This document shows, in pieces, positions 1 through 51,581 of a stretch of DNA of 51,581 bases. How positions within the stretch are numbered: position 1 is the first letter of the stretch; the number at the start of each line of letters is the position of its first letter. Below the pieces are notes generated by a model. The model did no database searches. It was given only the letters and a program-made list of their open reading frames with translations, and had not been told where the DNA came from. The stretch spans positions 1-51,581 of the forward strand of contig JAJRRB010000056.1 of assembly GCA_024279915.1 (NCBI GenBank). The letters run 5' to 3'. A program made the position numbers and the translations under genes. This DNA is from Deltaproteobacteria bacterium. Lineage in GTDB: Bacteria; Desulfobacterota; Desulfuromonadia; Desulfuromonadales; BM103.

Positions 1-771
1 AACCAGGCTGGAGCGGTCATGATCATCCGCGACTTGTCGCGGATCAAAGAACTCGAAGGGACCTTGCGGCGGGCTGACCGTCTGTCAATGCTGGGCACTC
101 TGGCTGCCGGACTGGCGCATGAGATCAAGAATCCGCTGGGAGGAATCAAGGGTGCAGCACAACTGCTCGCCATGGAACTGAGGGAAGAAAGCTCCATGCT
201 GGACTACACACAGATCATGCTTAAGGAAGTAGAGCGAATCAATTTCATCATTGAGGAGTTGATGGATCTTAGCAATCCAAGACCACCTGAGATCGGCTAT
301 GTTGAACTGACCAGGGTTCTAAACGATATCATTCTGCTGCAAAGGGAAGCGGCACACGGTCAGAACATCAAATTCCTGTTGGATCTCGATCCGAGTATCC
401 CACCGGTCCAGGGTGATGAGAGCCTTTTGACCCGACTTTTCCTCAATCTCATCAAGAATGCCAGGGAAGCAATTGACCATGAGGGTGAAGTCTTAATCGA
501 AACCAGGATTTCTTCCAGTTACCACATGACCAGCCCGGGCAGACGCTCATCGCCGATGGTGGATATCACGATCAGCGATACAGGCTGCGGTATTAATCCA
601 GAGGAACTGGATCGTATTTTCACTCCCTACTTCACCACAAAGGTTAAAGGGAATGGGCTCGGTCTGGCAATTTCACAAAAGATCATTGAAGATCACCATG
701 GCTTACTGAAAATTGAAAGTTCTCCTGGTGAAGGAACGACGATGATTGTTTCATTGCCGCTACGCCGCTAG
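1..771 (+). CDS. ntrB: NtrB-type nitrogen-regulation sensor histidine kinase (5' end outside window)
   Basis: This is the C-terminal part of a two-component sensor kinase. The frame is open from base 1 and the first in-frame ATG (position 19) lies inside what looks like the end of a PAS domain (AVMIIRDLSRIKELE), so the true start is upstream. The phospho-acceptor H-box (GLAHEIKNPLGG) is about 40 residues into the visible part. An N-box (NLIKNAREAI) and G-boxes (DTGCGI, GNGLGLAI) of the HATPase domain follow. There is no membrane segment in the visible part, as expected for a cytosolic NtrB/GlnL-like kinase. The partner regulator starts 58 bases downstream, so the pair is very likely co-transcribed. 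NtrB is inferred from the H-box style and the adjacent NtrC; another PAS kinase of this class is possible. Confidence 0.9.
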   Translation, partial: NQAGAVMIIRDLSRIKELEGTLRRADRLSMLGTLAAGLAHEIKNPLGGIKGAAQLLAMELREESSMLDYTQIMLKEVERINFIIEELMDLSNPRPPEIGYVELTRVLNDIILLQREAAHGQNIKFLLDLDPSIPPVQGDESLLTRLFLNLIKNAREAIDHEGEVLIETRISSSYHMTSPGRRSSPMVDITISDTGCGINPEELDRIFTPYFTTKVKGNGLGLAISQKIIEDHHGLLKIESSPGEGTTMIVSLPLRR

Positions 772-829
772 CAGCCCTGATTGTCCGACAAGATGCTAGG
801 GTGAGGTATTTTTTCAAGGAGTGTTATAA

Positions 830-2263
830 ATGTCGATCAAACGGATTCTGGTTGCGGATGACGAAGAGAGCATACGCTGGGTACTTTCCAAGTCTCTGAC
901 CAAGCAGGGGTTTGAAGTTGACTTGGCCAGCAACGGTAAAGATGCTTTGCTCATGAGCAGGAAGCAGAGCTACGACCTGGCTGTGCTTGACATCAAAATG
1001 CCGGGGCTCTCTGGATTGGAGTTATTAAGCAAATTCCAGGTTGAATGTCCCCTTGCACTGGTCGTCATCATGACCGCTGAATCGTCAATGAGCAACGCCG
1101 TTGAAGCAATGAAACGTGGCGCTTACGATTACCTGACTAAACCGTTTGATCTGGAGGCTCTCGACGCCATCATTTTTAAGGCTCAGAAAGCTGCGGATGT
1201 TTCTGCCGAGGTGTCACTCCTCAAGCAGGAGATTAAGAACCATTACCAACTGGAACGCACCATCATCGGACAGAGCCAACCGATGCAGAAGATCTACAAG
1301 GTTCTTGGTAAAATTGCTCCTTCCGATGTCACCGTTCTGATTTACGGTGAGAGTGGCACTGGCAAAGAACTGATTGCCCGGGCCATTCATTTTAACAGCT
1401 CACGTCTTGGCAGGCCGTTTATAGCTCTCAACTGTGCCGCAATTCCCAGAGAGCTGCTGGAAAGTGAGCTGTTCGGCCACGAGAGAGGAGCCTTCACCGG
1501 CGCCACAGAAAGAAAGCTAGGCAAGTTCGAACAGGCCAAAGACGGCACACTCTTTCTTGATGAAATCGGCGACATGCCCCTGGAGCTTCAGGCCAAGCTG
1601 CTGAGGGTTCTGCAAGAGAAGGAAATAACCCGAACCGGTGGTAATGCTACCATTCAGGTGAACACTCGCATCGTTGCAGCAACCGATCAGGAACTCAGGG
1701 ATAAAGTTCAGCGCAAAGAGTTTCGCGAGGACCTCTACTATCGCCTGAACGTAGTCCCTCTGGAGCTGCCACCGCTACGCGATCGTCGCGAAGACATCCC
1801 GAATCTGGTCGACTACTTCCTGATCAAAGCGAGCAAAGAACATAACACTGCGGCAACAGGGCTCTCTAGGGAGGCGATGGACTTGCTCTGCAATTATGCG
1901 TGGCCAGGTAACATTCGTGAGTTGGAAAATATTATCCAACGAGCGGCGCTTCTCTCGCCTGACGGGCTTCTCAATACAGCAGATTTTCCCAGTCTGACTA
2001 CGGGAGATGTCAACCCGGAGAATGGCACTTCGCTGGAAGGGTTGATCAATCAAAAGTTACAGAGTTCTCTGGCACAGATCGACATTCAGGAGATGAACAA
2101 CCTTTATGAGATGGTCCTTCATCAGATGGAAAGGCCACTGATCAATATCGTCCTGGAGAAAACCCGGGGTAATCAGGTCAAGGCCGCAGAAGTGTTGGGA
2201 ATCAACCGCAACACACTACGGAAAAAGATTCAGACGCTCAACATCACTGCCAAGCGCAACTAA
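830..2263 (+). CDS. ntrC: Sigma54-dependent response regulator, NtrC family
   Basis: The 477-residue protein has the full NtrC architecture. The receiver domain (about 1-120) carries the phospho-acceptor Asp54 in VLDIKMPG. The AAA+ domain (about 143-380) has Walker A GESGTGKE at 173-180, the sigma54-contacting GAFTGA loop at 220-225 and Walker B LFLDEIGD at 241-248. A Fis-type helix-turn-helix (KAAEVLGINRNTLRKKI) ends the protein. It activates sigma54 promoters by ATP hydrolysis once phosphorylated, presumably by the upstream kinase. AAGGAG lies just before the ATG. The assignment to nitrogen control rests on kinase pairing and length; any sigma54 promoter, including the one at 14165, could be a target of this or another family member. 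Confidence 0.94.
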   Translation: MSIKRILVADDEESIRWVLSKSLTKQGFEVDLASNGKDALLMSRKQSYDLAVLDIKMPGLSGLELLSKFQVECPLALVVIMTAESSMSNAVEAMKRGAYDYLTKPFDLEALDAIIFKAQKAADVSAEVSLLKQEIKNHYQLERTIIGQSQPMQKIYKVLGKIAPSDVTVLIYGESGTGKELIARAIHFNSSRLGRPFIALNCAAIPRELLESELFGHERGAFTGATERKLGKFEQAKDGTLFLDEIGDMPLELQAKLLRVLQEKEITRTGGNATIQVNTRIVAATDQELRDKVQRKEFREDLYYRLNVVPLELPPLRDRREDIPNLVDYFLIKASKEHNTAATGLSREAMDLLCNYAWPGNIRELENIIQRAALLSPDGLLNTADFPSLTTGDVNPENGTSLEGLINQKLQSSLAQIDIQEMNNLYEMVLHQMERPLINIVLEKTRGNQVKAAEVLGINRNTLRKKIQTLNITAKRN

Positions 2264-2276
2264 TCTACCTCACAAA

Positions 2277-2789
2277 ATGCATCGACAACACGATACCACA
2301 TCTCAACCAGGCATACCCAAGGTAGCGATCATTGTGGCCATGACCAAGGATCGGGTCATCGGCTCAGGTAAGGATCTGCCCTGGCATCTGCCCGAGGATT
2401 TACAGCTCTTCAAGAGCCTGACCATGGGCGGCACAATCATCATGGGCCGTAAAACCCATGCAGCCATCGGCCGACCCTTGCCCGGACGGCACAATATTGT
2501 TCTGAGTCATTCCCAAAACAAACTGCCTGGAGTACAACTCTGCAACAGCTTCATGTCTGGGTTAATTGCCGCAGCCCAACTCGGCCGTCCGGCCTTTGTC
2601 ATTGGCGGAGCAGAGCTCTACCTGAGAGCGCTGCCGATTGCCTCGGAGTTACATATCTCCTGGGTCAAGGGGACTGTTTCCGGTGATGTGTACTTTCCTG
2701 AGTTTGATCTTGCAGACTGGTCCGTTTACGAAGAGGAGGGCCATCAGGGCTTTCACTACAGGCACTATAAGCGCAAAGAGAGCAAGTAA
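2277..2789 (+). CDS. folA: Dihydrofolate reductase
   Basis: DHFR reduces dihydrofolate to tetrahydrofolate with NADPH. The family core begins at about residue 16 (VAIIVAMTKDRVIG). The substrate-binding block KDLPWHLPEDLQLFK contains the catalytic acidic residue Asp41, and the NADPH site appears as IIMGRKTHAAIG and FVIGGAELY. The only start upstream of the conserved core is ATG 2277, giving a 15-residue extension not typical of the family, with no clear Shine-Dalgarno. The gene begins 13 bases after ntrC and is probably read through from it. It complements folP and folC elsewhere in this window. Confidence 0.93.
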   Translation: MHRQHDTTSQPGIPKVAIIVAMTKDRVIGSGKDLPWHLPEDLQLFKSLTMGGTIIMGRKTHAAIGRPLPGRHNIVLSHSQNKLPGVQLCNSFMSGLIAAAQLGRPAFVIGGAELYLRALPIASELHISWVKGTVSGDVYFPEFDLADWSVYEEEGHQGFHYRHYKRKESK

Positions 2790-2840
2790 AGGCCTCTATG
2801 CTATTTCCACTTTTCTATTCTTCATAATTACCCTGGAATC

Positions 2841-2870
2841 AAAAAAGGCCGGCCATCTCTGACCAGCCTT
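2841..2870 (-). terminator. Rho-independent terminator after dnaB
   Basis: On the minus strand a 10-bp stem (AAGGCTGGTC with GGCCGGCCTT, two G-T wobbles) with a six-base loop is followed at once by TTTTTT. The dnaB stop codon lies in the 5' arm. The T-run is only on the minus-strand side, so it mainly ends the dnaB transcript, which converges on folA. Confidence 0.75.
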
Positions 2871-4281
2871 AAGCTGTGTAATCATCATTTCGCTGCGATC
2901 TACTCTCGAAGCGCGTAAATTCACCAAGGAATGTCAACTGTTCTATTCCGAGTGGACCGTTACGTTGTTTACCAATAATCACCTCGGCCTTGCGTTCGTG
3001 GTTTTCGGTACAACTGTTGTCGCGCCTTTTGCAAGCATCACAATAGACCGCTTCCCGGTAGAGAAACATAATGACATCGGCATCCTGCTCAATGGCACCG
3101 GATTCACGTAAGTCAGAGAGGATAGGTCGTTTGTCAGTGCGGCTTTCCAGAGAGCGGTTAAGCTGCGACAACGCTATAACCGGCACATTGAGCTCTTTAG
3201 CCAGTGCTTTTAGCGATCTGGAGATTTCAGAAATCTCCTGCTGACGGCTTTCTGTATTTTGACCTGTCATCAACTGTAAATAATCGACGACTATCAGCCC
3301 AAGGTCCTTTTCTGCCTTAAGACGGCGCGCTTTGGCACGGACGTCAAGTACGCTGATCGACGGAGTATCATCAATATAGATCGGGGCGTCAGCAATGCTG
3401 CCAGCAGCATTGACCAGTGTCGGGAATTCTGACTGGGCCAATTTTCCGGTACGCACCCTGGTGGCATCTATACGCGCAATAGAACAGAGCAAACGTTGAA
3501 CCAGCTGTTCTTTACTCATCTCCAGTGAGAAGACAAGTGAAGTAACGGGTTTATCCGCATGCATCGAAGCATTCTCAACGAGATTGAGACAGAAAGCAGT
3601 TTTACCCATTGATGGCCGCGCTGCGATAATCACTAAATCGCCACCCTGCATACCCGCAGTCATATTATCGAGGTCTTTAAAGCCAGTCGGGACACCTGTG
3701 ATCATCTCTTTACGATCGTAAAGTTTCTCAATCGTCTTGATCGTTTCCTTAACGATATCCTTGGTCGCATAGAAGGACTGCTTGGCCTTCATATTCGCGA
3801 TTCTGAAGATTTCACCTTCAGCCCAATCGAGTGACGACTCGACATCGCCTCCCTCGTAACCCTTACTGACGATCTCAGTAGCCACACTAATCAATTGGCG
3901 AGCGACGGCCTTCTCTTTGACGATTTTACAATAATAGGTGATATTGGCCGCGGTCGGCACGTAATCGACCAATGTCGACAGGTAGGAACTGCCACCGACT
4001 TCCTCGAGAACATTCTGAGTCTTCAAGACTGCCGTCAAGGTTACCAGGTCAGCAGGTTCGTTACGTTCGTAGAGAGTGATCAGGGCGTTAAAAATTTTGC
4101 GGTGTGATGGGCGGTAGAAGTCTTCTGGTCGTAGATCTTCCAAAGCCCGGCTAAGGGCCTCGTTTTCCAAAAGTATCCCCCCCAGAACAGACATTTCTGC
4201 TTCCAGATTCTGAGGTGGTAGGCGATGTTCAGCGTGATCAGGCACGTTCGCCTTCATAAGGTAAGTAGGGGTCTGTGGCAA
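2869..4281 (-). CDS. dnaB: Replicative DNA helicase DnaB
   Basis: DnaB is the ring-shaped hexameric helicase that unwinds DNA at the replication fork and recruits primase. The N-terminal DnaB domain (PPQNLEAEMSVLGGILL) occupies about residues 20-125 and the RecA-like domain starts near 195. Walker A is ARPSMGKTA (about 221-229), Walker B-like is LIVVDYLQLM, and the DnaB motif QEISEISRSLKALAKEL is present. Length (470) is normal and no intein is present. The outer start is TTG at 4281, preceded by GGGGG; ATG at 4257 is an alternative eight codons in. It follows rplI, rpsR and rpsF, a common bacterial order. Confidence 0.95.
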   Translation of the reverse strand: MPQTPTYLMKANVPDHAEHRLPPQNLEAEMSVLGGILLENEALSRALEDLRPEDFYRPSHRKIFNALITLYERNEPADLVTLTAVLKTQNVLEEVGGSSYLSTLVDYVPTAANITYYCKIVKEKAVARQLISVATEIVSKGYEGGDVESSLDWAEGEIFRIANMKAKQSFYATKDIVKETIKTIEKLYDRKEMITGVPTGFKDLDNMTAGMQGGDLVIIAARPSMGKTAFCLNLVENASMHADKPVTSLVFSLEMSKEQLVQRLLCSIARIDATRVRTGKLAQSEFPTLVNAAGSIADAPIYIDDTPSISVLDVRAKARRLKAEKDLGLIVVDYLQLMTGQNTESRQQEISEISRSLKALAKELNVPVIALSQLNRSLESRTDKRPILSDLRESGAIEQDADVIMFLYREAVYCDACKRRDNSCTENHERKAEVIIGKQRNGPLGIEQLTFLGEFTRFESRSQRNDDYTA

Positions 4282-4354
4282 TAGACCCCCGGAACCAATT
4301 ACAGTTTATTGATATTTAGATTCAGACTCAGTGGCAGCGGTTACAGCCTAAGGC

Positions 4355-4804
4355 TCAAGCCTCTGCCCTAACAACGTTCACTTTGATCGTTGCGTTAACA
4401 CCAGCATTCAGTTTGATATCAATCTCGTGCTCGCCGAGTTCCTTAATCGGTTGATCAAGGAGAATCTTGCGGCGATCGATTTCAACACCTTGAGATGCCA
4501 GACTATCAGCAATCTCCATGGTAGTCACTGAGCCAAACAGCTTGCCTTCTTCACTGGCCTTGAGTTCAAATGAACAGATAACGGCCTCAACGCGAGCCTT
4601 TACATCAGCAGCTTCCTTGCTCAACTTCTCTGCTTTGTGAGTCAGTTGGCGCTTGTGATGCTCCATCTCATTGAGGTTGCGATCATTCGCCTCAACAGCC
4701 AAGCTTTGCGGAACCAGGTAGTTACGGCCATAACCAGGCTTAACCTTGACCACTTCACCAATGGTCCCAAGACCTTTAACGTTTTCTGTCAGAATGATAT
4801 CCAT
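4355..4804 (-). CDS. rplI: 50S ribosomal protein bL9
   Basis: bL9 (149 residues) binds 23S rRNA at the base of the L1 stalk and helps keep the reading frame. The N-terminal RNA-binding domain shows GLGTIGEVVKVKPGYGRNYL. A charged connecting helix (about 45-75) leads to the C-terminal domain. A strong Shine-Dalgarno, GGGAGG, lies eight bases before the ATG. It is the last ribosomal protein gene of the rpsF-rpsR-DUF2232-rplI group. Confidence 0.97.
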   Translation of the reverse strand: MDIILTENVKGLGTIGEVVKVKPGYGRNYLVPQSLAVEANDRNLNEMEHHKRQLTHKAEKLSKEAADVKARVEAVICSFELKASEEGKLFGSVTTMEIADSLASQGVEIDRRKILLDQPIKELGEHEIDIKLNAGVNATIKVNVVRAEA

Positions 4805-4825
4805 CTTTTTATCCTCCCAAAATCT

Positions 4826-5767
4826 TTATGATTTAGGTTTTTTGGGTTTGCGAAAATCCGCCCACATGTCAAATATGCCGAGACCGGTGACTACCATGGG
4901 CAAAGGGTTAACTAATGTGACTAACACGTAGCCGACAGCTCTAAACATTGGCGAAAAGGCTTTACGCCGAAAAAAACAGTCGATCACTGCCAATCCCTGT
5001 AGAAAATAGATCGGCAAGAGAATCACCAGCAGGTTCAGGGCAAAGATTCCCGGCAGTCCATCAACAAAAGCGACCAGGAAACCAGAGACAATCAATATCC
5101 AGACCAGTTGCTCAGGAACTTTCCATTCCGGGAAAGGTCTGCCAGGCACGGTATACCTGCCACGCGCCAATACCGACAGTAGAAAGACCAGACCAACGGT
5201 CATCAAACCGCTGACAGTGATCGCGATACCTGGATAGGCGTTTTGCAGGAAGACTGCCATCTTTTCAACTGCCAGGCCGACCTCTTTCTTTTGGTCTGCC
5301 GGAAGATCAGCCTCTGCAAACATCACTTGCATCGCGACTGTGGTCTGAGCAATCTCCTTGCCGATCAGCTCATTGGCCATTGCCAACGGAGACTGGCCAG
5401 CGACTAGCGAAGCGACAAACAGGCCACCGATACTAACAGCAACCATTGCCCATAGAACAGCGACAGTTGCCTTATCCCAAGCTAAACCATGATTCAGTAA
5501 CCACGGCAGAGCCGCGGCAGGAATGCCAAACTGAATCAGGTACATAAGCGCCGTTGACAGATCACTGCTCAACAAGACAAGTAGTGCTGTCAGCACCACA
5601 GTGACACCAGCGACACTCGAGCCAAAACGCATACCAACAAAAGCTGCTGGCAAGGGCGTTAAGAGGCTCACTGCTACCGCAGCAAAGCCTAATACGGCAA
5701 AGCTGCCAAAGAGTGCATACCCGGCAAAAGCACCGACGACAACATAAAGACCCCGCTGCATCTTCAT
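4826..5767 (-). CDS. DUF2232 (YybS-like) multispanning membrane protein
   Basis: This 313-residue hydrophobic protein has about eight predicted membrane segments and a basic C-terminus (RKPKKPKS). It matches the DUF2232/YybS family by hydrophobic pattern and by position: the family is typically found between rpsR and rplI. The frame extends upstream into rpsR (to 5842), but ATG 5767, 16 bases after the rpsR stop, gives the membrane protein without a soluble leader. No catalytic motif can be named and the biochemical role is unknown. A conserved place in a ribosomal protein operon suggests a housekeeping membrane function. Confidence 0.85.
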   Translation of the reverse strand: MKMQRGLYVVVGAFAGYALFGSFAVLGFAAVAVSLLTPLPAAFVGMRFGSSVAGVTVVLTALLVLLSSDLSTALMYLIQFGIPAAALPWLLNHGLAWDKATVAVLWAMVAVSIGGLFVASLVAGQSPLAMANELIGKEIAQTTVAMQVMFAEADLPADQKKEVGLAVEKMAVFLQNAYPGIAITVSGLMTVGLVFLLSVLARGRYTVPGRPFPEWKVPEQLVWILIVSGFLVAFVDGLPGIFALNLLVILLPIYFLQGLAVIDCFFRRKAFSPMFRAVGYVLVTLVNPLPMVVTGLGIFDMWADFRKPKKPKS

Positions 5768-5783
5768 TGTACGATCGCTATAT

Positions 5784-6053
5784 CTAACGTCTCTCGAGAG
5801 CGTGGCTGGCTGTGAAAGGCAGCAACGCAATATTACGAGCACGCTTAATTGCAGCCGTCAGCTTACGCTGATGCTCCGAACAAGTACCGGAAATCCGGCG
5901 AGGTGTAATTTTGCCACGCTCAGAGATAAAATAACGCAGAGAGCGGACATCTTTATAGTCAATAGTAGCTTTTTTATCAGCGCAGAAACGGCAAACTTTG
6001 CGACGGCCATAACGCCGACGAGGTGCACCGGAACGACTTCCTTCATATGCCAT
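5784..6053 (-). CDS. rpsR: 30S ribosomal protein bS18
   Basis: bS18 (89 residues) forms a heterodimer with bS6 on the platform of the small subunit. The core [24 protein letters not shown] is diagnostic, followed by [20 protein letters not shown]. The N-terminus has a CxxC-like pair (CRFCADKK) as in zinc-type bS18 proteins. A GGAG Shine-Dalgarno precedes the ATG. It lies 41 bases downstream of rpsF, its structural partner. Confidence 0.97.
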
Positions 6054-6094
6054 GATTATTTCTCCTTCTTCATCGTCGTAGGTTGGTACGGAAG

Positions 6095-6592
6095 TTAGGC
6101 TTCTTCCGTCTTCTCTTCGGCATCAGCCTCAGTTGCAGCTGTCGGTTTGACAACTTCCTCAGTGGCCTCAGGGGTATCAATAACCTCAGCGGTCTCACTT
6201 GTCTCAACAGCTTCGGCAGCACCCTCTGTCGCCTCAGTAGCACCCTCTGTCGCCTCAGTAGTAACTTCTTCAGGGACGACTTCAACAACCGGAGGAGCAA
6301 CATAGCCACCTTCCAGAATGACCGTCTGGAACTTGATCACCTTTTCGTCGATACGCATACGGCGCTCGTACTCAGCAATCACAGTCGCAGCAGCTTCGAA
6401 GATCACCAGGACATAGCAGCCCTTGGTTTGTTTTTTGACCGGGTAGGCCAGTGTCCGAACACCCCAGTTGTCTACTTTGAGAACGTCCGCGCCTTGATCC
6501 GTCAAGATTGTCTTATACTTGTCGATAATCGCGATCTGGTCGTCCCCGACAACATCCTGGTGTACGATGAAGATTGATTCGTAGGTACGCAT
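6095..6592 (-). CDS. rpsF: 30S ribosomal protein bS6 with long acidic C-terminal tail
   Basis: Residues 1 to about 95 are a standard bS6 fold ([13 protein letters not shown] at the start; [20 protein letters not shown] in the middle). The protein then runs about 65 residues further in a Glu/Thr/Ala-rich tail with the repeat TEATEGA, for 165 residues in all, against about 100-135 in most bacteria. The tail lacks aromatic residues and is surely disordered. GAGGAGG lies eight bases before the ATG. Acidic bS6 tails are known, and in enterobacteria bS6 is post-translationally extended with Glu, so the tail may act in a similar way; that is inference. Confidence 0.96.
6220..6261 (-). repeat. Tandem 21-bp duplication in the rpsF tail
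   Basis: Two perfect, adjacent copies of a 21-bp unit (6220-6240 and 6241-6261) encode seven-residue repeats in the acidic bS6 tail. Being a multiple of three, the repeat can gain or lose units without breaking the frame. Confidence 0.9.
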
Positions 6593-6740
6593 TAATAACC
6601 TCCTCTTGAGTTGTTAGCCCCGTCTAGTGCGGAGCAAGGAGCGAAAGCATCCGATATGCTTCCGTCTAAAGAACTTTGTTTTCTACCACACCCCACTATT
6701 GCGAGGCAATGGATTTTTGATAACACAGGAGACAAAAGAG

Positions 6741-6765
6741 GGAAGGGAGACAAAATCCAGTCTCC
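6741..6765 (-). terminator. Possible terminator after ychF
   Basis: On the minus strand a six-base stem GGAGAC/GTCTCC with an eight-base loop is followed by CTTCCCTCTTTT. It lies about 30 bases beyond the ychF stop and upstream of rpsF. The stem is short, so this is a modest call. Confidence 0.35.
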
Positions 6766-6792
6766 AGCCACAAGAGTCCGGCCGCCGGCTAT

Positions 6793-7887
6793 TCAGACAT
6801 TAAAGCGGAAATGCATAACATCACCGTCTTTGACGACGTACTCTTTGCCTTCGAGGCGCATCAGTCCTTTTTCTTTCGCGCCGGATTCACCCCTTACTGA
6901 AACAAAATCGGGATAGGCAATGACTTCAGCACGAATGAAACCTTTTTCAAAATCAGTATGGATCACTCCGGCGGCTTGTGGTGCTCGGTCACCATCACTG
7001 ACAGTCCAGGCTCTGACCTCTTTGACTCCAGCGGTAAAATAAGTAATCAGACCAAGCAGACGATAACCAGCGTGAATCATTCGAGCAAGCCCCGACTCGG
7101 CAAGACCAAGTTCATTGAGGAACTCCGACTTCTCCTCCTCTGGCAGTTCTGCTATTTCAGATTCGATCTTGCCACAGATAATGACGAGCTCTGCACCTTC
7201 AGTGGCAACATGTTCTTTCAGTCGAGCAACAAAGGGATGCTCACCGGACAAATCGTCTTCGGCTACATTGGCAACGTAAAGAACGGGCTTGGCTGTAATC
7301 AGGAACAGGTCGCGTAGCAATACCCATTCTTCATCTATCAGTTCGGCACTGCGAGCAGACTGGCCATTATCGAGGCATTTCTGGATTTTCTCCAGAACAA
7401 CCAGCTCTGCCTGCATCTTTTTATCGCCGCTTTTTGCCTGTTTGCTAATACGATTGACTCGTTTTTCAACAGCGTCAAGATCTGCCAGGTTGAGTTCGGT
7501 CTGAATCACTTCAACATCACGGAGCGGATCAATACTGCCATCGACATGCACAACATTATCATCATCAAAGCAACGCACGATGTGAGCAATAGCATCGACC
7601 TGACGAATATGACCAAGAAACTGGTTACCTAATCCTTCTCCCCGGCTAGCCCCTTTTACCAGACCGGCAATATCGACAAACTCCATAGTGGTCGGCAAGG
7701 TCTGCTGAGGGAGAACAATGTCTGCCAGCTCATCAAGTCGTTGATCAGGAACAGTAACAATTCCAACATTCGGCTCAATGGTGCAGAAGGGGTAATTGGC
7801 GGCCTCCGCACCAGCGGAGGTAATTGCATTGAAAATGGTCGATTTGCCAACATTCGGCAAACCGACGATGCCACACTTGAATCCCAT
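6793..7887 (-). CDS. ychF: Redox-regulated ATPase YchF (Obg family)
   Basis: YchF/OLA1 is a universally conserved P-loop protein that, unlike other Obg relatives, prefers ATP, and it associates with ribosomes. The start [16 protein letters not shown] contains the G1 loop. G3 appears as [11 protein letters not shown], and the TGS domain ends the protein ([13 protein letters not shown]). ATG 7887 gives the usual family start; an in-frame ATG at 7902 would add five residues and begins right against the preceding hairpin. Length from 7887 is 364 residues, normal for the family. Confidence 0.95.
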
Positions 7888-7907
7888 AATCATTATATCC
7901 ATAAAAG

Positions 7908-7940
7908 AACGATAGCCAGGGAAAACCCCGGCTATCGTTA
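7908..7940 (-). terminator. Hairpin/terminator between hppA and ychF
   Basis: AACGATAGCC pairs perfectly with GGCTATCGTT, extended inward by GGGG/CCCT (one G-T pair) around a TTTT loop, for about 14 bp. On the minus strand CTTTTAT follows. It lies about 25 bases past the hppA stop and just before the possible ychF starts, so it can end hppA transcription and also limit read-through into ychF. Confidence 0.65.
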
Positions 7941-7963
7941 CAGTCGTTTTATGTCAGCTAACT

Positions 7964-10036
7964 CTAGGCCAACAGAGGAGCAATAACCAGTGCGACAACA
8001 CTCATCAGTTTGATGAGAATGTTCATGGCCGGACCGGAGGTGTCTTTGAAGGGGTCACCAACAGTATCGCCGATAACCGCCGCTTCGTGAGCAGCACCAC
8101 CCTTCTCCTCGCCCTCAATCTTACCTTGCTCAATGTACTTTTTGGCATTGTCCCAGGCACCGCCACCGTTGGACATCATCAGCGCCAGCAATACGCCACA
8201 TACGGTAGCACCGGCAAGCATGCCACCGAGTGATTCTTTGCCAAGCACAAAACCAACCAGTACCGGAGCAGCAACGGCAACGACACCGGGCAGAATCATT
8301 TCACGCAGTGCAGCTTGAGCCGAGATGTCGATACATTTCTGGGAATCAGGCTTAACCCCTTCTTTGCCTTCAAGAAGACCCGGAATCTCACGGAATTGGC
8401 GACGGATCTCATCGACCATCTTGCCGGCAGCACGACCGACGCTGGTCATGGTCAAGGCACCGATAAAGAACGGCAGAGCACCACCGATAAACAGACCGAT
8501 AACAACCTTGGGCTCAATCAGGTTGATCGTTTTGAGACCAACTGTCGTGGCATAAGCCGAGAAGAGCGCAAGGGCAGTCAAAGCAGCAGAACCGATGGCA
8601 AAGCCTTTACCTATGGCAGCAGTGGTGCTACCGATGGCATCAAGACCGTCCGTAATTTCACGAACCTCTTTCCCGAGACCAGCCATTTCAGAGATTCCGC
8701 CAGCGTTGTCAGCAATCGGGCCGTAAGCGTCGACCGTCATGGTGACACCAACAGTTGCTAGCATACCAACTGCGGCAATACCGATACCGTAAAGTCCGGC
8801 AAATTGATTGGCAACAAAGATAGAGACGCAGATAATCATAATTGGAATCGCAGTGGACTCAAGACCAACCGCAAGGCCATGAATGATATTGGTCGCTGCA
8901 CCAGTTTTGCTCGCCTCAGCAATACGCAGTACAGGTGCATGTGCAGTATAGTATTCAGTGACCTGACCGATAGCGATACCAGCCAGAGTCCCGGCCAGAA
9001 TGGCCCAGAAAACACCCGTGCTCAAACCGAGGTAGCCAATAAAGAAGAACGCGGCAATCAGGAAGCCACCTGCAGCAACAAACGTAGTGCAATGCAGCGC
9101 TTTGCCAGGATCCATCGTCTTGAGAACTTTCATCGAACCAATACCGATGAAGGAGAAGACCAGACCGATCATAGCCAGGCCGAGAGGCAGCAGCATCGCT
9201 GCACTTTGAATAGCTATACCTGCATCATTTAAAACTTCTTTCCCACCCGCAAACGTGGAAACCGAGGCAACATCGACGCCACCTAAAGTAGCAATCAAAG
9301 AAGTACTTGCAGCCGCAGAAATCGCGATAGTCGCAATAATCGAACCGACATAGGATTCGAAAATATCCGCGCCCATACCGGCAGTATCACCGACACAGTC
9401 GCCAACATTGTCAGCAATAACGCCTGGGTTACGAGGATCATCCTCAGGAATACCGGCTTCCAGTTTGCCGACCAGGTCAGAACCGACGTCAGCAGCCTTG
9501 GTGAAGATACCACCACCAACACGGGCAAAGAGAGCAATTGAAGAGGCCCCCATGGCGAAACCGTTGATGTACTTGGCAGTAGCAGGATCGCCGCCAAACA
9601 TGATGTAAGCAATGCCGACGCCAACCAGGCCGAGGGAAGCCACGGCGAGACCCATAACGGCTCCACCGTTAAAGGAAATCTCAAGGGCTTTAGCCTGACC
9701 CGATGCGCGGGCAGCTTCAGTGGTTCTCACGTTAGCGCGAGTCGCTGCTTTCATACCGATAAAGCCACAGGTCATCGAACACAGAGCACCACCAAGGAAG
9801 GCAAAAGCCGTCTCTTTGTTCATGCCCACAGCAATTAAGCAGAAGACGATGACAATAAAGATCGCCAGAACGCGGTATTCACGGGCAAGAAAAGCCATTG
9901 CACCGTTATAAATATCGTCGCCAATCTCTTGCATTCTTTCGTTGCCAACAGGTTCAGCTTTAACCACGTGGTACAGGACAATAGCGATCACAAAACCTAT
10001 TACACCGAGAATCGGTGCAAACATCTGCAGTTCCAT
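7964..10036 (-). CDS. hppA: K+-dependent membrane-bound pyrophosphatase (ion pump)
   Basis: The 690-residue protein with about 16 membrane helices couples hydrolysis of inorganic pyrophosphate to ion export across the inner membrane. The pyrophosphate site is visible as [22 protein letters not shown] and [13 protein letters not shown]. The C-terminal half has [13 protein letters not shown] and [15 protein letters not shown]. The segment [16 protein letters not shown] has Ala where K+-independent enzymes have Lys, so the enzyme belongs to the K+-dependent subfamily. That subfamily includes both H+ and Na+ pumps, and I cannot decide the ion from sequence alone. AGAGGAAC precedes the ATG. It stands between pth and ychF. 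Confidence 0.96.
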
Positions 10037-10079
10037 TTTTTAGTTCCTCTCTGTTTTTCGTTAGATTAGGTGGTTATAC

Positions 10080-10655
10080 TTAGGTCAATACTTCTCGATT
10101 ATTATAACTGTTCATGGCTTCCTGAGCCCCTTCTCGCAAGAGCAACTCCAGAGCATCGGCAGCCATTTCTACATACTTTTGCAACGAGCCACGTTCCGAC
10201 GCATTGAAACGACTCAAAACATGACCGGAGACGTCTCCACCTGCCGGCGGTCGACCAACCCCCATACGCAATCGGTTGTAACCCGTTTCACCAAGTGCCG
10301 CACCGAGACTGCGTAGACCATTATGGCCACCATGGCCACCACCAACCTTGATACGCAGACAGCCGAAAGCCAGATCAATTTCGTCATGAACCACAATCAA
10401 ATCCCCCGGCGTAACACCGAGGGATTGACAGGCAGGAGCAACGCTTGTGCCACTGCGATTCATATATGTCTGGGGTAGCAGGATCGTTGCCTCTGTACCA
10501 GCTACTCGGCCAACCCCGTAAAAGCCCTGGTAACCCTTACGCTTTAGAGCAATTCCGGACCGCTCTGCCAAATAAGCAGCGACCATGAAGCCAATGTTAT
10601 GACGTGTTTCGGCATATTGTGTGCCTGGGTTCCCCAACCCAACGATCAGCTTCAA
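10080..10655 (-). CDS. pth: Peptidyl-tRNA hydrolase
   Basis: Pth releases peptides from tRNA that has dropped off the ribosome. The N-terminus KLIVGLGNPGTQYAETRHNIGF holds the conserved Asn and catalytic His20; the VHDEIDL and GGGHGGHNGLRS blocks complete the active-site cleft. The start is TTG (10653-10655), with AGAGGT six bases upstream and no better ATG. Length, 191 residues, is typical. It lies 12 bases after rplY, an order seen in many bacteria. Confidence 0.96.
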   Translation of the reverse strand: MKLIVGLGNPGTQYAETRHNIGFMVAAYLAERSGIALKRKGYQGFYGVGRVAGTEATILLPQTYMNRSGTSVAPACQSLGVTPGDLIVVHDEIDLAFGCLRIKVGGGHGGHNGLRSLGAALGETGYNRLRMGVGRPPAGGDVSGHVLSRFNASERGSLQKYVEMAADALELLLREGAQEAMNSYNNREVLT

Positions 10656-10667
10656 AAGAGACCTCTT

Positions 10668-11318
10668 TTATTCTGCGGCCTCTTCATCCTCAGAACTCTC
10701 TTCAGTTTCCTCTTCACCCTCAATCAACTCGTCTTCATCGGTTTCTTCAACTTCTTCAGCCATGCGGCCAACAACTGTCAGAACCGTAAAGTTAACATCG
10801 TGCTGAGATTCAACACCTTCGGGGAAAACAACTTCGTCAACATGAATAACATCGCCAACACCCAACTGGACCACATCGATTTCTATTGAAGTCGGGATAT
10901 TGGTCGGTAGACAAAGGACTTCCAGTTCATGGCGAACCAGCTGCAGTGTACCGCCTTCGATGACACCCATAGCCTTGCCAACCGGCTGCACAGGAACCAT
11001 GACAGAAAGCATCTTTTTCAGATCGATTGCCAGGAAGTCGACATGCTGAGTATCACGACGGATCGCATCAATCTGCATATCCTTGAGAATAACGACCAAG
11101 CCGTCAAATGGACCATCACCCTTCAGGGTAATCAGAGTATTCCAACCGGCTTCAGTGGCAACTGCCTGCTGCAAATCTTTTGGATCAAGGCGAAGGTTAA
11201 GTGATTCAATCCCTTTGCCATAAACTACAGCTGGCACTAAGCCGTCGCGACGGACTTTACGAGAGCCGCCCTTGCCCATGCGAACTCGCGTTTCTACATT
11301 CAGTACCGAATTGGCCAT
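10668..11318 (-). CDS. rplY: 50S ribosomal protein bL25, long CTC/TL5 form
   Basis: bL25 of the CTC type binds 5S rRNA. The 216-residue protein has an N-terminal L25 domain (about 1-95, with RKVRRDGLVPAVVYGKG) and a C-terminal TL5 domain (about 96-185). A strongly acidic tail (EEVEETDEDELIEGEEETEE) follows. GATGGAGGA precedes the ATG. It sits between prs and pth, the usual order in many proteobacteria. Confidence 0.95.
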   Translation of the reverse strand: MANSVLNVETRVRMGKGGSRKVRRDGLVPAVVYGKGIESLNLRLDPKDLQQAVATEAGWNTLITLKGDGPFDGLVVILKDMQIDAIRRDTQHVDFLAIDLKKMLSVMVPVQPVGKAMGVIEGGTLQLVRHELEVLCLPTNIPTSIEIDVVQLGVGDVIHVDEVVFPEGVESQHDVNFTVLTVVGRMAEEVEETDEDELIEGEEETEESSEDEEAAE

Positions 11319-11386
11319 TTATCTGTTCCTCCATCCTTAAATAACTTCGAGTATTTTTTCTGCAGCAGCTCAAACTCTGCAAGAGC

Positions 11387-12328
11387 TTAAACAAAGAGCG
11401 AACTGACAGATTCATCACCATGAATACGGCGGATCGATTCCGCCAACAGGTTTGCCACGGAAACAATCCGCAGACGAGAGCATTTTTGAACCTTATCTTC
11501 CGTAGGAATAGTATCAGTAATCAACACTTCCTTCAGGGAACTTTCGTTAATCCGATCCAGTGCCGGACCTGACAGAACCGCATGAGTCGCCGTTGCGTAG
11601 ACATCACCAGCGCCGTGCGCTTTAAGCGCTGCAGCAGCCTGGCAAAGAGTTCCGGCGGTATCGATCATATCGTCAACGATGATGCAGGTCTGACCATCAA
11701 CGTCACCGATGATATGCATAACTTCAGAGACATTGGCAGCACTGCGGCGCTTGTCAATAATCGCCAAACCGGCATTCAAGCGCTTGGCAAAAGCCCGTGC
11801 ACGCTCCGTGCCTCCTGCATCAGGAGAGACAACCATCAGGTTTCCAGGGAACCGGGATTTAATGTCCTCCAGAACCACTGGAGCGGCGTAAAGATGATCA
11901 ACGGGGATATTAAAGAAACCTTGGATTTGACCAGCGTGCAGGTCGATACATAAGACTCGCTGTGCGCCTGCAGTCGTAATCAGATCCGCGACCAGTTTGC
12001 TGGTAATCGGTGTACGAGGTGCAACCTTGCGATCTTGACGTGCATAACCAAAATAAGGGATGACAGCTGTAATACGAGCGGCCGAAGCACGCTTCAAGGC
12101 ATCAATCATGACCAGGAGCTCCATCAGGTTCTCATTGGCCGGCTGGCTGGTCGGTTGGACAACAAAAACGTCTCGCCCACGGACGTTTTCCTTAATTTCG
12201 ACCATGATTTCACCATCAGAGAAAGTCTTGACGGTTGCATTGGCCAAGGGCACAGACAAGTGTTTACAGATTTCCTGCGTCAGAGCAGGGTTTGCATTAC
12301 CGGAAAAAATCTTCAGTTCTTTAAACAC
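11387..12328 (-). CDS. prs: Ribose-phosphate pyrophosphokinase (PRPP synthase)
   Basis: Prs makes PRPP from ribose 5-phosphate and ATP for nucleotide, histidine and tryptophan synthesis. Diagnostic blocks are [13 protein letters not shown] at the start, the [11 protein letters not shown] segment, and the PRPP-binding loop [11 protein letters not shown]. It has 313 residues, as usual. The start is GTG (12326-12328), with AGGTGA eight bases upstream. It is the first protein gene after tRNA-Gln in the ispE-tRNA-prs-rplY-pth series. Its product feeds TrpD, so trpF, trpB and trpA in this window depend on it indirectly. Confidence 0.97.
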
Positions 12329-12444
12329 TTAATGTCACCTGTTTCTTGAAATATTCAGTCCATGACAAATCACAGACTGCGTCTCAACACAATTCGATTA
12401 TCAACAGCGTCCTCGACATAAGCCGAGTACGCAGAGATTTCAAG

Positions 12445-12519
12445 TGGCAGGGGCGACAGGGATCGAACCTGTGAATGCTGGAATCAAAATCCAGTGCCTT
12501 ACCGCTTGGCGACGCCCCT
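12445..12519 (-). tRNA. tRNA-Gln (anticodon TTG)
   Basis: A full cloverleaf reads on the minus strand. The acceptor stem is AGGGGCG/CGCCCCT with discriminator G and an encoded CCA. The anticodon stem CTGGA/TCCAG encloses TTTTGAT, giving anticodon TTG for CAA codons. The T arm contains GGTTCGATCC. It lies between ispE and prs. Confidence 0.97.
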
Positions 12520-12546
12520 ATATCTACTTGTTAATGAAGCAAACTT

Positions 12547-13392
12547 CTATAGCGGGTTGACAACTTCAACCCACCAGTTACTTTCTGCAGAGAGTGTTTG
12601 AGCAGCCTGTTCGGCACGGGATGGCTCATCGAAGAGTCCAAACACTGTCGGTCCGCTGCCAGACATGAGCGCTCCGTCAGCTCCACTGGCAACTAAACGT
12701 TCCTTGATAGTCGTAATCACAGGGTAGTGTTGGCAGGTGACAACCTCAAGATCGTTATGCAGCAGACACACAAGGTCACTCGCTCTCTCGGGAAACCCCG
12801 GAATTCTAGCGGTTGGTCCAGGGCGTGTCAACCCCAAATTTTGAAAAACCCAACCAGTCGAAACCGCAACCCCTGGATTGACAAGTACCAACGTAACGGG
12901 CGGCAATCCTGGCCACGGTTGCAAGCATTCGCCTACACCAGTCGCCCAGGCTGTTTGGCCATACAAAAAAAACGGCACATCAGCACCAAGGCGTAACCCC
13001 AAATCCATTAATTCAGCACGGGGCAACTCAAGTCCAAGCAATTCATTAAGTGCTCCCAAAACGGCCGCAGCATCAGAGGATCCGCCACCGAGACCGGCAG
13101 CAACAGGGATATTCTTCTTCAATGAAACAGCAACACCCTGACTTGAGTCTACATGATCAAGCAGCAAACGGGCTGCCTTCTCAACGATATTCTGCTCACA
13201 GTTGATCAGTTCCAATCCAGGGCAGGTCACACTTACTTCACAGCCAGCAACCAACTCAACATCAAGGACATCGAACAAAGCAATCCGCTGCATAAGCATA
13301 GCAAGCTCATGGTAGCCATCTACTCGTTTCGCAAGAACATGCAGACAGAGGTTAATCTTGGCTGGTGCTAGCACCCTTTTCATTGTTGACAT
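12547..13392 (-). CDS. ispE: 4-diphosphocytidyl-2-C-methyl-D-erythritol kinase
   Basis: IspE phosphorylates CDP-ME in the non-mevalonate isoprenoid pathway. The GHMP kinase signature is present: substrate motif APAKINLCLHV near the start, ATP loop PVAAGLGGGSSDAAA in the middle, and SGADGALMSGSGPTVFGLF near the end. Length, 281 residues, is usual. The start is ATG 13392; an internal ATG at 13383 (MKRVLAPAKIN) is equally possible. It appears to be the first gene of its group, with a long non-coding region upstream. Confidence 0.95.
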   Translation of the reverse strand: MSTMKRVLAPAKINLCLHVLAKRVDGYHELAMLMQRIALFDVLDVELVAGCEVSVTCPGLELINCEQNIVEKAARLLLDHVDSSQGVAVSLKKNIPVAAGLGGGSSDAAAVLGALNELLGLELPRAELMDLGLRLGADVPFFLYGQTAWATGVGECLQPWPGLPPVTLVLVNPGVAVSTGWVFQNLGLTRPGPTARIPGFPERASDLVCLLHNDLEVVTCQHYPVITTIKERLVASGADGALMSGSGPTVFGLFDEPSRAEQAAQTLSAESNWWVEVVNPL

Positions 13393-13437
13393 TGACTACC
13401 CTAACCCGTTCTTCAGGACATTCATGAACGAGAAAAC

Positions 13438-13468
13438 ATCATAATGACCAAACCACCGATATCGTCAA
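13438..13468 (-). promoter_or_regulatory. Candidate sigma70 promoter for ispE
   Basis: On the minus strand TTGACG (13463-13468) and TATGAT (13438-13443) are good hexamers, but the 19-base spacer is longer than ideal. It lies about 45 bases before the ispE start. Confidence 0.35.
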
Positions 13469-13785
13469 GAAGAAACATTTAATACTATTCCCCAACATAA
13501 CCTGACTGGCGATTGGATATCAGTCTGTCTATATACCTTACAAGGGCCTACAAACAAATGTTTTACAATTGCAGAGCTCAAAAAACTAAAGCAGCCCAGA
13601 GAGTTTGTTTGAATCGATCAATGACTGAGTTTAAACGTTTACATCGTGACCGCCCAAAGGAGAATTAACCGACAAATCTTCATAGTCACAACCATAACCT
13701 GCCGGTTTTATTTACCTAACAACCAACATTGAGAAGAAAGCGACTACCGACTAAAGGGCTAATTTTAGCCACAAAGCCAAGGAAG

Positions 13786-13801
13786 TGGCCGATGTCGGCC
13801 A
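13786..13801. promoter_or_regulatory. 16-bp dyad of unknown role
   Basis: TGGCCGA and TCGGCCA flank a two-base centre. With so small a loop it fits a dimeric protein-binding site better than a terminator. The binding factor is unknown. Confidence 0.4.
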
Positions 13802-14045
13802 GGAATCCATTTAAGCCATGGAGCGCAACGGCAACAAACACCCTACATGCTTGTATTTAAAAGATTTATTCGAAAAACGGACCCAGAAATTTGGCTCGGC
13901 ACAAAGACATAATGTGGGTTGACAGCAATATTTGTTAATATTTACAGACACATACACAACAATATTGGGCTAGCAAGTCATGAATCCATTCTATTATAAA
14001 TCATCAATAACCGGGTTCACAATCACGGCTAAAGTGCTTCTGCAA

Positions 14046-14074
14046 CGTGTTGATAAGAAAAACTAATCAACACG
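14046..14074. promoter_or_regulatory. Inverted repeat, candidate enhancer site for a sigma54 activator
   Basis: CGTGTTGAT and ATCAACACG are perfect 9-bp inverted arms separated by 11 bases. Its centre is about 130 bases upstream of the start expected from the sigma54 promoter, a usual distance for NtrC/DctD-type activator sites. It could also be a simple hairpin; no T-run follows. Confidence 0.5.
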
Positions 14075-14164
14075 CCATACTCTTTTCTAAACACCTGACT
14101 TCTTAGGACAAATATTCTTCTGCATGTTGCATTTCAAAATTCTGTTTTAAATTCCACAAGCATG

Positions 14165-14180
14165 TGGCACCCAACTTGCT
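14165..14180 (+). promoter_or_regulatory. Sigma54 (-24/-12) promoter of dctPQM
   Basis: TGGCAC, five bases, then TTGCT: the -24 GG and -12 GC elements are both intact at the exact required spacing. Transcription would start near 14191, leaving a leader of about 170 bases before the dctP ATG. Sigma54 promoters need an NtrC-family activator. Confidence 0.8.
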
Positions 14181-14359
14181 CTTAATAAAATTATAGAACC
14201 GTGCGATTGCAGACCTTTTTAGTCATGCTTGGTTATCGTTCTTATGTTAAAGTCACTCTTTCCAGCTGTTCAAAATACGGTATGAGTCAATTCAGTCTCA
14301 CAGTGTTGCGTATTGTGGCAACATTAAGCATAAACCCCTTTGATAATGAGGAGTACAAA

Positions 14360-15355
14360 ATGACAAAGAACAAAATCTTACTGGTAAGTATGATGGTCGC
14401 AGTAGCGTTTGTTGCTTCTGCAACGGTTTCAATGGCTGCACCCATTGTAATCAAGTTCTCCCATGTTGTTGCTGAGAACACCCCTAAAGGCCAGATGGCC
14501 AACAAGTTCAAGGAGCTGGTTGATCAACGTCTAGCTGGCAAAGTTGAAGTTGAAATTTTCCCTAACTCCCAACTGTTCGGCGACAACAAAGTCCTCGAAG
14601 CCATGCTGCTCGGCGACGTCCAGCTCGCCGCTCCGTCTCTTTCCAAGTTCAAGAAGTACACAAAATCCCTGCAGATCTTCGACCTGCCGTTCCTCTTCAA
14701 GGATATGGCCGCCGCCGAGAGATTCCAGCAAGGCCCTGTTGGCCAGAAACTGCTCATGGCCACCAAGAGCAAAGGCCTCATCGGCCTCGGCTACCTGCAT
14801 AACGGTCTCAAGCAACTCTCGGCCAGTGATCCTCTCCGGGTCCCGGCTGATGCTGCTGGCAAAAAATTCCGCATCATGAGCTCTGACGTCCTCGCTGCCC
14901 AGTTTGAAGCAGTTGGTGCCATGCCGTTGAAAAAGCCTTTCTCGGAAGTCTTCACCCTTCTGCAGACCAAAGCTATCGACGGCCAGGAAAACACATGGTC
15001 TAACATCTACTCGAAGAAGTTTTTTGAAGTTCAGCCTTACATCACCGAGTCAAACCACGGTGTTCTCGACTATCTGGTCATCACCTCGACTGCATTCTGG
15101 ATGGGCCTGCCGGAAGATCTCCGTGCTGACGTGAAAAGTTCTCTGGACGAAGCGATTGCTTTTGGTAACTCGGTCGCCGCCAAGAAGGCAACTGACGACC
15201 GCCAGAAGATCATCGACTCCAAGCGTTCCACAATTATCGAGCTCACCGACGCCGAGCGTCAGCAGTGGGTCGACGTCATGAAGCCCGTCTGGAAACAGTT
15301 CGAAGATGAAATCGGCAAAGACTATATTGAAGCCGCGATCCAAGCGAATAACTGA
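14360..15355 (+). CDS. dctP: TRAP transporter substrate-binding protein, DctP family
   Basis: This periplasmic receptor (331 residues) captures a small organic acid and hands it to the DctQM permease. A signal peptide (MTKNKILLVSMMVAVAFVAS, cleavage near AMA-AP) is followed by the DctP fold beginning IVIKFSHVVAENTPKG. Family blocks QLFGDNKVLEAMLLGDVQ, FDLPFLFKDM and GQENTWSNIYSKKFFEVQ are present. The frame is open back to 14201, but ATG 14360 follows GAGGAG and begins a proper signal peptide. It is the first gene of an operon under the sigma54 promoter, with a hairpin just after its stop. C4-dicarboxylate is the commonest substrate of the family; the actual ligand cannot be read from the sequence. 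Confidence 0.95.
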   Translation: MTKNKILLVSMMVAVAFVASATVSMAAPIVIKFSHVVAENTPKGQMANKFKELVDQRLAGKVEVEIFPNSQLFGDNKVLEAMLLGDVQLAAPSLSKFKKYTKSLQIFDLPFLFKDMAAAERFQQGPVGQKLLMATKSKGLIGLGYLHNGLKQLSASDPLRVPADAAGKKFRIMSSDVLAAQFEAVGAMPLKKPFSEVFTLLQTKAIDGQENTWSNIYSKKFFEVQPYITESNHGVLDYLVITSTAFWMGLPEDLRADVKSSLDEAIAFGNSVAAKKATDDRQKIIDSKRSTIIELTDAERQQWVDVMKPVWKQFEDEIGKDYIEAAIQANN

Positions 15356-15371
15356 TCAACGATGCTCAAAT

Positions 15372-15399
15372 TCACGGACCTCGGCAACGGGGTCCGTGA
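15372..15399 (+). promoter_or_regulatory. Intercistronic hairpin between dctP and dctQ
   Basis: TCACGGACC pairs with GGTCCGTGA (9 bp) around a 10-base loop, 17 bases after the dctP stop. Only ATCTTTATG follows, so it is at best a leaky terminator. A hairpin here can protect dctP mRNA or thin out transcription into dctQM, giving more receptor than permease. Confidence 0.55.
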
Positions 15400-15435
15400 T
15401 CTTTATGCAGCAACTTCTCAGCGAGGTTTGTTAAT

Positions 15436-15996
15436 ATGTTTAGCCGAATTATAAACGGCCTGGAAGAGGCGATCATCGCCGGACTCCTGGCCACGATGAC
15501 TTTACTGGTCTTTTTTGAGGTGGTGATGCGCTTCGGCTTCAACACCGGCTTCATGTGGGCCCAGGAGTTAACCCTTCACCTCTCCTTCTGGATGGTTCTG
15601 TTTGGGGTCTCTTACGGGATCAAGGTTGGCTCTCATATCGGCGTTGATGCCTTGGTCAAGACCCTGCCTGCCAAAGCTCGCAGGATAGTCAGCGGAGTGG
15701 CAGTTGTTTGCTGTCTGGCATACTGCGGCCTCTTCATCAAAGGAGGCTGGACCTATCTAGTTATGGTACACATGATCGACATTGAACTCGAAGACATGCC
15801 GATTCCCAAATGGGTTGCCCACAGCATCCTGATAATCGGCATGGTCATGATAGCAATGCGGTTGTTGCAACTCTTATGGGAGATTGTTACCGGCAAAACT
15901 GACAGCTTCAAACTCGTTGACGAAGCCGAGGAAAGTCTGCATCTAGCCGAGGAAACCAAAACATCGGCCACAAACCAGGGAGGCGACTCGGCATGA
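15436..15996 (+). CDS. dctQ: TRAP transporter small permease, DctQ family
   Basis: DctQ (186 residues) is the four-helix small membrane subunit that pairs with DctM and contacts the receptor. Four hydrophobic segments lie at about 11-34, 48-66, 85-108 and 124-150. The motif EVVMRFGFNTGFMWAQELTLH is typical of the family. A charged, probably cytosolic tail of about 30 residues follows. GCGAGG precedes the ATG. The stop overlaps the dctM start as ATGA, so the two are translationally coupled. Confidence 0.93.
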   Translation: MFSRIINGLEEAIIAGLLATMTLLVFFEVVMRFGFNTGFMWAQELTLHLSFWMVLFGVSYGIKVGSHIGVDALVKTLPAKARRIVSGVAVVCCLAYCGLFIKGGWTYLVMVHMIDIELEDMPIPKWVAHSILIIGMVMIAMRLLQLLWEIVTGKTDSFKLVDEAEESLHLAEETKTSATNQGGDSA

Positions 15997-17392
15997 CCAC
16001 CGCTGCACTTTTTATTCTTCTACTGCTTTTCCTGCTGACCGGTATGCCGATCGCATTTGCTCTCGGGCTTTCCAGTGTCACCACGATACTCTTATTCTCG
16101 AACGATTCACTGGCCTCAATCGCGCTGAAACTCATTGAGTCCCAGTCCGAACATTATACTTTGCTGGCAATCCCTTTTTCATCCTTTCATCGACTTTTTT
16201 GTCGACCGGAGGGGGTGCCAACCGCATCATTAATTTTGCCATCGACTGCATCGGCTGGATTCGTGGCGGCCTGGCAATGGCCTCGGTCCTCGCCTGCATG
16301 ATTTTTGCAGCGGTGTCCGGTTCTTCCCCGGCAACGGTCGCAGCCGTCGGCTCGATCGTTATCGTCGGCATGGTCAAGGCCGGTTATCCGGAACAGATGG
16401 CGGCCGGGGTCATCGCCAATGCCGGCACCCTCGGCATTCTCATCCCGCCCTCCATCGTCATGCTGGTCTACGCTGCAGCAACAGAGGTCTCGGCGGCACG
16501 ACTCTTCATGGCCGGGTTTCTGCCCGGTATCATGATGGGCACCATGCTGATGATCGTTATCTACATCGTAGCCCGCATTCAAGGATTGCCAGCCCAACCA
16601 TGGGTAGGTTTCAAACAGCTCACCCGCTCCACCTTTAGCGCCAGCTGGGGTTTGATGCTGATTGTAATCGTACTCGGCTCAATTTACGGCGGCATCTGTA
16701 GCCCCACTGAAGCGGCGGCTATTTCTGCGGTTTACGCTTATTTAATTGCCATCTTTGTCTACCGTGACATGGGTCCGCTGAAAAATGTGCCCTGGCGAGT
16801 CAGCAAAGAGGATTCAATTCCCAAGATCATTTTTCATAACCTGAGCAAGACGATTATGGCCCTGCCAAGATCCGCAGCTCACCCGGATACACGTAAGGTT
16901 TTCATGGATGCCTCCAAGGTCTCCATCATGCTGCTCTTTATCATTGGCAATGCCATGCTCTTTGCCCATGTATTGACCACAGAGCGAATCCCGCACCACC
17001 TTGTCGAGCTCATCGTCAGCTATGGTCTTCCAGCATGGGGCTTCCTGATCGTTGTTAATATTCTACTGCTGGTGGCGGGCAACTTTATGGAGCCTTCTGC
17101 TATCATCCTGATCATGGCACCGATTCTCTTCCCGATAGCGGTTAATTTGGGGATCGATCCGATTCACCTCGGGGTCATCATGGTTGTCAACATGGAGATT
17201 GGGATGATTACGCCACCGGTCGGACTCAATCTGTTCGTCACATCGGGTATCACTGGAGAGAGTCTGACCTGGGTCATGCGTGCCGCGCTGCCGTGGCTGA
17301 CGATCCTGCTCTTCTTCCTGGTCCTGATCACCTATATTCCGCAGATCTCTTTGTGGCTACCTGAGTATATCGATCACCTCAAGGGGTATTGA
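15993..17392 (+). pseudogene. dctM: TRAP transporter large permease DctM, interrupted by a one-base frameshift
   Basis: The N-terminal frame (15993-16301) reads as DctM up to ESQSEHYTLLAIPF and then turns into unrelated sequence. The normal sequence (ILSSTFLSTGGGANRIINFA and onward) continues in the next frame to 17392. One extra T in the run at 16175-16179 (T6 instead of T5) restores an unbroken protein of about 466 residues with family motifs AAVSGSSPATVAAVGSI, NAGTLGILIPPSI and EIGMITPPVGLNLFV. A loop of about 40 residues between helices (near RDMGPLKNVPWRVSKEDS) makes it somewhat longer than the usual 425-430. Everything after the shift is well conserved, so a sequencing error, a recent mutation or slippage are all possible. 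The start overlaps the dctQ stop (ATGA). Confidence 0.88.
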
Positions 17393-17416
17393 TCCAGGGC
17401 ACAACATGACAATAAA

Positions 17417-17449
17417 GGGGGGGAGGCATTTGCCTCCCCCCTCTTTTTA
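17417..17449 (+). terminator. Rho-independent terminator of dctPQM
   Basis: A G/C-rich stem of 10-11 bp (GGGGGAGGC with GCCTCCCCC) with an ATTT loop is followed by CTCTTTTTAT. It lies about 25 bases after the dctM stop. Confidence 0.9.
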
Positions 17450-17450
17450 T

Positions 17451-17480
17451 TTGCACTGGCGTAAAATAGTGTAAAATAAT
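17451..17480 (+). promoter_or_regulatory. Candidate sigma70 promoter of the uspA gene
   Basis: TTGCAC (17451-17456) and AATAAT (17475-17480) are separated by 18 bases, directly after the dctPQM terminator and about 57 bases before the uspA start. Confidence 0.4.
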
Positions 17481-17537
17481 AGCAGAGAATGAAACCTTCA
17501 GAATCTTACCAAACATCGCAAACTAGGAGGAGCCATC

Positions 17538-18026
17538 ATGTTGCCAGCCTACAAAAACATCTTGATCGCAACTGATCTGACCCCAAACTCGGAGCATGCC
17601 TTCAAGCATACAGTCCTCCTGGCCAGGCATTCGAAAGCAAAAATCCACCTGCTACACGTTGTTCCAGAAGTTGACTCAAGCTTTCGCAGCTATGTCTCAT
17701 CCATGATGGGAGAAGGAAAATTGGAAGAGTTTGAAGCACGGCATGAGGACCATGCACGGAATGAGCTAAAAAAAGAGCTGGAAGAATTTGCTCGTACTGA
17801 GCTGGTAAATTTTCCCGAAGATTTCAAGAACATCGCCAGCATCGAAGTTGTTCACGGCCGCGCGGTTTCTCAGATACTACAGACTGCGGACAAAATTGCA
17901 GCTGATGTCATCGTTATGGGAACGCACGGCAAGGGCGTTCTTGGGCACACTTTTCTTGGCAGTGTCGCTGAGAAAGTTTTGCAAAAATCGAAAAGACCGG
18001 TTTTCATCATCCCTATACCGGAGTAG
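17538..18026 (+). CDS. Universal stress protein, UspA family
   Basis: A single-domain Usp protein of 162 residues. The N-terminus YKNILIATDLTPNSEHAF and the ATP-binding motif GTHGKGVLGHTFLGS (spacing G-x2-G-x9-G-S) mark it as an ATP-binding Usp. AGGAGG lies before the ATG. It has its own promoter candidate and is bounded by terminators on both sides, so it appears monocistronic. In Halomonas a Usp protein (TeaD) modulates the TeaABC TRAP transporter, so the position after dctPQM may not be chance, but that link is inference. Confidence 0.93.
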   Translation: MLPAYKNILIATDLTPNSEHAFKHTVLLARHSKAKIHLLHVVPEVDSSFRSYVSSMMGEGKLEEFEARHEDHARNELKKELEEFARTELVNFPEDFKNIASIEVVHGRAVSQILQTADKIAADVIVMGTHGKGVLGHTFLGSVAEKVLQKSKRPVFIIPIPE

Positions 18027-18057
18027 GCAACCCCACAGCAAGCTTACAGTGAATGAG

Positions 18058-18099
18058 AAAAGAGGAGGACCGCTTAAACCGAAGTGGCCCTCCTCTTTT
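18058..18099. terminator. Bidirectional terminator between uspA and the TAXI permease gene
   Basis: AAAAGAGGAGG pairs perfectly with CCTCCTCTTTT, and six more pairs continue inward after one mismatch. A- and T-runs at the two ends make it work in both directions, between two convergent genes. Confidence 0.85.
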
Positions 18100-18155
18100 G
18101 TATTGTCTGCTTGAAATTCTGCCATCTCAGGGTTCGAGCTACCAGAAGATTAGAA

Positions 18156-19880
18156 TTACGTGGACTGCTTTTTACCAAATACCGACCGAATCCAAATACC
18201 GCTGAGCAGATAGGAGTAGAGCCATGTACCAAAAATAATAAAAACAAAGGCCTTGACGATGTCCATTGTCGTTCCATCGAGTGAGAAACCGGGAACGAAG
18301 CCAAACAGCAGAGGGCCAAGGTAGAGGAACTTGGCAAACTTGAAGGCAGAAAATGCGGTCTTCCACATATTGGCCTTGGCAATGGTGGCACCGGCAAAGG
18401 CGGCGATACAAACCGGCGGAGTAATATTGGAATCCTGAGACAGCCAGTAGACTATCATATGAGAGGCGAGCACATTCACACCCAGGTGAGTCAGAGCCGG
18501 AACGGCAACCACCGCCGTGATCAGATAGGCTGCGGTTACGGGAACTCCCATGCCCAGGACAAGGGAGGCCAGAGCAATCAGCACGATGGTCATCAGCAGC
18601 GAACCGCCGGCAAGCTCAATGACGATATCAGCAAAAGTCAAAACCAGTCCGCTGTAGGTCAGAACACCGATAATAATACCGATAACCCCAACTGTTGCAC
18701 CGATTTTGAGACTGCTTTCGGCACCGTTGCGTGCCGCTTCCAGGAATTCCTTCGGGCCAATTCGGGTCTCCTTGCGAACCCACGCGACAGCAATGCAGGA
18801 GACAAGGCCAAGGATGGCTGCGTAACCAGGTGAGTAGCCGTAAAGCATGAAAATGGTGATTACTATAAGGGGTAGAGTGTAGTACCACTCTTTCTTGAAA
18901 ATCTCCCAGGCGCTGTGTTCTGATTTTTCTCCAACGATATTCAGTTTCTTGGCTTCGTAGTGAACCATGACGAAAACGCTGAAAAAATACATCAGAGCCG
19001 GAAAGAGGGCGACAAGCATGATTCGCGAGTAGGGTTCTCCAGTCAATTCGGCCATGATGAAGCCGCCGGCGCCCATGATCGGTGGCATGAACATGCCACC
19101 AATTGAAGCGGCAGGTTCAATACCGCCCGCCATGTGCGGTTTAAAGCCGGCCTTTTTCATCATCGGAATGGTGAAGGCCCCGGTCGAGACGACATTGGCG
19201 ATGGCACTGCCCGAAATAGAGCCGAACAGGCCGGAAGCGATGACGGCAACCTTGCCAGGGCCACCAATCTTATGCCCCACAGCCGCCAGAGGGAAGTCGA
19301 TAAAGAATTTCTGCGCGCCGCATTTTTCCAGAAAGGCACCGAACAGGACAAAGAGCAGAATGTAAGTAGCCAGGACATTAGCCATGATGCCGAAGATGCC
19401 GTCGCTTTTGTAAAAAATTGAGACGCAAAGCTCCGGGAAACTCGCACCGGCATGCGAGATGAGATCCGGCATGTAGTCGCCGTATACGCCATAGGTGAGC
19501 ATAACGACACCGATAACGACAAAGATATTACCAACCACACGTCGGGCCAGTTCAATGCTGACCAGGACACCGGCAACAGCCATGACTGTGTCCAGGGTTG
19601 TTTCGATGCCGGTGCGGTAATTGATGACTTCAAAGTTGTAAATCCAATAACTGATGGTTACAACTGAGACGGTAATCAAGAGATAATCGACAACCCGCAT
19701 CAATGTAGATTTAGACTTGTACAAGAGGAACACGAGAACATAGGTGATAATGACGTAAATGCCCCGATGGTACTGGGTGGCTGCCGGAGAGATTACAGCA
19801 GCATAACAGTAGAATAGCAGTAAAAAGAGAGCGCATACGTCAAAAAATATCTGCTCAAATCGTTTTAAGTCTTTATACAC
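18156..19880 (-). CDS. TRAP transporter permease, fused 4TM/12TM subunit (TAXI type)
   Basis: The 574-residue membrane protein joins the small (about 1-130) and large (about 130-574) TRAP permease subunits in one chain, as is usual for TAXI systems. The large-subunit part carries GLFGSISGSAIANVVSTGAFTIP, EPAASIGGMFMPPIMGAGGF and SQDSNITPPVCIAAFAGA, the signatures of the DctM-like core. The start is GTG 19880 with GAGG seven bases before it. The receptor gene lies just upstream in the same direction, separated by a strong hairpin. It imports a solute using an ion gradient; the solute is unknown. Confidence 0.93.
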   Translation of the reverse strand: MYKDLKRFEQIFFDVCALFLLLFYCYAAVISPAATQYHRGIYVIITYVLVFLLYKSKSTLMRVVDYLLITVSVVTISYWIYNFEVINYRTGIETTLDTVMAVAGVLVSIELARRVVGNIFVVIGVVMLTYGVYGDYMPDLISHAGASFPELCVSIFYKSDGIFGIMANVLATYILLFVLFGAFLEKCGAQKFFIDFPLAAVGHKIGGPGKVAVIASGLFGSISGSAIANVVSTGAFTIPMMKKAGFKPHMAGGIEPAASIGGMFMPPIMGAGGFIMAELTGEPYSRIMLVALFPALMYFFSVFVMVHYEAKKLNIVGEKSEHSAWEIFKKEWYYTLPLIVITIFMLYGYSPGYAAILGLVSCIAVAWVRKETRIGPKEFLEAARNGAESSLKIGATVGVIGIIIGVLTYSGLVLTFADIVIELAGGSLLMTIVLIALASLVLGMGVPVTAAYLITAVVAVPALTHLGVNVLASHMIVYWLSQDSNITPPVCIAAFAGATIAKANMWKTAFSAFKFAKFLYLGPLLFGFVPGFSLDGTTMDIVKAFVFIIFGTWLYSYLLSGIWIRSVFGKKQST

Positions 19881-19993
19881 GTAGAACCTCGAGGAAGTTG
19901 AAGATTCAGTAAAAATTTGGGAACACGTAATAATGAATAAAAGGGATGAGCCAGTTATTCACTATTTCCTGTTCCCCAAGCCAGCAGAAGGTA

Positions 19994-20025
19994 TCGGGAC
20001 AGGACACCGGAGCGTCCTGTCCCGA
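19994..20025 (-). promoter_or_regulatory. Intercistronic 12-bp hairpin between TAXI receptor and permease genes
   Basis: TCGGGACAGGAC pairs perfectly with GTCCTGTCCCGA around an eight-base loop, about 25 bases after the receptor stop. No T-run follows, so it is more likely an mRNA-stabilising element or leaky attenuator than a full terminator. Confidence 0.65.
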
Positions 20026-20049
20026 AAGAGGTGCAGTTACGAGAAGGAC

Positions 20050-21009
20050 TTAGAGAACCCCTTTCTCTTTCCAGAACTTGATTGCGCCCGGATGCAGCGG
20101 AGTGACGATGCCATCAGCACCTTTCTTGACAGACATTGCCTTAAAGGTCTTCTTCTGGGCAACCATGTGCGCCAGACCTTCGTCGGTGAAGATTGCGGTA
20201 AGAAGCTTGTAGACGACGTCATCAGAAACATTCTTGTTGGCTACCCAAAGAGCTGAATCCTGGAAGGACGGTGTGTCGACGTCGACTCCCTTGTAGGTAC
20301 CTGCGGGGACAGTGAGTTTGCCGAAATAGGGATATTTTTTGTAGAATCCTGAGGATTCTGCATCAGCACCCAGATTGACCAATTCAATATCGTTGGTCTG
20401 GGCTGCCATAATTACAGCACCAGAGGGGAATGCGGTGAAGAGCCAGAACGCATCCAGCTGCTTGTTGCCGAAAGCAGCCGCAGCATCATTGTAGCCCATG
20501 GCGTTGCGCTCAATTTTATCCCAGACGCCCATGTGATTGAAAAAGAGGTCGCAGTTGGCAAAAGCACCTGAACCGGCATTACCTACGCCGACTTTTTTAC
20601 CGACCAGATCCTTGACCGACTTAATGCCGGAGCCCTTGCGTACAACCAGCTGTGCCGGGGCGCCATAAAGGAAAGCAACCGCACGGACATCAGTATATTT
20701 CTTCGTATCATTTTTCATCAGTCCATTAGCGCCGAGATAAACATGACCGGAATAAACTGTAGCAAAGTCCATTTTACCGGCATTGACCTTACGCAGGTTT
20801 TCAACCGAGCCAGCCGAAGATTGTGCCTTGACCGTAAAAGACTCTATCGCCTTGACCGGTTTGTACACCTGGATGGCGTTGGCAACAGTCTGGAATGTAC
20901 CACCAGCCGGGCCACCACCAAAAACGATACGATCCTTGGCAAGAGCCGGCATTGCCAGAGCGAGAGACGCCACGACCGCTAACGAAAGAACTTTGCTGAG
21001 CATTCTCAT
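20050..21009 (-). CDS. TAXI family TRAP transporter solute-binding protein
   Basis: This periplasmic receptor has 319 residues. A signal peptide (cleavage near ALA-KD at about 24) is followed by IVFGGGPAGGTFQTVANAI, the hallmark start of the TAXI family. Further family blocks are SSAGSVENLRKVNAGKMDFA, VGKKVGVGNAGSGAFANCD and ALWVANKNVSDDVVYKLLTAIF. GGAG lies eight bases before the ATG. TAXI receptors are reported to bind glutamate or other dicarboxylates in some species; no ligand can be assigned here. It is the first gene of a two-gene unit with the fused permease. Confidence 0.94.
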   Translation of the reverse strand: MRMLSKVLSLAVVASLALAMPALAKDRIVFGGGPAGGTFQTVANAIQVYKPVKAIESFTVKAQSSAGSVENLRKVNAGKMDFATVYSGHVYLGANGLMKNDTKKYTDVRAVAFLYGAPAQLVVRKGSGIKSVKDLVGKKVGVGNAGSGAFANCDLFFNHMGVWDKIERNAMGYNDAAAAFGNKQLDAFWLFTAFPSGAVIMAAQTNDIELVNLGADAESSGFYKKYPYFGKLTVPAGTYKGVDVDTPSFQDSALWVANKNVSDDVVYKLLTAIFTDEGLAHMVAQKKTFKAMSVKKGADGIVTPLHPGAIKFWKEKGVL

Positions 21010-21141
21010 TTCTCTTCTCCTTTGTTGGGGTTATCTTGCAATCAACCGCGACATAACAAGCGTTCTTCTTTCCTCCTCATCTCAACAAGAAGAACAGTAT
21101 CAAGAAAAGAGGAATTTGAAAAACAATTATAAGTTACCATT

Positions 21142-21166
21142 TTGACAAAGTTTTTTGGGGTGTCAA
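21142..21166 (-). promoter_or_regulatory. Inverted TTGACA/TGTCAA pair upstream of the TAXI receptor
   Basis: TTGACA (21142-21147) and TGTCAA (21161-21166) form a 6-bp inverted repeat. The right copy is a perfect minus-strand -35 box, but the -10 at the correct distance (AAAATG) is poor, so the promoter would need help or the dyad is an operator. The rest of 21010-21240 shows nothing clear. Confidence 0.3.
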
Positions 21167-21242
21167 GTCTAAGTTAGAATTGTATTAGAAGGGAGCTTTG
21201 GTAAAAATTGAGTAAGAAGTGACAACCTTGATGAATAATGAT

Positions 21243-21464
21243 CTATTTCACAGAGGTTGCTTCCGGGATGATTGCAGGCAAGTTGAGGGTAAACCGGGGG
21301 CCACTTCCCGGCATGGCATCCAGAAGATGCCGTGCCATGAACGCATCGGCAAAAAAAGCCGACTGGCGTTTCAGGTCCTCTGACGAGGCAAAATGACTAT
21401 TGCCAATCGGTCCGCCGATATGGGTAGGACGATTCTGGGACCCTTCAGCAACATCAAGCCTCAT
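21243..21464 (-). CDS. Possible small protein coupled to the E2-like gene (unrecognised)
   Basis: This open frame of 73 residues starts at ATG 21464, overlapping the last codons and stop of the E2-like gene; AGGAAC lies nine bases before it. The product (beginning MRLDVAEGSQNRPTHIGG, ending TLNLPAIIPEATSVK) is soluble, with no family I recognise. Codon use looks plausible for coding, but the ORF is short and may be a chance frame or a gene remnant. Confidence 0.3.
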   Translation of the reverse strand: MRLDVAEGSQNRPTHIGGPIGNSHFASSEDLKRQSAFFADAFMARHLLDAMPGSGPRFTLNLPAIIPEATSVK

Positions 21465-22179
21465 CAAAGCAGGTTCCTGCAATCAGGGTCACAGGTGCCT
21501 CCAGGTAACTCCTCAGAGAATCGAGGAACTCGGCAGCATCCGCTCCATCAAGAATCCGATGGTCTGAAGAAAGAGTAACACGCACCATAGGCGCGACCAC
21601 AAGCTCTTCATGTTCGTCGACCACGACTTCACCCTTGACGGTACCAACGGCCAGAACAGCGGCCTGCGGCGGGGTTACAATTGCAGCAAAAGACTCCACC
21701 CCGAGCATGCCCATGTTGGAGATAGTAAAAGTTCCACCTTCCTGATCATCATCAGAAAGGTGACCACGATGAGCCTTTTCCGCTAAGGCTACAGCAGACT
21801 GGCCGAGCTGTTTCAGAGACAACTGCTCGACATTTTTAATAACGGGATAGTACAAGCCACCTTCTGTCGCAACAGCCATTGCCAGATTGATATGGGGTTG
21901 CTCAACCGCCTCTCCATCGACCCAGTGACTGTTCACCCAAGGATGTTCTTTCAGCGCTGCTGAAGCTGCCGCCATAATAAAGTCGTTGATTGTTATGCCA
22001 AGGTCCTTGCGAAAACGAATAATATCTGTCATATCAACAGCGATAGTCACAAAGAAATGTGGTTTATTCTGCCAACTATCAACCATTTTTCGTTCCATCA
22101 AACGACGGACACGCACCAACTTCTTGCCACTTGAATCAGCTTTCACTGAAGTACCGACATCATGCTCTTTCTCAGACAT
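21454..22179 (-). CDS. Stand-alone 2-oxoacid dehydrogenase acyltransferase (E2) catalytic-domain protein
   Basis: This 241-residue protein is only the catalytic part of an E2 dihydrolipoamide acyltransferase. VRVRRLMERKMVDSWQNKPH (about 26-45) is the usual start of that domain, and SSDHRILDGADAAEF near the end holds the catalytic His and Asp of DHRxxDG. No lipoyl domain or subunit-binding domain precedes it, and no E1 or E3 gene is nearby. The frame extends to 22341, but ATG 22179, after AAAGGGAT, starts the protein sensibly. It may be an acyltransferase of the chloramphenicol acetyltransferase superfamily with another acyl carrier, or may act with E2 proteins elsewhere. The substrate is unknown. 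Confidence 0.88.
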   Translation of the reverse strand: MSEKEHDVGTSVKADSSGKKLVRVRRLMERKMVDSWQNKPHFFVTIAVDMTDIIRFRKDLGITINDFIMAAASAALKEHPWVNSHWVDGEAVEQPHINLAMAVATEGGLYYPVIKNVEQLSLKQLGQSAVALAEKAHRGHLSDDDQEGGTFTISNMGMLGVESFAAIVTPPQAAVLAVGTVKGEVVVDEHEELVVAPMVRVTLSSDHRILDGADAAEFLDSLRSYLEAPVTLIAGTCFDEA

Positions 22180-22398
22180 AACAGTAATCCCTTTAAGGCT
22201 GTTTAGAGTTGTAACGTGAGATTTGGACAGCAATCGACTCCGAGTTGTACAGTGTGGATCCTCTAGCGTTTCATTGTAAAGCAGGTAGCTATTAATTACT
22301 AGGAGGTGTACATGGGATGGAGGAGTGAATGAATCTTTCAAATCAGCACTTCTTGTAACAGTACAATAAACTGACGTATAGCCATCACGTTAAAACAG

Positions 22399-22431
22399 AA
22401 AAAGCCCAGAACAAGGGTTCCGGACTTTTTT
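22399..22431 (-). terminator. Rho-independent terminator after the zinc-ribbon gene
   Basis: A stem of about 14 bp (minus strand AAAAAGTCCGGAAC with GTTCTGGGCTTTTT, two G-T pairs, CCTT loop) lies about 25 bases after the stop of the 51-residue gene. The T-run is built into the 3' arm. Confidence 0.8.
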
Positions 22432-22453
22432 CTGTTATCTACATTATATCGGC

Positions 22454-22609
22454 TCAGCCAAGAAAAACATTATGGCTACGAGCACGATTAGCTAGAATCG
22501 TCGGGTCTACCACCTCACCACAGGAGCAACACTTCCACGCATCAAAAGCACGTACAAAATCATAATATTTTTCAGCATACATGCGGGCTTTACACTTGGG
22601 ACATCTCAT
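22454..22609 (-). CDS. Small zinc-ribbon protein (51 residues)
   Basis: The frame starts at ATG 22607-22609, with a perfect AGGAGG six bases upstream, and ends at TGA 22454-22456. The product opens MRCPKCKARMYAEKYYDF and contains WKCCSCGEVVD, giving two CxxC pairs about 20 residues apart that should bind one zinc ion. The tail is basic. Similar short proteins are, to my memory, common in Geobacter-like genomes, without a known function; nucleic-acid or protein binding is a fair guess. A promoter candidate and a strong terminator frame it as a single-gene unit. Confidence 0.85.
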   Translation of the reverse strand: MRCPKCKARMYAEKYYDFVRAFDAWKCCSCGEVVDPTILANRARSHNVFLG

Positions 22610-22673
22610 GGCTTTCCTCCTGTTCAATCTAATTACAAAAGATCACGTATTTATCAGAATGTATATATGGAGT

Positions 22674-22703
22674 ATTACACAAGACGTGCCAACTTTATGA
22701 CAA
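22674..22703 (-). promoter_or_regulatory. Sigma70 promoter of the zinc-ribbon gene
   Basis: On the minus strand TTGTCA (22698-22703) and TGTAAT (22674-22679), each five of six to consensus, are 18 bases apart. A start near 22667 leaves a leader of about 58 bases. Confidence 0.5.
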
Positions 22704-22764
22704 TTGGCGACCGCGAATGAAGATTATTTTAGTGACAATTTAACTTCACTACAGAAACAGCAAC

Positions 22765-23343
22765 TTACGCATCACCAAAGAATTCACTCCAATTAGAAAT
22801 TCGTTTTTTACCAATACCTTTCACCCTGATCAAGGCATCTAAACTCCCGAAATCGCCATTCTTTTGACGGTCGTTTTCTATCCGGTCAGCAAGGGCAGCA
22901 CCGATCCCTGGCAAAAAAGTCCAATCATTAATATTCATACGATCCGGGTGCAACGGAATTGACATTGCCACACGATGACTCGCTGGCATCCAACCACGCT
23001 GTATGATCTCAATTTTCCGATCTTTTTTGACGATTTGAAAACTTTCCCCTCCGTGCAACGGTTGAGACCAGTCAGAATCATCTGACAAAAACTCTGCCTG
23101 CGAAACTGTCGTCAATTTAATGACGGCAGAAAGGGGTAAACCGTCATAAATTTGATACACCCCTGACACCAGATCACCCCCCTTCAACTCAACATGCACA
23201 AAACCCTGCTCCACAGGCAAAAAAGCGGGGAGGTCTTCCTTTATGGAAGCCTCCCCGTTTAAAAGTACATATAAAAAAACCAGCATCGCCAGCACAGTAA
23301 ATGCTGGCGGTGCCTGAGAAAAGGATTTAGTCAGCATGATCAC
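22765..23343 (-). CDS. ComEA-like membrane-anchored helix-hairpin-helix protein
   Basis: The 192-residue protein has one N-terminal membrane segment (about 10-30), a middle region with an SLBB-like feel ([18 protein letters not shown]), and a C-terminal (HhH)2 module ([17 protein letters not shown], then [11 protein letters not shown]) as in ComEA. ComEA binds incoming DNA in the periplasm during transformation. The start is GTG 23343 or ATG 23337, both inside the end of cimA, so the two genes overlap. No other competence gene is nearby apart from the second HhH protein at 40563, so a role in DNA uptake is only a possibility. Confidence 0.75.
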
Positions 23344-24898
23344 GCATCAACTTGTACTGCACGGCATCAACCAGAGCATGATAAGAAGCATCGATGATAT
23401 TGTCACTAACACCAACGGTCCCCCATCGTTCAGTCTTATCTCCAGACTCGATCAAGACCCTCGTCACCGATGCAGTACCTTTCCCAGCTGGCAACACACG
23501 AACCTTGTAGTCAAGCAGTTTCATCTCTTTAAGTTGCGGATAAAACTGTGCAAGAGCTTTGCGCAGAGCATGGTCAAGAGCATTGACAGGACCACTACCC
23601 TCAGCAGCAGTATGTTCAATTCGCCCACCGACTTTGATCTGAATGGTCGCTTCTGAAGTCGGCATTTCATCTTCATGTCGTTTGGTATCGATCACCCTGA
23701 AACCGATGACGGAGAAAAAGTTCTGCAGTTCCCCCATGGCTCGTCGCATCAGTAGCTCGAAAGAGGCTTCAGCGCCTTCAAACTGGAAACCCTGGTTCTC
23801 AAGATTCTTAATATCTTCGAGGATTTCCAGAGTCACCGGGTCCTTGCTGTCCAGGTTGATATTGAACTGTTCGGCCTTGGCAAGGATATTGGCTCGGCCA
23901 GAAAGATCGGAGATCAGCACACGAGTCACATTACCAACCTTTTCAGGTCGGATATGTTCGTAAGTCTCCGGGTGGCGCTGGATAGCGGAAACATGTACAC
24001 CACCTTTATGGGCAAATGCAGAATTCCCGACATAAGCATGGTGTTTGTTCGGCACCAGATTGGCAAGTTCGTAAATATAACGTGAGGCAACCCGCAGACT
24101 CTGAAGTTGCTCATCAGAAACACATTCACGGCCCATTTTCAATTTCAGGGCAGGAATAATCGAACAGAGGTTGGCATTACCACAACGTTCACCGAAACCG
24201 TTGATCGTGCCCTGGACATGCACTGCGCCTTGTTCGATAGCAATCAAAGAATTGGCCACGGCACACTCGCTGTCATTGTGGGCATGAATGCCGAGTGGGG
24301 TCTTAATGCTTTTCTTGACCTTTTTGATGATATCGGCGACTTCATAAGGCATCGAGCCACCGTTAGTGTCGCAAAGGACGATACAATCGACAGCCGCCTG
24401 TTGTGCAGCTTCCAGAGTTTTGATTGCATACTCGGGATTCGCTTTGTAACCATCAAAAAAATGCTCGGCATCGTAAACAACTTCCGGCACATTCTCTTTC
24501 AGATAGGCCAGTGAGTCATAGATCAGTTCAACGTTTTCTTCCAGACTGATACGCAGTGCCTCACGCACATGAAAATCCCAGGTTTTGCCGAAAATTGTAA
24601 CCGTATCCGGCTCCGCCTGAACCAGGGTCTGGATGTTATTGTCCTGGGCTGGAGTCGTCTTGGCCCGACGCGTCGAGCCAAAAGCGGCGATCTTGGCATG
24701 ATTAAGGGTAATCTTCTTAACGTCTTTGAAAAATGCAATATCCTTGGGATTGGAGCCAGGCCAACCGCCTTCGATATAGTCGATACCAAGATCGTCAAGC
24801 ATCTGTGCGATGCGGATTTTATCCGCGACCAGAAATGAAACATCTTCAGCCTGGGTACCATCACGCAAAGTCGTATCGTACAGGAACACTCTACTCAT
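23327..24898 (-). CDS. cimA: (R)-citramalate synthase
   Basis: CimA condenses pyruvate and acetyl-CoA to citramalate, opening a threonine-independent route to isoleucine. The start [21 protein letters not shown] is the isopropylmalate/citramalate synthase signature. [16 protein letters not shown] and [12 protein letters not shown] carry active-site and metal-binding residues. The C-terminal third is a LeuA-type regulatory domain. At 523 residues, with the CimA-type [10 protein letters not shown] motif, it fits CimA of the Geobacter/Leptospira kind better than LeuA. ATG 24898 follows GGGGAG; the TTG five codons upstream overlaps that Shine-Dalgarno and is unlikely. It follows lysC by 59 bases. 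Confidence 0.93.
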
Positions 24899-24957
24899 CG
24901 ATCTACTCCCCAATCCTTAGCTCAAAAGATAAAGCCATCAGCTCAAAGAACAAGCCC

Positions 24958-26190
24958 CTATTCCTCAGTAATCTGCCCTTTATCTAATTCGAAGGCTGCA
25001 TGCAGGACACGAACCGCCAGTTCAGTGTATTTGTCATCAATAACACAAGAAACTTTAATTTCACTGGTCGAAATCATCTGAATATTAACCCCCTCCTCGG
25101 ATAGGGTTTCAAACATCTTACTCGCAATTCCCGAATGTGATCGCATACCGACACCAACGATCGAGACTTTGGCAATTGCCTCGTTGCTTTCTACCCCAGC
25201 AGCGCCAATTTTGGTAGCGGTATCCTCGACAATTTTAAGAGCTTTCTTAAAATCACCACGAGGTACTGTGAAGGTTAAATCGGTAGAGCCTTCATGAGAG
25301 ATATTCTGAATAATCATATCCACAGTGATGTTTGCTGTAGAGAGAGGAGAAAAAATCTGCGCTGCAATACCAGGCATATCCGGGACACGCACCACTGAAA
25401 TCTTTGCTTCATCTTTATTGTATGTAACTCCTGAAACCAGGACCGTTTCCATATCAGCATCCTCCTTCATCACCAGGGTCCCTGGATTGTTATTTAGGCT
25501 GGAACGTACGTGAACGATGACATTATACTTTTTGGCAAACTCAACGGAACGGATCTGCAGTACCTTTGATCCAAGCGAGGCCATTTCAAGCATCTCATCA
25601 TAAGAGATCTTTTCCATCTTGGTGGCCTCGGGGACAAGGCGCGGATCCGTGGTATAGACGCCGTCAACGTCTGTCAGTATCTCGCAAACATCTGCCTTCA
25701 ATGCCGCGGCAACAGCGACTGCCGAGGTGTCGGAACCACCACGTCCCAAGGTAGTAATATTATTTTCACGATCAATACCTTGAAACCCGGCAACAATAAC
25801 AATCGTGCCATTGTGTAGATCTTCGCGGATATTGGTATCCTGAATTTCTGAAATCCGGGCTTTAGAAGAAGAATCGTCCGTATAGATCGGGATCTGCCAA
25901 CCGAGGTAGCTCTTGGCTTTGTAGCCCATCGATTGCAGAGCCATCGACAGTAGGGCTATTGAGACCTGTTCTCCTGCAGCGACCAGAACGTCATATTCAC
26001 GCTCACTCGGAAACTCGCACATCTCTTCAGCTAAAGCGACCAGTTTGTTAGTTTCTCCAGCCATGGCTGAGACAACAACAACCATGTCGTTGCCCTCATC
26101 ATAGGTGCGCGCAACCCGCCGAGCTACATTCTGTATTTTTTCAACGGTGCCCACCGAAGTGCCACCGTACTTTTGTACAACCAATGCCAT
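24958..26190 (-). CDS. lysC: Aspartate kinase
   Basis: Aspartokinase (410 residues) makes aspartyl phosphate for lysine, threonine, methionine and diaminopimelate. The N-terminal amino-acid kinase domain has [24 protein letters not shown] and [12 protein letters not shown]. Two ACT domains (about 265-335 and 345-405) give feedback control by lysine and/or threonine; [18 protein letters not shown] is the second. Length and layout match monofunctional class II-like enzymes. AAGGAAC lies 11 bases before the ATG. It adjoins cimA, so aspartate-family and isoleucine synthesis are linked in this cluster. Confidence 0.96.
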
Positions 26191-26313
26191 CTGTGGTCGT
26201 TCCTTCCCGGTCTGTCTCCATCAGGAAACCTACCAATGTGAGATTTGCCCATACGGGCTAGATTGCCTTTAATAACAGTATTCATCTTGGCCGTCAAAGG
26301 TTTTAACGGCGAT

Positions 26314-26805
26314 TCACATAGGTTTGTCACCCAACCAGGCAGTTCTTGCAAGTTGACTCAAGAGGTCTCTGCCACGATCATCCAGTGCTTTAAAGGAGAG
26401 TTTACGTTGGTGCTCAGAAAGATGTTCAATAAAAACGTCGACAGAAGCCACCAACACACCCGTCATACGATCAGCCCATTCGACCAATGTCAAACCGTCG
26501 CCCTCGGCAAAATCATCGTAGCCTAAATCTGTAAGATCATCGACTTGAGAGAGACGATAGAGATCAAAGTGATAAAGAGGCAAACGGCCATGGTGGATAT
26601 TCAGCAGGGTGTAACTCGGGCTGGTGACCGGTGACGCTGCAGAGACTTCCAGACCACTGGCCACGCCCTGAGCAAAGCAGGTCTTCCCAGCGCCCAGATC
26701 ACCATTCAGAAGAACAACCAGCCCGGCAACAGCAAATTCCCCCAGTAGTCGTCCCAGGTCGCGGGTTTCTTCTGGAGATCCGGTTGTCGCCTCCCAATGC
26801 TCCAA
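26314..26805 (-). CDS. tsaE: tRNA threonylcarbamoyladenosine biosynthesis protein TsaE
   Basis: TsaE (163 residues) is the P-loop ATPase that works with TsaB and TsaD in making t6A37 on ANN-decoding tRNAs. Walker A is GDLGAGKTCFAQG (about 38-50), followed by SPTYTLLN-like SPSYTLLNIH and LYHFDLYRL, and WADRM near the end. The only reasonable start is TTG 26805, just after the stop of the CBS gene, with GGTGAG upstream. It is tightly linked to nnrD and the CBS gene, as in many genomes. Confidence 0.93.
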   Translation of the reverse strand: MEHWEATTGSPEETRDLGRLLGEFAVAGLVVLLNGDLGAGKTCFAQGVASGLEVSAASPVTSPSYTLLNIHHGRLPLYHFDLYRLSQVDDLTDLGYDDFAEGDGLTLVEWADRMTGVLVASVDVFIEHLSEHQRKLSFKALDDRGRDLLSQLARTAWLGDKPM

Positions 26806-26807
26806 GA

Positions 26808-27257
26808 TTACTCACCCATGCTACGGATAATATCGAGACGGGCAATTACTCCGACCATCCGTTCATCGGCAACAACTGGAACCAGGTGTACCTTGTTATC
26901 CACCATCAAACTGGCAACGGTGGCAACAGGAGTATCCGGTGCGCAGGTCACCACCTCTTTCGAACAGATTTCACCCACTTTGCGCGCCGTAATCTTACGA
27001 ACCTGATCTGAAAAGTTTTTCGGGCTTTCCAGATAGATAACCCAGTCAAAGAGAGAGATGACGGTGGGAATATGCAGAGGTTTGTCCTGTTCGACAAGGT
27101 CTGTCTGGGTAACCATACCAACCAGTACGCCATCATCATCGACCACCGGCATGGCATTGACATTGTGCTCAACAAAGGTTTTTGCCAGAGCTTTGACCTC
27201 AGTATCCAAGTGAACGGTGTGAATTTCCGTGGTCATGATATCGTTTGCTGTCAGCAT
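26808..27257 (-). CDS. CBS-domain pair protein
   Basis: Two CBS motifs make up nearly all of the 149 residues: about 1-60 (ANDIMTTEIHTVHLDTEV, MPVVDDDGVLVGMVTQTDL) and about 90-149 (ICSKEVVTCAPDTPVATV, LVPVVADERMVGVIARLDII). Such Bateman modules bind adenine nucleotides and sense energy state or ligands. AGGAGG lies before the ATG, which is adjacent to the nnrD stop. What it regulates is unknown; neighbours hint only at general metabolism. Confidence 0.9.
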   Translation of the reverse strand: MLTANDIMTTEIHTVHLDTEVKALAKTFVEHNVNAMPVVDDDGVLVGMVTQTDLVEQDKPLHIPTVISLFDWVIYLESPKNFSDQVRKITARKVGEICSKEVVTCAPDTPVATVASLMVDNKVHLVPVVADERMVGVIARLDIIRSMGE

Positions 27258-28814
27258 TTACCCCTCCTTTGATAAAGCCTGCCGAGCGGCAGGGATTTCA
27301 TAGATAACGTCAGTGGCCAACAATCCGGCATCACCGAAGGTTGGCAGAAGTCGATCAGCAGCAAGGCCATGCAGATAGACACCGAGGGTCGCCGCGTCCA
27401 GTGCGGTAAGGCCCTGGGCCAAAAGACTACCGATCAGCCCGGTTAAGACATCTCCCATGCCTCCACTGGCTAGGCCAGCATGGCCAGTGCTGTTGACATG
27501 AACCCGTCCATCCGGTGAGGCAACCAAAGTTCGGGCTCCCTTGAGCACTAACACGACATGGTGGCGGACAGCAAAATCACGCGCTACGGTAAATCGATCA
27601 GCTTGAATCTCAGCAACTGTCAGTCCCGTCAGGCGCGCCATTTCACCCGGGTGAGGAGTCAATATAGTTTGGCGACCCGCTTGGATATTAAGGAGATGTG
27701 TGTGTCCACAGAACGCGGTCAATCCGTCAGCATCAATAATTATCGGCAAAGCAGAAGCCTGTACCAGACGGCGAATCAAATCACTGGTCTCTTCACCGAG
27801 CCCCAGTCCAGGACCAATCGCCAGCGCCTGTTTCCCTTCGGTAAGCGCCAACAGATCGTCAAAAGCCTGCCCGCTGGTCTCACCGTTGACATCAGGCATA
27901 GGAACGGTCATGACTTCGGCAAGTCGAGAAGCAATCGTCGATTGGACACTCTGTGGACAAGCCAGAGTCACCAGACCAGCACCGCCACGCAAGCCAGATT
28001 CGGCAGCCATAACTGCAGCGCCACATTTCCCTGTAGAGCCAGCCACGACCAGGAGATGACCAAAGGTTCCTTTGTGGCCATCTTGATTACGTATCGGCAA
28101 CAGCCGTCCAGCGTCTGCGGCGTCAATCAACAAACAGTCTGTAGAAACCTGCCAGGCAATCTGTCTTGGAACTCCGATATCCACGATCACCAATTCGCCA
28201 ACCAGACCGGCACCAGGGTAGCTGACCAGACCGACCTTGGCAAATGCGAAAGAGACCGTCAAAAACGCATTGACAGCAGTTCCAAGAACCCGTCCGGTCG
28301 AAGCATCAATGCCGGAAGGGATATCAACAGCAACGACCGGAGATGCTTGCTGATTAAGCCACTCTATGGCCTGTAGATGGAAACCATGCGCTGGCTTGGT
28401 GAGCCCGGTACCGAAGATAGCGTCAACCAATACCGTAAATTCACCAGCAGCGGCAAGGGACGTCTGTAGAGCCTCATCACTCAGGACAAAGTTAATCTGA
28501 CCTCCACAGTTTTCCAAGGCTGACAGGTTCACTGCGGCATCGCCCTTGATAGCATCACGCTCTGCCAGAACCAGGGTGGTCACATCCCAACCCTTATTCA
28601 GCAAATGCCTGGCAATTACGTAACCATCACCACCATTGTTGCCCTTACCTGCCAGAACCAGTGCACAAGAGGAATCAGCCGCGGGGCAGCGCTGTATGAT
28701 TTCTTCAGCGACACCACGACCGGCATTCTCCATCAACACGACCCCGGGTATGCCGATTTCGTCGATAGTCCAGCGATCAACTTCCCGCATTTGTGCAGCA
28801 GTCAGAATTTTCAT
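27258..28814 (-). CDS. nnrD: Bifunctional NAD(P)H-hydrate epimerase / ADP-dependent NAD(P)H-hydrate dehydratase
   Basis: The 518-residue protein repairs damaged NAD(P)HX. The N-terminal YjeF_N epimerase domain (about 1-210) shows GVVLMENAGRGVAEEI and LAGKGNNGGDGYVIARHL. The C-terminal carbohydrate-kinase-like dehydratase (about 225-510) shows HKGTFGHLLVVAGSTGKCGA, ILTPHPGEMARL and GHAGLASGGMGDVLTGLIG. The ATG overlaps the acpS stop by four bases (ATGA), so the two are coupled. It also carries NnrE activity, as is usual in bacteria with the fused form. Confidence 0.95.
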   Translation of the reverse strand: MKILTAAQMREVDRWTIDEIGIPGVVLMENAGRGVAEEIIQRCPAADSSCALVLAGKGNNGGDGYVIARHLLNKGWDVTTLVLAERDAIKGDAAVNLSALENCGGQINFVLSDEALQTSLAAAGEFTVLVDAIFGTGLTKPAHGFHLQAIEWLNQQASPVVAVDIPSGIDASTGRVLGTAVNAFLTVSFAFAKVGLVSYPGAGLVGELVIVDIGVPRQIAWQVSTDCLLIDAADAGRLLPIRNQDGHKGTFGHLLVVAGSTGKCGAAVMAAESGLRGGAGLVTLACPQSVQSTIASRLAEVMTVPMPDVNGETSGQAFDDLLALTEGKQALAIGPGLGLGEETSDLIRRLVQASALPIIIDADGLTAFCGHTHLLNIQAGRQTILTPHPGEMARLTGLTVAEIQADRFTVARDFAVRHHVVLVLKGARTLVASPDGRVHVNSTGHAGLASGGMGDVLTGLIGSLLAQGLTALDAATLGVYLHGLAADRLLPTFGDAGLLATDVIYEIPAARQALSKEG

Positions 28815-29194
28815 AAACGTTCCAGAATCACTGTGGCAACGGCATAGTCGCCATCATGACTATAGGACAAGTGTACCATCTCAACCTGCTTTGCGGCCGC
28901 AATTTCAGCGGCCCGACCTGAAAGTTGTAAATCAGGGCGGCCCAACTCATCGGGGACAACTTCCATATCTTGCCAGCTAATCCCCTCTCGTAAGCCGAGA
29001 CCAAATGCTTTCAAACAAGACTCCTTGGCCGCGAAACGCGCCGCTAGATGTGGAGCCGGATCTTTTTTGGCAAAAGCATATTCGCGTTCCCCGTGGGTAA
29101 AAAGCCGCCCCAACAGGGCGGCCTTATTATCGACAACAAATCTTCGGAAGCGTTCAACCCTGGCCAGGTCTGTTCCCAAACCGACAATCGGCAT
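28811..29194 (-). CDS. acpS: Holo-[acyl-carrier-protein] synthase
   Basis: AcpS (127 residues) moves phosphopantetheine from CoA to ACP. The start [17 protein letters not shown] and the block [24 protein letters not shown] contain the catalytic Asp and Glu/Lys residues. The start ATG 29194 is preceded by a G8 tract plus AG, which serves as an unusually close Shine-Dalgarno. The 5' 151 bases overlap the apparent pdxJ frame. It is coupled to nnrD at its 3' end. Confidence 0.95.
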
Positions 29195-29913
29195 ACTCCC
29201 CCCCCATGCACCAGATCAGCCATCTCCCGAACCGCTCGATCAAGCCCGATCAGCACAGCCCGAGAAATAATACTATGCCCAATGTTGTATTCCTCGACCC
29301 CGCCCAACGCAAGAACCGGCTTAATATTCTGATAGTTGAGACCGTGCCCGGCATTCACACCCAGGCCGAGCTTCTTGCCAGCCTTGATAGCCTCTTCAAT
29401 TTTCGTTAATTCAGAAATTTTGGCCTTGCCCTTGGCATCACAGTAGGTTCCGGTGTGAATCTCAATATAATCGGCCTTAACTCTGACACTGGCCTTCAAC
29501 TGCTCCAGATCGGGGTCAACAAAGAGACTGACTGTGATACCCGCCTGGTGCAAAAGATCAATCTGCTTGGTCAACTTCTGCTTGTGTTTGACAACATCCA
29601 GCCCACCCTCAGTGGTCAATTCCTGTCGCTTTTCCGGGACGAGAGTCACGTAGTCTGGTACCACCTTCATGGCGATTGCTACCATTTCATCAGTAGCAGC
29701 CATTTCGAGATTCAAGTGTGTCTGCACGGTACGCCGCAGCAGCATGACATCGCGATCCTGGATGTGCCTGCGATCTTCTCGAAGATGGACCGTGATGCCA
29801 TCAGCACCAGCCAACTCCGCCATGGCCGCAGCAGTGACCGGGTCTGGTTCAGTCCCCCCCCTGGCCTGGCGAAGGGTTGCAATATGATCTACATTAACTC
29901 CCAGCTTGGGCAT
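29044..29913 (-). CDS. pdxJ: Pyridoxine 5'-phosphate synthase, with suspect C-terminal extension
   Basis: PdxJ forms pyridoxine 5'-phosphate from deoxyxylulose 5-phosphate and 3-amino-2-oxopropyl phosphate. [34 protein letters not shown] and [14 protein letters not shown] are diagnostic. Family proteins end soon after [16 protein letters not shown] (about residue 235). Here the frame passes through a G8 tract (29198-29205) and runs about 50 residues more through acpS, out of frame with it, in sequence with no PdxJ likeness. With G7 the frame would stop at 29154. Start ATG 29913 has AGGAG seven bases before it; GTG 29919 overlaps the glmM stop. Confidence 0.92.
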
Positions 29914-29915
29914 AC

Positions 29916-31286
29916 TCACTCTCCTGATCTCTTTTCGCCGATCAAATCTTTCACAAGCCGGGCAATTTCATTGGCCATAGCAGTTATCTCACCTTGATCC
30001 TGGCCCTCAAGCATAATCCTCATCAGTGGCTCTGTTCCAGAATAGCGGATCAAAACCCGACCACTATCACCCAATCGATTCTCAACATCTTTGATAACTT
30101 TGACAACCTCAGGTAGTTCCGTGATATCCCGTCGCTCACGGACCCGGACATTGACAAGGACCTGGGGCAGCGCTGTCATAACCGAGGCGAGCTCCGAAAG
30201 CGGTTTACCGCTTTGCTGCAGAATGGCCAGGATCTGCAACGCCGAAATCATACCGTCGCCTGTCGTATTGTGATCAAAAAATATCAAATGACCAGACTGT
30301 TCACCACCAAAACGGTAACCGTTACGACGCATCTCTTCTACTACATAACGATCGCCAACATCAGTTTTAACCACCCGCCCGCCAGCCTGGCGCAAGGCAA
30401 TATCGAGTCCCATATTCGACATCACAGTCCCGACTACAGTGTTTTGCGGTAGAGCGTCACGCTTGATCATATCGATAGCGCAAATCGCCATGATATGGTC
30501 ACCATCAACCTCATTGCCGTGTTCATCGACAAAGATACAGCGATCCGCATCACCATCAAGAGCGATCCCCAGATCAGCGCCATGCTCACGAACCGCCGCA
30601 GAGATCACTTCGGGACAGGTAGAGCCACAACCGGCGTTGATGTTGGTTCCATCAGGCTTGACACCATAGGCAAACACCTCAGCACCCAGCTCTTCGAGAA
30701 CGGCCGGAGCCACTCGGTAGGCAGCTCCGTGAGCACAGTCCAGAACAATTTTCAACCCGGTCAGATCCAGCTCTCTGGGGAAAGTATGCTTGAGAAAAAC
30801 AATGTAGCGGCCGATAGCGTCATCAACACGAAAAGCCTTGCCAACATCATCGGCTGTAGGCCGCAGAGAATCTATCCGATCAGAGAAGATCAGGTCTTCA
30901 ATCTTCAGTTCCAGTTCATCGGGCAGTTTGAAACCATCGCGGGCAAAAAACTTGATGCCATTGTCCTGATAGGGGTTGTGTGAAGCTGAGATCACCACAC
31001 CAGCATCGGCACGCATCGAAGCAGTGATAAAAGCAATTCCGGGCGTCGGTAACGGACCAACCAGCAGGACATCAACACCCATTGAACAAATACCCGCAGC
31101 CAGAGCATTTTCAATCATGTAACCGGACAAACGGGTGTCTTTACCGATAACGATCCGGCTACGTCGATCATCATGCTTGAAGACATAAGCCGCAGCACGC
31201 CCCAACTGCATAGCCATTTCTGTTGTTATCGGATGCATATTGGCAATACCACGCACCCCGTCAGTACCAAAAAGTTGTTTGGCCAT
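29916..31286 (-). CDS. glmM: Phosphoglucosamine mutase
   Basis: GlmM turns glucosamine 6-phosphate into the 1-phosphate for UDP-GlcNAc, peptidoglycan and LPS. The active-site serine lies in [16 protein letters not shown] (Ser102), the metal-binding loop is DGDAD (244-248), and [12 protein letters not shown] near the end binds the sugar phosphate. Length, 456 residues, is standard. The start ATG overlaps the cdaR stop (TAATG). Placement after cdaA and cdaR is the conserved cdaA-cdaR-glmM arrangement known from Firmicutes, where CdaA activity is tied to GlmM. Confidence 0.97.
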
Positions 31287-32014
31287 TATTTTGTCTCTTT
31301 CCTCTCCGCACTCGCTGCTTCAGTCTCAGTTTCTGGTGTTTCTTCGGCTGGCAACGGTGGAGCATAGTCAGGATCCGGCTGCAGTACAACCTGGACTTCA
31401 ACTGTTTTCGTTTCTTTCAAGTCGGTATAGTTACCGATGTAGCTGATTGCAACAGCTTGGGAGAAGCTTTCCTGGACATGGGTCAAATCAATTCCTTCGG
31501 TGACAACTTCGGAAACCCCTTTAAGCTCACTCTCTGCACCGGAAACGGCAACCTTCTCAGTAATCGTCTTGAATGACTTGACAATAAAACCAGGCGCCGG
31601 TTCACCGGTCAGAACAACACGCACCGGAACATCCCGGTCTCGAATCCGCTCCAGCTTGACGTCAACATAGGAAGGTGATATCCGGGTAATTTTCAAGCCG
31701 CTGGGTATGTTCAGGCTCTCTTCAAGGCGTTTAAACGATGTCACACCTGCCGAAAGACCTTTCAGGTCAATGCCGAGACTGATATCGTTTGGGCTGATAT
31801 TCACTTGCAGCGCACGTGGACCACTGATCCTGATCGAAGCCGAGGTTGGCACTTCGTTGGCAATCATCAGATCATTTGAGAGGTTTTCATATTCCAGTGG
31901 CGCAACATAAGTGACTTCCATACGACTTTCGCCCATGACGAAAAACCAGAGGACAACGGCAAAAGCCAAAGAGACGAATTTCAACACCCAGTTTTCGAAA
32001 ACTTTTGAGATCAT
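31286..32014 (-). CDS. cdaR: YbbR-domain protein, CdaA regulator CdaR
   Basis: The 242-residue protein has one N-terminal membrane anchor (about 8-25, [15 protein letters not shown]) and an extracytoplasmic part made of about two YbbR repeats. It ends in a short acidic Pro/Glu-rich tail. YbbR/CdaR proteins bind and modulate the diadenylate cyclase CdaA across the membrane. Its start lies two bases after the cdaA stop, and its stop overlaps the glmM start. The family is divergent, so the name rests largely on position and topology. Confidence 0.88.
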
Positions 32015-32016
32015 AG

Positions 32017-32796
32017 TCAGCTCTTCTTGCCGCGTACTCGACGCGGTTCAAGCAGGCGTTTGAGAACTTTTTTCAAGGTTGTCGCTTCCAACTCGCGAGT
32101 GATTTTTCCGCCGATGACCACGGAAACCTGCCCGGTCTCCTCGGAGACAACAATAACCACAGCATCAACCAGTTCGGTCAATCCGATTGCTGCGCGGTGA
32201 CGAGTGCCAAAGCGTGGGCTGACATCTGGATTCTGTGTCAACGGCAGGAAGCAACCGGCTCGGGTGATCCTGCCACGCTGGATAATCACAGCCCCATCAT
32301 GAATAGGGGATGCGTGGTGAAAAATAGCCTGAAGCAGATCGCTGGAGGGCTTGGCATCCAGTTCAGAACCGACTTCAAGAAAGTCGTTAATTCCGGTTTC
32401 GCGTTCAATAACAATCAGAGCACCCAGATTCTTTTGCGAGAGAGCAACACACCCCTTGCAGAGCTCATCAATAACACGGGTCTCTTCACGAAAAGAGAGA
32501 TCGGCAAAAAACGGGTTACGCCCGACATGAATCAGGGCACGGCGGATATCGTGTTGGAACAGGACAACGATTACCAGGATGATTGAAGAAAGGAAGTTGT
32601 CGAGGATCCAGTTGAGGGTATAGAGACCGCCAATCTGGGAGGCCACATAGACAATCAGAAGGACTGCCAAACCGAGCAGCATCTGAACTGCCCGCGTGCC
32701 TTTAATGAGCAGGATGATTCGATAAATGATGAAGGCGACGAGCAGGATGTCGAGCAGATCCAGAAACCACCGGAAATTTGTCAGCATCTCGAACAT
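32017..32796 (-). CDS. cdaA: Diadenylate cyclase CdaA (DisA_N domain)
   Basis: CdaA makes c-di-AMP from two ATP. Three membrane helices in the first 90 residues (FLDLLDILLVAFIIYRIIL, then MLLGLAVLLIVY) lead to the DisA_N domain. The catalytic motifs are visible: DGAVII and, about 35 residues on, RHRAAIG. Several starts exist: TTG 32811, ATG 32805, ATG 32796 and ATG 32787. I chose 32796 because GGGGA lies eight bases before it and the family usually starts close to this point. It is between folP and cdaR. Confidence 0.94.
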   Translation of the reverse strand: MFEMLTNFRWFLDLLDILLVAFIIYRIILLIKGTRAVQMLLGLAVLLIVYVASQIGGLYTLNWILDNFLSSIILVIVVLFQHDIRRALIHVGRNPFFADLSFREETRVIDELCKGCVALSQKNLGALIVIERETGINDFLEVGSELDAKPSSDLLQAIFHHASPIHDGAVIIQRGRITRAGCFLPLTQNPDVSPRFGTRHRAAIGLTELVDAVVIVVSEETGQVSVVIGGKITRELEATTLKKVLKRLLEPRRVRGKKS

Positions 32797-32825
32797 CCAG
32801 AACATCCCCAATAAGAAAAGTCAGG

Positions 32826-33713
32826 TCAGTGAGTAGGCCAATCGGATCCACAACAAACGGCTTGGGCCATCAAGGCCGCTTGATGCGCAGCAGCAACATC
32901 ATGAACCCGGAAGAGACGAGCTCCTCCGGCGTAACCAAGTGCAATCGTTGCCAGGGTTCCGGCAAGTCGATCATCAGGGTCTTCCTGAGTCAGGACGCGG
33001 CCGATGAAACTCTTCCGTGACGTACCCAACATAATTGGTCGATTCAGCTCAGTAAGGGCAGCTGTCCGACGCAGCAACTCAAGGTTACCAGTCACATTCT
33101 TACCAAAACCTATACCTGGATCGATGGCGATTCTGTCACTTGGGATTCCAGCTGCCTCGGCACGCTCAATACTCCGGCCAAGAGCCGCAACAACTTCCTC
33201 AACAACATCAGCGTACTCTGTGTCCAGCTGCATGGATTCAGGGTTACCACGGGTATGCATCACGAACAGGCCCGCACCTGATTTGGCGACAACGTCGGCC
33301 ATTAGTGGATCAAACATCAGGCCACTGATATCGTTAACAAACTCAACTCCGGCTGCAACGGCCGCAGATGCGACAGCACTCTTCGTGGTATCTATGGAAA
33401 GAGGCAGCGCAAGTTCACGATGCAGGGCCTCAATGACCGGGATGACCCGTTCCAGTTCTTCTTCTACAGTGACCGAAGGTGCTCCGGGCCGAGTACTTTC
33501 ACCACCAACATCAATCAGTGCAGCACCTTCTTGTGCCATGCGCTGTCCCTGTTCAAGCGCTAAAGCAACGTCACAGAAACGACCACCGTCGGAGAATGAG
33601 TCAGGCGTGACATTCAGGATACCAACGAGACACGGAACCTTCAGATCTATCCGAACTGTTCGACCTGCCAGATACTCCGGCTGTAGGCCAGAATATACTT
33701 CGAGCCCTTTAAT
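32826..33713 (-). CDS. folP: Dihydropteroate synthase, apparently with an ATT start
   Basis: FolP joins p-aminobenzoate to the pterin pyrophosphate in folate synthesis. The family's N-terminal signature (GILNVTPDSFSDGG) is encoded at about 33582-33632, upstream of the first in-frame ATG at 33539, so a protein from that ATG would lack an essential block. Upstream, the frame is open to 33749 but has no ATG, GTG or TTG. The best start is ATT 33711-33713, overlapping the ftsH stop (TAATT) and four bases after GGAGG. Later blocks are IDVGGESTRPGA, SIDTTKSAVA, FVNDISG, DPGIGFGK and LGTSRKSFIGRV. From the ATT the product has 295 residues. A mutated or misread ATG is the alternative. Confidence 0.9.
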   Translation of the reverse strand: MKGLEVYSGLQPEYLAGRTVRIDLKVPCLVGILNVTPDSFSDGGRFCDVALALEQGQRMAQEGAALIDVGGESTRPGAPSVTVEEELERVIPVIEALHRELALPLSIDTTKSAVASAAVAAGVEFVNDISGLMFDPLMADVVAKSGAGLFVMHTRGNPESMQLDTEYADVVEEVVAALGRSIERAEAAGIPSDRIAIDPGIGFGKNVTGNLELLRRTAALTELNRPIMLGTSRKSFIGRVLTQEDPDDRLAGTLATIALGYAGGARLFRVHDVAAAHQAALMAQAVCCGSDWPTH

Positions 33714-35665
33714 TATTCCTCCACGGCAGAAGGTTCTGCAGGAGTCGTTTTATCATCAACGGCGACAGACTCTTCTGAATCCACATCTTCCGAATTCACT
33801 TCTTCAGATCTTGTTTCCTTAGGCTCTGTTTCTTCAGACTCTGTTTCTCCAGATCCCGTTTCTTCAGATTGTGCTTCCTCAGGGCCAAAAATCATTTCTC
33901 TAATTTCACTGCCGTCCATAGTTTCTCGTTCAAGCAAAGCTTCGGAAACTTCTATCAAAGCATCTTTGTGCTCGGCAAGAATTTCGCGCGTAAGCACATG
34001 GTTTTCTTCTACAATCCGCAGAATCTCATCATCGATGATCATCGCTGTTGCTTCGCTGTAATTCTTGACATGACCGAAATCACGACCGAGAAAGACCTCA
34101 CCCTCTTTTTCACCGAAAGCCAAAGGTCCAAGCTTATCGCTCATACCCCACTCACAGACCATTTTGCGAGCAATCATGGTAACCCGCTCCAAATCGTTGG
34201 AAGCACCGCTGGTGATACTTTCGAAGATCAATTCCTCAGCGCCTCTGCCACCGAGAAGGCAGCGTATCTTGATATTCAAGCCAACCTTGGTTTCGTTGTA
34301 CTTCTCCTCTGCAGGCAAATACATAGTGACGCCCATAGCTCGGCCACGTGGTATAATTGAGACTTTGTGGACCGGGTCGGCACCCGGAGTATACATTGAC
34401 ACCAGAGCGTGCCCGGCCTCGTGGTAGGCAGTCACTTTCTTTTCTTCTTCGGTGATCACCATTGAACGGCGCTCAGCACCCATCATGACCTTATCTTTGG
34501 CACTCTCAAGGTCCTGGCGGTTGACTTCATTCTTATTGGCACGGGCTGCCAGGAGGGCCGCCTCATTAACCAGATTCTCCAGATCCGCCCCCGAGAAGCC
34601 GGGTGTACCTTTGGCAATAACCTGAAGATCAACATCCTCGCCCAAAGGAACCTTGCGTGCATGCACTTGAAGAATCTTGGTCCGGCCACGGATATCAGGA
34701 AGTGGCACAACCACCTGGCGGTCGAAACGTCCGGGACGTAGCAGCGCCGGATCAAGCACATCAGGACGGTTGGTCGCAGCAATCAGGATGACACCTTCAT
34801 TCGACTCAAAGCCATCCATTTCAACCAGCCACTGATTGAGAGTCTGTTCGCGCTCATCATGGCCACCGCCCATGCCAGCACCGCGATGACGGCCAACAGC
34901 ATCGATTTCGTCAATAAAGATAATGCATGGGGCATTCTTCTTGCCCTGCACAAAGAGATCACGGACACGGCTGGCGCCAACACCAACGAACATTTCGACA
35001 AAGTCAGAACCGGAGATGGAGAAAAACGGCACACCAGCCTCACCGGCAATCGCCCGCCCCAGCAAGGTTTTACCGGTTCCCGGAGCACCAACCAGCAGCA
35101 CACCCTTTGGAATACGCCCACCGAGGCGAGAGAATTTTTTCGGGTCTTTCAGGAAGGAGACAACTTCTTCAAGTTCATCCTTGGCTTCGTCGATTCCGGC
35201 CACATCATTGAAGGTAATCTTGGCCGAGGACTCGTTGAGCAGTTTAGCACGGCTCTTACCAAAGCTCATCGCTTTGCCGCCACCAGACTGCATCTGCCGC
35301 ATAAAGAAAATCCAGACAGCAATCAGCAGCAGAATTGGTCCCCAGGAAACCAGCATGGTCATCCAGAAACTATTGGTTTCATCAGGCTCCGCCACAATCG
35401 TGACGTCTTGTCCACGCAGAGTATTAATCAGGTCTGGATCATTAGGAGCATAGGTTTTAAAAGCCGAACCATCATTATATGTTCCTTCGATATTAGAGCC
35501 CTGAATCTTGACATCAACAACCTCACCTTCTTCTAAGGCGGCTAAAAAGGTTGTATACGGCACAGGCTTGAGATCACGACTCTGCTGGGTCATCATATTG
35601 AACAGCATGATCATCACCAAAGAGATGACCAGCCAGAGCGCTAAATTCTTATAAAACTGATTCAC
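33713..35665 (-). CDS. ftsH: ATP-dependent zinc metalloprotease FtsH
   Basis: FtsH is the hexameric inner-membrane AAA+ protease that degrades misassembled membrane proteins and regulators such as LpxC. Two membrane helices (about 7-25 and 103-122) flank a periplasmic domain. Walker A is GAPGTGKT (193-200), Walker B IIFIDEID (248-255), and the zinc site is HEAGH (415-419). The last 50 or so residues are a Glu/Ser/Thr-rich tail built from five-residue repeats. The start is GTG 35665 after GGGGG. Placement between tilS and folP is common in bacteria. Confidence 0.97.
33794..33883 (-). repeat. 15-bp tandem repeats in the ftsH tail
   Basis: About six imperfect 15-bp units (consensus on the plus strand CTCTGTTTCTTCAGA) lie head to tail. 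They encode the pentapeptide-like SEETE repeats in the acidic tail. The period is a multiple of three, so copy number can vary in frame. Confidence 0.8.
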
Positions 35666-35682
35666 AAATACCCCCTGAGACT

Positions 35683-35708
35683 AAAAACACTTGGAAAATA
35701 CGGTGTTT
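35683..35708 (-). terminator. Weak hairpin between tilS and ftsH
   Basis: On the minus strand AAACAC and GTGTTT form a short stem, followed by TTAG. It may partly end the tilS transcript; the stem is weak. Confidence 0.25.
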
Positions 35709-35776
35709 GGCGTTGTAAAAACACTGAAAACCTTACCATAACGGCCCCCTGATCACAAGCCGATTATGGCACACAT

Positions 35777-37135
35777 TTAAGGTTTGATAACGATTCGCAG
35801 AACCGACTCACCGTCCTTGGGTCGTCGCCCTTCTGACCGGCGTAAACCAACCACCCAGAGGACTTCATCGTCTTTAAGAACCACCAAAGTCTTTTGGCGT
35901 TCTTCCTTAGTCAGCTTGAGATCGACAAAGAGGTCCTGGAGCTTTTTCGTTCCACTCATACCGGAGGGTCGAAGTCGATCACCCGGTTGATAATGTCGTA
36001 ATTGTAGAGGAAAAGGCACAGATGCTGCGGCAAACTCAACCGTCACAGCGCCCTCGCCAAAAGTTTGTTCATCCAATAACAAGTGAAGTTGCCGCCCGTC
36101 TGGCATAGAATAACAGCCAGGCTTACTCAAAACAGTTTCAAAATACGCGTCGATTTCTGGCTTCTGTTTACTGAATAAAAGCTTCTCGTAACGACGGGCA
36201 ATCCAGACACCGGGCAGGCTCAGCTCACCTTGCGGCGCATCAGCTCGAGCCAACTTTAAAATATCGGCAACGTGAATTGCCGTCACGCCGCGAAGATCAC
36301 CACGAACCTGTTGCAAAACAGCTCTGATCATGCGACCAATCAGTGCCGGTGCCAGTTCAAGCAGCAACGATCTCTCCAGAGTATAACGACCCTCTAGCCA
36401 TTTGCCACACCTGGCCACCTCTTGAGCAACCAGTGTGACCCAGAAATCATCATCCTGTCGCATTAGTTCACAAAGACCAGCAAGCTGACCACGGATATTC
36501 GGATTGTAACTTTCAAGAAGCGGCAAAAGGTTATGACGGACTCGATTGCGCGTGAACGCCTGGTCAAGGTTACTCTCATCCTCCCGCCAGGCAATTTCAT
36601 TTTCTTGCAGGTAGGTCAGAAGCTCGTCGTGATGAAATGACAGTAAGGGTCTCACTACTGGCTGATTGACCAGACGCATGCCCGCCAGACCGGCCGGTCC
36701 GCTACCACGCAGCAGTCGCATCAGAAAAGTTTCAGCTTGATCATCAGCATGGTGCCCGAGGGCAATCAACTGACAATTACAATTTTGTGCTACATTTTCC
36801 AGAAAATCCCGGCGAATGTCTCTGGCAACCTCTTCGAGATTACCTTTTCGTTGTTTGGTAACGCCTGCCACATCCCGTCGCTCAAGCACCAGAGGAATCC
36901 CAAGATCGGCGCATAACTGTTCGACAAATCTGGCATCAGCAGAACTCGTATCACGCAAAGCATGATCGAGATGAGCTGCTTGCAGTTGTAGCTCCATGCT
37001 GTCGGCTACTTGATGTAACAGAGAGATAAGTGCAACAGAGTCGGCACCACCGGAGACGGCAACCAGAACACGACTGCTGGCTGGAATACAACCGGTCTGC
37101 ATCAAGAACTTGTGAAATTGATTCAACAGGGACAT
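35777..37135 (-). CDS. tilS: tRNA(Ile)-lysidine synthetase
   Basis: TilS converts C34 of tRNA-Ile(CAU) to lysidine so that it reads AUA. The N-terminal PP-loop ATP site is VLVAVSGGADSVAL (about 24-37), with ALGHHADDQAETFLMRLLRGSG as the second core block. The C-terminal TilS domain (about 375-450, YQPGDRLRPSGMSGTKKLQDLFVD) is complete. ATG 37135 is the better start; TTG 37141 is two codons upstream and there is no clear Shine-Dalgarno for either. Two CAU-anticodon tRNA genes lie just upstream. Confidence 0.95.
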   Translation of the reverse strand: MSLLNQFHKFLMQTGCIPASSRVLVAVSGGADSVALISLLHQVADSMELQLQAAHLDHALRDTSSADARFVEQLCADLGIPLVLERRDVAGVTKQRKGNLEEVARDIRRDFLENVAQNCNCQLIALGHHADDQAETFLMRLLRGSGPAGLAGMRLVNQPVVRPLLSFHHDELLTYLQENEIAWREDESNLDQAFTRNRVRHNLLPLLESYNPNIRGQLAGLCELMRQDDDFWVTLVAQEVARCGKWLEGRYTLERSLLLELAPALIGRMIRAVLQQVRGDLRGVTAIHVADILKLARADAPQGELSLPGVWIARRYEKLLFSKQKPEIDAYFETVLSKPGCYSMPDGRQLHLLLDEQTFGEGAVTVEFAAASVPFPLQLRHYQPGDRLRPSGMSGTKKLQDLFVDLKLTKEERQKTLVVLKDDEVLWVVGLRRSEGRRPKDGESVLRIVIKP

Positions 37136-37152
37136 CAGCAAAAGCCCGAAAG

Positions 37153-37190
37153 GACAAAACCCTCTTCCTGAGCTGGAAGAGGGTTTTGTC
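37153..37190 (-). terminator. Terminator after the tRNA-Met pair
   Basis: GACAAAACCCTCTTCC pairs perfectly over 16 bp with GGAAGAGGGTTTTGTC around a six-base loop. It starts four bases after the CCA of tRNA-Met and precedes tilS. The T4 run lies in the 3' arm. Confidence 0.8.
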
Positions 37191-37194
37191 AGTG

Positions 37195-37271
37195 TGGTGG
37201 CGGTGCAGAGATTCGAACTCCGGACACTGCGGATATGAGCCGCATGCTCTAACCAACTGAGCTACACCGCC
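37195..37271 (-). tRNA. tRNA-Met (anticodon CAT), elongator type
   Basis: The cloverleaf has acceptor stem GGCGGTG/CACCGCC, discriminator A, encoded CCA, and anticodon stem TGCGG/CCGCA around CTCATAT. Full 1-72 pairing and G4-C69/G5-C68 fit elongator Met rather than the TilS substrate tRNA-Ile2, though anticodon CAT alone cannot exclude Ile2. Confidence 0.9.
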
Positions 37272-37311
37272 GAAAACCAGCAAGCCGTCTCACTGACGAC
37301 CATTTATTTAT

Positions 37312-37388
<77 letters not shown>

Positions 37389-37445
37389 ACAAGGATTTGG
37401 AATCTACCCGCACACCTTACCCTATGTCAAGAAAAAACGACCCAT

Positions 37446-38090
37446 TTAGCGCCGCCTGACAAGGGCCGACAACCGCTCTTTTTCCCTGAGCAAGTCTGCT
37501 GCTTGATCAGCTTTTTCCCGATTTTCGTAGGGTCCGGTCAAAACCCGGTACCAGACACCTTTGTCACCAAGGTCTGCTGACTCAACAAAGGTTGTCAGAT
37601 TATAGCTTTTGAGACGAATAGCCAGTTTTCCGGCATCCTTACTGGTGCGAAAAGAAGCAACTTGCACTACAAAGGCACCATCAGATGAAGCTATCGGTGC
37701 AGTCACCGGTTTCTGGCGCGGCGCAGAAGACAATTTGGCAGGTTTGATGACAGTTTTCTTCTTTACTGCTGTTGTAGTCTTCTTCTGTTCTGGTGGCAAG
37801 TTGATCCCGCTGCCGAGTGGAGCCTGTCTACCCTTGGGAAGGCTGTCATAAAATGTCAGTTTCTGTGGTGGAGTCTCCGCCGCTGGTGGCGGTGGTACAG
37901 GCCTGGACACCATAGGCAATTTCGGTATTCCTGCATCAGCAGAGAACCCTGGCAATGAGCGACCACTCTGACCGAAAAGGACACCGAGAAAAAAGCTGAC
38001 ACCCGCCACAGAAAAAATTAAGACAACGATAAGAACAACCTGCTTACGCTCTAACCGTCGCTGCGACCGTGTCACCATTCCTTGCACCAT
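37446..38090 (-). CDS. SPOR-domain membrane protein
   Basis: This 214-residue bitopic protein has a short basic cytosolic part, a membrane helix (about 17-36), a Pro/Lys-rich linker, and a C-terminal SPOR domain (about 138-214, FVVQVASFRTSKDAGKLAIRL to WYRVLTGPYENREKADQAADL). SPOR domains bind denuded glycan at division sites, so a cell-division or cell-wall role (FtsN-like) is likely. ATG 38090, with GGAGACAGG upstream, is preferred over the longer frame reaching 38144, which overlaps argS. It follows argS directly. Confidence 0.88.
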   Translation of the reverse strand: MVQGMVTRSQRRLERKQVVLIVVLIFSVAGVSFFLGVLFGQSGRSLPGFSADAGIPKLPMVSRPVPPPPAAETPPQKLTFYDSLPKGRQAPLGSGINLPPEQKKTTTAVKKKTVIKPAKLSSAPRQKPVTAPIASSDGAFVVQVASFRTSKDAGKLAIRLKSYNLTTFVESADLGDKGVWYRVLTGPYENREKADQAADLLREKERLSALVRRR

Positions 38091-38115
38091 AATTCCTGTC
38101 TCCTGCGACTTGCGG

Positions 38116-39774
38116 TCACATCCGTTCCGGAGCATCAACCCCAAGCAGGTTCAATGCGTTGGCAAGGACAGTGCGAACACCCTCGACCAAATAAAGTCGT
38201 GCCTGAGTCGTTGCTGAATCCTCAACCAGAACACGCTGTCGGTTGTAGTAACTGTGAAACTGGGCAGCAAGCTCCTGCAGGTAATAGACAACCCGGTGAG
38301 GCTCGCAATGCTGTGCGGCACCTACCACCATTTCAGGGTAACGCGCCAGCTGTTTTGCCAACAGGAGTTCTTCAGGCAGAGTCAGGCTGTATAGATCGAC
38401 AGCGCGACATTCAGGCAAGACAACGCCCTGTTCTTCGGCGTTACGCTTAATACTGCAGACACGTGCATGAGCATACTGAACATAATAAACCGGGTTATCA
38501 CTGCTTTGACGCTTGGCCAACTCCAGATCGAAATCAAGCTGACTATCGGACCGGCGCATCAGAAAATAGAACCGACAGGCATCACGACCGACCTCGTCAA
38601 CTACCTCGTTTAGAGTGATAAAATTTCCGGAGCGCTTACCCATCGTGTATGGCTTGCCGTCACGAAGCAGATTGACCATTTGAATCAACAATACGTCAAG
38701 ATCTTCCGGCGGATGACCGAGACCGGCCACCACGGCTTTCATGCGTGGCACGTAGCCGTGGTGGTCAGCTCCCCAAACATCAATAACCCTTTCGAAACCA
38801 CGGGCGAACTTCTCCATGTGATAGGCGACATCTGAAGCAAAGTAGGTCGGACTACCGTCAGATTTGATCAGCACCCGGTCCTTGTCATCACCATAATCGG
38901 TGGTGCGCAACCAAAGTGCGCCGTCCTGCTCGTAGGAAAGTCCTTTGTCGGCAAGTTTAGCAAGCTCAGTATCGACCATGTCGCGGTCGTAAAGGCTCTG
39001 CTCGCTGAACCAGTTATCGAAGTTAATACCGAAGTCTTTGAGGTCTGCTGCGATCCAGTCGAGGACCTTGCTCACACCAAAAGCTGTGCAACGCTTAATG
39101 GCTTCATCTTCACCAAGTTCCGTGACAGTGGGATCTTCTTCACGTAGATTTGCAGCCAGATCACGGATATACTCACCCTGATAACCATCTTCAGGAAAGA
39201 TCACCGTCTCACCGCCCTGCTCACGCATACGCAGCCAAATGGAACGACCGAGAGTCGCCACCTGGTTGCCAGCATCGTTGACATAGTATTCACGTTGTAC
39301 ATCAAAGCCAGTGGCTTGCAAGATTGAAGCGACAGCATCACCGACAACAGCCCCTCGACCATGACCGATGTGCAAAGGTCCGGTAGGGTTGGCGCTGACA
39401 AACTCGACCTGGACTTTGCGGCCCTGACCAACCTGCGAGAGACCGTACTTCTCGCCCTTGGTTATTATGTCATCAAGAACTTCATACCAGCAGGTCGGCG
39501 CCAAAGTGAAGTTAATGAACCCTGGGCCAGCAATCTCCACTTTACTGAGAAAATCACTATCTCCAAGCTCCGCAACCAACGCTTCGGCAATCTGACGTGG
39601 AGACTTCTTCTCGGATCGAGCCATGGTCATCGCCAGATTAGAGGAAAAATCACCATGATCAGGATTTCCCGGAACTTCGATCTGCACCTCCGGTATAATT
39701 GCCGAGTGTAGGGTATTTTTATCAAAACAGACTTGCAGAGCACTGCTGATCTGCCGCCGTAAACGGTCCTTCAT
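38116..39774 (-). CDS. argS: Arginyl-tRNA synthetase
   Basis: A class I synthetase of 552 residues. The N-terminal additional domain (about 1-110) is followed by the HIGH motif in NPTGPLHIGHGRG (135-138), a KMSK-like MGKRSGN, and the DALR anticodon-binding domain at the C-terminus. RBS is weak (AAGGA about 11 bases before the ATG). It begins a minus-strand unit with the SPOR gene. Confidence 0.97.
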   Translation of the reverse strand: MKDRLRRQISSALQVCFDKNTLHSAIIPEVQIEVPGNPDHGDFSSNLAMTMARSEKKSPRQIAEALVAELGDSDFLSKVEIAGPGFINFTLAPTCWYEVLDDIITKGEKYGLSQVGQGRKVQVEFVSANPTGPLHIGHGRGAVVGDAVASILQATGFDVQREYYVNDAGNQVATLGRSIWLRMREQGGETVIFPEDGYQGEYIRDLAANLREEDPTVTELGEDEAIKRCTAFGVSKVLDWIAADLKDFGINFDNWFSEQSLYDRDMVDTELAKLADKGLSYEQDGALWLRTTDYGDDKDRVLIKSDGSPTYFASDVAYHMEKFARGFERVIDVWGADHHGYVPRMKAVVAGLGHPPEDLDVLLIQMVNLLRDGKPYTMGKRSGNFITLNEVVDEVGRDACRFYFLMRRSDSQLDFDLELAKRQSSDNPVYYVQYAHARVCSIKRNAEEQGVVLPECRAVDLYSLTLPEELLLAKQLARYPEMVVGAAQHCEPHRVVYYLQELAAQFHSYYNRQRVLVEDSATTQARLYLVEGVRTVLANALNLLGVDAPERM

Positions 39775-39903
39775 AAGTGAGTTAATCCTTTTCTACAACT
39801 ATAGTGTTTTTCCGCTCATTTAACTTTGCGCAGCGTAAGCCCTCAGGCAATCATTACAAGGTTGAAAAAGTAGTATATGTTAGCGTTGCCCAAGTGGGGT
39901 GTC

Positions 39904-39926
39904 AAGCATTCACGAAGCATTCACGA
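39904..39926. repeat. Short tandem duplication upstream of argS
   Basis: CATTCACGAAG occurs twice in tandem in the non-coding region between argS and ftsB. No function is apparent. Confidence 0.5.
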
Positions 39927-39982
39927 AGCTGAAAATATTACTGGAATTAATTGATAGAATTATGACTTGAGCGAGCGCAATA

Positions 39983-40012
39983 AAGGCCCATTCCACTCAA
40001 GTGAAAGGGCCC
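39983..40012 (-). terminator. Terminator after ftsB
   Basis: On the minus strand GGGCCCTTTCACT pairs with AGTGGAATGGGCC, with one bulge, and is followed by TTTATT. It lies about 45 bases past the ftsB stop and before argS. Confidence 0.5.
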
Positions 40013-40055
40013 TGATATCTCGATCAGTCCACAAACAGACTATTTTAGACTATTT

Positions 40056-40361
40056 TCAATCAGCAAATTGGAAGACCAGTTCATCATCACGAACCATTCC
40101 TAGTTCAGTGCGTGCGATCCGCTCGATGTAACGATGATCACTTTTCAATGCTGCAATTTCGACTCGCAGCTTTTTATTCTGAGTTTCAATTTCAGTAAGC
40201 TCCTGCTCCAAAGTGGCCTTATGACCGGAAAGATTCAGCATGTGCAGCATCCCCCGCTCACCAAAGAGAGCAAAGCCTAGCATAAGCACAACCAGTGCCA
40301 GTGGCCAGAGATTAAGTCGCCCTCCAACAGGGCTTGAAGTTTGAACAGGGTTTCCCGCCAT
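40056..40361 (-). CDS. ftsB: Septum formation initiator / FtsB (DivIC) family protein
   Basis: A small bitopic protein of 101 residues: membrane helix at about 18-35 (LWPLALVVLMLGFALFG) followed by a coiled coil (about 45-80) and the DivIC end RIARTELGMVRDDELVFQF. FtsB links FtsL and FtsQ in the divisome. AAGGG precedes the ATG. The family is short and divergent, but the topology and the end motif are typical. Confidence 0.88.
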   Translation of the reverse strand: MAGNPVQTSSPVGGRLNLWPLALVVLMLGFALFGERGMLHMLNLSGHKATLEQELTEIETQNKKLRVEIAALKSDHRYIERIARTELGMVRDDELVFQFAD

Positions 40362-40526
40362 GACTAACCCTTACGCAAAAAATCTACTGGTTCACAAGAA
40401 TAAACCCATTAACGCTGAGATTCTTCCATCAAATCACATTAAAAATCAAGGTTTTTCGCAAGTATGTTCACTCACACTCTTGACATCTTATTTTATAAGC
40501 GTGAAAAACCAATCCGCGCGAATGAT

Positions 40527-40554
40527 AAAAGGCCTGCCGAATGGCAGGCCTTTT
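40527..40554 (-). terminator. Terminator after the second ComEA-like gene
   Basis: AAAAGGCCTGCC and GGCAGGCCTTTT form a perfect 12-bp stem with a four-base loop just past the stop at 40563. Symmetric A/T ends let it act in both directions. Confidence 0.85.
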
Positions 40555-40562
40555 GTAACAGA

Positions 40563-40865
40563 TTAATCAACAGTCAGCCGTTCTTTAAACTTGGCTAGCT
40601 TTACTTGTCCGACCCCTTTAATTTCGGTCAGTTGATCTACACTTCTGAACGGTCCGTGCTCAGTCCGATAAAGCACAATTCGTTCAGACAACGCTGGCCC
40701 GACACCAGGCAGTGCCTGTAATTCTTCAGCGGTCGCCTGGTTGAGATGAATGGTTTCAATTGCTGAGATTGCAGCAGGATTTTCAGCGGCAAACACAGAA
40801 ATCGGTAGCAGACAGGTCATACTCACAGCAACCAACAGGGCCATCATTAACAGATAACGCTTCAT
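40563..40865 (-). CDS. Secreted ComEA-like helix-hairpin-helix protein
   Basis: The 100-residue protein has a signal peptide (cleavage near VFA-AE at about 26) and a single (HhH)2 module (LNQATAEELQALPGVGPALSERI, then IKGVGQVKLAKF). This fits the short ComEA-like DNA-binding proteins of the periplasm. ATG 40865 follows GGAGGG; the frame continues to 40970 without a sensible start. Part in DNA uptake or in periplasmic DNA binding is likely but unproven. It has its own terminator and lies downstream of lptD. Confidence 0.85.
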   Translation of the reverse strand: MKRYLLMMALLVAVSMTCLLPISVFAAENPAAISAIETIHLNQATAEELQALPGVGPALSERIVLYRTEHGPFRSVDQLTEIKGVGQVKLAKFKERLTVD

Positions 40866-41076
40866 TACATTTCCCTCCATAATTAAACAACAAAAGAACC
40901 CAATGTAGGCATTAAATCCTGCAATCCCTCCTGAAAAGCACCTCCCCTCCGGATCAGTATCGCCGCCCAACCTGGCTCACTATGAACCACATCGGATGAT
41001 TGGCAAAGTCAGGTGAAGATATCAAACTTTTCACCTTTGTCAATTTTATTAATTTTTGCAAGTCCCAACAAACCTG

Positions 41077-43848
41077 TTAAAAACCACCACCGAAACCCTG
41101 ACCCATGCCTAGACCCGAGAGGACAAAAGAGATCATAATCTCTTTATCATCCTTTTCGAACTCTCGGTAACGATTGCGGTAGGTCATAAAAATACTCCAG
41201 CATTTTGAACGATACTCAAGCCCAACAACCTTTTCCAGGGCACGGTTGTCACGGAAATCGTAGCGCTCTTCAAGACTGACATACACCGGTTTCAGAATAG
41301 GTGTATCAACCTTAACCTTGACATAATCAGTGGCAAGGCCAAAGAAATCTACATCCTTGTAGGAATAGTCAACTCTCAAGGCGTTACCTCGATCGTCCCT
41401 TATGGACGCACCAACGCTCAGAGTTCGAAAACGTGCGTCGGCATAAACAGGGATCCGGCTATCGAGGACCAAAGAGATATTCGGTGTCGGGCGAAGAGCC
41501 AACTCAACTCGCACATCAGAGAAAGGCTGATCCTCACCTGAGCGGTTGTTTCTTTCTTCATCAATATCGTAGCTCTGGGATAGACGCAGGTTCAGGATCT
41601 CACGGTAAGCACTCGAACCATCTGCGGCCTTACTGCGGGCAACCAGGCGATTGACCAAGGCATAAGCGATATCATTCTGACGTTCAATTCGGTCACTGAG
41701 ATCAAACAATGGCAGATCATCCTGGGATTCATCCGGCACATAGGTGTAGGTTGCTTTCGGCTCAACACTGTGCTGGATACGATCCATTCCCCAGTGGTTG
41801 ACATCGAAGCTCTTCACCAGTCTGGTTGCGAGAGACAAAGATAATTCAGGGACAAATTTCTCGTCATCGCCACTGTTGGTATTATAAATGCGTTCATAGA
41901 GAGCGACTTCAGGAATAATCTCAAGCCATGAACCAGGTTTGAATACTGCTGCTAATGAAGGTTTTAAAAAAAGTCGCTCGCCATCTTCACCTTTATCACG
42001 CCAGAAACTCGTCGCATAACTCTCCAGGCCAGCATAAAAAGACGTATCACCGAGACGGTAACGGGCCTGACTAAGCCCCACTTCGGGGAGTCGCTGTAAA
42101 GTCCTGTCGTTGTTAGTTTCAAGGTCCTTGGTGTAACGCGCATAACCAACCAGGTTGAGTTTCTGCCAGTTACGCATTAACATCAGAGACGAAACCGTTT
42201 TATCCTGGCTATATTCCTCAGCCGTCTCACCAAATTCTTCAAAAAAAAGTTTATCCTCGGTGTACTCAATATCGGCCATCAGACGCCAGTGACCAGGCAA
42301 CTTACCGCGATGCTCCCACTTCAGATAATAAAGATCGGGAATATCTTTATCCTCTTCAGGCCGCTTGGGGTTTGGGGTCTCTCCTAATCCGGTGACATGA
42401 TAATAAAGGGCCTTACCGTTATTCTGCTTTGCCAGGGCATAACGGTATTCAAGCCCCTTGCCGAGGCCAGTCTCAGAAAGATAATCAAGCGAGATCGTAG
42501 CGTCCATATTGCGATCAATAACTTGATACCAGGCCAGAGATGCCCGCGTCCCTTTGTTATTCGAGTAGCCAAATGAAGGCGTCAGGACCCCTGATTCTCG
42601 CTCTGTCCTTACCGGAAAGCTCAGGTAAGGCGTATAGAGGACCGGAACATCGTTGACATGGAACCAGACATTCTTGGCACGGGCATAACCACCCAGGGTA
42701 ACGTTGACTTCACTGGCAGAGAATTTCCAGTCAGGAATTTCACCATCACAAGTGGTGAAGCTACCTTGTTTAACGAAATACTCTGTCGCACTATGCTTTT
42801 CAATCTGTTCACCAATCAAATGGAAGTTGCCCTCGCGGACGAAGACCAGACCATCACGAATCTGGCCCTGGCCAGTGGCCATATTGTACTGCAGGCGTTC
42901 ACCAGAGATCTCTGCTTCAGCATCATTGAGGAAGACGGAACCTTGAGCGGCAACATCCTGAGTCGAAGACTGCCAGAGTAACTCATCCGACTTCAATTCG
43001 ACTCCAGCCTGGCGGAGGATGACATCACCCTTCGCCTCGTAGCTATCTTCCTCTGCATTGTACGCAAGGTAATCAGCAACCAATGAGACTTGTTTCTTTT
43101 GGTCAGCTTTTGGTGAAGGGTCTGTGGGTGAGGGTACCCCACTTTCTTTTCCAGCGCTAAGCTCAGGCAATTCTTCTGCGACATCAAGATGCTGGGCAGG
43201 AGCATGTTCTTCTTGTTGTGTCATTTGAGGCTCAGGGGACACTGGACCTTGGTCTGTGTCTGTATCTGACACAATAACGGGAGCATCTGCGGGTGAGGAA
43301 AGTTCAGGGAGTGCCGGAGTTGTCTGCCGAAACCCAGGAGTAACAAAGCTGCTGGCTCCGAGTTTTACCAGAAGAGTTCTGCCAGCGTGGCTTTCGTGTA
43401 TTGTCAAAAAAGCCGATCTTATTTGCTGACGTAAGATGTCATTCATCCCTTGGCGGGCGACGACGGCACCAGACAAGGAGCCAGAAGTATGCTCGAGATG
43501 TCTGACCAGAAGAGAAAACTGAACTGCCGACATTTCATCGAGAAAATCTTCGCTGAACCAGGCAACATCAACTTCACGGAAACGAGTCAACCATAGATAC
43601 AGCTGGTCTTCGGTAGCGAAACTGCGGATTTTTACCGGGATGGAGAGTTGGCTTTCCAGAATGCGGCTAAGCTCTTGCCCCTCTTCGGAAGAGGGGACTG
43701 GTCCACTCCCATCAACGGCAACACCGAGGGTGATCCCAGCCTGAGCAACCGCAGTCGTGAGTAGAGGTCCAAGAAGGAGTAGAGCAACGATAAACAATGT
43801 AAAGGGCATTGCCCCTGAAGTCAGACTTCGCATGACCTTACCCGTCAT
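41077..43848 (-). CDS. lptD: LPS-assembly protein LptD with an extra N-terminal PhnD-like segment
   Basis: LptD forms the outer-membrane barrel that, with LptE, inserts LPS. After a signal/anchor (about 14-35), residues about 38-172 resemble a shortened phosphonate-type binding protein (VDVAWFS, SLSGAVVARQGM, then LRQQIRSAFLTIHESHAGRT and ASSFVTPGF). A Pro/Glu/Asp-rich linker (173-252) follows. The LptA-like jellyroll runs from about 253 to 380, and the barrel fills the rest. Cys367 and Cys883 could form the N-to-C disulfide needed for maturation in other LptDs. At 923 residues it is well above what I expect for this group. The PhnD likeness is my reading of the motifs, not a search result. 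Confidence 0.93.
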   Translation of the reverse strand: MTGKVMRSLTSGAMPFTLFIVALLLLGPLLTTAVAQAGITLGVAVDGSGPVPSSEEGQELSRILESQLSIPVKIRSFATEDQLYLWLTRFREVDVAWFSEDFLDEMSAVQFSLLVRHLEHTSGSLSGAVVARQGMNDILRQQIRSAFLTIHESHAGRTLLVKLGASSFVTPGFRQTTPALPELSSPADAPVIVSDTDTDQGPVSPEPQMTQQEEHAPAQHLDVAEELPELSAGKESGVPSPTDPSPKADQKKQVSLVADYLAYNAEEDSYEAKGDVILRQAGVELKSDELLWQSSTQDVAAQGSVFLNDAEAEISGERLQYNMATGQGQIRDGLVFVREGNFHLIGEQIEKHSATEYFVKQGSFTTCDGEIPDWKFSASEVNVTLGGYARAKNVWFHVNDVPVLYTPYLSFPVRTERESGVLTPSFGYSNNKGTRASLAWYQVIDRNMDATISLDYLSETGLGKGLEYRYALAKQNNGKALYYHVTGLGETPNPKRPEEDKDIPDLYYLKWEHRGKLPGHWRLMADIEYTEDKLFFEEFGETAEEYSQDKTVSSLMLMRNWQKLNLVGYARYTKDLETNNDRTLQRLPEVGLSQARYRLGDTSFYAGLESYATSFWRDKGEDGERLFLKPSLAAVFKPGSWLEIIPEVALYERIYNTNSGDDEKFVPELSLSLATRLVKSFDVNHWGMDRIQHSVEPKATYTYVPDESQDDLPLFDLSDRIERQNDIAYALVNRLVARSKAADGSSAYREILNLRLSQSYDIDEERNNRSGEDQPFSDVRVELALRPTPNISLVLDSRIPVYADARFRTLSVGASIRDDRGNALRVDYSYKDVDFFGLATDYVKVKVDTPILKPVYVSLEERYDFRDNRALEKVVGLEYRSKCWSIFMTYRNRYREFEKDDKEIMISFVLSGLGMGQGFGGGF

Positions 43849-43860
43849 TGAGAACCTAAG

Positions 43861-45147
43861 TTAGTTCGTCGTTTCAAGCTCAGAGGACAAGCCCCCCTCC
43901 AGCACCCATTGTCGTAGCTGCGCAACCAGATAAAGAGAACCGCAGACCACAACCGGTTCGTTTGGTTTGGCTTCTTTAAGGGCGGCGGCTAAACCATCAG
44001 CGGCAGCAACATATTCAGAAGTCGGCAGAGTTTGGCTCCTGGCCCAGGCAACGACTTCTTTGGTCGGAACAGACTGTCCATAGGGAACCGGGACAGCATA
44101 TATTGCAGCGGCGTATTTTACCAGTGGCGAGAGGACCTCTGCCGGGTCACGCTCGCCACTCAAGCCTGTAACCAGATGAATCCGCGCCACCTTTTGCTCT
44201 GTAAGATAATTGGCTAAACATGTGATTCCTGCGTAATTATGCGCCACATCCAACAGAATCTGTCGAGAGTTCCCCAACCATTCCAGGCGCCCCGGCCAAG
44301 TCACTGTTCTGCCAGCCTTGCGTATGGCGACATCGGTGATTGCAACACCCTGCTCACGCAGTTGCAAGGCACCGGCAACAGCTTGAGCAAAGTTATCAAG
44401 CTGATGGACACCGGCCAAAACACAACTCAAGTCAGCAAGAGAACTATCGCCGACCTTAACCAACAGATGGTCATGATTGCCCTGCCAACAATAATCGCGA
44501 CCGGCGAGATGTACCGGGGCGTGCCGCTCAGTAGCTGCCGCCAGAATCACTTCGACCGCTTCCCGGCTCTGTTTACCAACCACAACCGGAACTCCAGACT
44601 TTATGATACCAGCCTGTTCAGCTGCAATTGCAGAGAGGCTGTTGCCTAAATGTTCACTATGATCCAGACTGATCGGAGTAATCAAGCAAAGCTGAGGTTC
44701 GACACTATTGGTGGCATCGAGTCGGCCGCCAAGACCGGTCTCAACAACCGCAATATCAACCTGACATTCCTTGAACGCCAGCAAAGCCATCGCCGTCGTC
44801 GCTTCAAAAAAAGTCACAGGGAGATCCCCCGCGACCTGACGTATCTCCTCGGCAAGAGCTGCTATTTTATGACGAGTGATCGGCACACCATCAATGCGGA
44901 TCCGCTCAGTGAAGCAGTGTAGATGGGGTGATGTGTAAAGCCCTACTCGCAATCCAGAGTGTTTGAGTATTTCGGACAGCAAGACGCTGACTGAGCCCTT
45001 GCCATTGGTTCCGGCGATATGAATGCAGGGTAAATGTCCTGAAAAGATCGGTAAGCGACCCTTCAGAGCCTGCATATTTTCCAAGCCAAGCTTGACGCCA
45101 AAGCGTTGCAACCCGTAGAGATAATCGAGACTCGCTGAGAAGTCCAC
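43861..45147 (-). CDS. folC: Folylpolyglutamate synthase / dihydrofolate synthase
   Basis: FolC (428 residues) adds glutamate to dihydropteroate and to folates. The Mur-ligase-type ATP site is HIAGTNGKGSVSVLLSEIL (about 43-61). SPHLHCFTERIRIDG and VETGLGGRLDATN complete the folate-binding and metal sites. The start is GTG 45147, three bases after the accD stop. It follows accD, a common pairing, and precedes lptD. Confidence 0.95.
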   Translation of the reverse strand: MDFSASLDYLYGLQRFGVKLGLENMQALKGRLPIFSGHLPCIHIAGTNGKGSVSVLLSEILKHSGLRVGLYTSPHLHCFTERIRIDGVPITRHKIAALAEEIRQVAGDLPVTFFEATTAMALLAFKECQVDIAVVETGLGGRLDATNSVEPQLCLITPISLDHSEHLGNSLSAIAAEQAGIIKSGVPVVVGKQSREAVEVILAAATERHAPVHLAGRDYCWQGNHDHLLVKVGDSSLADLSCVLAGVHQLDNFAQAVAGALQLREQGVAITDVAIRKAGRTVTWPGRLEWLGNSRQILLDVAHNYAGITCLANYLTEQKVARIHLVTGLSGERDPAEVLSPLVKYAAAIYAVPVPYGQSVPTKEVVAWARSQTLPTSEYVAAADGLAAALKEAKPNEPVVVCGSLYLVAQLRQWVLEGGLSSELETTN

Positions 45148-45150
45148 CGA

Positions 45151-45999
45151 CTACTGCTTGGTAAAGATACGCAGAGCCTGCGACAGTTTTCCCTTCATCT
45201 CCTGACGAGAAACAATCATATCAACCATGCCATGTTCCAGAAGGAACTCCGAACGCTGGAAACCTTCCGGGAGCTGCTGACGGATGGTTTGCTCGATAAC
45301 CCGGGGGCCAGCAAAGCCTATCAGAGCTTTCGGCTCGGCAACGTTGAGATCGCCAAGCATGGCAAAGCTGGCAGTAACACCACCTGTGGTCGGATCTGTC
45401 AGTACCGAGATGAAAGGTATCCGGGCTTTTTTCAGCTTGGCGAGGGCAGCACTGCTTTTGGCCATCTGCATCAAAGAAAGGATACTCTCCTGCATGCGCG
45501 CACCACCTGAAGATGAAAAGATCATAACTGGCGCTTTTTTCTCCAGACCCAGTTCGATTGCCCGCGTCACCTTTTCACCGACAACCGAACCCATGCTGCC
45601 GCCAAGGAAACCAAAATCAAATACAGCAACGACAACTTCCTGATCATTCATCATTCCGGAACCGGTAATAACCGCATCGCCCGCGCCGTTCTTCTTAACG
45701 GCGGCCTTGATCCGGTCGCTATATTTCTTAGAGTCCTTGAACTTCAAAAAATCCACAGAGGACATCTCGGCATCAGTTTCGACAAATGTCCCCTCGTCAA
45801 TAACCAGAGTGATCCTTTCGCGAGCGCTGATGCGGAAATGATAATCGCATTTCGGACAAACGTTCAAATTGCGCTCGATCTCTTTGGAGTAAATAATCTC
45901 CTCGCAATTCTTGCACTTCGTCCAGAGCCCTTCCGGCATTTGTACTTTTTTACTTTCCACTTGCGCAATCGGCGCTTTTGATTTTTTAAACCAGGCCAT
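45151..45999 (-). CDS. accD: Acetyl-CoA carboxylase carboxyltransferase, beta subunit
   Basis: AccD (282 residues) with AccA transfers the carboxyl group from biotin to acetyl-CoA in fatty-acid synthesis. A Cys4 zinc finger (C29, C32, C48, C51) begins the protein and the carboxyltransferase fold follows ([53 protein letters not shown]). It lies between trpA and folC; a promoter candidate and a dyad sit upstream, so it may be transcribed apart from trpA. Confidence 0.97.
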
Positions 46000-46080
46000 T
46001 TTTTACCTCGCAATTCAGACAGTTCCAGTGTTTAAAGAGGAACCGTTAGGTGCCGTTCTATATCCGACAGTGCTTCTGAC

Positions 46081-46110
46081 AGAATACCAGCTTCACACTG
46101 ATCTATTCAA
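46081..46110 (-). promoter_or_regulatory. Candidate sigma70 promoter of accD
   Basis: On the minus strand TTGAAT (46105-46110) and TATTCT (46081-46086) are 18 bases apart, and a TG lies just before the -10. Each hexamer has four of six consensus bases. Confidence 0.35.
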
Positions 46111-46152
46111 GAAATAGGGCTCATATTAAATATTTTGACTGCTGCTTCCAGT

Positions 46153-46168
46153 TTGTCCAGTTGGACAA
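46153..46168. promoter_or_regulatory. 16-bp dyad between trpA and accD
   Basis: TTGTCCA and TGGACAA flank a two-base centre. It has the look of an operator. It lies about 43 bases upstream of the accD promoter candidate and just beyond the trpA stop. The binding factor is unknown. Confidence 0.4.
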
Positions 46169-46186
46169 GATTCTTAGTCAGCAAAA

Positions 46187-46978
46187 TCAGATCGCCGCTT
46201 TAAATTGTCTGGCAAAGTTTCGACCCTCGTCCAGCAGGTGCGGCGAATCGCTGAATTCAGCAATCAGCTTGACCAGGGCGCTGCCGACAACAACAGCATC
46301 GGCAACCTGGGCAACAGCTCCGGCATCTTCAGGCGAGGAGATGCCAAAACCGACTGCTACGGGAACCGAGCTTAATTCTTTTAGCTCCTTGACAGAGGTA
46401 GCGATTGATCCTGCATCCACCTTTTGGCTGCCAGTCACACCAGTCATTGAAACATAGTAGAGGCATCCTTCACCATCAGCTGCCAACCGGGCGCTGCGTT
46501 CCTTGCCTGTGGTCGGCGCAAGCAGTGTAATCAAGTCGATCCCGGACTCTTTAAGGAACGGATGCAACTCATTGGTTTCTTCTGGAGGCAGATCAACCAG
46601 TAACAAACCATCGACGCCAGCAGTAGCGGCATCAAGAGCGAACTGTTCGGGGCCATAATTGAAGATAGGGTTGTAATAGCCCATTAAGACAATCGGCACA
46701 TTACTATGTTGGCGAACCCTCGCAACCATATCAAGCACGCCGCGCAGTGTCGTCCCGGACTCCAGAGCTCTTTCTGAGGCAAATTGTATTGTCGGTCCAT
46801 CAGCCATTGGATCAGAAAAGGGGAAACCTAGTTCGATCAGATCGACGCCAGATTCAACAAGTGTATGAACGATCTGTTCACTGGTCCCCAGATCCGGATC
46901 ACCCGCAGTAATAAAAGTAATAAGGGCTTTTTCACCACGCGCTTTTAGCGCATTCAATGTAGAGGTAATATTTGACAT
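46187..46978 (-). CDS. trpA: Tryptophan synthase alpha chain
   Basis: TrpA cleaves indole-3-glycerol phosphate and passes indole to TrpB. Family blocks are [31 protein letters not shown] (with the catalytic Glu and Asp) and [10 protein letters not shown] with VVVGSALV near the end. ATG 46978 starts the usual N-terminus; an upstream ATG at 47005 would add nine residues. In this cluster it is split from trpB by a glycosylase and a helicase gene, all on the same strand. Confidence 0.96.
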
Positions 46979-47041
46979 AAATAAAATCTTTCCGAAAACT
47001 TTCATTTTATCGGATTGGACCGACCAACATCAACCGTTTTT

Positions 47042-47710
47042 TCACTTCAACAACGATTTGACCTGTTCAAGCAGGTCAAGAAACATTGTGTCGTGCATCC
47101 GACCGGTTTGAACATTGTACCGGCTGGTGTGGTAACAATCGATCAACCAGACTCCATTGGGCAGCAAAAAGCTATTGCCATGGCCGAAAGGAACATCCGC
47201 CATCCGTTTGATCAGCCCTTGAGACTGAAAGAGTTTCAAGAGGCTGGTATGCGCCCCATGCCCCAGAGCAATAATGACCTGTAGATTCTTCAAAACCTGC
47301 AGTTCTGTCTCAAGATACGGCCGACATGCAGTAAATTCATCCGCATTCGGACGATTCTCCGGGGGCAAACACTTGACCGCATTGGTGATATAGAGGTCGT
47401 GCAGCTCCAGGCCATCATCAGCAGAGATAACTTCTGTCTGATTGGAGAGCCCGGACTGATGCAGCAAAGGATACATAAAGTCGCCAGCCCCATCCCCGGT
47501 AAAGGGACGACCAGTTCGGTTTGCACCATGGGCACCGGGAGCCAGGCCGACCAGGCAGATACGCGCCTGCAAATCGCCGAAACCGTTCACCGGACCATTA
47601 TGATAATCAACTCGCAAGCGTCCTTTAGCCGGTGCAAGTTGGGCCATAAAAGCCACACGTCGCGTACAATGAACACAGCGATCCAGACCATCCAGGCGAA
47701 AACTAGTCAC
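47042..47710 (-). CDS. Uracil-DNA glycosylase, family 5 (UdgB-like)
   Basis: Removes uracil, and in family 5 also other deaminated bases, from DNA. The 222-residue protein has motif A as GLAPGAHGANRTGRPFTGD, which points to family 5 rather than family 4, and motif 3 as HTSRYNVQTGR. Four cysteines (C12, C15, C114, C129) are spaced to hold the 4Fe-4S cluster of families 4 and 5. The start is GTG 47710 with AGGTGAG upstream, six bases after the helicase stop. Its place inside a trp cluster is unusual. Confidence 0.9.
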   Translation of the reverse strand: MTSFRLDGLDRCVHCTRRVAFMAQLAPAKGRLRVDYHNGPVNGFGDLQARICLVGLAPGAHGANRTGRPFTGDGAGDFMYPLLHQSGLSNQTEVISADDGLELHDLYITNAVKCLPPENRPNADEFTACRPYLETELQVLKNLQVIIALGHGAHTSLLKLFQSQGLIKRMADVPFGHGNSFLLPNGVWLIDCYHTSRYNVQTGRMHDTMFLDLLEQVKSLLK

Positions 47711-47716
47711 CCTATC

Positions 47717-48979
47717 TCACCTCTTATGACTCGGCTTGCCACCAGAACGCCGTCCCCTCGGCGGGTGTGATTTCCCCCCACCACCTCTTTTGTCATGCAC
47801 ATGGGTCTTTTTGTGCGGCACACCACGTTTGTAATCGTGGCAGAGATCTTCGTCCTGAGGAACGGTACTCGGAATTTTCTGGCCGATATACTCTTCAATG
47901 TCGGGGAGAAAATAGGCCAAGTCCTCATCGGCAAAACTGATCGCCTTCCCGCCTGCTCCGGCCCGGGCCGTTCTGCCGATGCGGTGAACATAGTCCTCTG
48001 CATCCTGCGGCAGGTCATAGTTGACCACGTGTGTTACGCCATCGATATGCAGACCACGCGATGCGACATCAGTGGCCACCAGAAAGTTCAATTTGCCATC
48101 CTTGAAATCATCGAGAATGCGCATACGTTTTTTCTGAGGAATATCGCCGGACAGAACGGCCACCTTGAAGCTATTCTGTTGCAAACGTCCGGAAAGGTGC
48201 TCCCCTTCCCGCTTGGTATTGACAAAAACCAGGACTCTAACTTCCTCAGCTTCCTTCTTGAGCAATCCGAGCAACAAGGGAAATTTCTCCCGGCGTGAGA
48301 CATGATAAACAATCTGTTCAACACGTTCGGCCGTCACCTGCTCAGGTTCAATGCGAACCTTTTCGGCAATGTTCATAAACTCATAGGCGAGTTCCATGAC
48401 ACGTTGTGACAAGGTGGCCGAGAAAAGCATCGTCTGACGTTTTTCAAAAGGCGGCAGTTTGCGCAAGATAAAGCGCAGATCACGGATAAAGCCCATATCA
48501 AACATCCGGTCAGCCTCATCGATAACCAGAGATTCAACATATTTCAGAGTAAAAACATTCTGCTTGGCATAATCAATCAGACGACCTGGGGTCGCGACGA
48601 TAATATCGACACCATCCTGCAAAGCCTTTCGCTGTTTTTCATAATCAACACCACCAAAAATGGCCTGGACCTTAAAGGGACAGTGGGCCCCCAGGCCATT
48701 GGCATCGGCACAAATCTGCACCACCAGCTCTCGGGTCGGTGCGAGTATCAGAGCTCGTGGACCGCGTTTTGATGCTGACGTATTTTTCTGCAACCGGGTA
48801 AAAAGAGCAATCAAAAAAGCCGCTGTTTTACCGGTACCGGTCTGGGCTTGAGCAGCAACATCACGCCCCTGCAGTGCCAGGGGAATTGACTCTTCCTGGA
48901 CTGGTGTCAGGTCAACAAAGCCGACCTGTTCAATGCCTCGCATGAGCTCCGAAGGGAGCTCTAGTTCCGTGAATTTCAT
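47717..48979 (-). CDS. DEAD-box RNA helicase, RhlB/RhlE-like
   Basis: The 420-residue protein has the full helicase core: Q motif (VGFVDLTPVQEESIPLAL), AQTGTGKT, APTRELVVQ, ATPGRL, the DEAD box in VIDEADRMFDMGF, SAT, and HRIGRTARAG. A basic Gly/Arg/His-rich tail of about 45 residues follows, as in RNA-binding helicases. YAKQNVFTLK and GDIPQKKRMRILDDF match the RhlB style. ATG 48979 begins the normal fold; the frame is open to TTG 49012. It probably unwinds structured RNA in ribosome assembly or RNA decay. Confidence 0.93.
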   Translation of the reverse strand: MKFTELELPSELMRGIEQVGFVDLTPVQEESIPLALQGRDVAAQAQTGTGKTAAFLIALFTRLQKNTSASKRGPRALILAPTRELVVQICADANGLGAHCPFKVQAIFGGVDYEKQRKALQDGVDIIVATPGRLIDYAKQNVFTLKYVESLVIDEADRMFDMGFIRDLRFILRKLPPFEKRQTMLFSATLSQRVMELAYEFMNIAEKVRIEPEQVTAERVEQIVYHVSRREKFPLLLGLLKKEAEEVRVLVFVNTKREGEHLSGRLQQNSFKVAVLSGDIPQKKRMRILDDFKDGKLNFLVATDVASRGLHIDGVTHVVNYDLPQDAEDYVHRIGRTARAGAGGKAISFADEDLAYFLPDIEEYIGQKIPSTVPQDEDLCHDYKRGVPHKKTHVHDKRGGGGKSHPPRGRRSGGKPSHKR

Positions 48980-49032
48980 AAAGTATACTGCGATCGGCAC
49001 AATCTCAGGCAAGAAGAGCTTATTCCCTTCTC

Positions 49033-49067
49033 ATCCCTCGTCCTGCGTCCCGCGTCCTAGGTCCTGG
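49033..49067. repeat. Heptanucleotide repeat GTCCNNN
   Basis: Four consecutive units (GTCCTGC, GTCCCGC, GTCCTAG, GTCCTGG at 49040-49067), with a fifth decayed one before them, lie in the gap between trpB and the helicase gene, ending just before the trpB stop. No known role. Confidence 0.7.
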
Positions 49068-49069
49068 TT

Positions 49070-50266
49070 TTAAAGTTCTACACCCATTGCTTCAGCAACA
49101 GTATGAATGTCCTTGTCTCCGCGACCGGAAAGGCAAACGAGGATGACTTGCTCTGGGGATAGTTCCGGAGCAAGCTTGAGAAGATGAGCAATTGCATGAG
49201 CACTTTCCAGTGCCGGAATAATCCCTTCCATTTCCGTCAACATCCGGAAAGCCGCCAAAGCCTCATCATCAGTGACCGAAACATATTCGGCACGACCCAG
49301 GTCGTTGAGTAGAGCATGTTCAGGGCCAACGCCAGGATAATCAAGACCTGCAGAGATCGAGTGGGCGTGTTGAATCTGGCCATCATCGTCCTGCAGGAGA
49401 TAGGTCTTGTTGCCGTGTAAGACACCGACCCGGCCAGCTGAAATGCTGGCTGCGTGTTTATCGGTTTGCACACCGAGACCGGCCGCCTCAACCCCGATCA
49501 GACGCACCGAGGAGTCGTCAATAAATGGGTAAAAAAGGCCCATGGCATTTGACCCACCACCGATGCAAGCCACAGCCGCGTCGGGCAAACGTCCCTCTAC
49601 ATCGAGAATCTGTGCTTTAGCCTCACGCCCGATAACAGACTGGAAATCTCGAACCATCTGCGGATACGGATGTGGCCCGGCCACTGTGCCAATCACGTAA
49701 AAGGTGTCACGCACATGGGTCACCCAGTAACGCATGGCTTCGTTCATGGCGTCTTTGAGCGTGGCGGTACCGCTGGTCACTTCGTGGACGCGAGCACCAA
49801 GGAGCTTCATGCGAAAAACGTTGAGAGACTGGCGTCTGATATCTTCAGTGCCCATGAAAACATCACATTCCAAGCCAAAGAGAGCAGCAACTGTCGCAGT
49901 CGCAACACCATGCTGACCTGCACCGGTTTCGGCAATCACCTTGCGCTTGCCCATGCGGCGGGCCAACAGAATCTGGCCAACCGTATTATTGACTTTATGG
50001 GCACCGGTATGATTCAGATCTTCACGTTTCAGATATATTTTGGCACCACCAAAATGATTGGTGAGCCTTTTGGCAAAATAGAGAGGACTCGGACGACCGA
50101 CATAATCCTTGAGATACGTCTCAAACTCAGACAGGAATGAGGGATCAACCTGGCATTGTTTATAGCTTTCCTCCAACTCCAGCAGAGCTGGCATCAGAGT
50201 TTCAGCAACATAACGACCACCAAACTGGCCGAAATGCCCTCGAGGATCAGGCTGTTGGTAACTCAC
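49070..50266 (-). CDS. trpB: Tryptophan synthase beta chain (TrpB1 type)
   Basis: TrpB (398 residues) is the PLP enzyme that joins indole to serine. The PLP lysine lies in [15 protein letters not shown]. The catalytic Glu is in [14 protein letters not shown], and the phosphate-binding loop is [12 protein letters not shown]. The N-terminus [19 protein letters not shown] is typical of TrpB1. The start is GTG 50266, immediately after the trpF stop, with AAGGAGG eight bases upstream. It should pair with TrpA encoded downstream. Confidence 0.97.
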
Positions 50267-50896
50267 TTAAAGGGCCTCCTTGGCCATGCGGATAAATCGC
50301 GCTACCTTTTCCGGGTCTTTCTGCCCGGGTTTCTCTTCGACCCCACTGGATACATCCACGCCATAGGGATGAACCTGGCGCACGGCCTCGGCAACATTCT
50401 CCGGGTTAAGCCCGCCAGCGAGGATCACCCGATGCTGCGCAGCAATATCCGCCGCCTGCTGCCAATCACAACGATGACCTGTACCACCAAGCTGGTTCGG
50501 GACATAGGCATCAAGGAGCAAGGCAGAAACTTGGAATGACGCAAAGAGGCTGTTTTCCATAGTGGGCTTCAGGCGCAACGCCTTGATCACCCGATATGGA
50601 GGGTAGCAGCACTGGTCAGGCTCTTCATCACCATGCAACTGTACTGTATTCAAACCGCAAAACTCCATCATCTCACGGATACGTGCTGGCGGCTCATTAA
50701 CAAAGAGGCCGACAGTAGAGACCAGCGGTGGTAAATCGGCAATAATCCTCCTGGCCCGATCCGGATTAACAAATCGAGAGCTGCCTGGATAAAAGACAAA
50801 GCCGAGGGCATCCGCCCCGCATATCGAGGCATGCCGAGCATCCTCTATATTAGTGATACCGCAGATTTTCACCCGCGGCACACCACAACCGGCCAT
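50267..50896 (-). CDS. trpF: Phosphoribosylanthranilate isomerase
   Basis: TrpF (209 residues) does the Amadori rearrangement before indoleglycerol phosphate synthesis. The catalytic Cys lies in RVKICGIT near the start, and the catalytic Asp in LLLDAYVPNQLGGTGH. A phosphate-binding end (LAGGLNPENV, GVDVSSGVEEKPGQKDPEK) completes the barrel. ATG 50896 is preferred to the TTG just before it. It starts three bases from the trpB2 stop and abuts trpB, so the three are one transcript. Confidence 0.96.
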   Translation of the reverse strand: MAGCGVPRVKICGITNIEDARHASICGADALGFVFYPGSSRFVNPDRARRIIADLPPLVSTVGLFVNEPPARIREMMEFCGLNTVQLHGDEEPDQCCYPPYRVIKALRLKPTMENSLFASFQVSALLLDAYVPNQLGGTGHRCDWQQAADIAAQHRVILAGGLNPENVAEAVRQVHPYGVDVSSGVEEKPGQKDPEKVARFIRMAKEAL

Positions 50897-50899
50897 CAA

Positions 50900-51581
50900 T
50901 CAGCCAACCTTGGGTAAGTGCGACAAAGATTCCTTGATTGCCGCCTCAGGATACTCATAATCTTCCAACTCGTTGTTGAAGTAAGCATCATACGCTGCCA
51001 TATCAACATGACCATGGCCAGAGAGGTTGAAGAGAATAGTTTTCTCTTTGCCTTCTTCTTTGGCCAGCAGAGCTTCATCAATTGCGCCACGGATAGCATG
51101 AGATGACTCAGGCGCCGGAATAATCGATTCGGTTCGAGCGAACAGGACAGCCGCTTCGAAACAGGCCGTCTGCTGGACTGCTCTTGTTTCAACAACCCCT
51201 TCATGCACCAGTTGTGACACCAGCGGAGAAGCACCATGATAGCGCAGGCCACCGGCATGAATGCCAGGCGGCATGAAATCATGGCCAAGAGTATACATAC
51301 GGGAGATCGGAGCCATCTTCGCAGTATCGCCATAATCAAAAGCGTAAACGCCTTTGGTCAGAGTCGGGCAACTGGCCGGCTCTACTGCCAGCAGCCGGAC
51401 ATCCTTGCCATTCGCCTTATCCGCAACAAAGGGGAAGGCAAGACCGGCAAAGTTAGAGCCACCGCCGTGACAACCGATAACAACATCAGGATAGTCGCCA
51501 ACGATTTTGAGCTGCTCCTTGGCTTCGAGACCAATAATCGTCTGATGCATACAGACGTGATTCAGTACGCTACCGAGCGAG
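50900..51581 (-). CDS. TrpB2-like tryptophan synthase beta paralogue (5' end outside window)
   Basis: The last 227 or so residues of a PLP enzyme are visible; the frame is open through the window edge with sequence ([20 protein letters not shown]) that belongs inside the fold, so the true start is beyond 51581. [16 protein letters not shown] is the phosphate loop and [17 protein letters not shown] the end of the active site. The style ([23 protein letters not shown]) is that of TrpB2, a longer class distinct from the TrpB encoded next door. TrpB2 may salvage indole or act apart from TrpA; its role here is unknown. Confidence 0.9.

Follow-up and report, generated by a model that had tools for sequence, protein, structure and literature searches.

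Many Gram-negative bacteria depend on LptD for survival. The binding proteins PhnD, PtxB, ArrX and AioX (PF12974, type II fold) are 250-300 aa long and built of two lobes, and LysM is a periplasmic anchoring domain found on inverse autotransporters and FimV-like proteins. The present study describes an LptD that bears at its N-terminus a domain of ~140 aa, related to the PhnD-type proteins, in which lobe 2 is missing. The earlier note's remark that its author knew of no description of such an LptD agrees with our survey of the open-licence literature, in which the titles and abstract openings of the matches listed revealed neither an LptD with such a domain nor a single-lobe PhnD domain.

Layout of the LptD protein and its gene neighbourhood

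The gene lies in a stretch of 51,581 nucleotides that was analysed as a whole (the window) and is laid out as follows:

41077-43848, minus strand: LptD open reading frame, 923 aa
43738..43848, minus strand: signal peptide, residues 1-37, recognised from the sequence, with cleavage expected after AQA (by eye)
43324..43737, minus strand: single-lobe PhnD-like domain (half binding protein), residues 38-175, identified by PF12974, a family profile searched against the PDB, hhalign, and AlphaFold2 with Foldseek
43111..43323, minus strand: linker rich in Pro, Glu, Ser and Ala, residues 176-246, delimited by composition and dN/dS
42667..43110, minus strand: LptA-like periplasmic part of LptD, residues 247-394, where OstA_2, LptD_N and LptC together match 249-355
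41080..42666, minus strand: LptD beta-barrel, residues 395-923, with PF19838 at 394-596 and PF04453 at 507-833

Judged by its profile matches, the protein combines an LptA-like domain with an LptD barrel: both barrel profiles exceed their cut-offs (PF04453, 128.2 bits; PF19838, 71.9 bits) and OstA_2 barely exceeds its own (21.3 against 21.2), while the LptD_N and LptC scores lie below theirs and the NCBIfam LptD equivalog scores 174, short of its cut-off of 683. The linker (18% P, 11% E, 11% S and 10% A) is presumably disordered. An LptE partner is encoded in the same genome (one PF04390 match, E 1.6e-12) and was found in 35 of 40 relatives, both with and without the LptD domain; since LptE is present, the idea of the domain as its replacement was rejected.

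The ten neighbouring genes scanned, a set that left out two short ORFs (101 and 135 aa) adjoining lptD, belong to the FtsH, TilS, SPOR, ArgS, Mur-ligase, carboxyl transferase, TrpA, UDG, DEAD helicase and PALP families, and none of them is an ABC transporter or sensor kinase gene. LptDs of relatives without the domain have open frames of 686-798 aa, except for one of 927 aa (G025), whose start resembles, by eye, read-through upstream of a later start.

Sequence and fold evidence for a single PhnD-like lobe

The earlier note had proposed a reduced PhnD-like segment at the LptD N-terminus from a set of short motifs, all of which are present: VDVAWFS at residues 93-99, VVARQ at 129-133, LRQQIRSAFLTIHESHAGRT at 139-158 and ASSFVTPGF at 165-173. 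The profile search that it recommended gave 28.8 bits (E 9.9e-7) for PF12974 on the isolated segment 38-175, above the cut-off of 27, and 23.3 bits on the whole LptD, below it. When the window's own genome was searched with PF12974, the LptD site ranked fourth among nine matches; TIGR01098 gave only 11.8 bits for LptD. Single-sequence searches with the segment returned no binding protein from the PDB and no relatives from the genome contig collection. Among 20 other hosts of the domain, PF12974 exceeded its cut-off in three (L089, 94.6; L097, 56.5; L104, 27.1), scored below it in seven (19.3-26.2) and had no match at E 0.01 in ten.

A profile built from 22 diverse domain copies (alignment A1) matched ArrX (7.5e-6 and 1.5e-5) and PhnD proteins (2.6e-5 and 3e-5) in the PDB; weaker matches were AioX (0.0047-0.016), MCA1014 (0.0068), which is the protein named a sterol transporter in other searches, and PtxB (0.014). 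Of these binding proteins, PtxB alone was matched in the N-terminal half (23-98); the matches of the rest lie in the C-terminal half. Comparison by hhalign with four full-length PhnD proteins aligned the C-terminal part with a probability of 97.8 (E 1.2e-12) and the N-terminal lobe in a second, much weaker alignment (probability 12, E 0.0024). The PF12974 profile is covered at 155-236 by the window's LptD and at 14-92 by L108 (below cut-off), and the lobe-2 part between these stretches is uncovered in both.

Structure prediction and comparison, likewise recommended earlier, placed ArrX first. AlphaFold2 models of the LptD copy (pLDDT 83.6, pTM 0.80) and of a copy from Geothermobacter hydrogeniphilus, whose host belongs to a group of DUF4388 proteins (pLDDT 90.1, pTM 0.83), were built from the same 11 sequences and are not independent because of this common alignment. 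Foldseek against the PDB ranked ArrX at the top for both, followed by AioX, PhnD, PtxB and XAC2383; all of the top ten rows were PhnD-family structures for either model, with TMq of 0.63-0.75 and large rmsd (4.6-9.7). In most alignments 144-147 domain residues were stretched over ~240-260 columns of the two-lobed proteins (for ArrX, 144 residues over about 241 columns), and some weaker rows for the Geothermobacter copy were aligned over 86-97 columns only. The large rmsd and the long column span are expected if one lobe is skipped. Single-lobe constructs were also matched, namely TmArgBP by both models and LAO by the LptD copy. A chance match of motifs was rejected by the Pfam, family-profile, profile-profile and structure results. 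The earlier observation of a reduced PhnD-like segment at this place is confirmed.

Taken from profiles and predicted models, these results support a type II binding-protein fold in which lobe 1 is kept and lobe 2 has been removed. A pair of lobes enclosing a ligand cleft was not found in the domain, and the family assignment is supported for the fold and not for a working two-lobed binding protein. The domain would have originated as the first lobe of a PhnD/ArrX-type protein, lobe 2 having been lost and the N-terminal beta-alpha-beta-alpha-beta unit now running straight into the return strand and helices of the C-terminus.

Five positions are invariant in A1 (G7, L29, L33, R54 and D59, corresponding to LptD residues 42, 64, 68, 89 and 94), and they surround a stretch close to WLxRFREVD. 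Across 95 copies the weighted fractions are 0.89 for W86, 0.80 for R89, 0.91 for F/Y90, 0.69 for R91 and 0.93 for D94, and residues of the domain are conserved across host groups; PhnD proteins show xxG opposite residues 89-91 in a low-confidence alignment. The loop that follows strand 1 (residues 45-53) is poorly conserved.

These observations bear on whether the domain still binds a small ligand such as phosphate, phosphonate, arsenate or a lipid, in one lobe or between two facing copies, and adjusts its host accordingly. The nearest structures include ArrX and AioX, which were solved with arsenate and arsenite according to their titles; two further entries, 7a99 and 6y16, show by title an arginine-binding protein's single lobes in complex with ligand, and a bacterial sterol transporter of the same fold was matched as well (7t1m). 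The DUF4388 host, moreover, resembles a signalling protein, with an MshE-type motif matched in both hosts scanned, though below its cut-off (33.4 and 18.3 against 38) and, by our reading, response-regulator-like genes nearby. Against this, lobe 2 is absent and one half of the usual site is lost with it, the loop at 45-53 is poorly conserved, and a topology argument would put W86, R89, F/Y90 and R91 where helix 2 ends, at a distance from the former cleft. We consider this explanation unlikely, and the lack of a second lobe weakens the earlier suggestion that the domain senses a phosphate compound.

Hosts, distribution and evolutionary history

A search with the segment across 58 genomes, the window's own included, gave matches in 22. 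Within the window's order, A1 at E 1e-5 matched 49 of 136 genomes; sorted by position, match range and frame length, 31 of the 136 carry the reduced domain, and in the other 18 every match starts at or beyond profile position 59, in frames of 227-369 aa that were taken to be ordinary PhnD proteins. Outside the order, 277 genomes of the class and a sample of 395 from the phylum yielded six matching genomes at E 1e-9, all of them with frames of ordinary PhnD size (298-356 aa) that match only from position 58 on; at most 14 (class) and 10 (phylum) candidates were scored per genome, so that, with the E 1e-9 threshold, weaker copies may be missed. Eight loci are named (four Deltaproteobacteria, one Desulfuromonas, one Geothermobacter and two Desulfuromonadales) and, coming from one pattern in an alignment search, do not form a census. 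One tblastn query with the window's segment found no match in a plasmid collection, and spread on plasmids is accordingly not supported by that search.

In the fetched loci, which include many but not every domain match and to which all host counts refer, 75 ORFs longer than 200 aa matched the profile; similarity of the regions outside the domain divides them into nine groups plus four single hosts. The groups are LptD (18 ORFs, one a contig-cut fragment, with the window's as a 19th), a membrane-anchored DUF4388 (PATAN) protein (17), a family for which we coined the label G3 (16), a metallo-beta-lactamase fold (6), an Ig-like repeat protein (4), TolC/OEP (3), PgaA (3), a group U2 (2) and an inverse autotransporter (2); one of the single hosts (L181) is a full-length PhnD. 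Names were assigned from Pfam and NCBIfam scans of representative members, and for the DUF4388 hosts the Pfam scan covered six of 17, the remainder being grouped by similarity. The survey of relatives' LptD N-termini that had been called for thus finds the domain on 18 fetched LptDs besides the window's, in a patchy pattern and not confined to LptD; the notion of an LptD-only feature was rejected, the domain being found on at least nine host groups. In the window's own genome it is found on LptD, on a DUF4388 protein and, as two copies, on a G3 protein. The domain is a mobile, lineage-specific module that occurs on a wide range of hosts.

Most of the hosts printed have the domain directly after a signal-peptide-like stretch (by eye); a signal-peptide pattern was counted in 69 of 70, a pattern too loose to prove cleavage. 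All 17 DUF4388 hosts are built alike: the signal peptide and domain are followed by a linker of 124-181 aa in which P, A, E, K, T and S abound, then by the stretch of highest hydrophobicity (mean hydropathy 1.5-3.0) and finally by the presumably cytoplasmic part. The domain is matched least strongly in PgaA and the inverse autotransporters (four of five copies at E ~4e-15 to 1e-9, the fifth at 2e-20), and PF12974 had no match in the four such hosts scanned.

Several hosts were noted in passing. The metallo-beta-lactamase-fold hosts include L095 3248-4969 and L096 3802-5406, the best NCBIfam similarity of the latter being a quinoprotein-relay zinc metallohydrolase, far below cut-off. L106 8210-10618 (G040) encodes three tandem domain copies with a C-terminal TPR-like part and lies ~3.9 kb from a one-copy G3 gene of the same genome, and L186 3810-4457 (G016) encodes 215 aa comprising a signal-peptide-like start, one weak domain (E 3e-11) and a short tail.

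On a tree of 34 LptDs, which omits eight of 38 LptD matches (no locus) and the G004 fragment, the domain requires eight gains or losses, at least six of them on supported branches, and it is present in one member and absent from the other of sister pairs such as G007/G009, G018/G012 and G015/G019. A midpoint-rooted tree of 95 domains, which excludes two ORFs and one short match, joins 14 LptD copies of the window's family in one group (99/95); as the LptD copies of two other families are not resolved relative to that group, one or several fusions to LptD are possible. The TolC copies of G001 and G006 nest inside the LptD group (100/99), those of G010 nest inside the G3 group with six G3 copies (100/99), and the inverse-autotransporter copies are placed among DUF4388 copies (98/85). 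The TolC of G001 and G006 is about 1300 aa long with three N-terminal domain copies, that of G010 is 1050 aa with two C-terminal copies (L167), and orthologues in G013, G014 and G016, 65-71% identical, have open frames of only 553-563 aa. TolC took up the domain at least twice. The domain-bearing TolC loci are L089 3679-7608, L090 1576-5427 and L167 3537-6665; the gene adjoins, by our reading, a HlyD-like gene.

In nine pairs that we chose from 36 possible ones, and which share genomes, the domain had a dN/dS of 0.18-0.28 in all nine, against 0.11-0.17 for the LptD core (the seven pairs having a core) and 0.56-0.87 for the linker (the seven of nine where it was computable). The domain is under purifying selection. 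One LptD stood apart: between G005 and G001 the domain is 69% identical with a dS of 0.73 (L074 2106-2549), the core is 90% identical with a dS of 0.42 and the linker has a dS of 0.28, as if the domain of G005 had been exchanged.

The patchy presence, with its eight changes on the LptD tree and sister LptDs lacking the domain, is what would be seen if a signal peptide and a first lobe had been fused by chance and had spread as a harmless, neutral or lightly used passenger. We regard this as quite improbable, given the low dN/dS of the domain in every pair against that of the linker, the residues kept across host groups, the tandem copies and its uptake at the N- as well as the C-terminus of the same TolC. 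The related idea of a decayed relic, raised earlier, is likewise unlikely because of the purifying dN/dS and the renewed acquisition of the domain by unrelated proteins.

The LptD domain co-occurs with the DUF4388 gene, which is present in 16 of 18 genomes with the LptD domain and two of 16 without it (Fisher 1.4e-5, a test that ignores shared descent). On supported branches six independent pairs were available, of which 4.6 changed in the same way, none in the opposite way and 1.4 showed no difference (p 0.0625). Of the 31 genomes that carry the reduced domain, 28 have the gene, as does one of 103 others searched, a contrast that is partly circular because the DUF4388 protein carries the domain itself. 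Exceptions are G008 (a fragmented assembly) and G018, with the LptD domain and no DUF4388 match; G009, with the domain on G3 and no DUF4388 match; and G025 and G034, with DUF4388 and no LptD domain. G050 has the reduced domain in the DUF4388 protein only, so a second domain-bearing protein is not required. The DUF4388 frames of G016, G020, G071, G073 and G131 end at contig edges with their N-termini uncovered, and that of G115 has a short N-terminus without the domain.

The G3 core (~140 aa; L104 5982-6389 and relatives in L216-L241) occurs in 55 of 134 genomes and had no Pfam match in the five hosts scanned. In most of the domain-free genomes sampled G3 is a lipoprotein, and elsewhere it carries one to three half-binding-protein domains. 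Among domain-free copies with a readable N-terminus, a lipobox was found in 22 of 24 (20 by the strict pattern, a looser one being needed for G104 and G041), against none of 16 domain-bearing copies, one of which (L185, G133) has a disrupted reading frame and was assessed by description alone. The domain-free set comprised 25 of about 36 genomes, G011 being excluded from the count for its cut N-terminus. Two independent pairs on supported branches show the switch (p 0.5); for 15 domain-bearing rows, the "no lipobox" state used in this test was carried over from the 0/16 count. Loss of the lipobox fits a module that replaces an anchor, and its absence is expected anyway because an N-terminal fusion removes the lipobox by construction.

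Proposed function and comparison with known systems

With somewhat more confidence than doubt, we propose that the domain is a mobile periplasmic docking or tethering module, derived from lobe 1, that recruits outer-membrane exporters. It is joined, usually behind a signal peptide, to many envelope proteins of the order; on its flexible linker it would bind a common envelope partner, and this binding may hold or recruit exporters such as LptD and TolC. By co-occurrence, the best candidate for the partner or organiser would be the inner-membrane DUF4388 (PATAN) protein, with its own domain on the periplasmic side, or alternatively another binding target of this protein, for instance peptidoglycan. 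Host range, conserved patch and distribution point to docking, none being proof: the hosts share little except the envelope, several of them being outer-membrane exporters or adhesin-like; W86, R89, F/Y90 and R91 would lie, by topology, away from the ancestral ligand site; and the domain is co-distributed with DUF4388. A reusable docking part is likelier than a nutrient sensor because relatives carry the module on several unrelated envelope proteins, and the existence of sister LptDs without it means that it is dispensable for LptD's basic work. Of the earlier proposal that the domain docks LptE or LptA, the docking idea is retained; the restriction to these two is too narrow, as LptE is present regardless of the domain and the domain also occurs on proteins outside the Lpt system.

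A more elaborate form of docking, which we hold doubtful, would be a binding protein split across the envelope, with the DUF4388/PATAN protein in the inner membrane and LptD, TolC, PgaA and inverse autotransporters in the outer membrane contributing one lobe each on long linkers. The DUF4388/PATAN protein, possibly through an MshE-like (c-di-GMP-type) cytoplasmic motif, might then relay cytoplasmic signalling by contacts between lobes, or between lobes and a common partner, and so gather or gate surface export. Less probable still than a passenger is a chaperone-like part or delivery tag that aids the folding or targeting of its host without stable contact, since the position at or near the mature N-terminus in most hosts printed and the several large outer-membrane hosts that suggest it are offset by the non-barrel hosts (DUF4388, metallo-beta-lactamase fold and G3) and by the domain near the C-terminus of one TolC (L167).

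As a docking module, the domain would exemplify an old ligand-binding fold that has been trimmed to a single lobe and put to new use as a mobile part, and the occurrence of the same half binding protein on LptD, TolC, PgaA, adhesin-like and membrane-anchored DUF4388 proteins offers a natural experiment in the organisation of outer-membrane machines. LysM-type anchors likewise sit at a periplasmic N-terminus ahead of a long linker on unrelated envelope proteins; their fold is unrelated to that of the domain, for which peptidoglycan binding is conjecture only. With described LptDs the protein shares the barrel profiles, the LptA-like part and an LptE in the genome, and it differs by the extra N-terminal domain and linker. 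With PhnD, PtxB, ArrX and AioX the domain shares the profile, the order of secondary structure in lobe 1 and the C-terminal VVxRxG strand and helices; unlike these proteins, it is fused to others, has no transporter gene among the ten neighbours scanned and bears the conserved W86-R89-F/Y90-R91.
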